Assembly (NCBI RefSeq): GCF_015206995.1
Contig: NZ_JADEXR010000022.1
Location: forward strand, 1-61,273
Direction: 5' to 3'
Origin: an aff. Roholtiella sp. LEGE 12411
Lineage (GTDB): Bacteria; Cyanobacteriota; Cyanobacteriia; Cyanobacteriales; Nostocaceae
DNA: 61,273 nt
Shown: positions 1 to 61,273 of the stretch, piece by piece
Layout: the number at the start of each line of letters is the position of its first letter
Position numbering within the stretch: the first letter of the stretch is position 1
The notes under the pieces: generated by a model
What the model saw: the letters and a program-made list of their open reading frames with translations, nothing else
Databases searched by the model: none
What the model was told of the DNA's origin: nothing
Made by a program: the position numbers and the translations under genes

Positions 1-51
1 CCCATGCCCCATGCCCCATTCCCCATCCCCCATTCCTGGGTAATATATCTG
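1..51. repeat. C-rich heptamer-type short repeats
   Basis: The window opens with degenerate CCCCATN-type units (variants of cccatgc and cccattc). The same class appears, as its complement, at the far right end and in many other intergenic gaps. This is the short tandemly repeated repetitive sequence type known from filamentous cyanobacteria. No function can be assigned. Confidence 0.6.
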
Positions 52-1386
52 TTAACTTCGTTGAAAACCCTTTGCTGGCTTTTGTTGTCCTTTACTCTTA
101 GGCTTAGATTTGTTCACTTCTCCTAAAGCTTCTTGAAATAAGTTGTGTAGATGTATAGGTACACTGGCAATTTCTGGTAATTCCGGCTCAATAGGTTTGT
201 GGAATTCTTGCAAAAGTGCGTCTAAGTCAGTTTCAAGGCTAAATTCTGGACGTTGTAGAAATGTCTGCAACACATTTTCTAAGTGAGTTGGATACTGTTG
301 CGCTAATCGATGCCAGATAAAAGTATTAATACTTTTATCTTCGAGGTAGTAGCGAATTAGTTTTTCAGATCCTTCAACGCTTTGCCAGTTCTCTGCTGAT
401 AAAATTGCTTGTATCTTATTGTATGTTGGTAAAAACATTTGTCCCCAACGAGGATGAGAAAGAGCCGTTACCTGTTCTGCTTTCTTAAGTTCGGCAGGTA
501 AATCAACCTTTGGCATCACCATTTTACTATTACCGTTTTTGCTGTTAAACATTTGAGAAACTGCCTTTGAGTCAGCACCAAATTCTTCTGCCGCTGCTTT
601 GATTTCCTCATCTCCAATGCCAGCTGCTTCTGCCACTTCAGCCAGGGATTTGGATGTATCAATTCCTGCATCTGCTAATTGTTTCTCAGTGATTAATTCT
701 TGGAATTCAGCTATTTTTTTATTAAGCTGGTATCCAGGCAGTGTGATTTCATCAGTACCAAAAAAGTCAATAAACTGTTGATGGTATTGTACTACCGACT
801 GCCAAGCTTCTTCTAGCAAGTCTGGAGCATCGCTGTAAAGATTACTTTTATAGTTATCTTTGAAATTACCAATTGCTACAGCAAGTTTTGGTTTACCCAA
901 TTTACCCATCAGTGTGTAGGGGCCAGAAAACATCCAGTAACTATCGGTAACGGGAGAAATACGGGTTAAAATGATTTCTCCTACTTTTAAGCGAGATATT
1001 TCCTGTAGTGTTTTGGCATTGTTTGGCTTGACAATATAGTGTTTATCTGTTAAGCAGTTCGTTAGTTCAAAGCCATCAGGTAGAATGTTAGCTATGGCAA
1101 ATAAGCCAATAAAACTACGATGCCAGTTGTTGATCAGGTTGCGATCGCTCTCTAATAAATCGGGATTGCTTTGGATAAACAACTCTAGTGGTGACAAGTC
1201 AGCGACCTTCCCTTCGGTGAGAAAGCTGTCAATAATTAAGTCCTGCTGTGTACTATCACCACTTCCACGGCGTAAATGTGCCGCTGCATACGTTTCTAGT
1301 GCTTGTGCTAGTTCCCCTTCTGCATCCAGGACAAAATCAATTAAGGCTTGTTTTAATTCGTGCGATCGCTCTAGTATGACATCCAC
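52..1386 (-). CDS. Conserved hypothetical protein, 444 aa
   Basis: A long open frame with normal codon use. The product is soluble-looking: no signal peptide or membrane segment is visible. It is acidic and helical through the middle (about residues 225-285, rich in Glu, Ala and Lys) and ends in a basic, Lys/Gln-rich tail (about residues 425-444). Residues about 300-400 look like a helical repeat region, with a WHRLAQQYP segment. I do not recognise a characterised family and assign no function. It lies alone on the minus strand; its upstream side faces a 700-bp repeat-rich gap, so it is probably monocistronic. Confidence 0.75.
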   Translation of the reverse strand: MDVILERSHELKQALIDFVLDAEGELAQALETYAAAHLRRGSGDSTQQDLIIDSFLTEGKVADLSPLELFIQSNPDLLESDRNLINNWHRSFIGLFAIANILPDGFELTNCLTDKHYIVKPNNAKTLQEISRLKVGEIILTRISPVTDSYWMFSGPYTLMGKLGKPKLAVAIGNFKDNYKSNLYSDAPDLLEEAWQSVVQYHQQFIDFFGTDEITLPGYQLNKKIAEFQELITEKQLADAGIDTSKSLAEVAEAAGIGDEEIKAAAEEFGADSKAVSQMFNSKNGNSKMVMPKVDLPAELKKAEQVTALSHPRWGQMFLPTYNKIQAILSAENWQSVEGSEKLIRYYLEDKSINTFIWHRLAQQYPTHLENVLQTFLQRPEFSLETDLDALLQEFHKPIEPELPEIASVPIHLHNLFQEALGEVNKSKPKSKGQQKPAKGFQRS

Positions 1387-2087
1387 AAGTTAATTTCTCT
1401 GTTCAACAGTTGTGATTATAGCTTTCGAGAGAATCACAGCATCTAGCAATAGCTATATTTGTACTGAAAAATTACTCATTTTTCCTTATAGTGTTTGGCC
1501 AAAGACTATTCAGTGCTCGTGCTAGAATGCGATCGCCACCAGGCGGCGACGACTCGTGATGCCTTGCCTACATTCTATGTTTAGACTGATCTAAATAAAA
1601 TCAAAAATAACCACAGATGCACACAGATGAACTGATGCGTGTCTAGATCAAATATTTTTGTGCTTAGGCTGTCCAAGGTCAAGAGTCAAAAGTCCAAGCT
1701 AGCCTTTGACCGTTTTTGAATTCAAAATTCCAAATTCACAATGCAAAATTAAGAAGATTAATTTTGCATTAAGGAATTCCGAGTACAGGCTCCCACTGAA
1801 TCTTATTCAGTGGTCTTCAATTAGTGGTGGGTTCAATCCTGAACTAATTGAAATTTTGAATTACTAATTTTGAATTTTGAATTGATTTGACTGTGGACTT
1901 TTGACTCTTGACAACCTAAGTACGAAATATACAAGCTTATTTGCGTAACAGCTTAAACATCTGTGTTTATTGCGAAGTTCTGAGCCTGAAAGCCAGCGTT
2001 CAGTGCTTCTGTGTGTGTTTATCTGTGGTTCGATTTAACAAATCTCGACTTATGCAAGAAGTCTATTGAAAATAGAGAACGCAAATG
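1387..2087. other. Repeat-rich gap with no gene
   Basis: About 700 bp without a convincing coding frame. It contains a nested inverted-repeat element (1663-1920) inside a looser pair of CCACAGAT-rich arms: aaccacagatgcacacagat near 1610-1630, and the opposite orientation near 2010-2035. Similar ccacagat arms flank the repeat array between rplI and dnaB. I see no RNA gene here. Confidence 0.6.
1663..1920. repeat. MITE-like inverted-repeat element, 258 bp
   Basis: Positions 1678-1696 (gtcaagagtcaaaagtcca) are a perfect 19-bp reverse complement of 1894-1912. The outer ends also match: CTTAGG at 1663-1668 and CCTAAG at 1915-1920. The interior is AT-rich with further short palindromes, for example caattag/ctaattg. 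There is no coding capacity. Size, terminal inverted repeats and lack of genes fit a non-autonomous transposable element or a large foldback repeat. Confidence 0.65.
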
Positions 2088-2723
2088 TTACTTAATTTTC
2101 TGTTTAATAAAAGTTACCACTTGAGTTAGCTGTTTTTTCAAACCATCAATTTCCGCTTGCATTGTGACAATTCTCTCATTTAGCGCATTTATTTCTGCGG
2201 AGGAAGCAGATCCGCTATTAGAGGCTACTAATGTACTGTTTTCAGTACTAAGGGTTGCTACTGCTACACCTGTACTACTAGAGGTTGCTACAGTGCCATT
2301 TTTAGGAGCAACAGCGGCTCCTACCAAAACTGGTTCGGGGCGAGGCTGTTTAGCCTTTGTCATAGCTAACTTAATCGCGCCAATTAGTTGCTTCTGATCA
2401 AAAGGCTTTCCTAGAAATTCAAAATATTCAAAGGGTTCTGTGATTTTCTCCGTCACCTCTTCCTTACGACCAGACATGATTACCAAAGGAATCTTTCGTA
2501 ACTCCGGCTGGGCTTGAATTTGCTGGAAAACTTCCCAGCCACTCATTTTTGGCAACAGAAAATCCAACATGATTAGGCTGAGTTTTTCCTGAAGGATGAA
2601 GTTTAGTCCTTCCATCCCATCTTTTGCTTCCAGTACCTCGAAATTGCCTGGAGGCAACATTTCTCGTACTTTTACCCTGACAACTGTAGTGTCATCGATA
2701 ACTAGAATCTTGTTACTTGCCAC
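2088..2723 (-). CDS. Response regulator, receiver domain plus coiled-coil tail
   Basis: Residues 5-125 form a CheY-type receiver. It has the acidic pair D10-D11, phospho-acceptor D54 (IMLDFLLP), S84 in the VIMSGR switch position and the conserved K106-P107. Residues about 130-178 are a low-complexity Ala/Ser/Thr/Val linker, and 180-211 are a predicted coiled coil (ERIVTMQAEIDGLKKQL). No DNA-binding or enzymatic output domain is present, so output is probably by protein contact or oligomerisation through the coiled coil. The start is GTG. No kinase gene is adjacent; the nearest is the hybrid kinase at 5.3 kb. The partner is unknown. Confidence 0.85.
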   Translation of the reverse strand: MASNKILVIDDTTVVRVKVREMLPPGNFEVLEAKDGMEGLNFILQEKLSLIMLDFLLPKMSGWEVFQQIQAQPELRKIPLVIMSGRKEEVTEKITEPFEYFEFLGKPFDQKQLIGAIKLAMTKAKQPRPEPVLVGAAVAPKNGTVATSSSTGVAVATLSTENSTLVASNSGSASSAEINALNERIVTMQAEIDGLKKQLTQVVTFIKQKIK

Positions 2724-2976
2724 GGCTGATTGCTCTAAACAGAAACTTTAAATGTAAATAGCGGCTTTGCCGATTGACCTTGAGAATGCTCCCACTATAT
2801 CCAAAATTTTTCTTGATTGGGGGACAGTATATTTCGGTATAAATGACATAGCTGGAGGTATTTTGTAAAACTTTTGCTTATGTTCTTTTCAATTTGTGTC
2901 ATGGTGATATTTAAGGCCTTAACTTTGCTCAAGGGCACAAGAAACTCGCCTTACTTTATCTCTGCATCTTGTTTGG

Positions 2977-3942
2977 ATGTCTATGACTTCGTCACAACCA
3001 GCCCAACTCAAGTCTGAAATTACAGCAATGCCTAGCTGGTTACGTCGCCCTATTGCCAGAGCCAGCGAACTCTCCACGGTACAGCGCATTATTAAGCAGC
3101 GTCAAATTCATACGATTTGTGAAGAAGGACGCTGCCCCAATAGGGGGGAGTGCTACGCCCAAAAAACTGCGACCTTTTTACTAATGGGGCCTACCTGCAC
3201 ACGCTCTTGTGCCTTTTGTCAAGTTGATAAAGGTCATGCACCAATGCCTGTTGACCTAGAGGAACCACAAAAAGTGGCAGAGGCGGTGCAGCTTTTGGGA
3301 TTGCATTATGTGGTGCTGACTTCTGTAGCCCGTGATGACTTGCCCGATCAAGGAGCAAATCACTTTGTGAAAACGATCGCCACTATCCGCCAGCTGAACC
3401 CAGAAACTCAAATTGAAGTACTGACCCCAGATTTTTGGGGTGGTATAGCAGCTAAGGAGGAAGATCAACGCCAGCGGATAGCTATGATTGTCCAAGCTTT
3501 ACCAGCTTGCTTCAATCACAATATCGAGACGGTGCGACGGCTAACCGGGCCAGTGCGCCGAGGAGCAAAGTACGATCGCTCGCTGCGAGTGCTAGCTATG
3601 GTCAAAGAAATCGAGCCGACTATTCCCACCAAATCAGGTTTGATGCTGGGACATGGAGAAACGCTAGATGAAGTGATCGAAACAATGGCTGATTTAAGAT
3701 CTGTGGGGTGCGATCGCCTGACTATGGGTCAGTATATGCGTCCTTCCTTAGAACATTTGCCAGTCCAAAAATATTGGACTCCAGAGGAATTCGAGCAGCT
3801 TGGCAGCTTAGCATGGAAAATGGGATTCAACCACGTCCGTTCTGGCCCTCTAGTTCGTAGTTCCTACCACGCAGGCGAAGAGGGGGAGATAGGAGGAGTA
3901 GAGGAGGGGAAGATGAGGCAAAACAGGGGGGGACAAGAATAA
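2977..3942 (+). CDS. lipA: Lipoyl synthase (radical SAM)
   Basis: LipA inserts two sulfur atoms at C6 and C8 of protein-bound octanoyl groups to make the lipoyl cofactor of 2-oxoacid dehydrogenases and the glycine cleavage system. Both iron-sulfur cluster motifs are visible: the auxiliary-cluster cysteines C48, C53 and C59 ([12 protein letters not shown]) and the radical-SAM CxxxCxxC at C74, C78 and C81. The conserved [10 protein letters not shown] block near the C-terminus carries the RSS motif. The last about 20 residues after YHAGE are Glu/Gly/Arg-rich and come from a purine-rich repeat tract in the DNA (about 3880-3935), so the native end was probably rewritten by that repeat. Length, 321 aa, is otherwise normal. 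Cyanobacteria commonly have more than one lipA. Confidence 0.95.
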
Positions 3943-4101
3943 TTATGTTGCTACGTCCTCCACTCTCCCACTCTCCCACTCCTCACTCCCCAGCCCCCAA
4001 TCCCCAATGCCCAAATCACACAAATATTTTTAAACATTTTGGGTAATGGGTACACCTGTTTGGTATTTCTTAAAAAGTCCTGACATTAGGAGAACCGCAT
4101 T

Positions 4102-4239
4102 ATGACTGCTAAAAGTAAAGATTTACCAGTTGCCGACAGTGGAGCTAAACCTCCCTACGCCTTTCGCACAGGCTGGGCACTGCTACTGTTAGCTATCAAC
4201 TTTCTGGTAGCTGCGTACTATTTCCACATTATTCAATAG
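4102..4239 (+). CDS. psaX: Photosystem I subunit PsaX, 45 aa
   Basis: This small gene encodes a polar N-terminus followed by one membrane helix. The core, about residues 18-41 (PYAFRTGWA then LLLLAINFLVAAYYF), closely matches the PsaX I know from the thermophilic cyanobacterial photosystem I structure. PsaX is a single-helix peripheral subunit that helps hold chlorophyll and lipid at the edge of photosystem I in the thylakoid membrane. The N-terminus is about 10 residues longer than the thermophile version. A good ribosome-binding site (aggag, about 8 nt upstream) supports the ATG. It stands alone and converges with the permease gene 21 bp downstream. Confidence 0.93.
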   Translation: MTAKSKDLPVADSGAKPPYAFRTGWALLLLAINFLVAAYYFHIIQ

Positions 4240-4251
4240 TTAGAAGTGGAA

Positions 4252-4307
4252 TGGTGCTGCTCAAATCGTGCCTTTGAATAAACCTTTGGGACGAATGAGC
4301 AGCACCA
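4252..4307. terminator. 11-bp inverted repeat between convergent genes
   Basis: tggtgctgctc at 4252-4262 is perfectly complementary to gagcagcacca at 4297-4307. The arm at 4297-4307 lies inside the 3' end of the permease gene. The structure sits where psaX (plus) and the permease (minus) converge. No U-tract follows on either strand, so it is at best an RNA 3'-end stabiliser or a factor-dependent stop. Confidence 0.35.
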
Positions 4308-5127
4308 AAATCATAATCAACAGTGCGACACCTTGTTTATACTGAGAACCCAGCCAAGGGGTGCTGATTTCCTGAACAATACCGATGATAAAAGCTGCGG
4401 CGATCGCACCGTAGGGATTGCCAATTCCGCCGAGAATTACTGAGGCAAATAATGGTAAAATTAAAAACCATCCCATATTGGGGCGCACAGCTGTAATTAA
4501 CCCATACATACTGCCGCCCAAAGATGTGAGAGTGCCAGCAATTAGCCAAGTCCACATAATTACTCTGTCAACATTAATACCGGAAACTCTGGCTAAGTCC
4601 AAATCATCAGCAACTGCTCGCATCGCCTTACCAATTTTGGTGTTTTGCAAAAGGTAGTGCAGCGCCAAAATTGCTAGCACTGCTAAACCCAATACCAATA
4701 ATTGATTTTGTGGTACTTTTAAGCCCAAGATATCTAGAGCAGTAGTTACAGGTACATCGTAATTTTGGTTTTTACCGCCCCAAATTAAAATAATTCCATT
4801 GCGAATAAATAAGGCCAGTCCTATGGAGATAATAATCAGCGTAGTGGAGGTAGCACGGATAGAGCGCATTCTTGACCAGAGTAACTTTTCTGATAAAAGC
4901 ATCGCTGCTACTGTTCCGATCGCCGCCAGTATCATCGACAGCCAGATATTGACTCCAAGAGTATTTACCAGCCAGGTAAGATAAGCTCCCAAAGTCAGAA
5001 AGTCACCATGAGCAAAGTTAGATAACCGTAAAATTCCATAGGTAAGTGTCAATCCAACTGCTGCTAGAGCAATAATGCTTCCCACAGCAATCCCGTTGAC
5101 GATTAGTTGAGCGAATTGTGTATCCAT
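4261..5127 (-). CDS. Branched-chain/neutral amino-acid ABC transporter permease (LivH family)
   Basis: A 288-residue inner-membrane permease with about eight hydrophobic segments. It has the LivH-type N-terminus (NGIAVGSIIALAAVGLTLTYGILRLSNFAHGDF, residues about 11-43) and the ILGGIGNPYGA loop before the last helices, which contacts the ATPase. It imports hydrophobic amino acids or related substrates together with a LivM permease, two LivF/LivG ATPases and a periplasmic binding protein. None of these partners is nearby. Dispersed genes are known for the Anabaena N-I neutral amino-acid transporter (Nat), so this may be its LivH-type component; urea permease UrtB is a less likely alternative. 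The start is ATG. Confidence 0.88.
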   Translation of the reverse strand: MDTQFAQLIVNGIAVGSIIALAAVGLTLTYGILRLSNFAHGDFLTLGAYLTWLVNTLGVNIWLSMILAAIGTVAAMLLSEKLLWSRMRSIRATSTTLIIISIGLALFIRNGIILIWGGKNQNYDVPVTTALDILGLKVPQNQLLVLGLAVLAILALHYLLQNTKIGKAMRAVADDLDLARVSGINVDRVIMWTWLIAGTLTSLGGSMYGLITAVRPNMGWFLILPLFASVILGGIGNPYGAIAAAFIIGIVQEISTPWLGSQYKQGVALLIMILVLLIRPKGLFKGTI

Positions 5128-5299
5128 AGTTTTAAGTTGCTTATTAAAAAATTTTAAATGAGTAATTTAATACAATAATTTTGGGACTGGCTGCTACATA
5201 AGTTATGGTTTATAAATATAAAAGAGTTGTCCGCTAATTTACATAGAATCCTGTTCGCATTTTTATGCGAAGCTAACTTGTTCACCGGTCTAGTTGACC

Positions 5300-7150
5300 A
5301 TGCAGCAGTATTCAAGCTTACCAGAACAGAACTCACAGATAGATCCAACGCCAACACTTTTGAAAACAATTCAGCAACTTCGTGCCGAGTTGTGGCTGGA
5401 GAGCAGCTTGAACCAGTTGCAAAGTCGCCTTAATGATTGCCTACTTTCTGCTTGTATAACTGTTCCACAGGCAAAAGCCGCAGAAACGGAAATTTTTCAA
5501 ACTCTGGTGAATGAGCTCTACAGTGCTATGGATACCAGTAGGGTAGCGTTCACGCAGTGTATCGTAGGCATCGCTCTATTTCAACCGCAAGAAACAGTTG
5601 GCACAGTTTGTTACATTTCTTGTTCTCCATCCTCAACTTCACAATCTTCACTCCTAGAAGTGACGCCCAAAAAACGCAAAAAGCTGCGGTTAAAGTTACA
5701 AGAAGTCATAGAACTCAAAGATTTGCAGCAGCTTGAGAAGCAACAACCACCAAAGGCATGGCGGTTAGTGGATAATTTTGGCGACGTTATAGGCTGGCTA
5801 ATGATCGCTACAGCACCCCTAGCATCTAATTGCGACTTACTTATAGCATCACAAGCTCAACTCATCTCACAATTGATGGCAAGGTCTGCCAAGCAGTGTA
5901 CTACGGCTTTGGCACAGCTTAGGCAAATAATATCTTGCCAGCAACGATACCAACAATTAGGTAGCTCTAATCAAGAACTGGAGCGCACTAATCAACTCAA
6001 AAACCAGTTTTTGGCAAATACCAGTCACGAAATTCGCACACCGCTTAGTTCCATTATCGGGTTTACCCACTTGCTCTTAGCTCAAGGCTACGATCCCACC
6101 AGAGAACGCCACCAAGAGTATTTAACTATCATTCAGTCAAGTGGTAAGCACCTGCTAGCGCTAATTAATGATATTTTGGATCTCTCTAAAATTGAAGCAA
6201 ACCAGCTGGAAGTGCAGTGGGAAACCGTGGATGTGCCAGTGTTGTGTAGCAATGTTTTGGCGATGGTGAAAGAGAAAGCCGCTAATAAGGGTTTGAAACT
6301 GCGCCTAGAACTAGATCCTGATGTTACAACCCTAGTAGCTGATCCCTTGCGACTCAAGCAAATGCTGTTGAACTTACTTTTCAACGCTTTAAAGTTTACC
6401 AATACCGGAAGTGTTGGCTTACAGGTAGCCCCCAAAGGTGTATTTGTGTATTTTACAGTTTGGGATACAGGCATTGGCATCTCTCAAGAAGACCAAGCTC
6501 ACTTGTTTCAACCCTATTTCCAAATTGCTAACGCTGTAGCTGATGGCATCGAAGGTACTGGATTGGGTTTAACAGTAACTCGGAAACTTGCAGAAATTCA
6601 TAGTGGTTGCGTGGAAGTAGAATCTGAAATTGATCGCGGCTCCCGTTTTACTCTTGTACTTCCCCTCAACCAAGAGGCGGGAGAAAATGAGAGAGGGGGA
6701 GTCAGTAATTCTTCTTTGTCCGCTAATTTACTTGTCCCTCCGTCCTATCTCGCTTCTAGTTCCTCTACAGATATTTTGCTGGTAGAAGATGATTTACCTA
6801 ACGCCAACTTGATGCAAATTTATTTAAGTAAGTTGGGATATAAGGTGACTTGGGTAAAGACTGCTATCGAGATGTGGGAAGCGTTAACACAGTTAGATCC
6901 AGCAGTGATTTTAATGGATGTCTACCTGCCAGATGGAAACGGTCTTAAATTGGTGCAACAACTACGAGAAAATCCTCACTACCGGACGATTCCAGTAATT
7001 GCCCAAACAGCAATGGCGATGAAAGGCGATCGCGAAATCTGTCTAGCTGCTGGAGTCAATGACTATACTTCTAAGCCTATTGATTTACCACTTTTAGCAA
7101 ATTTAATAGCTAAATATAGTAAACTACCGACTGCAACTGATGAGAGATGA
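5300..7150 (+). CDS. Hybrid sensor histidine kinase with C-terminal receiver
   Basis: A soluble 616-residue kinase. Residues 1-220 form a sensory region of unassigned type, possibly a divergent GAF fold, ending in a short coiled coil (SSNQELERTNQLKNQFLA). The HisKA domain carries phospho-acceptor H243 in SHEIRTPLSS. The HATPase_c domain follows, with an N-box (LLNLLFNALKFT) and G-boxes (VWDTGIGI, GIEGTGLGL). After a low-complexity Gly/Glu/Ser linker, a receiver holds the acidic pair (VEDD), acceptor D540 (LMDVYLP) and a conserved SKP lysine. No membrane segments are visible, so the input is cytoplasmic. ATG at 5300 is preferred; an in-frame TTG lies at 5294. The partner regulator is unknown. 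Confidence 0.88.
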   Translation: MQQYSSLPEQNSQIDPTPTLLKTIQQLRAELWLESSLNQLQSRLNDCLLSACITVPQAKAAETEIFQTLVNELYSAMDTSRVAFTQCIVGIALFQPQETVGTVCYISCSPSSTSQSSLLEVTPKKRKKLRLKLQEVIELKDLQQLEKQQPPKAWRLVDNFGDVIGWLMIATAPLASNCDLLIASQAQLISQLMARSAKQCTTALAQLRQIISCQQRYQQLGSSNQELERTNQLKNQFLANTSHEIRTPLSSIIGFTHLLLAQGYDPTRERHQEYLTIIQSSGKHLLALINDILDLSKIEANQLEVQWETVDVPVLCSNVLAMVKEKAANKGLKLRLELDPDVTTLVADPLRLKQMLLNLLFNALKFTNTGSVGLQVAPKGVFVYFTVWDTGIGISQEDQAHLFQPYFQIANAVADGIEGTGLGLTVTRKLAEIHSGCVEVESEIDRGSRFTLVLPLNQEAGENERGGVSNSSLSANLLVPPSYLASSSSTDILLVEDDLPNANLMQIYLSKLGYKVTWVKTAIEMWEALTQLDPAVILMDVYLPDGNGLKLVQQLRENPHYRTIPVIAQTAMAMKGDREICLAAGVNDYTSKPIDLPLLANLIAKYSKLPTATDER

Positions 7151-7240
7151 GGGAGTGGGGGAGTGGGGGAGTGGGAGACAAGGGGAATAGCTACTGACTC
7201 TTGACCCTTGACCCTTGACTCCTATCTCCTGACTGCTGAC
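7151..7240. repeat. Heptamer-type tandem repeats
   Basis: Directly after the kinase stop there are GGGAGTG-type units (gggagtgggggagtgggggagtgg is split by single-base changes) and then several TTGACCC/TTGACTC units. This is the same repeat class as elsewhere in the window. It fills the gap before larE. Confidence 0.6.
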
Positions 7241-7286
7241 TACAATAGTATTTATTGGGTGCTATTGGGTTTTAGCAGGATGGGAA

Positions 7287-8117
7287 ATGATGCTGACAGA
7301 AAAGTTGGAGCAACTAAAAGCTTTATTTTTAGAAATGGAGCAGGCATTGATTGCCTACTCTGGGGGTGTTGATAGCACTTTGGTTGCCAAGATTGCTTAT
7401 GATGTGTTGGGCGATCGCGCTTTGGCTGTAACAGCTGTCTCTCCTTCGCTGTTACCCGAAGAGTTGGAAGATGCCAAAATTCAAGCAGCAACGATTGGGA
7501 TTCCTCATAAAGTCGTCCAGACTCACGAGATGGAAAATCCTAATTACACCTCTAACCCAGTCAACCGCTGTTATTTTTGCAAAAGTGAATTGCACGACAC
7601 TCTCAAACCTTTAGCTTGGGAATTGGGTTATCCATATATAGTGGATGGGGTGAACACTGATGATTTGCATGATTATCGCCCAGGAATTCAGGCGGCTAAG
7701 GAAAGAGGTGCGCGATCGCCTTTAGCAGAAGTTGGTGTTACTAAAGTAGAAGTTCGCCAACTTTCGCAACAACTCGGTTTACCTTGGTGGGATAAACCTG
7801 CTCAACCCTGTCTGAGTTCTCGCTTTCCCTACGGTGAAGAGATTACTGTAGCCAAGTTACAACGAGTTGGTAGGGCAGAAATTTTCTTGCGGAAACTAGG
7901 TTGGCAGAATTTACGTGTGCGATCACAAAGCGATACAGCACGTATTGAATTACCACCAGAACAAATCAAAGATTTTGTGTTGACTACAGATTTACAAACC
8001 TTAGTTTCCACATTTCAGGATTTTGGATTTATGTACGTAACCTTGGATTTAGAAGGTTATCGTAGCGGAAAGTTGAATCAGGTTTTAAATAGAGAAGCTT
8101 TAGGCGTTAAACTATAG
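7287..8117 (+). CDS. larE: ATP-dependent sacrificial sulfur transferase LarE
   Basis: A PP-loop ATPase of 276 residues. The ATP-binding motif SGGVDS is at residues 25-30, a CxxC is at C95/C98 (RCYFCKSEL), and the sulfur-donor cysteine position is C175 in QPCLSSRFPYG. In the lactate racemase system, LarE adenylates a pyridinium biscarboxylate and donates sulfur for the nickel-pincer nucleotide cofactor. LarB and LarC are not in the window, so the cofactor pathway cannot be confirmed from context. ATG at 7287 is followed directly by a second ATG codon. The gene converges with the SGNH hydrolase gene across a hairpin. Confidence 0.9.
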   Translation: MMLTEKLEQLKALFLEMEQALIAYSGGVDSTLVAKIAYDVLGDRALAVTAVSPSLLPEELEDAKIQAATIGIPHKVVQTHEMENPNYTSNPVNRCYFCKSELHDTLKPLAWELGYPYIVDGVNTDDLHDYRPGIQAAKERGARSPLAEVGVTKVEVRQLSQQLGLPWWDKPAQPCLSSRFPYGEEITVAKLQRVGRAEIFLRKLGWQNLRVRSQSDTARIELPPEQIKDFVLTTDLQTLVSTFQDFGFMYVTLDLEGYRSGKLNQVLNREALGVKL

Positions 8118-8158
8118 GATTTTTATTGTCTGTGCCTCTACAAATACTAGAATGCTAA

Positions 8159-8188
8159 CGAAGTTGCTTGCGATCGCCAGCAACTTCG
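8159..8188. terminator. Hairpin with HIP1-containing loop between convergent genes
   Basis: cgaagttgct (8159-8168) pairs perfectly with agcaacttcg (8179-8188) across a 10-nt loop that contains GATCGC of a HIP1-like site. It lies between the convergent larE and SGNH hydrolase genes. The stem is strong but no long U-tract follows, so a bidirectional terminator role is an inference. Confidence 0.5.
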
Positions 8189-8201
8189 GCAAAGCGATCG
8201 C

Positions 8202-9254
8202 TCAATTCTCGCGCTGAGTGAGCCTGAATTCTACCTGCTGTAGTACTGATTGCCATACATCATACCCATCTAGAGACAGGTGCAATCCATCTGTGGTTAA
8301 CTCTGGGCGCAAATTACCTTGCAAATCCGTAAACCAACTATAAACATTTAGATAACTAGCTCCTTGTTGTTTAGCGATTAGAGCAAGTTGTTCGTTTATG
8401 TGACGAATTCGGCTATTAGAAATTGACGAAAGGCGAGTAGGCAAAATTGATTGGATAATTATCTGAGCTTTTGGGTGATTATGCCGTAATATACGGATAA
8501 TCCGCCGATGATTACGCAAAATTACTTCATTACTAGCACCTTTGCGTAAGTCATTAATTCCAGCCATGATGTAAATTACATTGGGTCGTGTTGCCGAAAA
8601 TGCCCCCAATCTCTTTAAAATGCCACTAGAGGTATCTCCTGATATGCCCTGATTTAGCCACAATTTACCACTAGGCAGTTTTTCATTGGGAAACCATAGG
8701 CTTAAAGAATCGCCTAATAAAATGCTCAGATTATTCGCACCTTGACCTTGGGCGATCGCTTTGGCTTCCAAAGCTAATAATCTTTTCCAGTCTTCATAAG
8801 TAAGTTGGTGGTTTTTAGCTGACTGCCATAATGACTGCAAGCTATCATCATCTGCATGTTTATAGATCTGACCTGTTTTTAGAGCCGCTAATCTTTGGTA
8901 GTAAAGTTGATTTCCAGATAAAAATGTGCCGTTAGCCGTTGAGAAATTAGGGTTAAGTGATGGCTCCGTCTGATTACTTAATTCTGGAGAGGAGATATCA
9001 ACACTAGGGATGATTTTCTCACCGACTGTTGGCTGTACCTGATCTAGGGGTTGTAAAGCCTGGTTACTAAATTCTGGAGAAGATAGGTTAACACTAGGGA
9101 TGATTTTCTCATTTACTGTTGGCTGTGAACCCTGTTTTAAATCCCACAGGAATCTAGAATTGTTTGGCAATATCATTGATAAATGTGGAAGAGCCGACGC
9201 TGGTATTGCCAATCCTGTTAACAAGCCTGCTGCCAACAGATAAGGGTCCCTCAT
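8202..9254 (-). CDS. SGNH/GDSL-family hydrolase with exported N-terminus
   Basis: The C-terminal half (about residues 175-345) is an SGNH hydrolase. The nucleophile is S183 in GDSLSLW, block II is GISGDTSSG (203-211), block III holds N234 in AGINDL, and the final block is D322-G-L-H325. These enzymes cleave acyl or acetyl esters on lipids, carbohydrates or peptidoglycan. Residues 4-22 are hydrophobic with ALP-type residues, consistent with a signal peptide, so it probably acts in the periplasm or at the cell surface. The linker contains a direct duplication: residues 44-65 and 74-95 are near-identical (QPTVxEKIIPSV core). The substrate is unknown. Confidence 0.85.
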   Translation of the reverse strand: MRDPYLLAAGLLTGLAIPASALPHLSMILPNNSRFLWDLKQGSQPTVNEKIIPSVNLSSPEFSNQALQPLDQVQPTVGEKIIPSVDISSPELSNQTEPSLNPNFSTANGTFLSGNQLYYQRLAALKTGQIYKHADDDSLQSLWQSAKNHQLTYEDWKRLLALEAKAIAQGQGANNLSILLGDSLSLWFPNEKLPSGKLWLNQGISGDTSSGILKRLGAFSATRPNVIYIMAGINDLRKGASNEVILRNHRRIIRILRHNHPKAQIIIQSILPTRLSSISNSRIRHINEQLALIAKQQGASYLNVYSWFTDLQGNLRPELTTDGLHLSLDGYDVWQSVLQQVEFRLTQREN

Positions 9255-9677
9255 CCTTCTATCTCTCCTGTATTCACTGTTTTTTCCTATGACAACATTT
9301 ACTGGCTGGATTCAGGAAAATTTTACTTCGGTTAAATTATTATTCTTATTTACACTGTGTAGTTCTGTAAAGTGGTTAATGGGATTATATTGGACAATTT
9401 ACAATTTCTTCAAAGCAAATTTTTTTTGGTATTAAATTACAGCCTTGAACATTACTCTTACTGCTTGTTGTGTCACAAATTTTGCTAGTGGTACAGAATT
9501 GGCGATTTGTGGGTGATTTTTGATTATCTATTGGTAGATGTTTTTGCTTTTGATGTTGCTAATATGATAAATATTTACCTAATTTTAGAAAGCTTAAAAT
9601 TAGGTAGCTATGTGATCGCCTTGAGATTGGTAGACCGGGGGCGATCGCCTTTTAATATTCTTATATAAAATTAAACG
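9255..9677. other. AT-rich gap upstream of the SGNH hydrolase and XRE genes
   Basis: About 420 bp of AT-rich DNA between divergent genes. It should contain both promoters. The only distinct structure is a 10-bp-stem hairpin at 9577-9605. A HIP1 octamer lies near 9640. I see no small gene. Confidence 0.5.
9577..9605. repeat. Perfect hairpin upstream of the XRE gene
   Basis: acctaatttt (9577-9586) and aaaattaggt (9596-9605) are perfect complements separated by 9 nt (agaaagctt). The structure lies about 100 bp upstream of the XRE regulator start. It could be an operator, a transcript structure or a chance AT-rich palindrome. Confidence 0.45.
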
Positions 9678-9701
9678 ATGCAATTGCATCAACGGTCAAG
9701 T

Positions 9702-9914
9702 ATGGGATTAGTCAGATTAAAAATTCGCGAACTAGCGCAAGAGAAAAAATGGACATTGAAGGAGGTTTCTGATCGTTCTGGAGTAATTTATAGCACAGTT
9801 AGAAGTTATGCTCGGCGTTCTGGAATGACAACAGTTGATTTTACTGCTATCCATAAGTTAGCTCGTACCTTTGATGTGATGATTGAAGACTTAGTAGAAA
9901 TCTTAGAGGAATAA
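9702..9914 (+). CDS. Small XRE-family helix-turn-helix regulator
   Basis: A 70-residue Cro/C1-type DNA-binding protein if it starts at the ATG at 9702 (MGLVRLKIRELAQEKKWTLK); an upstream in-frame ATG at 9678 would add eight residues. The HTH runs through LKEVSDRSGVIYSTVRSYAR, followed by the usual helix DFTAIHKLARTFDVMIEDLVE. It is a lone domain of the kind used for autoregulated repressors. It lies 1.3 kb from a DNA methyltransferase gene facing the other way, so a controller role for a restriction-modification module is conceivable. Small XRE proteins of this type are also common alone in cyanobacteria. Confidence 0.8.
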   Translation: MGLVRLKIRELAQEKKWTLKEVSDRSGVIYSTVRSYARRSGMTTVDFTAIHKLARTFDVMIEDLVEILEE

Positions 9915-10059
9915 CCTAAAAGCTACTGTTGAGGTTGCTGATATAATACGATGCCATGTTATCAATACGCAAGTATTATCTGTTTAAACAGATTTAAATT
10001 AAGTTTGAAATATATAGAAGAAGTTTATTGGAAGTGCTAATATTTAGGCTAAGTCATTA

Positions 10060-10272
10060 GTGTTTCCCTATTATTCTGTGGCTAGAGCTAGTACAGCAAT
10101 TGGTGTTAGTCCAATTATTAAGGAGATTGTGCAAAAACAGGCACATTCAACACGTTTAACCTTAAAAGAGGTTATTCTCATGGGTATGTTAGCAATTGAC
10201 AAAATGGATGATCAAAGTCGTCAAGAGCTAGCGGATCAAGTTCATCAAATGCAGGTAAATCGAGAAATTTAA
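10060..10272 (+). CDS. Small hypothetical protein, 70 aa
   Basis: A short frame opening with GTG (another GTG lies in frame at 10078). The product is helical and amphipathic (SPIIKEIVQKQAHSTRLTLKEVILMGMLAI, then a charged C-terminal helix DQSRQELADQVHQMQ). It is not recognised. It lies between the XRE regulator and the convergent methyltransferase gene, 145 bp after the former. The segment LTLKEVILMGMLAI could be part of a ribbon-helix-helix or antitoxin-like fold, but nothing proves this. The start is uncertain. Confidence 0.5.
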   Translation: MFPYYSVARASTAIGVSPIIKEIVQKQAHSTRLTLKEVILMGMLAIDKMDDQSRQELADQVHQMQVNREI

Positions 10273-10318
10273 GTAATTTGTTAGTCATTTGTCATTTGTT
10301 CTTTTTCCTTACTAATGA

Positions 10319-11224
10319 CTAATGACTAAATCGATAGCGACTTCCCATAACATAATCCTCATTACTTTCAAAAGATATCCATTGGCGTTGTAAAGTTTCA
10401 GCAACAAATCCGGTTGTGTTGGAACCTGCAAAGGGGTCTAAAACTATATCACCTTCATCAGTTAAAAATTTGATGAAGAACTCGGCGAACCCTTGAGGAA
10501 AACGTGCTGGATGGGGCTTAACTCCTGCTGCTTTACATTGCCGTAAATAAGTACTATTTGATTCAGTGTTGGCAATTTCTAACAAATTTGGTGGAATTGC
10601 ACCCTGGTTATCTTTTTGAAACTTATCAGAAATATCATGTCCGCTAGGACGTATTTTGGCCTTATAACCATTTTTGAGTAATTGCTTCATACTTTGGCTA
10701 TATGGCTTTAAAATTTTTCTGTTGTCTGCTTTAGGACTCGGTGTTTTAGCCAACCACCAAACTACATTTACTGAATCTTTCACCCGAATTCGCCTGATTG
10801 TCACCCACTCAGCAGGGGTTGGCAGTCGAGCCGGATTGTAGTGGTAGAATTCTTGAGCGAGAAAAAAACCTACTTCCTTGCACAATCTAACTAAAAGTTC
10901 GTATTGGTAGATACTCCGCACAGGATTACCAGGAAGATAAGCACCGCCTAAATCCAAAACAAATGAGCCATTATCTGCCAAAACTCGTTTAAATTCATAG
11001 GCAAAAGGCAGAAACCACTCAATGTATTTTTCAGCGCTTTCGTTACCGTATTCTTTTTTTCGAGTTAAAGCAAAAGGAGGTGAAGTCAGGATTAAATTAA
11101 TACTATTATCATCAATGAATTTGATGAGTTTAAGGCTATCACCCAAATACACTGCTCCATTATTTTGGGTGTAATAGGCATTAAAAATTATTTCTTTGGG
11201 TGGAGTTATTTGTTCTTCTTTCAA
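10319..11224 (-). CDS. DNA methyltransferase, beta-class, PvuII-like (probable N4-cytosine)
   Basis: The catalytic motif IV TSPPF (residues 47-51) precedes the SAM-binding motif DPFAGSNTT (about 262-270), the permuted order of beta-class amino-methyltransferases. Blocks such as LTRKKEYGN, GGAYLPGNP, RPSGHDI, IPPNLLEIANTESNSTYL and HPARFP resemble, from memory, the PvuII N4-cytosine methyltransferase, so m4C is the likelier product than m6A; the target site cannot be read from sequence. No restriction endonuclease is recognisable beside it, so it is a solitary enzyme or the remnant of a restriction-modification system. Length, 301 aa, is close to PvuII-type enzymes. Such orphan methyltransferases are frequent in cyanobacteria. 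Confidence 0.87.
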   Translation of the reverse strand: MKEEQITPPKEIIFNAYYTQNNGAVYLGDSLKLIKFIDDNSINLILTSPPFALTRKKEYGNESAEKYIEWFLPFAYEFKRVLADNGSFVLDLGGAYLPGNPVRSIYQYELLVRLCKEVGFFLAQEFYHYNPARLPTPAEWVTIRRIRVKDSVNVVWWLAKTPSPKADNRKILKPYSQSMKQLLKNGYKAKIRPSGHDISDKFQKDNQGAIPPNLLEIANTESNSTYLRQCKAAGVKPHPARFPQGFAEFFIKFLTDEGDIVLDPFAGSNTTGFVAETLQRQWISFESNEDYVMGSRYRFSH

Positions 11225-11479
11225 AAGTTATAACTGGTTGTAAGTTCTTTCAGATGTATACTCATAGCTTGTTTTGAAGATAAAAGTTCTAGTTTGTTGA
11301 AAAGTTATAATGATTTGAAAGCGATCGCAATTGTCATCACCTCCGATAGATGCACTTTTGATGTACTGCGATGCTCTCCAGTTAACGATACATCAGTATC
11401 CAAGTTCTGATAGTCGCAAGCTAACCCTCAGATTTCTGTTTGCAGCGTTGTTTCACCACTGCTTGTATACGCATTACCG

Positions 11480-11788
11480 TCAACTATGGGGGAATTTCCG
11501 TACTTGATACTCAGCTGACTCCACAATTGGATAGGATTTTCCTACTGCTTGAAGGAATTGATCTTCAATTGCCTGCAAATCAGCTTGGGGTATGGCTTTC
11601 CACTGTTCCTGCGTTGCCCAACGAATTATTATGATAATTTCTTGGGAGCCGTTGGGGGTGATCCAAACCTCTTTACCGAGAAATCCAGGAAATTTAGCCA
11701 GCGCTGCTGTCCAAATTTCCGCATCCTTCTGAATAAAATTTTCCCGTAAATCGGGGGCAACCTGAAATTTAAGGAATTCTATAACCAC
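11480..11788 (-). CDS. TIGR03792-type small cyanobacterial protein
   Basis: A protein of about 102 aa beginning VVIEFLKFQVAPDLRENFIQ and ending SAEYQVRKFPHS, which I recognise as the family called TIGR03792. Its length and beta-alpha pattern suggest a ferredoxin-like dimeric alpha/beta-barrel fold related to antibiotic-biosynthesis monooxygenases, but no reaction is known. The open frame continues upstream to 11974, yet that extension lacks family character and overlaps the start of the phasin-like gene on the other strand. The GTG at 11788 (codon 63 of the longer frame) is therefore the better start. Confidence 0.75.
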   Translation of the reverse strand: MVIEFLKFQVAPDLRENFIQKDAEIWTAALAKFPGFLGKEVWITPNGSQEIIIIIRWATQEQWKAIPQADLQAIEDQFLQAVGKSYPIVESAEYQVRKFPHS

Positions 11789-11922
11789 ACCCTTTGATCC
11801 TTGTGTTTGGTAGTTTGCCAAAATAGAACTGTAGGCTAGAATAACTACGCTTACAGCATAACTTGATTGGGTACATTCAGGAGCAAGGGTCGGCTGGTTT
11901 GAAACAAGAAGAGGAAGGGAGT

Positions 11923-12246
11923 ATGGACAGCAACAACTGGTTGCAACAGCTAATGATGGTAGGTCTTGGTACAACGTCTATAGTTGCAGAAAAACTACGG
12001 CAAGTCAGCGATGACTTAGTTAAGGACGGCAAGCTTAATCCTGAACAGGCCAAGGCGGTAATTGATGATATTGCACAGCAGTTAAAGTCGGAGCAGGGAA
12101 ACTGGGATGTCCAAATGCAACGACAAATGCGAAATATGATGCAGGATTTGGGAGTGGCTCGCCAGTCTGAAGTGGACGAATTACGGGGTAGAATTGACCG
12201 TTTAGAGCGTCAATTGCGCGATTTAGAAAATAAGCTTTGGCGTTAG
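11923..12246 (+). CDS. Phasin-like coiled-coil protein
   Basis: A 107-residue, all-helical protein. The N-terminal half (MDSNNWLQQLMMVGLGTTSI) is amphipathic and the C-terminal half (SEVDELRGRIDRLERQLRDLENKL) is a clear coiled coil. This matches the small phasin-like proteins found across cyanobacteria; phasins coat polyhydroxyalkanoate granules, but many cyanobacteria with this protein have no known granules, so the role is open. The start at 11923 is chosen over an upstream ATG at 11863 because a strong ribosome-binding site (aggaaggg) sits just before it and the earlier residues look random. Confidence 0.75.
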   Translation: MDSNNWLQQLMMVGLGTTSIVAEKLRQVSDDLVKDGKLNPEQAKAVIDDIAQQLKSEQGNWDVQMQRQMRNMMQDLGVARQSEVDELRGRIDRLERQLRDLENKLWR

Positions 12247-12324
12247 AATGTCCTTTGTGATTTAAACTAAATGTGTCCTGTTGGTAATCCTTTTGCCAGA
12301 CTACCTAAGTAGGGAGAACTGATT

Positions 12325-12846
12325 TTGAAAGCGATTTTCCTCAGCGTGGTGTTCATGCTGTCATTTGTTGTGCTTTTGGTGTTAGCGCAAGTTGGTGGTA
12401 GACAGGGTACTGCTATTGCTACCCAATTGACTCAAACCCTAGCAGCGCCTATGACTATAACTGAAAACAATACCTTAATTACGAGTAATACTATGTCTGA
12501 TGCCAATGCCGTAACTACCCCTTCTGGATTGAAGTATGTCGAGTTAAAAGAAGGAACTGGGGCGACTCCTAAAACCGGGCAAAAAGTTGTGGTTCACTAC
12601 ACCGGCACTTTAGAAGATGGTACTAAGTTTGATAGCTCACGCGATCGCGGTCAACCCTTCGACTTTAAAATCGGTGTAGGACAAGTAATCAAAGGTTGGG
12701 ATGAAGGAGTTGGCACAATGAAAGTAGGCGGTCGTCGTCAGTTAATCATTCCCGCAGAGTTAGGTTATGGCTCTCGCGGTGCTGGTGGTGTGATTCCACC
12801 AAACGCCACTCTGCTGTTTGATGTGGAATTACTAGAAGTTAAGTAG
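12325..12846 (+). CDS. FKBP-type peptidyl-prolyl cis-trans isomerase, exported
   Basis: Residues about 70-173 are a full FKBP domain (VVVHYTGTLEDGTKFDSSRDRGQPF, VIKGWDEGV, IPAELGYGSRG, IPPNATLLFDVELL) with the active-site aromatic and Asp positions present. The N-terminus has a hydrophobic stretch (residues 4-21) followed by a Thr/Ala-rich linker, consistent with export to the periplasm or thylakoid lumen, where it would assist protein folding. The start appears to be TTG at 12325, preceded by an agggag ribosome-binding site; an in-frame ATG at 12355 would cut into the hydrophobic segment. It is followed by a heptamer repeat tract. Confidence 0.88.
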   Translation: MKAIFLSVVFMLSFVVLLVLAQVGGRQGTAIATQLTQTLAAPMTITENNTLITSNTMSDANAVTTPSGLKYVELKEGTGATPKTGQKVVVHYTGTLEDGTKFDSSRDRGQPFDFKIGVGQVIKGWDEGVGTMKVGGRRQLIIPAELGYGSRGAGGVIPPNATLLFDVELLEVK

Positions 12847-12890
12847 GGATTGGGGATTGGGGATTGGGAATTGGGGATTGGGAAGATGTT
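12847..12890. repeat. GGGGATT heptamer tandem repeat
   Basis: Several consecutive 7-bp units of GGGGATT with GGGAATT variants follow the FKBP stop. It is the same unit as the longer tract at 37744-37903. Confidence 0.75.
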
Positions 12891-12999
12891 CCAAAATATG
12901 TTCTGGGTTAGAGCAAATTCCATAATTTTTCCTTTTTTACCCAATCTTTTATCCCCACTACCCAGTCTTTTTTACTAATTATTTTGTCTAGCTAAATTT

Positions 13000-14343
13000 T
13001 TAAATTTTGAGATTTTGAAACTTAGTAAATTGTGGATTAAATAGAAGTTTTACAGTACCTGTAGGGCCATTGCGGTGTTTAGCTACGATTACTTCTGCAA
13101 TTCCGCGATCGGGAGTATCTGGGGAGTAATATTCATCGCGATACAACATTATTACTAAATCCGCATCTTGTTCAATACTTCCGCTTTCTCTCAAATCAGA
13201 CAACATCGGGCGCTTATTGGTGCGTGCTTCTACCCCTCGACTCAACTGAGATAGGGCAATAACTGGTACAGATAACTCACGCGCTAAACCTTTAAGATTC
13301 CGCGTAATTTTTGATAATTCTTGGACGCGGTTATCACCTCCTCCTTCCATCAATTGCAAGTAATCTATGACAATCAATCCTAGTTGGGTTCCTTGTTCTG
13401 CTTGGAGTCGCCGCGCCTGACTACGCATTTGTGTGACTGTAATATTGGGCGTGTCGTCCATATAAATTGGCATTTCTGAGAGAGTACCAATAGCACGGCT
13501 TAAAGGTTCCCACTGTGTTTGACTGAGGCGTCCACTCCGCAGATAACTACTTTCAATTTGCGCTTCACTAGCTAATAGACGTTGTGTTAGTTGCTCTTTG
13601 GACATTTCCAGGCTGAAAACAGCAACTGGTAATTTATAAGTAGCGGCAATGTTATGAGCAAGATTCAAGCAGAAGGCCGTTTTCCCCATTGAGGGTCTCC
13701 CAGCGACAATAATCAAATCAGAACGCTGAAAGCCGCTGGTCATGGCATCTAAATCGTAAAATCCGCAGGGAATACCAGGTAAGGCAATGCCTTGATTTCG
13801 ATCTTCAATATCTTGGAAGTTATTAATCAGGGTATCAGAAATGTGAACTAAACCTGATTGCGGACGTTCTTGAGTAACGCCGAAGACTTTCTGTTCTGCT
13901 TGATCGAGGACGATTGGTAACTCAGTTTCTGTCTCATAACCGAGATGCACAATTTCATTACCAGCTTTGATTAACTGTCGCCGCAGGTATTTTTCCATCA
14001 CCAACCCTGCCAAAGAGTCGATGTTTACTGCTGATACTGTGCGGTCTACTAGAGTTGCTAATTTATTTCTCCCACCAATGCGGGCAAGGATATCATGATC
14101 AGTCAGCCAACTTGTGACCGCGAGCAAGTCTGTGGGTTTACCTTGAGCGTGGAGCCTCACAGCCGCTTGATAGATATCTTTATGAGCGCTAATGTAAAAA
14201 GCTTCTGGAAGGAGGCGATCGCTAACTCGACTGATCGCTTCTGGATCTAGTAAAATTCCCCCCAAAATCGCTTCTTCCGCTTCAATATTCTGGGGTGGTA
14301 GGCGATTGCTACCATCACCTTGAAAACTCAGTTCTTCAGCCAT
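13000..14343 (-). CDS. dnaB: Replicative DNA helicase DnaB
   Basis: A hexameric 5'-3' helicase at the replication fork. The N-terminal DnaB domain (residues about 17-120, PPQNIEAEEAILGG) is followed by the RecA-like C-terminal domain with Walker A GRPSMGKT (215-222), Walker B LIVIDYLQLM and the SQLSRGVE and DLRESGSIEQDADLV motifs. There is no intein, unlike some cyanobacterial dnaB genes. The open frame extends to 14436, but the conserved cyanobacterial N-terminus MAEELSFQGDG starts at the ATG at 14343 and the extra 31 residues have no family character. In many cyanobacteria rplI and dnaB are adjacent; here they are separated by a repeat array. Confidence 0.96.
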   Translation of the reverse strand: MAEELSFQGDGSNRLPPQNIEAEEAILGGILLDPEAISRVSDRLLPEAFYISAHKDIYQAAVRLHAQGKPTDLLAVTSWLTDHDILARIGGRNKLATLVDRTVSAVNIDSLAGLVMEKYLRRQLIKAGNEIVHLGYETETELPIVLDQAEQKVFGVTQERPQSGLVHISDTLINNFQDIEDRNQGIALPGIPCGFYDLDAMTSGFQRSDLIIVAGRPSMGKTAFCLNLAHNIAATYKLPVAVFSLEMSKEQLTQRLLASEAQIESSYLRSGRLSQTQWEPLSRAIGTLSEMPIYMDDTPNITVTQMRSQARRLQAEQGTQLGLIVIDYLQLMEGGGDNRVQELSKITRNLKGLARELSVPVIALSQLSRGVEARTNKRPMLSDLRESGSIEQDADLVIMLYRDEYYSPDTPDRGIAEVIVAKHRNGPTGTVKLLFNPQFTKFQNLKI

Positions 14344-14528
14344 ATACGATTTCAGTTTTGAGATTTTGCAAAAAACACTCAGAACTTTCCAAGACAGATT
14401 TGCGATCGGGGTTTCGCTATTACTTTCATAATCCAATACCTACTGGAGAAAGCTGTAGAGGCTAGTTTTCTTTACAACAATTTCCCCAAGCTTTAAAACA
14501 AGAGATTGAAAACCACAGATAAACACAC

Positions 14529-14719
14529 AGGACTTACGCAAGTGTCATATTTTTAACGCCAGAGGTTGTCTAGAGTCAAAGGTCAAAAGTCCAAAAAACC
14601 TTGATTTTTGAACGCCACTTGCTTTAAGTCAAAAGAGCCGCAAGGGCGCAGTGGCTCCCCTTGACCCTTGACCCTTGACTCTTATACCAGAAGCCTTGTG
14701 TGCCAGTTGCGTAAGTCCT
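14529..14719. repeat. MITE-like element, AGGACTTACGCAA ends, copy 1
   Basis: aggacttacgcaa (14529-14541) is the perfect reverse complement of ttgcgtaagtcct (14707-14719). The interior has a second inverted pair based on TTGACTCT/AGAGTCAA and TTGACCC heptamers. There is no open frame. The same termini bound a second element at 41134-41251, so this is a dispersed family. Confidence 0.75.
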
Positions 14720-14729
14720 AACACAGACT

Positions 14730-14840
14730 CTTTTCGCTGTCTTGAAAAGTTTTGCGCCGGGAAACCCGGACGCGCAAACTTTTCGCTGTCTTGAAAAGTT
14801 TCCTAGGTTGGGAAACCCGCCTACAGAACTTTTCGCTGTG
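14730..14840. repeat. 50-bp direct repeat array
   Basis: Unit A (14730-14778) and unit B (14779-14828) both start cttttcgctgtcttgaaaag and share a central GGGAAACCCG, with different spacers. A truncated third unit begins at 14829. Each unit start forms a palindrome with the previous unit end (aaactttt... and ...aaaagttt), so the array can fold into several hairpins. Confidence 0.7.
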
Positions 14841-14869
14841 TACATCTGTGGTAAAAAACCAAGAAGCAG

Positions 14870-15328
14870 TTAGCTAGCGATGACTTGAATATCAACTTGC
14901 GCCGTTACTTCAGAATGTAACTTAATCTCGGCTTGATAAGTACCAAGGTGGTTAATATCAGGGATGGTAATGCCACGCCGATCAACTTCTTGATTAGTAG
15001 CTGCTTGAATTGCCTCTGCAACTTCTTGAGTGGTGACAGTACCGAAAATTGCTTCGTTTTCACCAACCTGCTTAGCAATTGTCAAGCTACCAATTTTTTC
15101 TAGAGCTGCTTTTTGTTCTAGAGCTTGTTGTCTGAGTTCTAATTGTCGCTGACGCTCTTGCTCACGACGGCGTTCTACTTGCTTGAGAATACCGGGAGTG
15201 GCATGGGTTGCCAATTTTTGGGGAATCAGATAATTACGAGCATAGCCGGGAGCTACGTCCACTAAGTCGCCAGATTTGCCCAGCTTGCTGATATCCTGAT
15301 TTAAAACTAACTGTACGCGTTTCACCAT
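14870..15328 (-). CDS. rplI: 50S ribosomal protein L9
   Basis: A 152-residue protein with the classical L9 layout: an N-terminal rRNA-binding domain ([32 protein letters not shown], residues 4-36), a long basic connecting helix (about 45-80, rich in Arg, Gln and Glu) and a C-terminal domain (about 80-150). It binds 23S rRNA at the base of the L1 stalk and helps maintain reading frame. Length is normal and the start is ATG. It lies upstream of dnaB on the same strand, a common cyanobacterial order, but the spacer here is filled by repeats. Confidence 0.96.
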
Positions 15329-15506
15329 CGTTTTCCGTTTTTCCTGTAAAATCTCATTAACTGGGTTTGGGCAGGATAGCTTATCTGGGTGTAGCTGTCT
15401 CCCAAGTAGCTTTGCCTATACCCTAAAGCTTACAGATCGTAGCGAAAGGTTGGGTGCGATCGCAACTATTAGCGCCAGAAAAATCACAAGGCGTGTTGAG
15501 TCTTGA

Positions 15507-16277
15507 CTAAAACCTGTCTTTCATCCCCCGTATCCAGGCAAAGGTTTGCACTGGATCGCTACTTTTGGCAGCTGATTGTAATGATGGCTGCTCCCAACGC
15601 AAAAAGGGATTGGTGCGCTTCTCCACTCCCAATAACGAGGGAATGGTGGCTTCTCCTCGGCTACGGTAGGCCTTCACTTCATCATAGCGCTTCTTGAGGT
15701 CGGCGTTGTCGCCATCCACAGTCATGGCAAATTGCAGATTTGTTAAGGTGTATTCATGGGCACACCAGATGCGCGTATCATCGGGTAGAGAGCGCAGTTT
15801 GCTTAAAGAGTCTACCATTTGCGTCGGTGTCCCTTCAAATAAGCGACCGCAACCGCCAGAAAACAGGGTATCACCACAGAATAAATCGCCGACACCAGCT
15901 TGCTTTGGGGGAAAGTAGTAAGCGATGTGAGCACGAGTATGTCCGGGAACGAAGACCACTTCAGCTATTCTGTCTGCAAACTGAACGCGATCGCCTTGTT
16001 GCAAAAACACCTGTTGTCCAGGAATTCTCCCACGATCTTCAGATCCCCCATAAACTTTCACTTCAGGGAATTGTTGAATTAACTGCTTATTACCACCCAC
16101 ATGATCGTTATGATGGTGCGTATTGAAAATCGCTACTAACTCAGCTTTTAATTCTGTCAGTTTCTTTAATACTGGTTCAGCCTCTGCTGGATCAACAACG
16201 GCGGCAATATTATCTTTGCTGTCGTGCAGTAAGAATATATAGTTGTCTGAGAGTGCTTCAAGACGTATTATCTGCAT
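15507..16277 (-). CDS. gloB: Hydroxyacylglutathione hydrolase (glyoxalase II)
   Basis: A metallo-beta-lactamase-fold thioesterase that hydrolyses S-lactoylglutathione to lactate and glutathione in methylglyoxal detoxification. The metal-binding motif is H54-x-H56-x-D58-H59 ([11 protein letters not shown]). Further ligands are in VPGHTRAH and [18 protein letters not shown], and the glutathione-site segment [12 protein letters not shown] follows. The C-terminus [11 protein letters not shown] is the usual family ending. The frame extends to 16322, but the conserved start [17 protein letters not shown] is at 16277, giving 256 residues, the normal family length. Confidence 0.92.
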
Positions 16278-16914
16278 TACCTCTGCCTCAGTCGCAAATA
16301 GATGTTTGGTATTAATTAGCAATTCTCTGCTTCAGCAAGCAACAGGGTTACTAACAGCAGCTATATCAACTATTTATACTTTCCTCATTATACCTGTAAC
16401 CCTCCATAAATCATGATAATGTTCAACCGTATTTTTACGGTAAATATACTTACGGAAAGTAAATTTTATCTGATTTTATCAGTAAGATTTCTCTAGGGAT
16501 AACTGCAAATATAAAGTTAAATTTATTATGTTATTTTTCACTTTCATGATTTCAAAATTTATTGAGCTAAAGAAGAACTACATGTATTAACATCTAGCCA
16601 ATTTAATGCTGTTTAGACTTTTGGATAGGTTTCTTTTTTAAACTAAAATTTGAGCAAAGTTATTCATCATGTTTTAAATTTTTGAAAAACTTAATAAACA
16701 AATAGGTTACTATAAAATCTTTAAAACATAGAATTTTATTCATAGTCAAAATCTGGTTATTAATATTATGAAAATAAATGTTTTTTAAATACAGTTTATG
16801 TGTATTTATTTTTTTAACACCTAAAGCTGAAATTTCACTAAAAAAATGATAACAAGCAGGAATGTAGCAGAAGATTTTATATAAAGTAAATATTTTTATA
16901 ATTCACATCATCAA
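16278..16914. other. AT-rich gap before the glycan cluster
   Basis: About 640 bp, very AT-rich, between gloB (minus) and the first glycosyltransferase (plus). It must hold promoters for both. It contains one perfect GTA-N8-TAC palindrome at 16440-16453. No small gene or RNA was recognised. Base composition falls sharply here and stays low into the first genes of the cluster. Confidence 0.5.
16440..16453. promoter_or_regulatory. Possible NtcA-type box
   Basis: The sequence gtaaatatacttac fits the NtcA consensus GTA-N8-TAC exactly. It is 163 bp upstream of gloB and 460 bp upstream of the glycan cluster. A six-base match like this is expected by chance about once per few kilobases in AT-rich DNA, so the call is weak. 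Confidence 0.2.
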
Positions 16915-17838
16915 ATGTTGGTAATATCAGCAAAATCTGGACAATTAGGCAATAGACTTTTACTTTCTGCTAATTTTATGGCTTATGCCATTGAAAATAA
17001 TTTCACTGTTCTGAATCCAGCATTTGAAGAGTATGCTGAATTTTTTCAGTCAACAGCTAGAGATATTCTATGTCGCTACCCTACTGCCACATTTTCCATT
17101 CCTGGAAACAGTTTTTTACGTAAATATTACTATAATATTAATCGTTATTTAGCTGAGAGCAGACGCTTTAATACACTTGAAATTAAGCGTAATAAGCCAT
17201 TCAATTGGAGTAACTCTAGTGTAGTAAATGAGATAAAACCAGGGGCTATAAATTTTTTCCAAGGATGGATGTTTCGTGGTGGATGGTTTGTAGATGATAT
17301 ACCGAATCTCCGAAAGAATGGGAAAAAAATTCGGGCTTATTTTCAACCTTTAAGGAAGTATCAGTTGAATATAGAAAAACTCATCTTAAAGATTCGCAGC
17401 CAGGCTGATACTATCATTGGAATTCATATTCGTCATGGAGATTACCAACAGCATCAAAATGGAATATTTTTTTATTCACCTGAAGAGTATTTAAAGGTAA
17501 TGGAATCAGCAAAAGCACTATTTCCTAATAAAAAGGTAACATTTTTGATTTGCTCAAATCAGATCCAAGATAAGCATTATTTTCAGCATTTATCTTATGT
17601 CTATGGGAACAATCATATAATCGAAGATATGTATTCATTAGCAGAATGTGACTATATTATTGGCCCTCCCAGTAGTTATACTATGTGGGCATCATTTTAC
17701 GGAGAACGACCTTTATACATGATTAGAGATATAAATAAAGCCTTAAGAATCCAAGATTTTGTTCACTTTTACGAATGGCAAGGAGTTTTCCACTATAACG
17801 AAGACTGGAGTAAAAGCGTCTGGGAATGGACACATTAA
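16915..17838 (+). CDS. GT11-like (alpha-1,2-fucosyltransferase type) glycosyltransferase
   Basis: A 307-residue soluble protein. The N-terminus SGQLGNRLLLSANFMAYA resembles the donor-site start of GT11 enzymes, and IGIHIRHGDY (H171, R173, D176) matches the HxRxxD-type motif of alpha-1,2 and alpha-1,6 fucosyltransferases. Near the C-terminus ECDYIIGPPSSYTMWASFYG matches the conserved last motif of the family. GDP-fucose use is therefore likely but not proven. It is the first gene of the plus-strand glycan cluster, with AT-rich codons. A MITE-like element directly follows it, separating it from the next gene. Confidence 0.72.
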   Translation: MLVISAKSGQLGNRLLLSANFMAYAIENNFTVLNPAFEEYAEFFQSTARDILCRYPTATFSIPGNSFLRKYYYNINRYLAESRRFNTLEIKRNKPFNWSNSSVVNEIKPGAINFFQGWMFRGGWFVDDIPNLRKNGKKIRAYFQPLRKYQLNIEKLILKIRSQADTIIGIHIRHGDYQQHQNGIFFYSPEEYLKVMESAKALFPNKKVTFLICSNQIQDKHYFQHLSYVYGNNHIIEDMYSLAECDYIIGPPSSYTMWASFYGERPLYMIRDINKALRIQDFVHFYEWQGVFHYNEDWSKSVWEWTH

Positions 17839-17844
17839 ATCAGA

Positions 17845-17972
17845 TATAGTAATCCGATTTGATTCGTGAACTGACTAGTAGAGACAGGGAATGAAGAATG
17901 GGGAATGGGGCATGGAGAAGAAGTAATAAAGATGTACTGAATTTTTTTCCGAAATCAAATATGATTCCTATA
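17845..17972. repeat. MITE-like element, TATAGTAAT ends, copy 1
   Basis: The left end tatagtaatccgatttgatt is an imperfect reverse complement of the right end aatcaaatatgattcctata. The body includes ttcgtgaactgact, GTAGAGACAGGG and a G-rich heptamer patch. A second copy of the same length class and ends is at 23671-23786. There is no open frame. Confidence 0.75.
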
Positions 17973-17993
17973 TCAACCCTAAAGTATTGACTT

Positions 17994-18836
17994 ATGGCAA
18001 CAAAAACTAGAGGATTTATTACAATTTTAACAGGGCTTTATTCTTTTCAAGATTGCATTCATTTTTTAGCGGCAATTAGGAAATTTCATCATGAGCCTGT
18101 AATCATTTTAATTGACCATGTTCCTAAAGTTTTCTATCCTTTGCTTAAGGCTTTTAAAAATGTAATATTAAAGCCAGCCCCTGCAAACGAGAATACAGTT
18201 TTAGCATCACGACAAGCAAAATTAGCTCTATATGAAGCTTCTGAATTTGATCAAACAATTTACCTAGATTCCGATATTTGCTTACTTTCTGATATCAATG
18301 ACGTGTTTGAGTATTTAGATGAATATGACTTTTTATTAACTGAGGATGTGCAACCTTCTATTGTTAAAGCAACCAATTTATTACGTGGAAAGCAACAAGA
18401 GCTTTTACCTAGTGTTTTGCCAATTTTGCAATCTATTGGTCTACCTTTAAAAGAAGATAGTGTGCAATATAATGGTGGTTTTATGGCTTTTCGTAAAACA
18501 GAGATAACTAAGGTATTTTTTCAGGAATTTAAACACTATTTTGAAATTGTTAAAAATAACCAAGATAAATTACTTTTAAAAGACCAAGGGGCTTTTGCTT
18601 CTGCGATCGCATCTGTACACCCTAAAATGAAAATACTACCGCCTACCTATAATTATCTCAGTAAATGGCAAGACGCTTATAATATCCAAGATGAAATTAA
18701 AGTACTTCACTGTACGTATCCTTACCGTCCTCAATATGCTAAAAATATTACTCGTTCTCTATATACAAGGGTTTTTGACAGATTCGCTCAAGTATTTTTG
18801 CCGAATCAAGTTACAAATCCTTGGCGCACTAAATAA
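17994..18836 (+). CDS. GT-A-type glycosyltransferase (DxD), GT8-like
   Basis: A 280-residue protein with a nucleotide-sugar-binding layout: a hydrophobic strand with GFITILTGLYSF at the start, the metal-binding motif D92-S-D94 in TIYLDSDICLL, an acceptor-site segment YNGGFMAFRKTE and a C-terminal histidine in VLHCTYPYRP. This order resembles GT8 and related retaining enzymes, but identity is too low to name a sugar. It lies 157 bp after the GT11-like gene, beyond the MITE, and 17 bp before the GT4 gene, so it is probably cotranscribed with the latter. Confidence 0.7.
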   Translation: MATKTRGFITILTGLYSFQDCIHFLAAIRKFHHEPVIILIDHVPKVFYPLLKAFKNVILKPAPANENTVLASRQAKLALYEASEFDQTIYLDSDICLLSDINDVFEYLDEYDFLLTEDVQPSIVKATNLLRGKQQELLPSVLPILQSIGLPLKEDSVQYNGGFMAFRKTEITKVFFQEFKHYFEIVKNNQDKLLLKDQGAFASAIASVHPKMKILPPTYNYLSKWQDAYNIQDEIKVLHCTYPYRPQYAKNITRSLYTRVFDRFAQVFLPNQVTNPWRTK

Positions 18837-18853
18837 AAATCAATGAAAAACTA

Positions 18854-20017
18854 GTGAAAAAATTTTCAAAAATATCACTGTTGGTTTCAGACTTATCAAG
18901 TGCGGCTATTCTGCGTGCATACCTGATAGGAATAGCCCTGATGAAGCTAGGGCTAGAAGTTGAAATTATGGGGTTTTTATTTGGAAAAAATTTGTATAGA
19001 AATTTACCATCAGAGTTAAATATTTATCATTTACCTGGCAAAAACTTTCCAGCCTTTTTTGGTGAAATGAGAAAACTTTTGCCCAAAATTAATGGAGATA
19101 TAATTTATGCAATTAAACCACAAACAGCAAGTTTTGGAGTTGCCCTACTAAAAAAACTATATAGCCAAAAACCACTAATTTTAGATATAGATGATTGGGA
19201 ACTTAGTTGGCATGGTGGTGATGACTGGCACTATCATCCTACACTCAAACAATTAGCTAGAGAATTATTAAAACCAGACGGCGCACTTAGAAATCCTTAT
19301 CATCCTTTGTACGTGAAATGGATGGAAGGTTTAGTAAATCGCGCTGATGCTGTGACGGTGCATACTACATTTTTACAACAGCGTTTTGGCGGTACATTTG
19401 TTCCCAATGGCAAAGATATTTCCTTATTTGATCCTGCTCGATATAATCCTGAGTCCAGCAGAATTCGCTATGGTTTATCTGAATATCGTATCTTAATGTT
19501 TCCTGGTGCGCCAAGACCTTATAAAGGCTTAGAAGATGTTCTGATAGCATTAGATAAAATTAATCAACCAGACTTGAAACTAGTGATTGTGGGTGGCAGT
19601 CCTTATGATGATTATGATCAGCAACTTCAACAACAGTGGGGACGCTGGATTATCAAACTGCCAAAGTATCCAACTGATGTTATGCCTGATTTGGTAGCGG
19701 CTGCTCACATTATTGTTGTTCCCCAGCGAGATACCCTTGAAACTCGTGCTCAATTTCCTCTCAAGTTGACAGATGGCATGGCAATGGCTAAACCTGTATT
19801 ATCAACCCGCGTTGGAGATATTCCAAAAATTTTAGGCAATACTGGTTATCTGGTTGAGCCTGCTTGTCCTGAACAAATTGCTGAACAAATTCAATTGATA
19901 TTTCAAGATTTAGAGTCGGCGAACCAGCTAGCTCTCAAGGCAAGAGAAAGATGTGTGGAGCACTACAGTATAGAGGCTATGGCTTCGACGCTTAATTCAA
20001 TAATTTCTCGGTTATAA
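18854..20017 (+). CDS. Glycosyltransferase family 4
   Basis: A GT-B fold enzyme of 387 residues with a GTG start. The N-domain has a strand-helix pattern from residue 5 (ISLLVSDLSSAAILRAYLIGIALMKLG). The C-domain carries FPGAPRPYKGLEDVLIALDKI (hinge and start of the donor domain), VIVGGSPYDDYDQQL, and a divergent donor site FPLKLTDGMAMAKPVLSTRVGDIPKIL in which the usual E-x7-E is replaced by the KLTDGMAMAKPV variant. It is 17 bp after the GT-A gene. The donor sugar cannot be read. Confidence 0.8.
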   Translation: MKKFSKISLLVSDLSSAAILRAYLIGIALMKLGLEVEIMGFLFGKNLYRNLPSELNIYHLPGKNFPAFFGEMRKLLPKINGDIIYAIKPQTASFGVALLKKLYSQKPLILDIDDWELSWHGGDDWHYHPTLKQLARELLKPDGALRNPYHPLYVKWMEGLVNRADAVTVHTTFLQQRFGGTFVPNGKDISLFDPARYNPESSRIRYGLSEYRILMFPGAPRPYKGLEDVLIALDKINQPDLKLVIVGGSPYDDYDQQLQQQWGRWIIKLPKYPTDVMPDLVAAAHIIVVPQRDTLETRAQFPLKLTDGMAMAKPVLSTRVGDIPKILGNTGYLVEPACPEQIAEQIQLIFQDLESANQLALKARERCVEHYSIEAMASTLNSIISRL

Positions 20018-20188
20018 ATTGGAGGTAATTTATATGTAGAACTAATAAAAGCTACAGATAAGGGTATAACTGTGTTTTCAAGAATTTAAAGTATGAGATT
20101 ATTTAGTTTTATTTGTTTGATGATTAGCTAATTTAGCAACTAATTGATGAATAATGTTAATTAATAAGCGAATAGCAAAAAAGAGCCA

Positions 20189-22438
20189 ATGTCTACCAGA
20201 AAACTACTACTAAGATTTGCTAAACCATATCCAGGTTTGATTCTGTTAACAATATTATTAGGATTTTCTGGAGCTTTATTTAATGGGGTCAGCACAGCTC
20301 TAATTGTGCCAGTGGTTTTAAGAATTGTAGGGCAAGAAGTAGATTTAAGTCGTGCCCCTACTATTCTCAAAGCAATAATGTCTCCGTTTGAAAATATTCC
20401 AGTGAATTACCGCACGGCAGTAATGGCTGGAGCAATTATATTCATAATTATTTTAAAAAATTTAGCCGCTTATGCCAGTGCTTTAGCATCAAGCTCTTTA
20501 ACACGATCGCTAACAGCAGATATGCGAGAAGCCGGACTAAGGTTGTTACTAGAAATTGACATAGATTATTACGCTAAGACAAAAGTTGGTGATTTAATTA
20601 ATAGACTTGGTGGTGAAATCGGTCGTGCGGCAGGTGCTGTAGGGAGTACAGTCAAGTTAGGTATTTTAGGGATTACTATTTTAGTTTTTGTTGGGTTATT
20701 ACTGTCAATTTCTTGGCAGTTGACGATTGCTTCAACGATTTTACTATCGTTAGTAACATTAATAAATCAGTATGCTATTTATCGTTCTAAAAAGTTTGGT
20801 AAACAGCTTAGTGATATGTCTAAAGCATATTCAATTACTGTACTGGAAACCCTGAACGGGGTTCGATTAGTCAAGGCAACTGGAAACGAAGAGAAAGAAT
20901 ATAAACGCATTAAAAAGCTAATCCGCGATCGCGAAAAAGCAGATTTTCAATCTCAGGTAAATTCGGCAGCGATCACACCTCTGAGTGAAGTTATGGGCAT
21001 TACAGCTTTACTGCTGATTGTACTTTTAAGTAAAATCTTCTTTGCCAACCAGATTACTTCTCTTGCCCCTGTACTCTTAACATACTTATTCTTACTGCTG
21101 CGAGTGCTGCCATTAATTTCTGAATTAAATACTATTCGCAGCAACTTTGCGAGTACTGCTACCAGTGTGGATGTAGCTAGTGAGTTTTTGAGCTTAGATG
21201 ATAAGCCATTCATGGGCAATGGTAAACTTCCCTACACCAAATTACAAGAGGGAGTGCGTTTTAATTCCCTTTCCTTTGCTTACCCCAGTCATGATAAGTT
21301 GGTGCTCCAAGATGTGAATTTATACTTACCGCATGGCACAACCTTAGCATTGGTAGGCGGTTCAGGTGCTGGTAAATCCACTTTGGCAGACCTTTTACCC
21401 AGATTTTACGATCCAACATCTGGCTGTATTACCATTGATGACACTGATTTGCGTGAGTTCGATGCTGTATCCCTGCGAAAGCGGATGGGCATTGTCAGCC
21501 AAGATACCTTTCTGTTCAATGATTCGGTAGGGAATAACATTGCCTATGGACGATCAGAAGCTACCGAAGATGAAATTATCACAGCGGCAAAGCGGGCAAA
21601 TGCCTATGAGTTTATCAGTAAATTACCCCAAGGTTTTGACACCCTGATTGGCGATCGCGGCGTCATGTTGTCTGGTGGACAAAGACAAAGATTAGCGATC
21701 GCCCGCGCCCTGCTACAAAATCCAGACATTCTCATACTTGATGAAGCTACCAGTGCTTTAGATACCGTTTCCGAACGCTTAGTACAAGCTGCACTCGATG
21801 ATCTCAGTCGCGATCGTACAACCCTAGTAATTGCTCACCGTCTTTCTACAGTCCAAAAAGCCGATCAAATTGCTGTATTAGATCAAGGATGTGTAGTAGA
21901 AGTAGGAACCCATGAAGAACTCTTGCAAAAAGGTGGTTACTACTCACGCTTATACTCAATGCAATTTGCTGAACAACCAGAAGCTATTGTCAAACGTAAT
22001 CAAAGCTTGCTCCGCATTTCTCATGAAATTCGGACGCAGTTGAATTCAATGATTGGATTCCTACGTTTATTACTTGATGATATGGTAGACAATTCTCAAG
22101 AACGGCAGGAATTAATTGAAGAATCATACAAATCAGCTTGGAGAATTCTCAACACAATTGATGTTTTTGACGATGTTGTTAACATGCAATTGAAAGGTAA
22201 ATTATTCTCAACTTATGAACAAAATCATAGCGTTTTAACCAGTCAATATGAAATATTTAATCATATTTTGATTGAATTTAAGATTGGTCTTAATCCTATA
22301 CTTGGTTCTCTCCGTTCTCTAGCTGATAATTTGATATATACCCAAAAAGAACAGAAGGAATTAGTTAAAGAAACGTATGATTCTACTATCTACCTGCTAG
22401 ATAACTTAGAAAAAATTGAGGATAAAATTACCGTATAA
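20189..22438 (+). CDS. ABC exporter (MsbA/HepA type) with two C-terminal HisKA-like repeats
   Basis: Residues 1-320 form a six-helix transmembrane domain, and 345-590 an ATPase domain with Walker A GGSGAGKST (K396), signature LSGGQ (S495) and Walker B ILDEATS (D518-E519). This is the usual half-transporter of about 600 residues for lipid-linked sugars or glycolipids. It continues for about 150 more residues. The extension contains SHEIRTQLNSMIGF (H612), which looks like a histidine-kinase phosphoacceptor helix, then a second helix; a second copy at about 695-746 aligns without gaps but has Ile at the histidine position. No HATPase domain is present. It lies inside the glycan cluster with a GT4 gene starting 4 bp downstream, so glycan export is the probable job. 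Confidence 0.88.
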   Translation: MSTRKLLLRFAKPYPGLILLTILLGFSGALFNGVSTALIVPVVLRIVGQEVDLSRAPTILKAIMSPFENIPVNYRTAVMAGAIIFIIILKNLAAYASALASSSLTRSLTADMREAGLRLLLEIDIDYYAKTKVGDLINRLGGEIGRAAGAVGSTVKLGILGITILVFVGLLLSISWQLTIASTILLSLVTLINQYAIYRSKKFGKQLSDMSKAYSITVLETLNGVRLVKATGNEEKEYKRIKKLIRDREKADFQSQVNSAAITPLSEVMGITALLLIVLLSKIFFANQITSLAPVLLTYLFLLLRVLPLISELNTIRSNFASTATSVDVASEFLSLDDKPFMGNGKLPYTKLQEGVRFNSLSFAYPSHDKLVLQDVNLYLPHGTTLALVGGSGAGKSTLADLLPRFYDPTSGCITIDDTDLREFDAVSLRKRMGIVSQDTFLFNDSVGNNIAYGRSEATEDEIITAAKRANAYEFISKLPQGFDTLIGDRGVMLSGGQRQRLAIARALLQNPDILILDEATSALDTVSERLVQAALDDLSRDRTTLVIAHRLSTVQKADQIAVLDQGCVVEVGTHEELLQKGGYYSRLYSMQFAEQPEAIVKRNQSLLRISHEIRTQLNSMIGFLRLLLDDMVDNSQERQELIEESYKSAWRILNTIDVFDDVVNMQLKGKLFSTYEQNHSVLTSQYEIFNHILIEFKIGLNPILGSLRSLADNLIYTQKEQKELVKETYDSTIYLLDNLEKIEDKITV

Positions 22439-22442
22439 AATT

Positions 22443-23654
22443 ATGAAAACTGCTAATTTAAAAAAACATTACATTTTTTTTATTGGTGAACAATTGCCCC
22501 AGCCAGAGGCTCACTTAGTACAGTCCACAAATGCAGCTAACGCCGCCGCTAACTTGGGATATTCAACAGTTTTGGTATACCCCGATAAACAATCAAGAGC
22601 TATTAACCTAGCTAATTTAGCTTCTCCTTTTCTACCTAAAAAAACTCCGACAGAACTTATTAAATATTACAACCTTAATGACAAGTTGAAAGTTGCTCCC
22701 TTACCAATGCCTTGGCCGATTGATCATTTTCAAAGCAAATTCACTGACTCTAACACCATTGCCACTAAGTACTATTTACCATTTTATATACTTCCCACTA
22801 CCAAACTTGTCCATAGCCGCAACTGGAATTTTGTAAAAGCTGCCATCAAAAATGGCATTCCCGCAATTTACGAACACCATCATCACGAAGATAAGCTATT
22901 CGAGCCAGAAATTGTCAAAAGTCCGCTGTTTCAAATTGCTGTCACAGTTGTAGACGCCATCCGCGAAACCATGATTAAAAATGGCATTCCACCAGAAAAA
23001 GTGATTAAACTGCACAATGGTTTTAACCGCTTATTTATGCAGAGACAACCAGAAAAAGCCGCAGAATGGCGCAAAAAATTACTGAAAAATCAGCGATCGC
23101 ATTTGGTAGTGTATGCAGGAGCGCTACAACAATTTAAAGGTATTGATGTACTAATTGACGTGGCTAGTGAAATGCCAAATGTGCAATTTGTCTGTGCAGG
23201 TGGTAAGTCAACAGAAGTCGAATACTATCAGCAATTAGCAAAAGAAAAGCAGGTTCAGAACATTACATTTTTAGGTTATGTTTTGCATCATGAGTTAGCA
23301 TCTTTGCTACAAGCAGCCGATATTTTAGCTCATCCTCATTGTTCAGGAAAAGCAGCAACTTTTACATCTCCCCTAAAGCTGTTTGACTACTTCGCCTCTG
23401 GAACTCCGATTGTAGCCACGGAAATTCCATCATTAATTGAGTTTCAAGATACTAAAGCTATCGCTGCTTGGTGTGAGCCAGATAACCCTAGCAAATTCGC
23501 CGAATGTTTGAAGCGAGTTCTACAAACTCATCCCAAAAGAGTAGAGGGTTATCCAGATAGTGTTGAGTTTGTCAAGCAATTTTCTTGGGAAAATAGAGCG
23601 GCAAAAATCCTTAGTTACGTCGATACATCTCTACTTCCCCCACTTATTGCGTAA
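22443..23654 (+). CDS. Glycosyltransferase family 4
   Basis: A 403-residue GT-B enzyme. An N-terminal strand (HYIFFIGEQLPQPEAHLV) and linker lead to the donor domain: VVYAGALQQFKGIDVLIDVA, VCAGGKSTEVEYYQQLA, NITFLGYVLHHELASLLQAADILAHP and the donor-site SPLKLFDYFASGTPIVATEIPSL, which corresponds to the E-x7-E motif with variation. The open frame begins earlier at a TTG (22416), inside the ABC exporter gene, but ATG 22443, just after that gene's stop, is the natural start. The sugar is unknown. Confidence 0.82.
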   Translation: MKTANLKKHYIFFIGEQLPQPEAHLVQSTNAANAAANLGYSTVLVYPDKQSRAINLANLASPFLPKKTPTELIKYYNLNDKLKVAPLPMPWPIDHFQSKFTDSNTIATKYYLPFYILPTTKLVHSRNWNFVKAAIKNGIPAIYEHHHHEDKLFEPEIVKSPLFQIAVTVVDAIRETMIKNGIPPEKVIKLHNGFNRLFMQRQPEKAAEWRKKLLKNQRSHLVVYAGALQQFKGIDVLIDVASEMPNVQFVCAGGKSTEVEYYQQLAKEKQVQNITFLGYVLHHELASLLQAADILAHPHCSGKAATFTSPLKLFDYFASGTPIVATEIPSLIEFQDTKAIAAWCEPDNPSKFAECLKRVLQTHPKRVEGYPDSVEFVKQFSWENRAAKILSYVDTSLLPPLIA

Positions 23655-23670
23655 TGAAAAATGGGGGAGA

Positions 23671-23786
23671 TATAGTAATGCGATTTGATTCGTGAACTGA
23701 CTCGTAGAGACAGGGGATGGGGGATAGGAAAAAAGGGAGTTTAGAGGTGTACGCAGTCTTTTAAAAAATCAAATAGGAATCCTATA
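23671..23786. repeat. MITE-like element, TATAGTAAT ends, copy 2
   Basis: The left end tatagtaatgcgatttgatt is an imperfect reverse complement of the right end aatcaaataggaatcctata. The interior shares TTCGTGAACTGACT and GTAGAGACAGGG with copy 1 at 17845-17972. It is followed by a short TGACAAATGACAAA-type repeat before the next gene. Confidence 0.75.
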
Positions 23787-23859
23787 AAAGGAGTGGAAGA
23801 GTAGCAGAATAACTATTGACAAATGACAAAGAACAAATGACAAATAACTAATAAATAAA

Positions 23860-24819
23860 ATGAATATAAAAACTGTAGGTATGATTAGCAGCTATCGAGG
23901 TTTAGAAACTAGAGGCGATTGGCTGTGGCAACAAACCCCAAATCAATTTGGAATTTGGGGCAATATGCAAATGTTAGCACTAGCACCAAAACCAGATTTT
24001 TTGATGATGTATCAGTTTGATTTTCCCAAAACATTGCCACATAAATCTTGGTTAGATAATTTTCGCAACCCGCAGCAAGCATCAGAATTAAACATCGATT
24101 CTCTATTGCGTAATGTCAATAAAGAGCGAATTATTTATTTACTCAGAGAACCACCTTTAGATGAAATTGTACAAATAAACAATCATAATTATCAACAAGC
24201 TCAGAAGTATTGTGGCTATGTTTCTGGCCCTGATGATTTTGCTCCTACTCCTGACTATATGCCTGCTATTTGGTATCACTCAAATACCTTTCAAGATTTA
24301 AATGAAATGCCATGTCCTCAAAAAGTTGCTCCATGCAGTTGGATTACTTCAGGAATTAGCCGTACAGCTAACCACCGCCAGCGTTTAGACTTTTTGCAGT
24401 CTATACAATCAAGTGAAATTAAGTTTGATTTGTATGGGCGGAACTTACCCGTATGGGCGAAAACATTAGGAGAACTTAGTAATAAGTGGTATGGGATGGC
24501 GCCTTACTACTACAATCTATCAATTGAAAATTATGCTGATAATAATTGGTATGTAAGTGAGAAACTTTGGGATAGTTTGCTTGCTTGGTGTCTACCGATT
24601 TACTATGGTGGCTCGGCTGCTGATAAATTGTTGCCACCTGGTAGTTTTTTAAGATTGCCTAGTTTAGATGAAAAAGGCGTTGCTTATATCCAAGAAGTGA
24701 CCTCTACACCTGATGCTTGGTATGCTGCCAAGGATGCGATCGCAGAAGCACGTCAAATTATATTACACAAATTAAATCTGCTCAACTGGCTATCAAATTT
24801 TGTTACTCAACACTCATAA
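23860..24819 (+). CDS. GT10-like (alpha-1,3-fucosyltransferase type) protein
   Basis: A 319-residue soluble protein. The diagnostic segment is YNLSIENYADNNWYVSEKLWDSLLAWCLPIYYGGSAADKLLPPGSFL (about residues 218-264), which follows the GT10 donor-site pattern of a FENxxxxxYVTEKL helix and a P-Y-G-x2 strand. N-terminal residues about 1-150 hold the acceptor domain and are divergent. It is likely to use GDP-fucose or a related GDP-sugar. It begins the last stretch of the glycan cluster and ends 3 bp before the first of three paralogous genes, so it is in the same operon. Confidence 0.72.
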   Translation: MNIKTVGMISSYRGLETRGDWLWQQTPNQFGIWGNMQMLALAPKPDFLMMYQFDFPKTLPHKSWLDNFRNPQQASELNIDSLLRNVNKERIIYLLREPPLDEIVQINNHNYQQAQKYCGYVSGPDDFAPTPDYMPAIWYHSNTFQDLNEMPCPQKVAPCSWITSGISRTANHRQRLDFLQSIQSSEIKFDLYGRNLPVWAKTLGELSNKWYGMAPYYYNLSIENYADNNWYVSEKLWDSLLAWCLPIYYGGSAADKLLPPGSFLRLPSLDEKGVAYIQEVTSTPDAWYAAKDAIAEARQIILHKLNLLNWLSNFVTQHS

Positions 24820-24822
24820 ACT

Positions 24823-25797
24823 ATGGATGGTATTTGTACGCTTGGGAATGATTATGTTTTTGATCAACTGGTTGCTTTACTCAACAGTATTGATGTGATA
24901 TTGGGCAAAGAAATTCCTGTTTGCATCTATCCTTTTGATGACCAAATACAGCGGATTATTGATGAAATAGCTCAGCGTCCTAATGTATTTATTTACGATA
25001 ATCAAGAATCAATCAACCGCTGGGATAAATTTATGTTAGAGGCTAGTCCTGCTAGCATGAACAAGAATAAGTACAGAATTTATGGTGGTCATCGACGCTT
25101 TTGTGCATTTGATGGCCCTTTTGATAGATTTGTCTATCTCGATGCCGATACTCTAGTGATGAATTCACTAGATTTTATTTTTGAAAAATTAGATGAATAC
25201 AACTGTGTTGTTTATGATTTCCAGTTTAAATATCCAGATAAAGTTTATAACATCAATTCAGATAAATTATTCCAAGTTTTTGAAGAAAATCGGATAAAAA
25301 CTGAAATTTTTTGCTCAGGATTTTACGCTTCTAAAAAAGGGCTATTTGACCAATCTAAACTAGAACAATTGTTATTTTATTTGAAAACTGGTGAGAGAGA
25401 AATACTCTATCCCACAGGAGATCAGCCAGTTCTGAACTATATGTTTATGAGGTCTGGTATACCAGTTTACAACTTTGCTCATCATTTACCAAATAATCAA
25501 GTTACAGGCTGTTCTGTTACTTCTAAACATTTTGAAGAACAAGATAGAATTCTTTATGATAAAGGGACTCGATTAACTTATCTGCATTATATTGGTATTC
25601 CTCCTAATATTAATCAAGCAGTTTGTGCTGGAGAAAATATTGAGTTTCCCTATCGAGATTTATTTCTCTACTATCGTTACTTGCATGAACCAGAGAAGCG
25701 TCCAGTCTTTAACAATCCTCCTAAGCGTTATGACGCTCCACCACCGAGTTTACTTACAAGAACGTTGCGAAAATTAAAGTTAATTAATCAAGGGTAA
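24823..25797 (+). CDS. GT-A-like putative glycosyltransferase, tandem paralogue 1
   Basis: A 324-residue protein with an N-terminal strand (MDGICTLGNDYVFDQLVALLNS), a metal-type motif D107-A-D109 in FVYLDADTLVM, CSGFYASKKG and GDQPVLNYMF in the middle, a TYLHYIG segment that could supply the C-terminal catalytic or metal His, and a conserved FLYYRYLHEPE end. This is the layout of a GT8-like enzyme. The next two genes share all these blocks. No sugar can be named. The gene follows the GT10-like gene by 3 bp. Confidence 0.7.
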   Translation: MDGICTLGNDYVFDQLVALLNSIDVILGKEIPVCIYPFDDQIQRIIDEIAQRPNVFIYDNQESINRWDKFMLEASPASMNKNKYRIYGGHRRFCAFDGPFDRFVYLDADTLVMNSLDFIFEKLDEYNCVVYDFQFKYPDKVYNINSDKLFQVFEENRIKTEIFCSGFYASKKGLFDQSKLEQLLFYLKTGEREILYPTGDQPVLNYMFMRSGIPVYNFAHHLPNNQVTGCSVTSKHFEEQDRILYDKGTRLTYLHYIGIPPNINQAVCAGENIEFPYRDLFLYYRYLHEPEKRPVFNNPPKRYDAPPPSLLTRTLRKLKLINQG

Positions 25798-25801
25798 TCC
25801 T

Positions 25802-26692
25802 ATGAGTCGAGGAATTTATATAGTTGCCAATGACCGTGTTATTGATAATGCGATCGCTTTACTCAATAGTATTCGTCACTATGACCCAGAAGTGACCGTT
25901 TATCTCATTCCTTTTAATGATAACTATCACAAAGTGGCAGAGCAGCTTGCCGACTTACATAATGTACAAGTTTTCCCAGATTTAGAATTTCTTGAGAACT
26001 TAACTAAACGCATAGGGGAAATTTTTGATCGAGATTTCCTCGCATTACCTAATAAAATGCGTAAACTAGTGGCATGGTTTGGGCCTTTAGATGAGTTTAT
26101 TTATATTGATACTGATATTGTCGTTTTTGAAAAAATCGCTGACAATTTAGACAAGCTTTCAAAAGTCGATTTTTTTTGTTGCGATTATCATCATGCTAAC
26201 GAAAAGCTACGGAATGTTTTTTCCCCATTTGTACAAGAACGACAAATTTTTTCAGATGCTCAATTAGAAGACGTTTTCAATAGTGGCTTTTGGGCTTCTA
26301 GAAAGGGAGTTATTACCGAGCAACAGATGGATGAAGCTTTACGCGAGTGTGCAATGCATCGCGAATATTTCGATTTTTCTGAAGGTGTTACAGACCAACC
26401 TATTCTGAATTATCTTGTTCTCAAGCTGATTGCTAAACGTGGGAATCTCGTCAAAATTCCTGGGGGTGGGCCTGGTAGTTGGGCAGGTTCGCGAAATTTT
26501 CAACAGCAAGATTACGCTCTTTATGACCGAGGACAAAGACTAAAATATCTCCACTGGGCTGGTACGCGGATTAAAATTGGTAGTCCTTATTGGCAATTAT
26601 GGGAACACTATCGTTACCTTCATGAAGGGAAATTTGCCTTCATTCCAAAATTGACTCGCCGTTTATTTCCTTTTGTTTTTGCCCGAACTTAA
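25802..26692 (+). CDS. GT-A-like putative glycosyltransferase, tandem paralogue 2
   Basis: A 296-residue relative of its neighbours: MSRGIYIVANDRVIDNAIALLNS, D103-T-D105 in FIYIDTDIVVF, NSGFWASRKG, TDQPILNYLV, KYLHWAG and WEHYRYLHEGK. It is the most divergent of the three, lacking the WDKF insertion seen in the others. It begins 4 bp after paralogue 1 and ends 16 bp before paralogue 3. Its start is ATG. Confidence 0.7.
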   Translation: MSRGIYIVANDRVIDNAIALLNSIRHYDPEVTVYLIPFNDNYHKVAEQLADLHNVQVFPDLEFLENLTKRIGEIFDRDFLALPNKMRKLVAWFGPLDEFIYIDTDIVVFEKIADNLDKLSKVDFFCCDYHHANEKLRNVFSPFVQERQIFSDAQLEDVFNSGFWASRKGVITEQQMDEALRECAMHREYFDFSEGVTDQPILNYLVLKLIAKRGNLVKIPGGGPGSWAGSRNFQQQDYALYDRGQRLKYLHWAGTRIKIGSPYWQLWEHYRYLHEGKFAFIPKLTRRLFPFVFART

Positions 26693-26708
26693 TATTAGGA
26701 GTATCCCG

Positions 26709-27743
26709 ATGACCGATGGTATTTATATCCTAGGTAATGATGTAGTTTATGACCAAGTAGTTGCGTTGCTCAACAGTATAGAAGCTAATGCTGGTAGGAA
26801 AATTCCTATTTGTATAATTCCATATAATGAACGATTAGATAGAGTACGAGAAGAGATTGCAGCTAGAGATAATGTCACTTTATTTGAAAACTCTGCTGCC
26901 ATTTTTTACTGGGATAAATTTGCAACCCAGATATGGAAAAATTATCCAAGGGCACAAAAAACTTGGCGAGAGTGGGGCTTTTCTCAACTCTATGAGTTAC
27001 CGATGCACCGCAAATTTTGTGCTGTGGATGGGCCCTTTGATAAATTTATTTATTTTGATGCAGATACCTTGTTAATGGGGCCGATAGATTATGTATATGA
27101 AAAGTTAGATAGTTATGATTGGGTAGTAAATGATTTTCAGTATAAGTCTGACTTGAAGTACATTTTTGATGGTTCACCAGAGCTTCTACAGCAAGTTTTC
27201 AATCAGGAAAAATTGCAGTCTCAAATATTCTGTGCTGGTTGGTTTGCATCTAAAAAAAATATTTTTACTCAGATTATGGTGACAGATATCCTCAGTAAAT
27301 TAGAGGCTGGTGAAGCTGATGTAATGGCTTTAGTCGCACCTGACCAATCTGTATTTAATTACATGGTATTGAGGAGTGGAATTTCATATTATAACTTTGC
27401 TTACCATGACTCGGAGAAAGCGACTGGTAATCACTGGAGTTCTAAATTTGATGTGGTAGATAATGTCCTCTACGACCAAGGACGGCGGCTGACATATCTG
27501 CACTATATGAGTATCGGTGCATCAAACTTTACTCAACTTTGCGCTGGTGAAGATGTCAACGTTCCATACAGAGACGTGTTTTTGCATTATCGGTATTTAA
27601 AATCGCCAGAACAAAGACCTCAAAGTTTTAGGCTTGAGAGTCCGTTAATACGTCTACAAAAGACTACTAGCAGTTTTATTCAGCAAAAAGTTAACAATAT
27701 TAAGCTTAACTATCGTAACTTCAAGGATAGAATCACTCAATAA
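26709..27743 (+). CDS. GT-A-like putative glycosyltransferase, tandem paralogue 3
   Basis: A 344-residue paralogue closest to number 1: MTDGIYILGNDVVYDQVVALLNS, FYWDKF, D117-A-D119 in FIYFDADTLLM, CAGWFASKKN, APDQSVFNYMVL, TYLHYMS and FLHYRYLKSPE. The open frame reaches back into paralogue 2 (TTG at 26673), but the ATG at 26709 has a taggag ribosome-binding site and matches the paralogues. The C-terminal about 50 residues are basic and may bind membrane or RNA-like surfaces. It is the last gene of the plus-strand cluster. Confidence 0.7.
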   Translation: MTDGIYILGNDVVYDQVVALLNSIEANAGRKIPICIIPYNERLDRVREEIAARDNVTLFENSAAIFYWDKFATQIWKNYPRAQKTWREWGFSQLYELPMHRKFCAVDGPFDKFIYFDADTLLMGPIDYVYEKLDSYDWVVNDFQYKSDLKYIFDGSPELLQQVFNQEKLQSQIFCAGWFASKKNIFTQIMVTDILSKLEAGEADVMALVAPDQSVFNYMVLRSGISYYNFAYHDSEKATGNHWSSKFDVVDNVLYDQGRRLTYLHYMSIGASNFTQLCAGEDVNVPYRDVFLHYRYLKSPEQRPQSFRLESPLIRLQKTTSSFIQQKVNNIKLNYRNFKDRITQ

Positions 27744-27822
27744 ACTTTATCCCCTTGTGGGTGGAGTTTTTCATCCCTTTGACTCTTTAACCTTCACATT
27801 TTTACAACTTCTGTAATAAGTC

Positions 27823-28197
27823 TTATGAAAAAGAATCTAAATCTAAAGATTGCATTCCTCGGCGTTCTGCAAAAGTTAGCATACTTCCCAACTGCAACCA
27901 AATTAACAAACAAGTAAGCAGACTAACAGGCAAACCTACTCCTAAAGCTAACAAGGAGGGAAAGCCAAATATCTCTAAACCTGAAGAAAGAAATAGACAA
28001 ACACCGCCAGTTATACCAATAAATGGCACAACCAATTGTTTCAACGCAGAACGCGGTTTAGTAGTTTCGGTACGCTCGCTTGACCATTTTTGCACAATTA
28101 CTTTCAAAGTACCTGATAGCGCTAGACCAGAAGTTAATGCTGCCAGAAATCCAACAAGTAACAGAAAATAGGGCGGTTGCAGAGGAAAATAGTACAT
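27823..28197 (-). CDS. Small membrane protein of unknown function
   Basis: A 124-residue protein with about three hydrophobic segments (residues about 9-33, 54-75 and 80-104) joined by short loops, the first loop basic (KWSSERTETTKPRSALK). It has an ATG start and ends with a polar tail. No family was recognised; cyanobacteria have many short membrane proteins of this type. It lies 52 bp downstream of the UbiB-type gene on the same strand and may be cotranscribed with it. Confidence 0.65.
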   Translation of the reverse strand: MYYFPLQPPYFLLLVGFLAALTSGLALSGTLKVIVQKWSSERTETTKPRSALKQLVVPFIGITGGVCLFLSSGLEIFGFPSLLALGVGLPVSLLTCLLIWLQLGSMLTFAERRGMQSLDLDSFS

Positions 28198-28249
28198 TAA
28201 AACTCCTGATTGATATTAAAACAAGATATGCTGTGCAAATTTTGATATT

Positions 28250-30073
28250 TTACTTTTTAATTGCTGACTGATTTTCTGCAAAAGGCACGAGGAAAGTAGC
28301 TTTTGGTAAAATAGCTGCTGCGCCTTCTCTAGATAAATCACCTAAAAGCCCGATCGCTAAATTTAATAAACGATTCGGTTGTAAGTCATCTTTAACCAGG
28401 TTCCACAGACGTTGGACTTCTTCAGTGTGGAGGCGGTCATCTTCAGTGATAGCTAGCACAAATTGTCGTCTGAGAAACTTGCCTTCATCTGACATCAAAT
28501 ATTGGAACCCCATCTGTGCTGTGGGCAATACATCAAAATTACCATCAGTACGAGCGATCGCAATCAAATTTTCTAACCGCTGCCACTGGAATTTACCATT
28601 TTTGAATAACACATTTAGTAATCGCCGCCGCAAATCGGGCGATTCCCCTGTTAGCAACCGCCGTGCTATGTATGGATAACCTACCTCAACAATTTTAAAA
28701 TCCGGGTTGAGGCTCAGAGCTATACCTTCCTGCGTCACCAATGAACGAATAATCAAAGCAAACTTTGCCGGTACTCGAAAAGGATATTCGTACATCAGTT
28801 CCGAGAATTCATCGGTAATAGTTTTGAAGTTAAAATCTTTGACATTTTTGCCAATGGCACTTCCCAGCACTGCTTCCAATGCTGGCACAATTGGGCAAAT
28901 ATTTGTGTCTGGAGTCAGAAAGCCTAGCTTAACAAAGTCTTCGGCTAAGTCTGTGTAGTCTTTATTTACAAGATGCACTAAGGCATCCACCAGCGTTTCT
29001 TTGGTTGTTTCCTCCAATTGATCCATCATACCGAAGTCGATGTAAGCCATCCGACCATCGGGTATGGCGAACAAATTACCGGGATGGGGGTCAGCATGGA
29101 AGAAGCCGTGTTCCAACAGCTGTTGCAAACCTGATGTCACGCCAATTTGGATGATCGCCTCTGGGTCTAAACCTGCTTCCCGGATACGTTGAGTATCTGT
29201 CAACTTGAAGCCGTTAATCCATTCCAGGGTTAAAACGTGAGTATTGGTATAACGCCAGTAAATAGCTGGAACTTTGACTTGCGGATCGTCGCGGAAGTTA
29301 CTAGCAAATTTTTCGGCGTTGCGGCCTTCATTGATATAGTCTATTTCTTCAAATAATTTAGTCCCAAACTCGTCCACAATTAAAGTTAGGTCGTGACCGA
29401 GATTGAGAGGCAACAAAGGAGCTAGCCAACCTGCTGCCCAACGTAACAGATACAGGTCGCGTGTGAGAGTCGGGCGTAAGTTGGGGCGTTGCACTTTCAC
29501 TGCGACTTCTTCGCCACTCACCAGACGCCCACGGTAGACTTGACCCAAACTAGCAGCCGCTACTGGCGTTGGCGAAAGTTCGCTAAAACTTTCGTGAACT
29601 GGGCGGCCTAGTTCAGCTTCGATCATTTGGTAGGCGATCGCACTATCGAAAGGTGGTAACTGATCTTGCAGCTTCACCAGTTCTTCTAAGAAATCTTTGC
29701 GGATCAGGTCAGGGCGAGTGGAGAGGGCTTGACCAACTTTAATAAAAGCAGGGCCGAGGCGGGTGAGCAGTTCTCGCAACTGGATAGCTCGTTTACCCTT
29801 GTTCTGCTCAATTTTATCTTGCCATTCGTCCCACTTGAGACTGAATGTAAATCCTGCAAAAGACCAGATAATTCTCAGCACTCGCCCCCAAGCTTGCCAG
29901 GGACGGTAACGATAGTAACGAGCGATCGCGTCTGGATTATATTGCTTTAGCTGAGCAGGTTGATACTGACCCACGCCTTTATTTGCCTCTTTGACTGGGA
30001 ATTTTACACTTTTGTTTGTTTGTCTCCCGACTAGCAAGCTGTTTGCAAGTGCAGGATAGTAATAGTCTTTCAT
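28250..30073 (-). CDS. ABC1/UbiB-type atypical kinase
   Basis: A 607-residue member of the AarF/UbiB/ABC1K family, which in cyanobacteria and plastids supports prenylquinone and tocopherol metabolism. The family KxGQ motif is at 112-115 (IKVGQALSTRPD), the alanine-rich nucleotide loop is VAAASLGQVYRG, the ATP-binding Lys is in VAVKVQRP, and the catalytic part has HADPHPGNLF and YIDFGMMD. The C-terminal about 150 residues are the usual extension found in photosynthetic organisms. ATG at 30073 is used; the frame runs nine bases further to a TTG. The partner quinone pathway is not in the window. Confidence 0.9.
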   Translation of the reverse strand: MKDYYYPALANSLLVGRQTNKSVKFPVKEANKGVGQYQPAQLKQYNPDAIARYYRYRPWQAWGRVLRIIWSFAGFTFSLKWDEWQDKIEQNKGKRAIQLRELLTRLGPAFIKVGQALSTRPDLIRKDFLEELVKLQDQLPPFDSAIAYQMIEAELGRPVHESFSELSPTPVAAASLGQVYRGRLVSGEEVAVKVQRPNLRPTLTRDLYLLRWAAGWLAPLLPLNLGHDLTLIVDEFGTKLFEEIDYINEGRNAEKFASNFRDDPQVKVPAIYWRYTNTHVLTLEWINGFKLTDTQRIREAGLDPEAIIQIGVTSGLQQLLEHGFFHADPHPGNLFAIPDGRMAYIDFGMMDQLEETTKETLVDALVHLVNKDYTDLAEDFVKLGFLTPDTNICPIVPALEAVLGSAIGKNVKDFNFKTITDEFSELMYEYPFRVPAKFALIIRSLVTQEGIALSLNPDFKIVEVGYPYIARRLLTGESPDLRRRLLNVLFKNGKFQWQRLENLIAIARTDGNFDVLPTAQMGFQYLMSDEGKFLRRQFVLAITEDDRLHTEEVQRLWNLVKDDLQPNRLLNLAIGLLGDLSREGAAAILPKATFLVPFAENQSAIKK

Positions 30074-30486
30074 CTCAAGCAATTAGAACTCAACCCCTTT
30101 GAGGATGATGTTCGAGGCTATTTTTGCCTATATTAATTGCTGAGATTTGTCTATCTTTTTCTTAATTATACTTTATAAAACTACAACTACTTATCTAAGT
30201 TTTTGATGATTTTATTTTTTCTTAACTATTATTTATATAAATATAAAATTTTCCTATGTAAAAGCATCGTAATGAGGATGCAATAATTAAGTATTCGTCT
30301 TGCTCATCAGCTACATAGGGCAATAGTACTATTACTATCACCACTGGGAATGATTCACACACTAGGCTTTGATTATTGATTGATAGATTGCAGCGGCGAA
30401 TAAGCGATCGCAGACAGAGCACTCAAAAAGACTGTAGTTGTTAATCAGAATGCTAATTCAAGATTGATTTACCTTTATCATCTACT
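30074..30486. other. AT-rich gap, no gene seen
   Basis: About 410 bp between the UbiB-type gene's upstream side and the end of the exopolysaccharide operon. It is AT-rich, with one HIP1 octamer near 30403. Short open frames here lack coding character. It should contain the UbiB promoter. Confidence 0.5.
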
Positions 30487-31872
30487 CTAAGACTTCAATA
30501 TTTTAAAATAGCCAATCAGGCTGTTTCTCTCTTTAATTGATATCAATGGAAGCAGTAACAACAAGCAAGATAGGTAACGGATTGAACCACTAAATGCACT
30601 CAAAATCAGAGCCGCAACCGAGATCATATACCAAATAAGTGCTTCAGTATAATTTAGACCCCCTACCTCTATTGCCATGTATAAGTGAAGAATAAAATAG
30701 CTGGCTAATGCACAGATTTCAGCCCAGCCATAACCAATCATCCCCAAGCGCGGCACTAGCAAAAACGCACTTCCCGCAAACAATACTACATGGACTAGAT
30801 GAAACCAAGTCACTAGAAGATTTTTAGCCTGTAGATATAATACCGAGCGATGTAGGTTAAAAATGGCATGGGAAAGATAGCTCACACAAATAAACGGAAG
30901 TACTTGCAAAACTGGATTCCAATTTTTCCCAAAAACGAGCGTCAAGACTACAGGAGCCACTAGCGCAAACCCCGCCATTGGTAGCCCAACTGCCAAAACT
31001 TGCAGGCGCATTCCCTCTTGAATACTTTTGCGTATACGAGTTTTGTCATCTCCTAACCTAGGAAGTGCCACCATCGCAAGTCGCCAGGTTACTGCTTTAG
31101 CAAAAGAAAGCATTTCAACCAGGCGAATGCATAGAGCCACAAAAGCAACGGCTTCAGCGCCAGCGAAACGCCCCACAATAACTGGGTTGACTAACGTACG
31201 CAATTCCCAAATCCAAATCGAACTCGCATAGCCTAGTCCATACTCAAGCATTGTCCGAATTAAAGCTGGATTCCAAGATAAGCACAGCCGGAGATTGCTG
31301 CTCAAGTAATTTAGTGCCAATTGGCAACCTTGCTGTGTAAATAAGCCAAAAACGGGAGACCAAGCACCATATCCATGTAGTGCTAGTGGTATCGCTACGA
31401 GATAGTAGCTAATCTGGCTAAGTAACTCAATATATGCTATGCGGTGATAATTCAGGTCACGTTCCAGCTTTACCACCCAAGGCAGATTTAAGGTACTCAG
31501 AGGTATAGTTAAAGCTAAAGTTCCCACAAGCGGTGCAACTTCTGGAAGTCTCAGCAACTGAGCGATAATCTGTCTTCCCAGCACAAGACCGACGACACAG
31601 ATAATATTAATACATAGCAAGAGAGTAAAAACTTGATTGTACTCATGTTGCTCTGGATTATTCTTTTTGCGAAGTAGATAAACATCTAGACCTGATGGAG
31701 CTAAACGGTAAAAGAAAATGACAATACCACTACTTGCTCCAAAAAATCCGTACTCAGTTGGCCCAATTACTCTAGTAATTAATATCACACCTACCAAGCT
31801 GAGTAATATACCCAAACTTTGGCGGATAAGCATGATAAATCCGCCTTTTAAGGCTTGATGGCGTAGTCCCAT
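30487..31872 (-). CDS. Wzx-type polysaccharide flippase (MOP superfamily)
   Basis: A 461-residue, highly hydrophobic protein with about 12-13 membrane segments. It has the family N-terminus (GFIMLIRQSLGILLSLVGVILITRVIGPTEYGFF) with the usual ARxLGPxEYG-like loop. It flips undecaprenyl-linked repeat units across the inner membrane for polymerisation by Wzy. It is the last gene of the minus-strand exopolysaccharide operon, 97 bp after the GT2 gene. The C-terminus holds the hydrophobic pair of helices followed by a short basic tail. Confidence 0.85.
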   Translation of the reverse strand: MGLRHQALKGGFIMLIRQSLGILLSLVGVILITRVIGPTEYGFFGASSGIVIFFYRLAPSGLDVYLLRKKNNPEQHEYNQVFTLLLCINIICVVGLVLGRQIIAQLLRLPEVAPLVGTLALTIPLSTLNLPWVVKLERDLNYHRIAYIELLSQISYYLVAIPLALHGYGAWSPVFGLFTQQGCQLALNYLSSNLRLCLSWNPALIRTMLEYGLGYASSIWIWELRTLVNPVIVGRFAGAEAVAFVALCIRLVEMLSFAKAVTWRLAMVALPRLGDDKTRIRKSIQEGMRLQVLAVGLPMAGFALVAPVVLTLVFGKNWNPVLQVLPFICVSYLSHAIFNLHRSVLYLQAKNLLVTWFHLVHVVLFAGSAFLLVPRLGMIGYGWAEICALASYFILHLYMAIEVGGLNYTEALIWYMISVAALILSAFSGSIRYLSCLLLLLPLISIKERNSLIGYFKILKS

Positions 31873-31969
31873 AATTACTTCCTATGTCGAGGGAAATTTT
31901 TCCGGTGATTGTGTCATTAATCGCCGATGGCAAATGGTGGGATATAGCGATCGCCTGTTTTTTGAGATA

Positions 31970-32923
31970 TCACTGTGCAATAATTGATCGGATTTGCCGA
32001 CGCACAGCGTAGATCAGTCCCAGCACTCTGCTAAAACCATCAGCTCCCAAACATTGCATAATTGCGATTGCTACACTCAGACGAATGCACTCACCAGAGT
32101 AGCGTAGCCGAGGATAATGGGCGATCGCTTGGGTACGAAAATATATTGCCTGTTGGCGATCGCTATTTTGTATGGCTTTCCAAGCTAAAAAGATACTTGC
32201 ATAACCGTAGCTGCGGTTTTTTAAATACATTAGCTCCTGTGAAACCGATTGGAATAATTTCTCAATCATTCCAAAACCTTGTTCCAGCATCTGCCAGTTT
32301 TTCGTGGCATTATTAAGATGCTGTCGATAAGAAACTAGAGGTTCTTTAATTACAGCCAAGGGGTAACGAGCAGCAATCCGAACCCACATATCCCAGTCTT
32401 GAGAGTAGCGTAAGTTCCGATCAAATTCGCCGACAGTTTTCAAGCAATCATTGCGGACTATCACCGAAGAAGTAACAATTGTATTTTGCTTGAGTAATTG
32501 TTTTAAAGCATCACCTTCGGCATGAGATTTCATGACTCTGCCTGAAGACTTGCCTTGCCAATCAATTAACAACATATTCGTATGTACCAAGCCTATTTCT
32601 GGGTTATCTTCCAGACAATGCACTTGTTTTTCTAGCTTAGTTGGCTCCCACAGATCATCGGCATCTAAAAACGCTATATACTCGCCTTGTGCCTGAGAAA
32701 TGCCTGTGTTCCGTGCCACCGATGCACCCCGATTTTGTTGCACAATCAACTTGACTCGCGAGTCTACTAGTTCACCTGCCCATTGCACAATATTGTCTGT
32801 ACTACCATCATCAATAATTAGTACTTCAAAATCTGTAAAAGTCTGCTGTAAGACACTTTTTAAAGTTTCCGGCAGATAAGTCATGGCATTGTAGGCGGGA
32901 ACAATCACAGAAACTTTTGGCAT
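31970..32923 (-). CDS. Glycosyltransferase family 2
   Basis: A 317-residue GT-A enzyme with the classic start VSVIVPAYNAMTYLPETLKSVLQQTFTDFEVLIIDDGSTDN, the metal-binding motif DADDLW (IAFLDADDLWEPTK) and the acceptor-side block GEFDRNLRYSQDWDMWVRIA. It adds one sugar of the exopolysaccharide repeat unit at the inner face of the membrane. The last about 60 residues are basic with hydrophobic patches, suggesting peripheral membrane contact. It lies 18 bp downstream of a GT4 gene and upstream of wzx. Confidence 0.88.
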   Translation of the reverse strand: MPKVSVIVPAYNAMTYLPETLKSVLQQTFTDFEVLIIDDGSTDNIVQWAGELVDSRVKLIVQQNRGASVARNTGISQAQGEYIAFLDADDLWEPTKLEKQVHCLEDNPEIGLVHTNMLLIDWQGKSSGRVMKSHAEGDALKQLLKQNTIVTSSVIVRNDCLKTVGEFDRNLRYSQDWDMWVRIAARYPLAVIKEPLVSYRQHLNNATKNWQMLEQGFGMIEKLFQSVSQELMYLKNRSYGYASIFLAWKAIQNSDRQQAIYFRTQAIAHYPRLRYSGECIRLSVAIAIMQCLGADGFSRVLGLIYAVRRQIRSIIAQ

Positions 32924-32941
32924 AATATCAAGCTCATCAAA

Positions 32942-34117
32942 CTAGGATTTTCTAGACTGAAGAATTGTCTTTAAAATGACATCGCGGTAGTGCAAAGCAA
33001 CAGCCTCCCAGCTAAAACGTGAGCCAATCCGTCTAGCTTTTTGTTGCCAATTTCCACTCAAGACTTTGGCAATAGCAGTAGCATAGCTACCTATATCTGT
33101 GACATCGCAGAGAATTCCAGCATCTGCAACAACATGGCGACGCATTTCATCATCTGTGGCGACTACTGGTAAACCACTAGCCATTGCTTCCAAATAAGAA
33201 AGCGCACATGGTTCATTAATGGAAGGTAGAGTGAATGCATTTGCACTGCGATAAACTTTGGGCATTTGCTCAGCAGGAAATGTTCTGATTGCAAAGCGAT
33301 CGCTTCCTAATAATTTCTCACCTAAAGATTGAAAGTAGGCTCGATCAGGGCCATCTCCACAAATGAGAAAACTGACTTGTGGTAAGGACGCAACTGCCTG
33401 AATTGCTAATTCTACTCGCTTGTGTCCGTCACGGTTGAGAGAAGCTACACATAGAACCAGAGGTTTGCTTAAACCCAAAGCCATCTTTTCTCCTTCAGGT
33501 GAAAAGCGGTTAGTATCTACGCCGTTGAGAATAATGCTGGTAGCTTGGGAAGGTTGTAAAGTGCGGGCAAAATCAGCCATCGTTTTTGAAAAAACTACGA
33601 GATGATCGGGGCGGAATCGCAAATTGCGTGCAAGCGATCGCCCTTGATTTAGCAATCCAGTATGTTCGGTATAAACAATCGGCGTACCAATCAGGGCGCG
33701 GACAAAAGCTGCCATTGCTAAGCCCCCGTAATCATTGCAAGGAAAAATCAGATCAGCTGGGTGTTGCAGCAATCGTGTAGCACAAGGCAAAAAGCTAGTC
33801 AAGTGTTCAATAACGATGTCAGGATGAGGAGAAAAACGTCTCATTACCGAAGCGATCGACAAATAATTGAGAATCTGACGCGCCTTTGTGCGAGGAATGC
33901 CACCAGCCGGATAATAAAAAGGGCTACAGGGTGCGCCTGCTAATAATTCCACCTCAAAGTCAGCGTTGAGGCTACGAGCAAGTTCAATGGCAAATATTTC
34001 TGAGCCACCACTCCAGTTAACCCCTGCACTCGGATGCACCAAAACTACTCGATAGGGTCGTTGATGTCGTGCTGTCAATTGGGTATGATTGCTAGAGTCA
34101 ATCAAGCGCTGGGTCAT
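32942..34117 (-). CDS. Glycosyltransferase family 4
   Basis: A 391-residue GT-B enzyme. The N-domain includes VHPSAGVNWSGGSEIFAIELARSL (the donor/acceptor loop typical of GT4). The donor domain has VLCVASLNRDGHKRVELAIQAV, FLICGDGPDRAYFQSLG, and the E-x7-E motif in PSINEPCALSYLEAMASGLPVVATDDEM. It is part of the exopolysaccharide operon, between wzy and the GT2 gene (27 bp and 18 bp gaps). The sugar is not determinable. Confidence 0.88.
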   Translation of the reverse strand: MTQRLIDSSNHTQLTARHQRPYRVVLVHPSAGVNWSGGSEIFAIELARSLNADFEVELLAGAPCSPFYYPAGGIPRTKARQILNYLSIASVMRRFSPHPDIVIEHLTSFLPCATRLLQHPADLIFPCNDYGGLAMAAFVRALIGTPIVYTEHTGLLNQGRSLARNLRFRPDHLVVFSKTMADFARTLQPSQATSIILNGVDTNRFSPEGEKMALGLSKPLVLCVASLNRDGHKRVELAIQAVASLPQVSFLICGDGPDRAYFQSLGEKLLGSDRFAIRTFPAEQMPKVYRSANAFTLPSINEPCALSYLEAMASGLPVVATDDEMRRHVVADAGILCDVTDIGSYATAIAKVLSGNWQQKARRIGSRFSWEAVALHYRDVILKTILQSRKS

Positions 34118-34144
34118 TTTGCGTATGTGATTGCTATAGAGGTT

Positions 34145-35581
34145 TTACTCAGCCACAAAGTTGTCCAGAAGCTTTAGTTGATTCCAGTCCCAAGCAGTAA
34201 CCGCAAACAGAGTCCACCAATAGAAAAAGAAAGTTGTGTGAGTCCAAATATTCTCCGTAATCATACCGACTATTATGGACAGAAGCATAGCTAACAATAC
34301 CCAGCACAGCTTTTGCTGAGCCATGCTTCGGGAGGTGCGCTGGAGTAAGTGAATCAAATGTGTAACCTGAATACCAAGAAAGGCTATAAAAACTAAAAAA
34401 CCTACGACTCCACCCTCTGCTAAAGTCATCAGATAATCATTGTGAGCATAGTTATTGTAAATAGTTAAATGGCGGCTAGTCGCCAGACCATAACCAAAGA
34501 TCGGAGACTGCTCCCAAGCCTTTAGCAGATAAGTCCACTGTGATAACCGCCAGTTAAAACTGTTGTAATCTCCCTGTGCTAGAAGAATCGCTCGTGATAT
34601 ATCCATATCTGGATTAAAGAGCGGTGTTTGAGCTAAGGAACTAAGGCGTTGTTGTCCAAACTCTGTACTAGCAAACAGAGCAATGACTATACCAAATAAC
34701 AATGCTCCACCAATCAGATTAATCATGCTTAATCTTGGTGCAATCAAAACCAGAATAAAAACGCCCAGCATCATCAAAGCAAATAGGGCTTTAGTACTCA
34801 CATAAAAAAAGCAGAGTAAACCAAGTAACACTAGCCAAGGCCAACGCTGCTGCGACTGACTTATTTTCCAATAAGTCAAACCAATGAATAGCAACAAAAA
34901 AGTGGCGAAGGTATTGGAAAGACCAAGAGTACCGTTAATCCGGGAAATCTCTCCCAGAATTGGGTCTTGAGTTCCTCTGAGTATGGCTGGTAAGAGCGAA
35001 ACAGGAAGGATCGTCTGCATCATTGCTGCTGTTAGGGGTATGACCAGAGCAAAAAATAGTGCAGAGACTATCTTTTGCGGATGAACTCGGTCTTTGAGCT
35101 GCATCACCAGCAAGTAGACCATCAGCCAGGAAAAAAGACGTACCCACTCGCGTACGCTATCTCGCCAAACACCAGTATGAAGCCACTGTCCTCCCAGAGG
35201 TATGAGTATCACCCATAAGCCCTGTAGAGCTACCCAGCCCGCAAACAACCACCAGAACCGATCAGTACGGACTGGCCGACCGACCAATAATGTTGCCACC
35301 ACATAAAGTAAAGTTAGAACATTAATACCAATAGCAAACGCCGCTGGTATTTGCTGATCAGAGAAAGGATCGAGAGCGCTACGCACGATTAATAGACCAA
35401 TAACCGCTTGCTCAAATTTGGTAAAGAAGTAGAAAACTAAGGGTACTGCGATCGCAACTAAACCCAGGTAAGCAGGCCGAACACTGGCAAGGAAGCCTGC
35501 AAATATACCAATCCCCAGACCTGCTAATACAATCGAGAGTGTTACTAGAGAACTTGCGCGTTGATTAGTCAACATCGTCAT
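34145..35581 (-). CDS. O-antigen polymerase/ligase family protein (Wzy-like)
   Basis: A 478-residue protein with about 11-12 membrane helices and one long periplasmic loop (about residues 320-375), which has the family feature SPIFGYGLATSRHLTIYNNYAHNDYLMTLAEGG; the GxG and HN(D/x) motifs there are typical of PF04932 proteins. In the operon with wzx and wzc it most likely polymerises the exopolysaccharide repeat unit rather than acting as a ligase. Its ATG overlaps the wzc stop (ATGA), so translation is coupled. Confidence 0.85.
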   Translation of the reverse strand: MTMLTNQRASSLVTLSIVLAGLGIGIFAGFLASVRPAYLGLVAIAVPLVFYFFTKFEQAVIGLLIVRSALDPFSDQQIPAAFAIGINVLTLLYVVATLLVGRPVRTDRFWWLFAGWVALQGLWVILIPLGGQWLHTGVWRDSVREWVRLFSWLMVYLLVMQLKDRVHPQKIVSALFFALVIPLTAAMMQTILPVSLLPAILRGTQDPILGEISRINGTLGLSNTFATFLLLFIGLTYWKISQSQQRWPWLVLLGLLCFFYVSTKALFALMMLGVFILVLIAPRLSMINLIGGALLFGIVIALFASTEFGQQRLSSLAQTPLFNPDMDISRAILLAQGDYNSFNWRLSQWTYLLKAWEQSPIFGYGLATSRHLTIYNNYAHNDYLMTLAEGGVVGFLVFIAFLGIQVTHLIHLLQRTSRSMAQQKLCWVLLAMLLSIIVGMITENIWTHTTFFFYWWTLFAVTAWDWNQLKLLDNFVAE

Positions 35582-37725
35582 TTAGACCTTGAACCGTTAA
35601 ACGAATTGGTAGTACTCCCCAAAGCGGTTAAACGTTTGAGAGGACGGGAGAAATACCGATAAGACTTTTCAATTTGCTCTGTCGTACCATTGATTACTAC
35701 TCCCAAAATCGGTATACGATTTTGTGTAAGTTCTGATATAGCTTTTTGCAGTGATTCCTTGAGTGTGAAACTGGGGCGTGTAACCAGCATGATACCGTCG
35801 CTATAACGACTTAAAGTAGCAGCATCCGCGCTAACACTAAGTGAAGAAGTGTCTATAATCACAAAATCATATTTAGCAGTAGCTTCTACAATCAGTGACT
35901 TAATTGCTTCTGACTCTAGTAACTGCGAAGGACGTCCATATAATTCACCACAAGTTAACACTGAGAGATTCTTGATATCGTTTATCGGTTGCACTGCATC
36001 TAGTAGGGATTGATGCCCGTTAAGCACATCCATAATCCCCGGCTTGGGAGCTAAGTTGAACAGCTTGTGTTGCATGGGGCGGTGCAAATCTGCATCCACG
36101 ATCAATGTCCGCCTAGATAACATGGCACAGATGGCTGCTAGGTGCGAAACCACTACGGATTTCCCCTCGCCAGATTGAGTGCTACTAATCACAATGCTCC
36201 GCAACTTCTTAGAGCTGCGAAACTCCAAGGTTTTCAGCAGCATCCGGTAAGGTTCAACTAAAGCAATATCATCTAAGAAATTTTCTGATGCTTGCAGGCT
36301 AAGGGTTGATTCCGGTAGGGTGGGCAATGCTCCTAGCAAGGGTGTTTTCAGTAGTTCCTCAGCTTCTGAAGCATCATGGAGTGTCTTATCCATCGCCTCC
36401 AATAGCAGTACTACGATAATGGCTAAGATAGCTGCCAATACAGCGGCTAGTAGGAGCACAATAAGAGGTTTGGGGTAAGTGGCAGAAGTCGCTGGCTTCG
36501 CCTCTTCGATAATGCGGATGTTACCAACCAGTTGCGCTTCTGCAATACGTGCTTCTTCTAGTTTACTTTGCAACAACTTGAGGGATTCAGCTGCTTCTTC
36601 GCGTTGGCGGGTGAGTACAGTTAGCGGTTGCTGTTGAATTGGGAGTTGTGCTAGGCGAGCTTGGAGGTTGGCTTTCACAGACTGAACAACTCGTAGTTTA
36701 TTCTCTACTGTCAAACGTTCAATCTCATTGGAGATCAGTTCAGAAGTGAGATTCTGGCTAAGGGAGTCAGATGCAATTCTGCTAGGAGAAATAGCAGGAT
36801 TTCCAGGTGAGAGACGAGCTAGTTCTTTAGTGTACAAAGCCCGGACATCTCCCTGGTTCTCAAGCAGTGTAATCACAGTGGGATGGTTTTCTGTAAAGCG
36901 CAAACGAGCATCGATAAGTTGCGTTCCTAAGTCTGCCAATTTGGCGCGTAACTTTTGGAGTTGTTCATCTTGACCACCGCGTACAGATGCATAAGCATTG
37001 TTGAGGGTTGTGGTGGAGGTAATTTGTCGTAGGGATGCGTCGCGCGATCGCGCCCCTTGGAGTTGACCCGCTAGAGTCCGCTCCTGATCCTCCAGATTGG
37101 CTAAACTATTGACTAAACTTTTGCTTTGGTCGTCAAAGGAGATGATCCCACTGGCTTGTCTATATCTGTTTTCTACAACTTCTGCCTGTTGCAGCCGCAG
37201 TCGAGCTGTTGGTACTTCTTTTGCCAAGAAATTCCGTACGCTTGCGGCTTCTTTACGGATCTGTTCTGCACTTTCCTCAACCATTGTTTGAGAAACAGCA
37301 TTGACGAGTTTTGCAGCCATAATTGGGTCTTGGGCTTGGTAGCTCAAAACCAAGATATTCGTAGCTGGGACGATTTTTACTCGCAAATCTTGACTGAATT
37401 GCTTGATTGTGGTTTGGCTTTGAGGCTCGGAAAAAACCTTCGCTAGCGATCGCTCTAAAACAGGTTGCGATTTGGCTAATTCAGCTTGATCGGCTAATGG
37501 GCTGGGGCCACCAGGTATACCCACAGGCACTTGGGTGAGGTCACGTCCCAAATCGGAAACACTTACCCTCTTATCATCAAGCATCAGTCGTGCTGATGCT
37601 TGATACATACGTGGGGCAAAAGTTAGGTAAACAACTGCACCCCCAATTACGGCAGCAAATGTAGCCAAGGCTGGCAAACTTCGCCGCTTCAAAACCGTTG
37701 GTAAGGATGAAAAGCCTTTCTCCAT
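35578..37725 (-). CDS. Wzc-type polysaccharide co-polymerase with BY-kinase domain
   Basis: A 715-residue inner-membrane protein. Residues about 15-40 form the first membrane helix, then a Wzz domain with coiled coils (about 60-420), the second helix (about 427-450) and a cytoplasmic BY-kinase with Walker [12 protein letters not shown] (about 515), Walker A' [10 protein letters not shown] and Walker [10 protein letters not shown]. It controls chain length and export. The C-terminal tail has only two tyrosines (SYRYF) instead of the usual tyrosine cluster. The open frame extends 58 residues further through a GGGRATT repeat tract, but the natural start [17 protein letters not shown] is at 37725. 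No Wza is present here. Confidence 0.9.
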
Positions 37726-37743
37726 TACATATACCTTTGTGTC

Positions 37744-37903
37744 ATTGGGGATTGGGAATTGGGAATTGGGGATTGGGGATTGGGAATTGGGGATTGGGGA
37801 TTGGGCATTGGGAATTGGGAATTGGGGATTGGGCATTGGGAATTGGGGATTGGGGATTGGGGATTGGGCATTGGGGATTGGGCATTGGGCATTGGGCATT
37901 GGT
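37744..37903. repeat. GGGRATT heptamer tandem repeat, about 160 bp
   Basis: More than 20 near-perfect 7-bp units with variants GGGGATT, GGGAATT and GGGCATT. Because 7 is not a multiple of 3 and the units contain no stop in any frame, long spurious open frames run through both strands. It lies just upstream of the wzc start, between wzc and the GT4 gene upstream of it. Confidence 0.88.
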
Positions 37904-37982
37904 TAATCGTCCTTTGCAGTTGCAGTTGCAGTTAACAATTGGACAAATGACTAATGACAAATGACTAATGACTATTTGGAAC

Positions 37983-39173
37983 CTATTTTTTACCAATAAA
38001 CCCAACAAGTTTGCTAATACTAGGCTCCGATACACCTACTGGCTCAGGCGAATTCAGAATTGTTGTATATAGTTTTAAGGTTTCAGAAGTAATGTGATCC
38101 CAACTATATTGAAGCTGCACGTATCTTTGTGCATTCTTAGCCATTGTTGCCATTTCCATCGGGTGATTAATTGCCCAGTCTAAGGAACTAATACAAGAGT
38201 CTAGATTTCCTGCTGTAAAAAGCATCCCTTGCCGATCACTAATTAATTGCTGGTGGGCTGGGATGTTGCTGGCCAGCACCGGTATACCTTCGCGCATCGC
38301 TTCTAACATTGCCAAAGGTAGTCCTTCCACGTCAGAAGGTAGGACAAATAACCCTGCTCCCCGAACGATTTCCCAGAGACGAGAACGTTGGAGTTCGCCT
38401 GCGAATAAGATGTTTTGATCGGTGGCAACTTTCTCTAATAGCTTTGCAGCGAAGGATTTAGTATCGCTGATACCTCCAGCTAGAACTAGTTTCCATCCAG
38501 CTGGCTTTAGAGCACGGAAGGCTTCAATTAGCAAGTCGGGACGCTTTTCTGGTACAAGTCTGCCCAAAAAGAGAATGTAGCGCCCCTTTGTCAAACCAAG
38601 GGATGCACCGTAGGCGAAGTTTGGGTCTGACGCACTGTAGCTGGCGGGAGCGTTAGGGATGTAGACTGTATCCCGTCCGTAGGTTTGGAGAAAGTAAGAT
38701 TTTAGGTCTTTTGATACCACAATTAGCCCGTGGGCAAAGCGTACTGCTGCTTTTTCCCCCATCAGAATTAAGTGACTGGAAAAATTGCCCCATTTGGCGC
38801 GTTGCCAGTCTAACCCCTGACAGCTAACTACAACTTTTACAGAAGTGGTAATTTTGGGTAAACAAGTAAATAGAGATGGCCCTAGAGCATGAAAATGAAC
38901 AATATCATATTGCTGGACACAAGAAGCGATCGCTCCTAGCGCTGAAGTCATAAAGGCATCAAGACCACGCAAATGCCAATCTGGTAAGGGGATGACTCGC
39001 ACACCCCAATAATCATAATGGTCAAACCAAGAACAGTCGGTATAAGAAGACCGGGCGAATAAATCAACACAATGACCCTGCGCGACCATGCGAGGATACA
39101 CTTCTGCACAATAATGCTCAATTCCTCCCTGTTTAGGAGGCAAACCTTTCGCACCAATGACGGCTATTTTCAT
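37983..39173 (-). CDS. Glycosyltransferase family 4
   Basis: A 396-residue GT-B enzyme with the start KIAVIGAKGLPPKQGGIEHYCAEVYPRMVAQGH, the donor domain ILFLGRLVPEKRPDLLIEAFRAL, KLVLAGGISD, and the E-x7-E motif in PSDVEGLPLAMLEAMREGIPVLASNIPAHQQLI. The ATG at 39173 is preferred because the conserved MKIAVIGAKGLP begins there; a second ATG at 39203 would add ten residues (MNHFEKRTDA). It is the second gene of the exopolysaccharide operon, 42 bp after the first GT4 gene. Confidence 0.88.
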   Translation of the reverse strand: MKIAVIGAKGLPPKQGGIEHYCAEVYPRMVAQGHCVDLFARSSYTDCSWFDHYDYWGVRVIPLPDWHLRGLDAFMTSALGAIASCVQQYDIVHFHALGPSLFTCLPKITTSVKVVVSCQGLDWQRAKWGNFSSHLILMGEKAAVRFAHGLIVVSKDLKSYFLQTYGRDTVYIPNAPASYSASDPNFAYGASLGLTKGRYILFLGRLVPEKRPDLLIEAFRALKPAGWKLVLAGGISDTKSFAAKLLEKVATDQNILFAGELQRSRLWEIVRGAGLFVLPSDVEGLPLAMLEAMREGIPVLASNIPAHQQLISDRQGMLFTAGNLDSCISSLDWAINHPMEMATMAKNAQRYVQLQYSWDHITSETLKLYTTILNSPEPVGVSEPSISKLVGFIGKK

Positions 39174-39215
39174 GGCATCAGTTCTTTTCTCAAAATGGTT
39201 CATCTAGTCTAGTGA

Positions 39216-40427
39216 TCAGCTAACAGCCGAGTTGCCTACCAACTCCCAACGATTTAGCATTTTGCTATAAAAACCCTGGATAATAGTGCGGGCAGCATAG
39301 GGCTGTGCAGTTCCTATACAGGAAGCACTTGGGTAATTTTCCGGATGCAGTATTACTTGGCGTAAGGCATCTGCTACACACTCTGGTGTACGGTGCTCAC
39401 AAACAACTCCACTGTCAGCAGCCAACAATTTTGGGGTTTCACCACATCTAGTTGTCACTACTGGTGTCCCACTGGCCAAGGCTTCCAAAACCACCAAAGG
39501 TAGACCTTCATAAGCACTGCTAAGAGCAAAAATATTGCTGATCCGATGTAACTTTGCCAGTTCCTCTATTGCAACTGCCCCCAACATCGTCACCCGACCA
39601 GACAATCCCAACCGACCAATTTCCGCACGTATTTCCGTCGCTAACTCCCCATCACCCACTATTAAAAGATGAGTCTGCGGTTGATTCAAAGCAGCAAACC
39701 CACGTACTAGCAGCACTGGATCTTTTTGCGGATGCAGCCGACCTGCAAACAGAATAAAACGTGTTTCCTCGTCTAGACCCAGCTTGAGAGCCAGTTGACG
39801 CCGATAGGCTTGCCGTTGTGCCTGGCTCAAGGAGTAGAAAATTTCGTTGTCAAACGAATTTTTGATGTATGCAACACGGTCTTGCACCGAGGGGTAACGC
39901 TGTTTGTAAAATTCTGCTGCATCGGTATTGCATGAAAGAATTTGGCTAAATTGACGAACTAATAAACTTTCAAGAGCAAAATATGCTGCGGGAAATCTTC
40001 GCCATAGAATCGCCTTTTGCTCACCGGCAGCTTGCATCTGCGTGTGAATATCATTATGGATAAACAGAGTTTTTTCTCCATGCCAATTCCACGCTGCCAA
40101 GCTTGGTTCTAGCCGATGAAAATGCATAAAATCTGAGGACAAGCAACGTCCTAAAAGGGCAGCCGTATACTTGAGTGTGGTGGGTATCAAACTTCTAAAA
40201 TTATCATTTTTCAAGGAAAATAAAGGCAGAAAGCTAATTTCTCTACCTGCAAATTCTGCTGCTTGCCACTTGAAAGTAAGTTGATTTTCGTCTCCTGTTC
40301 CTACAAGCCGCACTTCAAATTCGTTGGGTGCATATTTGATAAAGGTCTTGATTAGTGTCTGAATTCCTCCAATACTGGTGTTCCAAGGATTGAATTGGTA
40401 AAAAATTGTTAGAATCGGTTTACGCAT
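39216..40427 (-). CDS. Glycosyltransferase family 4
   Basis: A 403-residue GT-B enzyme beginning MRKPILTIFYQFNPWNTSIGGIQTLIKTF. The donor domain has FILFAGRLHPQKDPVLLVRGFAAL, HLLIVGDGELATEIRAEIG and the E-x7-E segment SSAYEGLPLVVLEALASGTPVVTTRCGETPKLL. It is the first gene of the exopolysaccharide operon and probably adds an early sugar. The frame extends to 40460, but the ATG at 40427 fits the family start. The promoter must lie in the gap to 41474. Confidence 0.88.
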   Translation of the reverse strand: MRKPILTIFYQFNPWNTSIGGIQTLIKTFIKYAPNEFEVRLVGTGDENQLTFKWQAAEFAGREISFLPLFSLKNDNFRSLIPTTLKYTAALLGRCLSSDFMHFHRLEPSLAAWNWHGEKTLFIHNDIHTQMQAAGEQKAILWRRFPAAYFALESLLVRQFSQILSCNTDAAEFYKQRYPSVQDRVAYIKNSFDNEIFYSLSQAQRQAYRRQLALKLGLDEETRFILFAGRLHPQKDPVLLVRGFAALNQPQTHLLIVGDGELATEIRAEIGRLGLSGRVTMLGAVAIEELAKLHRISNIFALSSAYEGLPLVVLEALASGTPVVTTRCGETPKLLAADSGVVCEHRTPECVADALRQVILHPENYPSASCIGTAQPYAARTIIQGFYSKMLNRWELVGNSAVS

Positions 40428-41474
40428 GAAGACAACCCTGCACAACTTGCGTGCAAACACTCAGATGTATTTCTACCGTCAACAACGTGAGTTTGATAAG
40501 CAAAATAACCTTCAAACCTTTGTAAAATCTTCTTCTTTAGCGTGAGCTTAAACGCGTATTACAAAGTAGAACCCTTACTCTCAAGAAGAACTCGTAGATG
40601 CTACAGATACTTGCTTTAACTCTGAAAGAGTAACGCAGTATCCAACTGAGAGCAGCTTCTCATTAGTTAGGGTAAAGGCTTGTGGTGTGGTCAGATATCA
40701 CACACTTTTTAGTCAACAAGGTTGGACTATTGAGAATAATCTCAATACATTAACTAATTGACACTAAATGTGCGATCTGAATTTAGGAATTCTTTTCAGA
40801 AAAGCCTTTCGGCTTTGAGTCGAACTCACGTTCAATAAAGACCGAGATAATCTTTGTTGTATCTACATCAGAATCTAATTACCTCTTCAATTTGTTGTAT
40901 TTCTAAAGGTAGATATCAGGTGGTAAATCAAATATTCTCTGTATTCACAATAACTTTTAAATACAAACCCACAGCTAGCCTGATCCCAAGCTGCAAAACT
41001 CAAACGCTCACAAAGTTAAGCAAAACGTAAAAGGGACTGGGGAGCAGGGTTGAATTAAGTAAAAAACTATAAATGTATCTTTTTTAACTTCGACTATCCA
41101 AAAACTCTATTAGTGAGTGTTGAGCATAACCACAGGACTTACGCAACTGGCATATTATTTTAAGTTCGTAGTAAGGACTTTAGTCCTTATTTTGAGGACT
41201 AAAGTCCTCACTACAAACAATTGAGATTTTTGTGGCACTTGCGTAAGTCCTGAACTAATCTTAGTAAGCATAGTATTTATCTGTAGTTTAATTTTTATTA
41301 AATTAATTTTTAATAGATGGTAAATGTTAATAACTTTTAGATTGATTATTTTTGGCAAACTTATAGTAGAAGTTGTAATGCAAAGTATAACTATAGTAAT
41401 TGGTAACAGTGGTAAAAAATTACCAATTACCAAATAGCTACTTTTAATTACACTTATCTACTGATGTGGCCGTG
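40428..41474. other. Leader region of the exopolysaccharide operon
   Basis: About 1 kb without a convincing gene. It should hold the operon promoter and the 3' flank of the M1 peptidase gene. Visible structure: a short hairpin aaagcctttcggcttt (40801-40816) and the inverted-repeat element at 41134-41251. A 92-residue open frame at 41155-41433 lacks coding character and runs through the repeat. Confidence 0.5.
41134..41251. repeat. MITE-like element, AGGACTTACGCAA ends, copy 2, with nested palindrome
   Basis: aggacttacgcaa (41134-41146) pairs with ttgcgtaagtcct (41239-41251). Inside, 41168-41214 is another long palindrome built on AGGACTTTAGTCCT/AGGACTAAAGTCCT with GTAGT/ACTAC ends. The two nested hairpins suggest one repeat inserted into another. 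It has no gene. Confidence 0.75.
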
Positions 41475-44150
41475 CTACTTAGATTTTGCTTCTAAGTTTT
41501 CTAAGCGACTTCTAAGCTCCTGATTTTGTTGTTTGAGTTGGTCAAATTCCTCACACAACTGACGCAGCGTTTGTTCTGAACCAATGTTCTTTTGTACCCT
41601 AGAAATTTCTTCTTCGGCATAGCGACGCACACGTCCATCAGCTGTTTGATCGGCTAGGGATCGCAAAATTCTCGATGCTTTGGGGGTTTCCATTTGCCCT
41701 AATCCTGCGGCTACAGCGATTTGCGTTAAAAAGAAGGTTTCCTTTGCAAGTTCTGATAATCTTTCTAAAATCCGTTGCAAATTGACCGGACTTTGACCTC
41801 CAGAAATCTTTCCCAAAGCTCGAATGGCAGCTAGACGCAAGGGTTGAGGTACACCGAGTTTGGTATATTCTATCAGCAGATTTAAAGCTACTTCCGAGGT
41901 TTTGAATTCAGCTAAGCCTGCGATCGCACCACTCCGCACTACTTCATTCCAACCCGCTTTTTCTTCTAAAACTGATTTCAGCAGCTTTAGCACCTTATCT
42001 TCCTTGGGCTTTTCTTCTAAGTTAGCAGATGCGTGGGCGAAGCCCGTCGCAGACATCGCTCCAATACTGCGAGATGCCATTGCTTCTACATAGTAGCTGG
42101 GATCGCCCTTCTGTACGAGATTTTTCATAGCTTTATAGCTTTCAGGGGTTTTGATTTGAGCAAGTGCTTCCACTACAGATCGTCGCACGATAGCATTTTT
42201 ATCTTTTAACCCAGGAACTAACCCATCAAAGACTTGATCTAATTTGATTTCTGCGAGTTGTTTAGCTGCTTCTACACGCATCCCCCAGAATTGATCATTT
42301 TTCAGTGACGCAGATAATGCTTTAGTTGCTTCTAACCCACCTTTTTTAGCTAAAGCTTCCGCTGCATAGATGCGAGAAATTGGGTTGGGATCAAATGCTA
42401 ACTGTGCTTTTAATTCCGGTACTGGATACTCCAAAGATACTGTTTTTAAGTAATTATTCCCAACATCAAAACTGATAAATTGGGGTTTGTTTTCTAGTGG
42501 GAAGTAGAAGCTTTGTTCGCGTTCATTCACCCGCACAGTAAAAGTCCTGAGTGCTGAATTATCTAAGTTCAGTTCAGCAGCTTCCACTGCTCTGACTTCT
42601 CCCTGAGTGCTGAGTTTGGCAGCTGAATCCTGCTGTACATAGCCAAAACCTATGGGTATTCTCAGATCAAATAAATCCTTACTACCATTTTTATCTGCTG
42701 CTGCTTGGGTTTGAGTTACTGTAACTTTTGCTAAGTTAGCATCTCCATCCCAAGAATAAGCGACTTTAAAATCGGGATGACCACCACGATAAACATATTG
42801 GTCAAAAAGAAACAATAGATTACGTCCGGTTGCTTTTTCAATTGACCTGAGTAAGTCTATTGTTTCTACGGTTTTGTGAGCATTATCTTGGATGAATGTT
42901 TGAATTGCTTGCCAAAACAATTCATCTCCTAATTCCGCCCGAATCATGTGATAAACACAAGATCCTTTTTCGTAGATGTGGCGATCGTAAAGTTCAATGG
43001 CTTCCCGGTAAACGTGCGTTACCATTGGACGGCGGTAGCGGCTGCTATCTTCACTAAGGTAACGACGAGCTTCCAATAAACGATAGTAAGCTGCTTCTTG
43101 TAGACTATATTCGTGTTCTGTCCACATCACCTCAGAGTAAGAAGCCATCCCTTCTTTAATCCAAGCATGAGACCAATGCTTAATCACCACCAAATCACCA
43201 AACCACTGGTGCGCGAGTTCGTGAACAACTAAACTTTCTGTATTGCGGTTATCTATAGCAGCACGTTCATCTAACAAGCATCTATCTGTGAGCAGAGTTG
43301 CGGAAGTATTTTCCATCCCGCCAAAGATGAAGTCATCGACACAAACTTGGGCGTATTTCGGAAAAGGGTATGGATAACCATACTTTTCACTCAAAAATTC
43401 GATCATACGGGGAGTTTTGCCCATGCTGCGTTTGGCATCTTCCTCCCGTCCCTTTTCCACGTAGTAAGTGACGGGTTTACCTTTCCACTGCTCCTGAATT
43501 TCAGCAAAGTCTCCTACTGCCAGAGTCATCAAGTAGGTAGGATGAACTTGCTGCTGTGACCAATGGTAGATTTTGTCATTACCATCTTCTGCGGTGTCAA
43601 TAAGTTCGCCATTGGAAATGGCAATGAGAGGTTTGGGAACGCGGACGCGAATTTCTGAAGTAGAAAGTTGACCTGGATAGTCAAAGCAAGGAAACCAGAA
43701 GCGAGAGTCTTCGTCTTCTCCTTGAGTCCACACTTGGGTGGGCTTGTTTGGGTAGTTTTTATCTGGTTGAATAAAGTAAATACCGCGTTGTGGTTTTGCC
43801 ACAGAGTAGGCGATCGCAATCAATAAGTGTTTCTCAATTTGCGTCGTCTCAGAAAGTTGGATGGAAAGCTGTTCTCCATCGTAGTCAAAATTTTGCGGCA
43901 CCTTGTCAACTTGAACAGATTCGATATTCAGGTTGACAGCATCCAAAGTCAAACGCTCAATACCATTACGTATTGGCAACAGACGAATACTACAATTGCC
44001 GTGGTAGCTTTGGTTAGGGATATCCAAGCTAATATCTAGAAAAATATGCTCTACTTGTCCGGGGCGATCGGGATTGTAGTGTGGTCTTGCCCCCGGTAAC
44101 TCAAAAGATTTGTGTCCGTTATTCTCTGTATCAAAATAAGACTGCGACAT
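41475..44150 (-). CDS. M1-family metallopeptidase (aminopeptidase N type) with HEAT-like repeats
   Basis: An 891-residue protein. The N-terminal domain (about 1-210) is the beta saddle, followed by the catalytic domain with the exopeptidase motif GGMEN (277-281) and the zinc site HELAH (310-314; H310, E311, H314) plus ligand E333. The peptidase domain ends near 460. Residues about 590-860 form helical repeats with HEAT/PBS-type pairs (AAEALAKKGG, VEAAKQLAEI, SVVEALAQI, IAGLAEF, AIRALGKI), and a coiled coil ends the protein. It probably trims peptides from the N-terminus in the cytoplasm. The HEAT-like tail is longer than in E. coli-type PepN. Confidence 0.88.
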   Translation of the reverse strand: MSQSYFDTENNGHKSFELPGARPHYNPDRPGQVEHIFLDISLDIPNQSYHGNCSIRLLPIRNGIERLTLDAVNLNIESVQVDKVPQNFDYDGEQLSIQLSETTQIEKHLLIAIAYSVAKPQRGIYFIQPDKNYPNKPTQVWTQGEDEDSRFWFPCFDYPGQLSTSEIRVRVPKPLIAISNGELIDTAEDGNDKIYHWSQQQVHPTYLMTLAVGDFAEIQEQWKGKPVTYYVEKGREEDAKRSMGKTPRMIEFLSEKYGYPYPFPKYAQVCVDDFIFGGMENTSATLLTDRCLLDERAAIDNRNTESLVVHELAHQWFGDLVVIKHWSHAWIKEGMASYSEVMWTEHEYSLQEAAYYRLLEARRYLSEDSSRYRRPMVTHVYREAIELYDRHIYEKGSCVYHMIRAELGDELFWQAIQTFIQDNAHKTVETIDLLRSIEKATGRNLLFLFDQYVYRGGHPDFKVAYSWDGDANLAKVTVTQTQAAADKNGSKDLFDLRIPIGFGYVQQDSAAKLSTQGEVRAVEAAELNLDNSALRTFTVRVNEREQSFYFPLENKPQFISFDVGNNYLKTVSLEYPVPELKAQLAFDPNPISRIYAAEALAKKGGLEATKALSASLKNDQFWGMRVEAAKQLAEIKLDQVFDGLVPGLKDKNAIVRRSVVEALAQIKTPESYKAMKNLVQKGDPSYYVEAMASRSIGAMSATGFAHASANLEEKPKEDKVLKLLKSVLEEKAGWNEVVRSGAIAGLAEFKTSEVALNLLIEYTKLGVPQPLRLAAIRALGKISGGQSPVNLQRILERLSELAKETFFLTQIAVAAGLGQMETPKASRILRSLADQTADGRVRRYAEEEISRVQKNIGSEQTLRQLCEEFDQLKQQNQELRSRLENLEAKSK

Positions 44151-44779
44151 TGATCCTTACTGACCTACCTTGTAATCCTGAAAAGTCTGGCTGAATGTAA
44201 TTAAGAACAATAGCGGTATCGGGTGTATTTCTCAAATCAACAGGGCGTATTAGGGTAAAAACTCCCTTCTGAGGTTGGGGATTTGAATCAATATCTCCCG
44301 AATTTCCGATTTTTGACAACGAGACGCTTCTCTACGAAACGCTCTGGGTGGCTTGCTTATTTGCAGCGTACGCGTCCACAGAGGAAGCCTCTGCCTTGAC
44401 TTCTCTCCATATCCCTCCCATAGCTATTTTTCCTAATGTAAGCTGTTATTTTGCACTCTTTTGTCATCGGGTCAAGAGTTTCTTGCACCTCAATAAGTCT
44501 TTATTAAGTACAAATACTCCTTAGTATGCTTATAACTTAGGATAGCTTGCCGTTGTTGAACGGACTATTTTTTTTGAGATGAACAACATATCATTTGCGG
44601 ATTCGCTCCTCATCCCATTGAAGTATTTTTTAGAGTAATTCCACATCGCTAGTTTGTAGGACTACTAATTTTATCAGTAAATACCGATCAATTAGTAAAA
44701 ATTATTAATAAATCCGAAAACTCTACAATGACGCTTGTATAAATGTCGGTGACAACTTGAGGAAAAGAGGATAAGAAGA
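44151..44779. other. Divergent promoter gap with repeat remnants
   Basis: About 630 bp between the divergent M1 peptidase and DUF3352 genes. Positions about 44320-44400 contain GAGACGCTTCTCTACGAAACGCTC-like and GCGTACGCGTCC-like pieces of a common Nostoc interspersed repeat. A good ribosome-binding site (aagaggataag) precedes the DUF3352 start. No RNA gene was recognised. Confidence 0.5.
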
Positions 44780-46468
44780 ATGCCCGAAAATAAATCAAAG
44801 TTTTTAGTTCCTGCTGTTGCCGCTGCTGTAGTTGTGGCAGGAAGTGTAGCAGCTTATATGTATTTTAAAGGCCCATTAGGGGATAGTTCTGGCGCTCTGG
44901 ACAGCGCTAAAGTGATACCTTCAACAGCATTGTTTGCAACTTATATTACCACTGATTCTCAAGCTTGGGCAAAGTTGCAGCAGTTTGGTACTCCAGAAGC
45001 GCAAAAGTTAGTGGCAAAAGGTCTGGAAGACTTCAATAAAGACATGTTCCCTGATAGTAACATTTCCTACGAAAAAGACATAAAACCTTGGGTTGGTGGT
45101 GTAATGATTGCTGTACTGCCACCAAATCCAACCAAACCAGCGCAACAGAAAGGGCCTTCTGGCGCACCTAATACACCAATAAATATACAGCAGGAACCCA
45201 ATATCCTGATGGTTGTAGGTATTAAAGACAAACTAAGTGCCTTAAATTTTGCTAATAAATTAAAGTCGCAAAAAGGAGTCAAAATCCAGGAATCTGACTA
45301 CCAAGGTCAAAAAATTACAGAAACTATAGAAAATGGTAAACCGACATACAGTGTTGTTTTGAATAATAGCCATGTGGTATTTTCTCCCGAAAAGCAAGCT
45401 GTAGAAAAGGCAATCGACACCTTTAAAGGGCAGCCCTCCTTTGCCAGTAAAGAAGGTGCAAGTAGCATTATTGCCAAAAGTGTGGATGTCAAAAACACGC
45501 TGGCTCAAATTTATGTCCCGGACTATGCCGGCATGGTACAGCAATTGCTAGCTCAAAGTCCGCAGGGGACAAAGTTACCGCCACAAACCCTGACGCAACT
45601 GAAGCAGGTGAAATCGATGGTGGCGGGTATTGGTGTTGATGATGCAGGAGTGCGGGTAAAAGCGATCGCCAATTTAGACCCGCAACTTAGCAAATTCCAA
45701 TATCAAACGACTCCCGCGAAGATAGTAGGGCAATTTCCCACTGAGACTTTTGCTTTAGTTAGTGGACAGGGCATCAGCAGTGGCTGGCAAACGCTAGTAG
45801 AACAGTCAAAGGATTACCCGGAATTTAAGCAAGTAGTAGAACAGGCACGTGGGCAATTGAAATTGGTCAATATTGACCTAGATAAAGAGGTTTTTGGATG
45901 GATGAATGGGGAATTTGCCTTCGCTGCTATTCCATCCGATCAGGGTGTGTTGAAGAGTGTTGGTTTTGGAGGAGCTTTAGTATTTGATACTAGCGATCGC
46001 AAAACAGCAGAAGGCACCTTCACGAAATTGGATACCCTCGCCAAAACACAACAAATCAATATCGCCAAAAGAAATATCGGTGGTAAAGACGTAACTGAAT
46101 GGCAAATACCCCAACAAGGAGCTTTATTAGCGCATGGTTGGCTGGATCAAGATACCTTATTTGTGGCTATTGGTGGCCCTGTTGCTGAGGCCGTTGCAGA
46201 TCGCAAAAGTCAATCTCTTGACAATAGCGACACTTTCAAAAATATTACTGGTTCTTTACAAAAGCCCAACGGCGGTTATTTCTACTTAGACATGGATAAA
46301 ACTTTATCCTTGGTAAATCGTTTTGCGGCACAAGGTCAACCCATTGCGCCTGAAGCCAATGCCATCCTGACTTCCATTCGTGGTCTTGGTGTTACTGCTA
46401 CTAGCCCGGATAAATCCACTAGTGAATTGGAGATGTTGTTAGCTCTCAAACCAAATACTACAAAATAG
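44780..46468 (+). CDS. DUF3352 family protein
   Basis: A 562-residue protein with one membrane segment at residues 8-29 (KFLVPAVAAAVVVAGSVAAYMYF) and a large outside or lumenal part with the DUF3352 pattern (VIPSTALFATYITTDSQAWAKL, KPWVGGVMIAVL, FASKEGASSIIAKS, FGWMNGEFAFAAIPSD, GGYFYLDMDKTL). The function of this family, common in cyanobacteria, is unknown. A Pro/Gln-rich loop (about 113-136) separates two parts. It has its own promoter region and converges with mscL. Confidence 0.85.
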   Translation: MPENKSKFLVPAVAAAVVVAGSVAAYMYFKGPLGDSSGALDSAKVIPSTALFATYITTDSQAWAKLQQFGTPEAQKLVAKGLEDFNKDMFPDSNISYEKDIKPWVGGVMIAVLPPNPTKPAQQKGPSGAPNTPINIQQEPNILMVVGIKDKLSALNFANKLKSQKGVKIQESDYQGQKITETIENGKPTYSVVLNNSHVVFSPEKQAVEKAIDTFKGQPSFASKEGASSIIAKSVDVKNTLAQIYVPDYAGMVQQLLAQSPQGTKLPPQTLTQLKQVKSMVAGIGVDDAGVRVKAIANLDPQLSKFQYQTTPAKIVGQFPTETFALVSGQGISSGWQTLVEQSKDYPEFKQVVEQARGQLKLVNIDLDKEVFGWMNGEFAFAAIPSDQGVLKSVGFGGALVFDTSDRKTAEGTFTKLDTLAKTQQINIAKRNIGGKDVTEWQIPQQGALLAHGWLDQDTLFVAIGGPVAEAVADRKSQSLDNSDTFKNITGSLQKPNGGYFYLDMDKTLSLVNRFAAQGQPIAPEANAILTSIRGLGVTATSPDKSTSELEMLLALKPNTTK

Positions 46469-46477
46469 GAGAATTAA

Positions 46478-46545
46478 GGATTAGGGATCAAATATTGAGT
46501 ATTAAAAAAGAATTCAGTTCCTATATTCTTTCCAGTCCCTAATCC
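46478..46545. terminator. Inverted repeat between convergent DUF3352 and mscL genes
   Basis: ggattaggga (46478-46487) is the perfect complement of tccctaatcc (46536-46545), separated by 48 bp. The position between convergent genes suggests a shared transcript end. The arms are also the GATTAGGGA type of dispersed repeat, and no U-tract follows, so confidence is low. Confidence 0.35.
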
Positions 46546-46556
46546 CGAATCTACAC

Positions 46557-46988
46557 TTATAAAATCTGATTATTCCGAGATTCCAAGGTCTGTGTCAGTC
46601 TATCCAACGCACCAGTCAATCTTTCCTGCGCTACAAGGTTAGAGTCTGGTGGAGAATCACCAGCGACTTCTTCTTGCCTCTTGAATCGTTGTAAGGCTTG
46701 AATTACTAAAAATAAAATCAAAGCAAGGATTAGAAAGTCAACTATTGAGCCGAGAAACTTACCGATCGCGATTCCCGGCCCAATGGTGATTGTTCTCCAG
46801 TCTTTGCCACTCAAACTCACCAAGGGGTTAATTAATGGCATGATCACATCCTCTACAAAGGAGGTGATAATCTTGCCAAAAGCACTACCAATAATCACAG
46901 CGATCGCCAAGTCAACTACATTGCCTTTGAGAGCAAATTCTTGAAAATCTCTTAAAAAGCCACTTGCCCTTCTTCTTGCTCTTGCCAT
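46557..46988 (-). CDS. mscL: Large-conductance mechanosensitive channel MscL
   Basis: A 143-residue homopentameric channel that releases solutes on osmotic downshock. The N-terminal helix (SGFLRDFQEFALKGNVVDLAIAVIIGSAFGKIITSFV) contains the pore-lining first membrane helix with its family sequence; the periplasmic loop is short, the second helix follows (FLGSIVDFLILALILFLVIQAL), and the C-terminal cytoplasmic bundle ends the protein. The frame runs to 47033, but MARARRRASGFLRDF at 46988 is the family-like start. Length is slightly above E. coli MscL. Confidence 0.93.
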   Translation of the reverse strand: MARARRRASGFLRDFQEFALKGNVVDLAIAVIIGSAFGKIITSFVEDVIMPLINPLVSLSGKDWRTITIGPGIAIGKFLGSIVDFLILALILFLVIQALQRFKRQEEVAGDSPPDSNLVAQERLTGALDRLTQTLESRNNQIL

Positions 46989-47301
46989 AATCTTGTATCG
47001 ATAAGTTTGTAGTAGTCTTCTTGTAAATGACACTTACGCTCTTGCCATCTCTGCTGAGATAGATTTTGTTAAGTACCGAAATTTTACCAGTCTTGAATAA
47101 ATTTCTCTGATAAAAATATATTCGATATCAGTGTGATTCTTAACAGATGTAAGTCACGTTTATCTGCAAATGTCAAGCTTCTATGCTAATCAGTAGCAAG
47201 TCAGGGCAGGCAAACTGCCGTTATCCAATTCAATTTACTTCTAGACTGACTTGCAGCAAGTATGTCATAAGTAGAAAAAGCTATTCAACGCAAACTGATT
47301 T
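46989..47301. other. Divergent promoter gap, nothing else seen
   Basis: About 310 bp between mscL and the methyltransferase gene, divergently transcribed. It is AT-rich with no strong repeat or gene. Confidence 0.5.
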
Positions 47302-48222
47302 ATGACCGCTGCTGTAAACACTGCCCCTGGTTTTGCTTCCCGCTTGGTAAATGGCATATTGGCCATCAAGCCTTTGGCTAACCTAGCTAAGCATCAAGCC
47401 AGACAAATGATGATTAAACGTGCCGAGAAAATTGGCGTGCCTTGGACGCAAGAAGTCGAGACGCTACAGGCGCGTGATTGGAAAACTGATCTAGCTCAGG
47501 TACAAAATCCTCAGCTTTCCTACCCGGAATATTACTTGCGACCATTCCATGCCTACGAGGGCGGAGACCTCAGTTGGAAAGCTGCTTTTGAGTTGGAAGT
47601 TGCTGCTTGTACCGTCCACGCCGGAATCTGGCAGGATGCTGGAGCACAAGGAGATGCTAAACTACGCCAAAGTTACCACGATATCCTCAAAACGCAAATC
47701 CCTAATCAACCCCAAGATATCCTAGACTTGGCGTGCGGTGTGGGTTTAAGTACCTTTGCCCTGCAAGAAATTTATCCCCATGCCAAAATTACAGGCTTAG
47801 ATTTATCTCCCTATTTCTTAGCCGTTGCCCACTACCGCGCCCAACAAAGTCAGGCTAAAATTAACTGGCTTCATGCCCAAGCTGAATCGACTGGGCTACC
47901 AGATAACTCATTTGATCTAGTCTCCATTTTCTTGATGTGCCACGAATTACCCCATTCAGCAACCCGAAAAATTTTTGCTGAAGTACGGCGTGTGCTACGT
48001 CCAGGTGGCTACTTGGCAATTATGGACATGAATCCCCAGTCTGAAGCTTACAAGAAAATGCCAGCCTACATTTTGACACTGCTCAAAAGTACTGAACCGT
48101 ACTTAGATGAATATTTCGCTTTAGACATTGAGGAAGTTATTGTTCAGGCGGGTTTCCAAACTCCCACTATGACTGCTAACAGTCCCCGTCACCGCACAGT
48201 AATTGCTCAGGTGAGTGGCTAA
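47302..48222 (+). CDS. Class I SAM-dependent methyltransferase
   Basis: A 306-residue protein. Motif I is DILDLACGVGLSTFALQEIYP (about residues 140-160), followed by KITGLDLSPYFL, the post-II segment FDLVSIFLMCHELPH and LRPGGYLAIMDMNP. This is the Methyltransf_11/UbiE-like type. The substrate is not known; the N-terminal about 130 residues (IKPLANLAKHQARQMMIKRAEKIGVPWTQEVETL) are a family-specific domain likely to choose it. Its stop overlaps the start of the PrsW-type protease by 8 bp, so the two are translationally coupled. Confidence 0.83.
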   Translation: MTAAVNTAPGFASRLVNGILAIKPLANLAKHQARQMMIKRAEKIGVPWTQEVETLQARDWKTDLAQVQNPQLSYPEYYLRPFHAYEGGDLSWKAAFELEVAACTVHAGIWQDAGAQGDAKLRQSYHDILKTQIPNQPQDILDLACGVGLSTFALQEIYPHAKITGLDLSPYFLAVAHYRAQQSQAKINWLHAQAESTGLPDNSFDLVSIFLMCHELPHSATRKIFAEVRRVLRPGGYLAIMDMNPQSEAYKKMPAYILTLLKSTEPYLDEYFALDIEEVIVQAGFQTPTMTANSPRHRTVIAQVSG

Positions 48223-49210
48223 TTTCTTCTTACTACTGTGGGCAGTAATGCCCCCAATGCTGCTGCTGGGCTATTACTATTGTCGTATCCCAAATGCCCC
48301 ACCTCTATTACGCTTGCTGTTGTTCTTTATTATTGGGGCAATATCTGGTTTCTGTGCTCTTAGTATCGAATGGATTTTTGAAACTGTATTCAACTGGCTT
48401 GTAAACTGGCAGCAAATTCAGGGATGTTTGGCAACAAGGGGCTGCACATCTGGGCTTGTTGGTGTAGCCTTACGGCAGCTTGTAGAAATAGGGCCAATTG
48501 AAGAAGGTTGCAAGTTGATGGGGGTTATTGTCCCAACCTGCTATCTGCAACGTAGGTATCGATTACTTCCTGCTACCATTTTCCTCTTCACCATAGCTGT
48601 TGCTCTCGGATTCACCGCCCAAGAGAACTGCATTTACATTTTCCACGGCACTGCATCAATTCTTGACCGTAGTATCGGCACGCCAGTCCACGCCATGTTT
48701 TCTGCCCCTTGGGGGTATGCCCTGGCAATATATATTTCTTCCACCATCCGCTTACATCGAGACAGGAAGCTTGTTCCTTGGGCTTGGCTTAATGCTGTAA
48801 TCTGTCATGCCCTAATCAATGTCTTATCTGGTGCTTGGCGTTACTCACCACCCCTACATTACCTTAGCTATGGTTTATTTCCGTTGCTGTTGTGGATGTT
48901 TTGGCGACTGGAGCAATTACTGCGAAGAGTACAAGGCAAAACCCCTATCATCTTGATCTCAGGTTACACACCCCAGCATTGTTACTGGCAGAAGGGTTTA
49001 GTGCTGTTTGCCCTTATACTGGGTGGAAATGCTATTTTTGGGCTGTTTATCCTAGCAAGACAACTTAGCCCTTTGCATTGGTCGCAGATTTTAGACACTG
49101 AGATAATATGGTTTGCACTTAGACAAGTTTCGCAAAATCTTGTTTTCGGAATTTTAGCCTGGGTAGTTTATCGTTATTTGCGACATTCAGCATGTCGTCG
49201 ATATTTTTAA
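48215..49210 (+). CDS. PrsW-family intramembrane protease
   Basis: A 331-residue protein with about eight membrane segments. It has the family glutamate pair in PIEEGCK (E96-E97, K100), the second motif FTAQENCIY (E137-N138), HAMFSAPWG (H159) and CHALINVLSG. These are the conserved intramembrane polar residues of PrsW and related CAAX-protease-like peptidases; PrsW cleaves anti-sigma factor RsiW in Bacillus. No anti-sigma gene is adjacent. It starts with GTG inside the end of the preceding methyltransferase gene, implying a shared function or at least shared expression. Confidence 0.82.
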   Translation: MANFFLLLWAVMPPMLLLGYYYCRIPNAPPLLRLLLFFIIGAISGFCALSIEWIFETVFNWLVNWQQIQGCLATRGCTSGLVGVALRQLVEIGPIEEGCKLMGVIVPTCYLQRRYRLLPATIFLFTIAVALGFTAQENCIYIFHGTASILDRSIGTPVHAMFSAPWGYALAIYISSTIRLHRDRKLVPWAWLNAVICHALINVLSGAWRYSPPLHYLSYGLFPLLLWMFWRLEQLLRRVQGKTPIILISGYTPQHCYWQKGLVLFALILGGNAIFGLFILARQLSPLHWSQILDTEIIWFALRQVSQNLVFGILAWVVYRYLRHSACRRYF

Positions 49211-49242
49211 AATATGATTTAGAAAAATGCTAGAGGGTTTTT

Positions 49243-49359
49243 ATGCAAACAACTCCAGTGCGTTGGACGACTGCTGACTTACAGCTATTTGCAGGCGATC
49301 GCAGAAATCGCTATGAGATTATTGGTGGAGAATTTTTTTGTTTGAAACTAGCATACTGA
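49243..49359 (+). pseudogene. Truncated Uma2-family (DUF820) gene
   Basis: The frame encodes 38 residues, MQTTPVRWTTADLQLFAGD then RNRYEIIGGEFF, and stops after FCLKLAY. The start matches the N-terminus of Uma2/DUF820 putative nucleases, which run to about 190 residues, and are highly multiplied in cyanobacteria. The rest is absent: the following DNA to 49419 is not homologous. It is a decayed remnant created by deletion. Confidence 0.7.
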
Positions 49360-49419
49360 AGCAATTAAATACTACTAAGTAATAAGTAATGGTAAAAATA
49401 ATTACCAATTACGAATTAC

Positions 49420-50292
49420 TTAAACTTTTGCCAAAACAGGCTCATTTATTACGTTATTGACTAAGTTGGATTCTGACTCAGTACAGTAGATTTCGCAGGA
49501 GTTATTAGGACTTTCGATCAGTTTAACTTTATAGAGCATAGCTCCTAATTCCTGGATAGGCGATCGCAGTAAATTACTAATGTAAAGTGCGATATTCTCA
49601 GCAGTGGGAACGACTTGGGCAAAGTAAGCAATATCTTTATTTAGAAAAGTGTGATCGAATTGCTCAAGCACATGACCTTCTACCGCCTGATTCAGAGCAC
49701 CTAAATCAACAATCATCCCAGTGCGCGAATCAATTTGCCCTTTCACAGTGACTTCTAAATGGTAATTGTGTCCGTGACCGTGGGGACGAGCACACTTGCC
49801 GTAAATCTCAGTGTTTTCTTCATCACTGAACTGAGGATGAGCCAGCCGATGAGCGGCGCTAAAATGAGTGCTGATGGTGAGGTAGGATTCCATTCCGTTT
49901 CCCATATAATCTGCCCAAAGTTGAGGATGTTCAAATAACTGCACACGAACTAGAGGCAAGTGAGGTGTTAGCCTTTGCCAGATAATTCGTGCAATATTCT
50001 CAGTTGTGGGCAGAGTTTGCTGAAATTCTACCCACACATCGTTGAGATAACAGAAGTCCAATTGGCTGGTAACTTCCCGTTTAATTACGTGTTTCACGTC
50101 GGACAAGTTCAGCACCATGCCATATTTATCTAATTCCCCAGCAAGGGATATAAATAATACATAGTTATGTCCATGTCCGGGAAATCTAGAGCAAGCACCA
50201 AATTTCTCAATATTCTCGGTTTCACTTAGTTCTGGCAACCAATAGCGATGACTTGCTGAAAACTGAGCACGGCGATTAACAATGCATTGCAT
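49420..50292 (-). CDS. Tandem 6-pyruvoyltetrahydropterin synthase/QueD fusion
   Basis: A 290-residue protein made of two PTPS/QueD domains (about 1-125 and 135-265). Both keep the zinc ligands: H15, H40 and H42 in domain 1; H148, H173 and H175 in domain 2. Both keep the catalytic Cys (C34, C167). Domain 2 has the catalytic Asp-His pair D213-H214 (QFDHTFLN); domain 1 has D79-F80 (QLDFCYLND), so it lacks the catalytic His. Such enzymes make 6-carboxy- or 6-pyruvoyl-tetrahydropterin for queuosine or tetrahydrobiopterin. The family homomultimerises, so domain 1 may have a structural role. There is no partner gene nearby. Confidence 0.87.
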   Translation of the reverse strand: MQCIVNRRAQFSASHRYWLPELSETENIEKFGACSRFPGHGHNYVLFISLAGELDKYGMVLNLSDVKHVIKREVTSQLDFCYLNDVWVEFQQTLPTTENIARIIWQRLTPHLPLVRVQLFEHPQLWADYMGNGMESYLTISTHFSAAHRLAHPQFSDEENTEIYGKCARPHGHGHNYHLEVTVKGQIDSRTGMIVDLGALNQAVEGHVLEQFDHTFLNKDIAYFAQVVPTAENIALYISNLLRSPIQELGAMLYKVKLIESPNNSCEIYCTESESNLVNNVINEPVLAKV

Positions 50293-50427
50293 GAGTATAC
50301 TGATAGAAAAATTTAAAATTTCTTAACCTTTTACTGCTTCCAGCATAAACTAATTTCAGCTGCTTCGCGGAGTCTCAAGTCCAAAGTCCAAAGAAATTAA
50401 TCTTGACTTTTAACCCTTGACTACTAA

Positions 50428-51117
50428 CTACTCAACCGATGCTTGGGCCTCGCAATGCAATCTTTCAGCAATGCGGAATAGTTCTAGACCTGTATGCAAA
50501 TAACGATCATCGTAGCTCAAGGGAAAGTAAGCTAACTCTTCTAGGCCATCTCCAACTTGACTGAGGCTGTAGTAGAGGTGAGCTGCTGCTCTTGCTAAAC
50601 TAGGAGGATTCGGCAGAGAGCGAAGAGTCATTTGTGCCTGCTTGAAGTCATCACGACAAGCTTGTAAGTATTCCTGAAATTCTTCTAACAACTCATCATC
50701 AAAGGGATCGGCAGCTAATTGCTCCATTTGTTCCTCTAGAGAATAAAGAATGCTACAAAGCAGGCGATTAACTGGTTGATAAACTTGTCGCAGCCATTCA
50801 TCGACTTGTTCGTCAGCATCCCGTCCTGTTTGCCGTGTTGCTTTGTAACGCTTTTGAGCATAATTTGTACGCTGTTGGCGATCGCTATTTAATTTTTGAT
50901 AGCTACCTCGTAATTGTTGGTCATAATTGAGACGATTATGAGTATCGCCTAAGACCTCATACGCGGCATTGATACGGATAATTCGCTCTTTATCCGCTGT
51001 TTCCTGATTACTGTCAGGATGAAATAATTTTACCAAGCGGCGATAAGCTTGCTTAATCTCCGCTTGGCTGGCATTTTGACTAACTTTGAGTGTTTCGTAG
51101 TGGTTAGAATCGACCAT
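50428..51117 (-). CDS. J-domain protein
   Basis: A 229-residue protein with an N-terminal J domain (residues 5-68), including H33-P34-D35 (LVKLFHPDSNQE), which stimulates Hsp70 ATPase. There is no Gly/Phe region, zinc finger or C-terminal peptide-binding domain, so it is a type III J protein; residues 70-229 are a helical, acidic tail (DEQVDEWLRQVYQPVNRLL, EEQMEQLAADPFDDELLEEFQEYLQ) that probably selects its client. Such proteins recur in cyanobacteria. It lies 15 bp downstream of the frameshifted cysteine synthase gene on the same strand. Confidence 0.85.
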   Translation of the reverse strand: MVDSNHYETLKVSQNASQAEIKQAYRRLVKLFHPDSNQETADKERIIRINAAYEVLGDTHNRLNYDQQLRGSYQKLNSDRQQRTNYAQKRYKATRQTGRDADEQVDEWLRQVYQPVNRLLCSILYSLEEQMEQLAADPFDDELLEEFQEYLQACRDDFKQAQMTLRSLPNPPSLARAAAHLYYSLSQVGDGLEELAYFPLSYDDRYLHTGLELFRIAERLHCEAQASVE

Positions 51118-51132
51118 TGATCTAATTTATCG

Positions 51133-52091
51133 TTAGCTGACGCTAGCTGCTACTCTTGCCTCTAGGTCTTGGAACAATGGTGTACTTAGATATCTCTCTC
51201 CAAAACTGGGCTGAATCATCACAATTAACCGTCCTTTGTTTTCTTGACGCTGGGCAATTTGAATTGCCGCACATAATGCGGCTCCACTGGAAATACCAGA
51301 TAGTAGCCCTTCTTCTCTTGCCAAACGCCGACCATAAGCGATCGCTTCTTCATCAGTGACCGTAATCACTTCATCAATTAATTTCACTTTTAGCACTTGG
51401 GGAATAAACCCAGCGCCAATTCCTTGAATTTTGTGCGGTCCAGGTCGTCCCCCAGACAAGACTGGACTATTGGCTGGTTCAACAGCGATCGCCTGAAAAC
51501 TCGGCTTGCGTGTTTTAATTACTTCTGCTACACCAGTAATTGTACCACCTGTTCCAACCCCTGCCACAATTATATCAACCTGTCCATCAGTATCTTCCCA
51601 AATTTCCTCAGCTGTCGTTTCTCGATGAACTTTTGCATTAGCTGGATTACGAAACTGTTGCAACATATAAGCATTTGGCATACTGTTAACTATCTCCTGT
51701 GCCAGCCGAATTGCCCCACTCATACCTTCAGCACCTGGTGTTAGTTCTAAGCTCCATAGGCTCGCAACATTGCCCGTCGCTCCCCACTCATTGTTTCGGG
51801 CATTGTCAAAATTAATCGATAACCCTTAGCTGCTGCTGCCATTGCTAGGGCAATTCCTGTATTTCCAGAGGTAGGTTCCACCAAAATTGTCTTCCGGGGA
51901 GTTATTAGTCCCTCTTCCTCGGCGGTATTAATCATGCTTACTCCAATCCGGTCTTTAACTGATGCAGATGGATTCAGACTTTCCAGTTTCACCAAAATCT
52001 GAGCAACACACTCTTCTGCTTGGGGAATACGGTTCAATTGCACTAGGGGTGTACGACCGACAAGTTCTGTAATGTTACGAGCGATTCGCAT
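51133..52091 (-). pseudogene. cysK: Cysteine synthase A, interrupted by a frameshift
   Basis: The two halves together make a complete O-acetylserine sulfhydrylase. The first, 52091-51747, has the PLP lysine K46 in SASVKDR and the [20 protein letters not shown] loop. It ends RAMLRAYGA then stops. The second frame picks up at once with [20 protein letters not shown] and continues through [13 protein letters not shown] to [13 protein letters not shown]. At about 51749-51753 one base (or four) is missing between YGA and LELTP. All catalytic blocks survive. Either the gene is freshly inactivated or the read has an error; cyanobacteria commonly carry several cysteine synthase copies. Confidence 0.88.
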
Positions 52092-52676
52092 AATTAATCC
52101 TTAGTTAATAAGTAATCGGACAGAAATATTTACACATTAGGTTTTAGGCTACATAAGGGTTTCAGGTCGAAATTTGTGTAATTAATTTTGTCTTACTACT
52201 TAGTTATAGTTAATAGACCCATCCGAAAACTCGCAAGCCAATATTTACAAGGCTTTGAGACCAGTCCTTGCAGATTCTGTTTCAACGAAGAAATCAGTGT
52301 TTGATATAGTTACTGATAGTTTAGAGCGGAAAAATACATAGAGGTTGCCCGATGCAAACACAATTTTTAATTAATACTAAGTTATTTCGGTAAGACAAAA
52401 GTTCCAATTCGCATTATTAAATATGCCAAGTAGCCTAAGTATGTTGACGGGTATCATTATGTATAATATTTTAAGTTAAGCTTTGACATCAAAAAATATT
52501 ATGTAAAAATAAAATATTATAGGTTTAAGTAATAAGATTAGCGATCGCCCTTTATAAGTTATATCTCGAAAGCAATCGAATGGTATTGGACGAATTCGTT
52601 TGCAGGAAAGCTGGTTAACCGAGAAGAAATTATCAATCGTGCTTTGACTTTAATCTTATCAGGAGAATCTAGTTAA
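52092..52676. other. Gap with no gene, divergent promoters
   Basis: About 585 bp between the cysteine synthase gene and tlyA. It is AT-rich. A stop-free stretch of 45 codons (52542-52676) ends directly before the tlyA start but has no start codon. One HIP1-like octamer is at about 52540-52548. No repeat was recognised with confidence. Confidence 0.45.
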
Positions 52677-53495
52677 TTGGCTAAACAGCGACTCGACACA
52701 TTATTAGTAGAGCTAAATTTATGTTCTTCTCGCGCCTTAGCACAGAGGCTAATTCAGGCGGGGGAAGTTAGTGTTAATAACCAGGTAGTTGATAAATCTG
52801 GTACAGAAGTTGATATTTCGGCTCAAATTAAGGTTAAGGAGCGATCGCCTTTTGTTTCTAGAGGTGGTGAAAAACTCCTCAAAGCTTTGTCAGTATTTGC
52901 CATTCCTGTAGTAGAACGCATTTGTTTAGATGGGGGCATTTCTACTGGTGGTTTTACTGATTGTCTTTTGCAAGCTGGAGCAAAAAAAGTTTATGGTATT
53001 GATGTCGGTTACGGACAAGTTGACTGGCGTTTACGAAATGATGCGCGGGTGATTTTGCGCGAACGTACCAATTTGCGACAACTAAGGCCAGATGAGTTGT
53101 ATGGGGAAGATGACCCTATTCCTGATTTGGCGGTGGTGGATGTATCGTTTATTTCCTTAACCAAGATTTTACCTGCTTTGTGGCAGCTAACTCAAGCTGA
53201 CCGGGAAGCTGTATTGTTAGTCAAGCCACAGTTTGAAGTCGGAAAATCCCGTGTGGGTAAAAAAGGTGTTGTGCGCGATCCTAACGACCAAGCTGATGCT
53301 ATTTTTCAAGTTTTACAGGCGGCTCAAGAGTTAAAATGGAAATACAAAGGCTTAACCTGGTCGCCGATTACTGGCCCTGCTGGGAATATCGAATATCTTT
53401 TATGGTTGGGAATAAATAGTGAGACACCATCGCCTGATTTAGCGGCAATTAAGCAAATAACACAATCAGCAACAGCCGATTTACGGAAAAATTAA
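52677..53495 (+). CDS. tlyA: TlyA-family rRNA 2'-O-methyltransferase
   Basis: A 272-residue protein with an N-terminal S4 RNA-binding domain (RLDTLLVELNLCSSRALAQRLIQAGEVSVN, residues 4-33) and an FtsJ-like methyltransferase domain: SAM motif ICLDGGISTGGFTDCLLQAG, IDVGYGQVDWRL, VVDVSFISLTKILPAL and LVKPQFEVGKSRVGKKGVVRDP. TlyA 2'-O-methylates cytidines in 16S and 23S rRNA. The start is TTG at 52677 with a caggaga site 12 nt before it. It has also been called hemolysin A on historical grounds. Length is normal. Confidence 0.92.
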   Translation: MAKQRLDTLLVELNLCSSRALAQRLIQAGEVSVNNQVVDKSGTEVDISAQIKVKERSPFVSRGGEKLLKALSVFAIPVVERICLDGGISTGGFTDCLLQAGAKKVYGIDVGYGQVDWRLRNDARVILRERTNLRQLRPDELYGEDDPIPDLAVVDVSFISLTKILPALWQLTQADREAVLLVKPQFEVGKSRVGKKGVVRDPNDQADAIFQVLQAAQELKWKYKGLTWSPITGPAGNIEYLLWLGINSETPSPDLAAIKQITQSATADLRKN

Positions 53496-53651
53496 GCAGG
53501 GCTACCGCCTGACGTTACAGTGAAGGCATAGTCTCCAAAAAAGCATTCCCAGCCGGAGGCTAGGAACAAGATAACGAATGTGGGATAAGCTTTTGCACTA
53601 AAGTTGACACGTATGGGCAAGGCTAAAGCCATGACGCACTATATTAAGACA

Positions 53652-55580
53652 TTAAGACTCCATCTCTGCCAATTCTAACCAGCGCTCAGTTGCCACATCA
53701 ATTGCTTGCTTGAGCGATTCCACCTGTTCATAGAGTTTTTGCACTTGGGTGTAACTCCCAGCATGGACATTCGTCAATGCTTTTTCGGCTTCTGCTTTCT
53801 GGGCTTCTAACTGAGCAATTTTACCTTCCAACTGTTCAAATTCTTTTTTTTCCCAATTTGATAGTCCCCGCCGCTTTTTACTCTCTACTTCTTTGGGCAC
53901 AGATGCAGTTTTGTGAACTGCTACATTTTTTTGCTTTTCCTTAGTATTAGCAGCTTGTTGCTGTGCTTCTTCGGCTTTTTTATAGTCCAAATAAACTGAG
54001 TAATTACCTGGATATTGCCGGAGATTACCGCCTTCTTCAAAGGAAAAGATTGTGTCTATAGTGCGATCAAGAAAGTAGCGATCGTGAGAAACTACAATTA
54101 CACACCCCGAAAAATCTTCTAAATAATCCTCTAGTACTGCCAATGTCTGTACATCTAAATCATTCGTAGGTTCATCTAAAATCAAGACATTGGGCGCACC
54201 CATGAGAACGCGTAACAGAAATAAACGGCGTTTTTCTCCACCAGAAAGTTTATGAATTGGTGCATATTGCTGATTCCCAGGAAACAGAAACCGCTCCAGC
54301 ATTTGGGAAGCAGTAATTTGAGTACCATCGGTAATTTTGACAAATTCTCCTTCTTCTTTGATATAGTCAATCACGCGCTGATCTTCATTCAACGCTGTAA
54401 GTAATTCTTCAGAATGCTGGTCAAAATAACCGATATGAATCGTACCACCAATTTCCACACTACCAGAATCAGGTTTAACCCGCCCAGTAAGCATATCCAT
54501 TAAAGTGGATTTACCTGCACCGTTACCGCCGATAATGCCGATGCGGTCTTCTGGACTAAATTCGTAGGTAAAATTATTGATGAGGGTACGTCCATCGTAG
54601 GCTTTAGAAACTTGATTTAGTTCAATAACTTTTTTGCCTATACGACGACCAACTGTAGATATATCAACTTTACCCTGAACTTGCTTAAACTCAGTGTCTC
54701 GCAGAGCATGAGCGCGGTCAATTCTAGCTTTTTGTTTCGTACTCCTGGCTTTTGGACCACGTTTAAGCCATTCCAATTCGCGCCGCAACACACCTTGATG
54801 TTTGCGTTGACTGCTAACGGCAGATTCTTCAGATAGAGCTTTCTTTTCGAGATAATATGAATAATTACCTGTGTAAGTATAAATGTCGCCTCGGTCAATT
54901 TCAACAATTCGATTAGTGACCCGATCCAAAAAGTAGCGATCGTGTGTTATGAGAAAAAGTGCGCCACGATAACGGTTCAAATAACTTTGTAACCATTCCA
55001 CAGAAAGAGCATCAAGATGGTTTGTTGGCTCATCCATGAGTAAAACATCGGGTTCTGATAGCAGTGCTGATGCTAAAGCGATGCGCTTGCGATAGCCTCC
55101 AGATAAAGTACCTATTTTGGCGTCAAAGTCTGAAATTCCTAACTTAGTAAGGATGATTTTGGCGTTGATTTCTACTTCCCAAGAATCCGTTGCATCCATA
55201 CGTTGCATCACTACAGAAAGGCGAGACATTAGTTGACTATCATCTGGATAATGAGCCAGTTTATCTGAAAGTTCTTCGTACTGACGCACCAAAGCTGTAT
55301 GTTCGCCACTATCAGCGAAAACTTGCTCTAAAACTGTGTGATTTTCATCTAAATCTGGCTGCTGTGGTAAGTAGATAATTTTAGAGCCAGAGTTAACTAA
55401 AATTTGACCGCTATCAATTGTTTCTAGCCCGGCTATCATCTTTAATATGGTTGATTTGCCAGAACCATTAGTACCAATTAAACCAACTTTATCGGTAGCA
55501 TCAAGACTAAAGCTAGCATCTTTGAGAATTTCTTTGATGCCAAAGTCTTTCTTCACTGATTGTAGTGTAATAATACTCAT
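53652..55580 (-). CDS. ABC-F family ATPase (Uup-like)
   Basis: A 642-residue soluble protein with two ABC domains: the first with Walker A GTNGSGKST (35-43), signature LSGGYRKR; the second with GGNGAGKST, signature LSGGEKRR; and Walker B VLLMDEPTNHLD and VLILDEPTNDLD. The inter-domain linker (about 240-310) is charged with two helices (YYLEKKALSEESAVSSQRKHQGVLRRELEWLKRG), and the C-terminal about 100 residues form a Lys/Glu coiled coil with the Uup-type end. ABC-F proteins act at the ribosome or in DNA-related processes and have no membrane domains. Normal length; nothing else in an operon. Confidence 0.9.
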   Translation of the reverse strand: MSIITLQSVKKDFGIKEILKDASFSLDATDKVGLIGTNGSGKSTILKMIAGLETIDSGQILVNSGSKIIYLPQQPDLDENHTVLEQVFADSGEHTALVRQYEELSDKLAHYPDDSQLMSRLSVVMQRMDATDSWEVEINAKIILTKLGISDFDAKIGTLSGGYRKRIALASALLSEPDVLLMDEPTNHLDALSVEWLQSYLNRYRGALFLITHDRYFLDRVTNRIVEIDRGDIYTYTGNYSYYLEKKALSEESAVSSQRKHQGVLRRELEWLKRGPKARSTKQKARIDRAHALRDTEFKQVQGKVDISTVGRRIGKKVIELNQVSKAYDGRTLINNFTYEFSPEDRIGIIGGNGAGKSTLMDMLTGRVKPDSGSVEIGGTIHIGYFDQHSEELLTALNEDQRVIDYIKEEGEFVKITDGTQITASQMLERFLFPGNQQYAPIHKLSGGEKRRLFLLRVLMGAPNVLILDEPTNDLDVQTLAVLEDYLEDFSGCVIVVSHDRYFLDRTIDTIFSFEEGGNLRQYPGNYSVYLDYKKAEEAQQQAANTKEKQKNVAVHKTASVPKEVESKKRRGLSNWEKKEFEQLEGKIAQLEAQKAEAEKALTNVHAGSYTQVQKLYEQVESLKQAIDVATERWLELAEMES

Positions 55581-55652
55581 AATATTTAGTAATTAATTAT
55601 TATTGGTTATTAATTCAGTAGGCAAGGCATACTCCCTACCTACTGCCAAAAT

Positions 55653-56069
55653 CTATACAAATAAATCCAAAGGTAAATGTCCATACATTTCGTTAATTCC
55701 CCCTTCTTGGTAAGATTGGCAAGACACTAATACCCCGCGATGATGTCCGAAATAGGAATCTAGATAGCACAAGCCATTTTTACCATTTAATTTTATATAA
55801 ACTGGGCCTTCCGATGTAGGTAGATTGTTGGGTGCTTCATAACCAAAAGCCAGAGAATAGGTTTTCATAGCTAAAATTCCTTCTTCTGCTGTATCAGCAC
55901 AAATTCCTAAAATTTGATAATCAGAAAGGCTGGTAAGCAAAATTAAAGCATGGCGAGTTACAGCTTTTTCTGATGGCTTGAGGACAGGTGCAATGTCTAG
56001 ACAGTTGAATTTATTCAGGATTTTTTTCGCTTCTTCAGCGGTGAGATTGTGATGATTAGGAGTTGACAT
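55653..56069 (-). CDS. DUF1824 family protein
   Basis: A 138-residue soluble protein with the DUF1824 pattern: NLTAEEAKKILNKFNCLD, ILLTSLSDYQILGICADTAEEGILAMKTYSLAFGY, GPVYIKLNGKNGLCYLDSYFGHHRGVLVSCQSY. The family is almost only cyanobacterial and its function is unknown. Its length is normal and the start is ATG. It follows the SPFH gene by about 80 bp on the same strand. Confidence 0.85.
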   Translation of the reverse strand: MSTPNHHNLTAEEAKKILNKFNCLDIAPVLKPSEKAVTRHALILLTSLSDYQILGICADTAEEGILAMKTYSLAFGYEAPNNLPTSEGPVYIKLNGKNGLCYLDSYFGHHRGVLVSCQSYQEGGINEMYGHLPLDLFV

Positions 56070-56150
56070 AAACTTGGATTATTCCCTGGTTGATGTTTCT
56101 TTGGTGTCTGAGTTGGGCATAGCCCAACTTATTAATATTATTTACTCGAA

Positions 56151-56999
56151 TCAGGGTTGATTTGAAACATTCCCTAGGTTGAAAAGGAAAGGGACGCTGC
56201 CTTTTGAGTCACCACTCATAACGAGAACTTTTGGCATCTGAGCGCCGCCAGTCTTCCAAGCTTCAATTGCTTCTTTTTGCAGAACTAACTGTCCTCCTTG
56301 GGCTTTGAGAGTCTCTGCTAATAGTCTTTGAGCTTCCGCCTTACCCTTAGCGCGATTTACCTCTGCTTGGGCTTCTTGTTCAGCTTCCCGCGCCACATAA
56401 ACGGCTCTTTGTGCTCGTTGTTCAGCAATTTGTTTTTCTTCAACTGCTCTGGCAAATTCCGGTGAGAAAGCCAAGTCAACTACGCTAGTATCTAACACAA
56501 TTATCCCATATTTGTCTAAGCGATCGCCTAACGCGTTATCAAAGTCTTCCTTCAATTCACTTCTTTTGGTAATTGCTTCTTCCACTGTTCTTCTAGCAGC
56601 TGCAATTTTAAATGCTTCTTGTGTCTGAGGTGCGATGATTTTTGATACAATATTTTCTAAAGTTCCTTGTTTCCTTCTGACTTGAACTACTTGTATGGGA
56701 TCAAGGCGAAAATTAATCGCAAATCTAGCAGATAAATTTTGTAGATCCTTAGTAGAACTTTCTGCTGGCACCTCAAACTTTTGTACAGTCAAATCATACA
56801 CATCAATTACGGAGATGAAGGGTGGTTTCAGATGAATACCTTCCAATAAAGCACCATCTCTGGCTTTACCCAAGATGCTAATCACTCCTGCTTGTCCTGG
56901 GTTGATAATAATAAAGGCATTTAGTCCAATAATCACCAATATTGCCAACACAATTCCGAAGACTGTGGTTTGCCAATTTCCTAATTGCTGATTTTTCAA
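56151..56999 (-). CDS. Prohibitin/SPFH-domain protein
   Basis: A 282-residue protein with one N-terminal membrane anchor (residues 11-31, TVFGIVLAILVIIGLNAFII) and an SPFH/Band 7 domain (about 32-200) followed by an Ala/Glu-rich helix (EKQIAEQRAQRAVYVAREAEQEAQAEVNRAKGKAEAQR). This is the layout of prohibitin/HflK-type proteins, which form large ring oligomers on the inner or thylakoid membrane and modulate FtsH proteases. The start is TTG (56999) with a cggagat site 9 nt upstream. No protease gene is adjacent. Confidence 0.87.
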   Translation of the reverse strand: MKNQQLGNWQTTVFGIVLAILVIIGLNAFIIINPGQAGVISILGKARDGALLEGIHLKPPFISVIDVYDLTVQKFEVPAESSTKDLQNLSARFAINFRLDPIQVVQVRRKQGTLENIVSKIIAPQTQEAFKIAAARRTVEEAITKRSELKEDFDNALGDRLDKYGIIVLDTSVVDLAFSPEFARAVEEKQIAEQRAQRAVYVAREAEQEAQAEVNRAKGKAEAQRLLAETLKAQGGQLVLQKEAIEAWKTGGAQMPKVLVMSGDSKGSVPFLFNLGNVSNQP

Positions 57000-57142
57000 G
57001 TTTTTATCTCCGTTTTTGTCCGCAGGTAAGTCCTGTATTATGTTGACACGTCAGATGCCTACCTACACATACCAAAGGCTACAAAAGTTAAAATGCTCCC
57101 TATTTTTGTGGTAATATCATTTACACGCAACTGCGAAAAGCC

Positions 57143-58951
57143 GTGGCTATAGTATTAAAATCTCATCGGGCATCAAGAAGGCGTAAACATTCCGCACATC
57201 CTCTCCAGCGCCTCCTTGAGTATGGACACCAGTATCGTAAACAAATTTGGCTGGCGACTACTTATTCTATTTTGAATAAATTTTTTGATTTAGCACCACC
57301 TGGATTAATTGGTATAGCGGTGGATGTAGTAGTAAAGCAGCAGAATTCCATCATTGCACAGTTAGGAGTGAAGGATGTCTTTTGGCAATTTCTGATTATT
57401 TCCTTCCTCACTGTTATTGTTTGGATACTAGAATCAATTTTTGAGTACGCCTACGCTCGACTTTGGCGAAATTTGGCCCAGAATATTCAACATGATTTGC
57501 GTTTGGATGCATACAAACATTTGCAAGAATTAGAATTGGCTTATTTTGAAGAACGCAGCACTGGCGGTTTAATGTCCATCCTCAGTGATGATATTAACCA
57601 ATTAGAGCGATTTTTGGATAGTGGAGCAAATGATATCATCCAAGTTGCCACAACCGTTTTAATTATTGGTGGTGCCTTCTTTATTTTGGCTCCTAGTGTG
57701 GCATGGATGGCGATGTCGCCGATGCCATTTATCCTCTGGGGTTCGTTGGCTTATCAACGGTTGCTTGCACCTCGCTACGCTGATGTGCGGGAAAAAGTAG
57801 GTTTCCTCAACTCACGTCTGGCAAATAATATTAGCGGTATTACTACTATTAAAAGTTTTACAGCCGAATCTTATGAAGCCTCACGTTTGGAAGTAGATAG
57901 TGAAGCTTATCGCCAAAGTAATGCTAAAGCAATTAAACTTTCTGCTGCTTTTATACCCTTGATTCGGATGTTGATTTTGGTAGGGTTTACCGCATTATTA
58001 TTATATGGCGGTATGGCAGCGGTTTCGGGAAAAATGTCTGTAGGAACTTACAGTGTATTAGTATTTTTAATTCAGCGTTTGCTGTGGCCTTTAACCAGAT
58101 TAGGCGAAACCTTTGACCAATATCAACGAGCAATGGCTTCTACTAATCGAGTTATGGATTTGTTGGATACTCCCATCACTATTCATACAGGAAATACAGT
58201 ATTACCTGTAGAAGAAGTGCGCGGTGAAGTGGAATTTAAAAATGTCTATTTTGCTTATCAAGATAGATTACCAGTAATTAAAAATCTCTCTTTAGATATT
58301 CCAGCAGGAAACACCATCGCAATTGTCGGTTCAACTGGTTCAGGTAAAAGCACTTTAGTCAAACTTTTATTACGGTTGTATGAAGTGCAAACGGGAAATA
58401 TTACCATCGATGGCATTGACTTACAAAATTTGAATTTGCAAGATTTACGTCGCTGTATTGGCTTAGTCAGTCAGGATGTGTTCTTATTTCATGGCACTGT
58501 AGCAGAGAATATTGCTTATGGCAGCTTTGACGCCACCAATATAGAAATAGTGATGGCGGCTAAAGTGGCTGAGGCGCACGAATTTATTATGCACCTGCCT
58601 CAAGGTTATGAGACAATTGTCGGAGAAAGAGGACAAAAGTTATCTGGTGGACAAAGACAGCGGATTGCGATCGCTCGCGCAATATTAAAGAATCCACCCA
58701 TTTTGATTTTAGATGAAGCTACCTCCGCAGTGGATAATGAAACAGAAGCCGCAATCCAGCGATCGCTCGAACGAATTACAGTTAATAGAACCACAATTGC
58801 GATCGCTCATCGTCTTTCTACCATCCGTAATGCCGATTGCATTTATGTCATGGAACATGGGAAATTAGTAGAGTCGGGAACCCATGAACAACTGTTAGAT
58901 AAAAATGGTACTTACGCCAGTCTCTGGCTTGTACAGAGTGGCTTAAAATAA
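57143..58951 (+). CDS. ABC exporter, fused permease and ATPase
   Basis: A 602-residue half-transporter. Residues about 40-320 form six membrane helices ([49 protein letters not shown], etc.), and the ATPase domain has Walker [10 protein letters not shown] (396-404, K402), signature LSGGQ (S501) and ILDEATS with a normal catalytic Glu. It lacks the C-terminal extension seen in the exporter at 20.2 kb. The start is GTG at 57143. The substrate is unknown; lipids or peptides are typical for this MsbA/HlyB-like class. It lies 5' of a small cyanobacterial gene. Confidence 0.88.
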
Positions 58952-58989
58952 GTATCACCCATTCTTTGTCTCTTAATTACGAATTATTT

Positions 58990-59415
58990 ATGATGTTTGG
59001 TAGTACCCAACCGGAAACAGGAGATAACAAGTGGCGTCGCCAGTTGGATAAATTTGTCAAAGCAAATCAGCCAGAATTGGCGGCGTTGTTTTGGGGATTA
59101 TGGTTAGAAAATGGTGATAGCCAGGGTACTATAGGCATTGATTTGCAACCAACACCACATTTTGTGTATTGTCCTAAAAAGGCGATAGAGAAACTAAATA
59201 CTCAAGTTGAGAATCGGCTTCAAGAAATTTTGGGAATTGTCGAAAATCATAAGCCGGAAGCAGAAGTTGTGATGATTGGTATTGGTAATGGTGAAATCAA
59301 GTTAATTCAGTTTGCACCAGAACCAGCACCACCTGATTGTTTTAAGCAATTTGCTAAAGATGTAGATGGTTTATTAGAACTACTAGAACAGCGCATGAGT
59401 GAGCAGTTGCCATAA
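58990..59415 (+). CDS. Small acidic cyanobacterial protein, possibly CcmS-like
   Basis: A protein of about 141 residues starting MMFGSTQPETGDNKWRRQLD; a TTG eight codons upstream (58966) is also open. It has an alpha/beta pattern with PELAALFWGLWLENGDSQG, IGIDLQPTPHFVYCPKKAIEKLN, EVVMIGIGNGEIKLIQF and an acidic C-terminal helix. I recall a cyanobacterial family of similar length and sequence called CcmS, a beta-carboxysome assembly chaperone that binds shell protein CcmK1, but I cannot confirm the match from sequence alone. No carboxysome gene lies in the window. It starts about 40 bp after the ABC exporter stop. Confidence 0.6.
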   Translation: MMFGSTQPETGDNKWRRQLDKFVKANQPELAALFWGLWLENGDSQGTIGIDLQPTPHFVYCPKKAIEKLNTQVENRLQEILGIVENHKPEAEVVMIGIGNGEIKLIQFAPEPAPPDCFKQFAKDVDGLLELLEQRMSEQLP

Positions 59416-59444
59416 TTTCTTTTTCTCATCACTGTTTCTAAGTC

Positions 59445-59480
59445 AAAAAAATTGCCTCAGAAGGATCACTTCCAAGGCAA
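59445..59480 (-). terminator. Rho-independent terminator after pntB
   Basis: On the minus strand, TTGCCT-TG-GAAG-tgatc-CTTC-TG-AGGCAA forms a stem with a short inner helix and ends in TTTTTTT. It lies about 50 bp past the pntB stop and closes the pnt operon. Confidence 0.8.
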
Positions 59481-59528
59481 ATCAACTCTCCTTGATTATT
59501 TCTTACACTCCGCGTTCCCTGCGGTTAG

Positions 59529-60935
59529 TTAAAGTTGCTTAACTTCCGAAACTAACTTCGACACCATATCCTTTGCGCTACCAAAGAGCATCGTAGTTTT
59601 ATCTTTGTAGAACAACTCATTATCTACACCGGCAAAACCTGTACTCATCCCGCGCTTAATCACAATCGTCTGCTTTGCTCGATCTACTTCCAAAATTGGC
59701 ATACCATAAATCGGGCTATTGGCATCACTACGTGCCGCTGGATTGACTACATCATTAGCCCCAATGACTAAAGCCACGTCTGCTTGCTCAAACTGGGGAT
59801 TAATATCTTCCATGTCATACAACTGGGTATAAGGTACATTTGCTTCAGCCAGCAATACATTCATGTGCCCCGGCATTCTACCAGCAACGGGGTGAATGGC
59901 ATACTTGACATCAACGCCCATCCGTTCTAACTGATCTGATAATTCCCGCACACTGTGTTGCGCTTGGGCAACTGCCATCCCATAACCAGGTACAATGACC
60001 ACAGAACGGGCATAACCCAACATCATCGCTCCTTCTTCGGGATCGATGCTGCGAACGGTTTGATCGGTTGCAGCACCACCACTAGCAGCAGCACCGCCAC
60101 CAGAGCCTGTACCAAAAGCACTGAACAGCACACTAAATAGAGAGCGGTTCATTGCTTTACACATAATTTCAGTCAGGATTAACCCAGATGCTCCCACCAG
60201 AGCACCAGCAATGATCAACATATTGTTCATCACCACGAACCCAGCCGCCGCCGCCGCCACACCTGACAAGGAGTTCAACAGCGAAATTACCACAGGCATA
60301 TCACCGCCACCAATGGGGATGACGAACATCACGCCCAGCAGCAATGAAACGCCAACCACTCCCAAGAATATGGGTAAGCTATCAGGTGTGATAATTAAGT
60401 AGGCACTACCCACCACATAAGCACCCAAAAGCAACAAGTTAAATGGTTGCTGAAATGGGAATGTAATTGGGGAACCGCTGATTAAACCTTGCAATTTGGC
60501 AAAGGCGAGAAAACTACCTGTGAAGGTAACACCGCCGATTAACACATCCAACAGCATAGAAATGTTGACGTCTAGCGGTATCGGCTGAGAACTATCCAGT
60601 AACCGCCAGAATTCTGCAACAGCGACTAATGCGGAAGCAGCACCGCCTAATCCGTTGAGTAAACCCACCATTTGGGGCATTTCCGTCATTTGGACTTTGT
60701 AGGCGACGATCGCACCAATCCCCGAACCAATCGCCAAGCCTAACAATATCATCTCGTAATTCAACACATGCTGATCCAGCATTGTTGCTGCGATCGCCAA
60801 CAACATCCCCACAGCCGCTATAACATTACCGTTCCGCGCTGTGGCAGGTGATCCCAGCTTTTTCAAACCCAATATGAATAACGATGCAGCGACTAAGTAC
60901 GTCAGCTGAATGCCAGTTGGTAAAAAATCGCTCAC
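59529..60935 (-). CDS. pntB: NAD(P) transhydrogenase subunit beta
   Basis: A 468-residue inner-membrane protein with about eight to nine membrane helices in the first 270 residues and an NADP(H)-binding domain in the last about 190 (VVIVPGYGMAVAQAQHSVREL, IHPVAGRMPGHMNVLLAEA, DVALVIGANDVVNPAARSD, GMPILEVDRA). It couples hydride transfer from NADH to NADP+ to proton translocation. The GTG start overlaps the pntA2 stop (GTGA), so translation is coupled. Length and motifs are normal. A terminator follows. Confidence 0.95.
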   Translation of the reverse strand: MSDFLPTGIQLTYLVAASLFILGLKKLGSPATARNGNVIAAVGMLLAIAATMLDQHVLNYEMILLGLAIGSGIGAIVAYKVQMTEMPQMVGLLNGLGGAASALVAVAEFWRLLDSSQPIPLDVNISMLLDVLIGGVTFTGSFLAFAKLQGLISGSPITFPFQQPFNLLLLGAYVVGSAYLIITPDSLPIFLGVVGVSLLLGVMFVIPIGGGDMPVVISLLNSLSGVAAAAAGFVVMNNMLIIAGALVGASGLILTEIMCKAMNRSLFSVLFSAFGTGSGGGAAASGGAATDQTVRSIDPEEGAMMLGYARSVVIVPGYGMAVAQAQHSVRELSDQLERMGVDVKYAIHPVAGRMPGHMNVLLAEANVPYTQLYDMEDINPQFEQADVALVIGANDVVNPAARSDANSPIYGMPILEVDRAKQTIVIKRGMSTGFAGVDNELFYKDKTTMLFGSAKDMVSKLVSEVKQL

Positions 60936-61225
60936 GCCTTAATCTCCTTTTTCTTGAACATTTGCAGCATTCTATCTGTGACTAAAAAACCGCCCACGAC
61001 GTTGATTGTCGCCAGCACTACAGCAATCAAACCGAGAATTACGGACACATTCGTGTCTCTCGCACCAGCAGCCACTATCGCTCCCAGTACCGCAATCCCA
61101 GAAATCGCGTTGGAGCCTGACATTAAGGGCGTGTGCAGAGTCGGTGGTATTTTGTTGATGACTTCAAAGCCGATAAAGGATGCTAAAACGAATACAAACA
61201 AAGCAGCAAGTAATGCTTCTGTCAT
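60932..61225 (-). CDS. pntA2: NAD(P) transhydrogenase alpha-2 subunit (membrane part of PntA)
   Basis: A 97-residue protein with three to four hydrophobic segments (ALLAALFVFVLASFIGFEVI, PLMSGSNAISGIAVLGAIVAAG, ILGLIAVVLATINVVGGFLV). It corresponds to the C-terminal membrane part of PntA, made as a separate polypeptide in cyanobacteria. The NAD-binding alpha-1 subunit should be upstream, just beyond the right edge of this window. It is coupled to pntB by a 4-bp overlap. Confidence 0.93.
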   Translation of the reverse strand: MTEALLAALFVFVLASFIGFEVINKIPPTLHTPLMSGSNAISGIAVLGAIVAAGARDTNVSVILGLIAVVLATINVVGGFLVTDRMLQMFKKKEIKA

Positions 61226-61273
61226 GAAATAAAAACTCCTTGTGTAAATGGGGAATGGGGCATTGGGGATGGG
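61226..61273. repeat. G-rich heptamer-type repeats at the right edge
   Basis: ATGGGGA/CATTGGGGA units follow the pntA2 start in the upstream direction. They are the complement of the type at 1-51 and presumably lie between pntA2 and the next upstream gene. Confidence 0.55.

Follow-up and report, generated by a model that had tools for sequence, protein, structure and literature searches.

A HisKA-derived, duplicated hairpin tail on a cyanobacterial ABC exporter, probably a docking or pairing handle

A cyanobacterial ABC half-exporter of the HepA/MsbA kind carries a C-terminal tail that is homologous to the HisKA (DHp) domain of histidine kinases and duplicated within the chain. The exporter lies in a window of 61,273 nucleotides, a whole contig of a genome near Komarekiella and Nostoc. 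Comparison of relatives shows the tail to be deeply conserved in cyanobacteria, and the architecture is a novel combination of known parts. What is a piece of a kinase doing on a transporter? Probably the tail acts as a handle for docking or pairing and not as a phosphorylated switch, and we give a probability of about 0.5 to the more specific reading that it is a catalytically silent, HisKA-derived pseudo-DHp that serves as a regulatory docking bundle.

The body of the protein has the layout of a type I ABC half-exporter, one ABC_membrane domain followed by one ABC_tran domain (Table 1), and the ATPase domain, with its Walker A motif GGSGAGKST, LSGGQ and H-loop read directly off the sequence, looks intact. 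The exporter body aligns over its full length with HepA- and MsbA-type exporters (NF045513, 565.4 bits against an equivalog cut-off of 725; TIGR02203, 452.8 bits against 602), falling under both cut-offs; neither model reaches past the ATPase domain into the tail that the window's exporter carries. A first-pass annotation had described a complete ABC exporter with a HisKA-like tail and no kinase domain, and the profile searches agree: HisKA (PF00512) matches residues 604-658 at 39 bits (E 8e-10), a significant score above the curated Pfam cut-off of 26.9, and no HATPase domain was found in the 749-aa exporter (Pfam, E 0.01), nor any HATPase match near its tail in the window's genome. The motif at the heart of the match, SHEIRTQLNSMIGF, begins at residue 611.

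Residues 618-662 align without gaps to residues 701-745, so that the gapless duplication claimed at first pass stands, with 15 of 45 identities counted in place of the stated 16 or so; none of 20000 shuffles of the second stretch reached its score or its identity count. The second copy has Ile (I695) where the first has H612, as had been noted. Taken alone the second copy gives no Pfam HisKA match, and a profile of 20 exporter hairpins (19 from relatives plus the window's first, the second copy not being included) detects it at 52.7 bits (E 2.4e-13). Chance similarity is ruled out by the shuffles and profile scores. A frameshifted or lost kinase domain further downstream was considered and likewise ruled out: the next gene is a glycosyltransferase, and relatives share the end of the tail.

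AlphaFold, supplied with 60 aligned orthologues out of 81 rows, predicts the tail as four long helices (pLDDT 83.0, pTM 0.77), the two helical hairpins that had been anticipated, and a poor full-length model again places helices at 601-629, 636-671, 680-712 and 719-748. Foldseek gave no match at E 0.001 or better for the predicted tail, and fold searches with it returned general four-helix bundles only. In a comparison with HPt domains, four-helix bundles in one chain, the tail has its four predicted helices, and the bundles that it matches are too general. The hairpin profile, among solved structures, finds histidine kinases, the best being 7n0e (E 1.5e-5), followed by RetS (0.008) and DivL (0.11).

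Table 1. Positions in the window of the exporter, its domains and tail elements, and the neighbouring glycan genes
Feature	Position	Strand	Basis
GT4-type glycosyltransferase	18854..20017	+	Pfam, neighbour comparison
ABC half-exporter of 749 aa, its double hairpin tail derived from HisKA	20189..22438	+	ORF, Pfam, orthologues
ABC_membrane domain, residues 74-300	20408..21088	+	Pfam
ABC_tran ATPase domain, residues 373-522	21305..21754	+	Pfam
Hairpin 1, residues 604-662, HisKA above cut-off	21998..22174	+	Pfam, hairpin profile, AlphaFold
H612 codon; Tyr in most relatives outside own family	22022..22024	+	sequence, residue counts
E613, R615, T616, the kept flanking E-x-R-T	22025..22036	+	residue counts
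Inter-hairpin linker, residues 663-686	22175..22246	+	lowest conservation within the tail
Hairpin 2, residues 687-745, the diverged copy, with Ile695 where hairpin 1 has H612	22247..22423	+	profile, AlphaFold, alignment
Second GT4-type glycosyltransferase	22416..23654	+	ORF, Pfam, neighbour comparison
GT10 (fucosyltransferase-like) gene	23860..24819	+	Pfam, neighbour comparison
GT8-like gene	24823..25797	+	Pfam, neighbour comparison
Npun_R2821/Npun_R2822 family protein (NF045582)	25802..26692	+	family model, neighbour comparison
Second Npun_R2821/Npun_R2822 family protein	26673..27743	+	family model, neighbour comparison

Relatives were taken as the best 80 of 516 matches, each full length, to which 40 and 20 further stretches from genomes of the order and of the class were added. 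Among the orthologues are those of Nostoc punctiforme NIES-2108 (L075) and Chlorogloeopsis fritschii PCC 6912 (L079). Neither the alignments nor the counts include an exporter with an interrupted frame (L147, 472 aa), a 38% identical paralogue (L151) or an orthologue split over two frames (G027); residues were counted in tail-bearing rows, and L059, cut by a contig end, was retained. Within the window's own family, by our reading, 52 of 60 genomes have an exporter with the tail, split over two frames in one of them, 1/60 has a tail-less exporter and 7/60 have no close orthologue. Outside it, tail-bearing exporters make up 40 rows from 23 other families; near-identical pairs among these rows (such as L176/L177 and L180/L181) mean that they are not 40 independent observations, and the 23 families are the better measure. 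The tail is absent in eight rows (L144, L146, L148, L149, L150, L187, L188 and the interrupted L147), and the exporter can thus do without it.

The histidine itself is not what has been conserved. The first-pass annotation had expected H612 to be kept among orthologues, but at this position (position 0) the 40 rows outside the own family have Tyr 37 times and His, Phe and Arg once each, with Tyr in 21 of the 23 other families. Inside the family (n = 93) His is found 68 times, Tyr 16, Asp 3, Gly 2, Val 2, Asn 1 and Gln 1, a share of His that is if anything overestimated, these rows coming mostly from the 80 nearest of the 516 matches. The motif outside the family is mostly SYE[IV]RTRLN, as against SHEIRTQLN, and of five Tyr-type tails scored, one lies above the HisKA cut-off. 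Around this exchangeable site other residues are better kept: Arg+3 is present in 40/40 rows outside the family and 89/93 inside, Glu+1 in 37/40 and 92/93, Ser-1 in 39/40 and 85/93, Asn+7 in 34/40 and 89/93; Leu+6 is found in all 40 outside rows, and position +4 has Thr 24 and Ser 10 times outside, with Thr in 85/93 inside. The Pro at +5 that is typical of the H-box of kinases occurs in 0 of 133 tails.

On the exporter tree, which was built quickly, leaves many forks open and has an uncertain root, the site changes between His and Tyr at least nine times, or 17 times if other residues and gaps are counted. Codons for His and Tyr differ by one base, which makes the exchange easy; the adjoining site is not exchanged. 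The rows around Nostocaceae carry Tyr, and by this distribution His seems to be the younger of the two residues in the exporter tail. Two loci vary the pattern further. In L140 (G087) the motif stands twice in succession at exporter residues 617-633, SHELRTRLSYEVRTRLN, one copy carrying His and the other Tyr, which has the look of a short duplication. L156 (G022) has two adjoining exporter genes of the same kind, one of which carries Asp in its first hairpin and His in its second, the reverse of the window.

It had been suggested that a kinase phosphorylates the exporter in trans. In its fullest form this explanation has a kinase or a phosphorylated receiver modify H612, the tandem hairpins forming a phosphotransfer bundle in a single chain. 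We consider this very unlikely: Tyr replaces His in nearly all tails outside the family, His has been lost repeatedly inside it, and the HATPase domain and the H-box Pro are both missing. Since H612 is not conserved, its phosphorylation in trans is not a conserved function of the tail. The other suggestion made at the time, that HisKA-like bundles serve dimerisation and link the exporter to two-component signalling, appears on the present comparison to be close to the best reading, in which the emphasis falls on the conserved surface and no longer on the His that it surrounds.

We propose that, early in the history of cyanobacteria, a HepA/MsbA-like exporter of glycans or glycolipids acquired a HisKA hairpin at its C-terminus, and that kinase function would then have been lost, with Tyr for His, no H-box Pro and no ATPase domain of the kinase type, while a non-catalytic four-helix module was retained. 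With His, Pro and ATPase domain gone, such a DHp cannot be a kinase by itself. In single-hairpin subunits the hairpins of a homodimer's two chains would come together below the ATPase domains in the manner of a DHp dimer; in double-hairpin subunits such as the window's, each chain could close a bundle of its own. The polar patch of Ser-1, Glu+1, Arg+3, Thr+4 and Asn+7, kept beside the former active site, would most likely dock a partner, most plausibly a receiver domain, and the bound partner would influence export by altering the approach of the two ATPase domains.

The nearest precedent is DivL of Caulobacter. Passages of PMC4211667 describe Tyr in place of His and a dispensable CA domain; they report receiver binding as unchanged in Y550H and weakened by R553A (+3), T557N (+7) and Y562A (+12). 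As described there, DivL shares with the exporter tails a DHp-type helix, Tyr for His as in most tails outside the own family, Arg+3, a conserved patch and the absence of a kinase role, and His/Tyr exchange with Arg+3 kept, as in DivL, points to docking of a partner, most likely a receiver. The likeness has its bounds: DivL is a PAS-DHp-CA protein that keeps both CA and Pro+5 (PMC4211667, same passages), whereas the tail has neither, so that the Pro counts against docking; receiver binding by the tail is a prediction from the analogy, and the window itself carries His, not Tyr. With HisKA kinases in general the tail has in common S-x-E-x-R-T-x-L-N, the I-G-F pattern and the two-helix hairpin, and differs in lacking HATPase and Pro+5 and in not conserving His.

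The E-x-R-T beside H612 corresponds to the E/DxxT/N motif of HisKA kinases (as set out in part of PMC3510030). The E-x-x-T motif, whose Thr HisKA phosphatases use, is kept in most own-family rows, which makes it possible that the exporter is a sensor phosphatase whose hairpin would dock a response regulator and whose E-x-x-T would remove the phosphate in a manner dependent on the transport cycle. We regard this as unlikely; if true, it would read glycan export flux directly into gene expression without a kinase of its own. The same portion of PMC3510030 has Glu+1 needed for kinase activity only; on that account a silent DHp should not need it, and its retention sits a little uneasily with a pseudo-DHp.

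Might the tail simply hold things together? Some ABC exporters, TmrAB among them, have C-terminal zippers. By that precedent, the hairpins would hold the ATPase domains, or neighbouring transporters, together without any signalling partner, an explanation in keeping with the four predicted helices, with the single hairpin that is usual in lineages other than Nostocaceae, since one hairpin can close a bundle only with a second copy, and with a copy number that varies freely (from one to two in two lineages, none in others). It is the main, if less probable, alternative to the docking bundle. The five polar box positions are better conserved (entropy 0.61 and 0.36 bits) than the core positions that we assigned from the hydrophobic pattern, without a structure (1.40 and 0.78), and the invariance of Arg+3 exceeds what a zipper needs, though even in a plain zipper helix packing or salt bridges could account for the retention of Arg+3 and Glu+1.

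Copy number bears on one more explanation. Tail-bearing orthologues outside the own family are mostly 663-697 aa long with one hairpin; Nostocaceae rows form one group with two, and a family of another order (f36), surrounded by single-hairpin neighbours, also has two (L179, L180, L181), each of them with Tyr. The second copies of either lineage are matched better by the single-hairpin model than by the second copy of the other (54.8 against 40.0 bits, and 71.4 against 54.8), which speaks for separate duplications in Nostocaceae and f36 and weakens a shared origin; a quick tree, in which several forks are open, needs three changes between one and two hairpins, the ComFB paralogues described below being counted as two. 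That the tail is a non-functional leftover of the fusion, kept by chance, would suit its absence from some lineages and the divergence of hairpin 2, whose mean column identity is 0.63 where hairpin 1 has 0.78. Yet the tail is conserved, invariant positions included, in 23 other families and has been duplicated at least twice, and we rate this explanation extremely improbable.

The same end of the exporter accepts regulatory domains, as a ComFB fusion in f36 shows. Exporter paralogues of 855-856 aa in that family (L176, L177, L178) have a ComFB domain between the ATPase domain and the hairpins, scoring 51.5 and 58.2 bits in the tails of L176 and L178 against a Pfam cut-off of 25; HisKA gave no match at E 0.1 in these two ComFB-bearing tails, though the SYE-x-R motif is present. 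ComFB is reported, in part of PMC12313861, as a c-di-AMP receptor. The domain, fused beside the same hairpins in f36, is not found in the window's exporter. A c-di-AMP input to an ABC exporter is possible in these paralogues, which suggest c-di-AMP as a second input at the same exporter end.

Transporters that touch two-component systems are known as separate proteins. BceAB-BceS modules, in the partial accounts used here, likewise couple an ABC transporter to two-component signalling through a kinase that is a separate protein, whereas here the kinase-derived hairpin is part of the exporter, and has been kept across many cyanobacterial families after the loss of its defining residue. If the tail docks a receiver, signalling would be tied directly, and in a way open to experiment, to export at the cell surface, and the exchange of His and Tyr beside an invariant Arg offers a natural series on what a DHp does once it can no longer be phosphorylated.

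What would be exported? The exporter sits among glycosyltransferases; judging by these neighbours, it most likely flips or exports a lipid-linked glycan. The upstream GT4 has a relative beside the exporter in 80/80 near and 52/60 further loci, the second GT4 in 68/80 and 16/60, GT10 in 79/80 and 21/60, GT8 in 77/80 and 21/60, and the NF045582 proteins in 77/80 and 19/60; upstream on the opposite strand, glyoxalase II (69/80), ribosomal protein L9 (60/80) and DnaB (52/80) are often kept. The two NF045582 genes are in tandem and overlap, and belong to a named family without stated function; a literature search on five Npun_R28xx locus tags gave no match. The open reading frame of the second GT4 overlaps the exporter, opening at a TTG (22416), with an ATG at 22443 just past the exporter's stop; the ATG is the likelier start, and the arrangement suggests that exporter and second GT4 share a transcript. 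A DNA methylase gene (N6_N4_Mtase, 10319-11224, minus strand) lies a few kilobases upstream of the glycan genes, with no relative in the 140 flanking stretches.

A conserved linkage of the exporter to a kinase or receiver gene is weakened by the same comparison, which counts against docking: no regular neighbour of this kind was found within about 10 kb, any such gene being present in 13 of 140 loci, in a search (three-seed blastp, E 1e-4, flanks of about 10 kb or less) that could miss some. The hybrid kinase at 5.3 kb in the window is about 13 kb from the exporter, beyond most of the flanks searched.

Where did the hairpin come from? Four of the 76 HisKA matches in the window's genome are not followed by a HATPase match in the next 1 kb: the exporter, a 53-aa frame (C128), and one each on C78 and C66. 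The last two (39891-40091 on C78 and 11339-11491 on C66) belong to HisKA proteins in frames of 320 and 482 aa with no Pfam HATPase nearby, and both proteins, inspected by eye, end in degenerate ATPase-like sequence. With such remnants on C66 and C78, and C128 being a 53-aa frame, the exporter is the one clear case of HisKA without its kinase part. Frames of 260-350 aa that match the hairpin profile recur in relatives and may be of the same kind as the C78 protein. The exporter aside, the profile scores highest in this genome on the DHp of a PAS/GAF-like kinase encoded on C63, with 61.7 bits, the next match scoring 40.7. Descent of the hairpin from a kinase of this type is a lead suggested by those scores; the C63 kinase, of 585 aa, retains both His and Pro, and relatives repeatedly show orthologue-like frames of about 600 aa.
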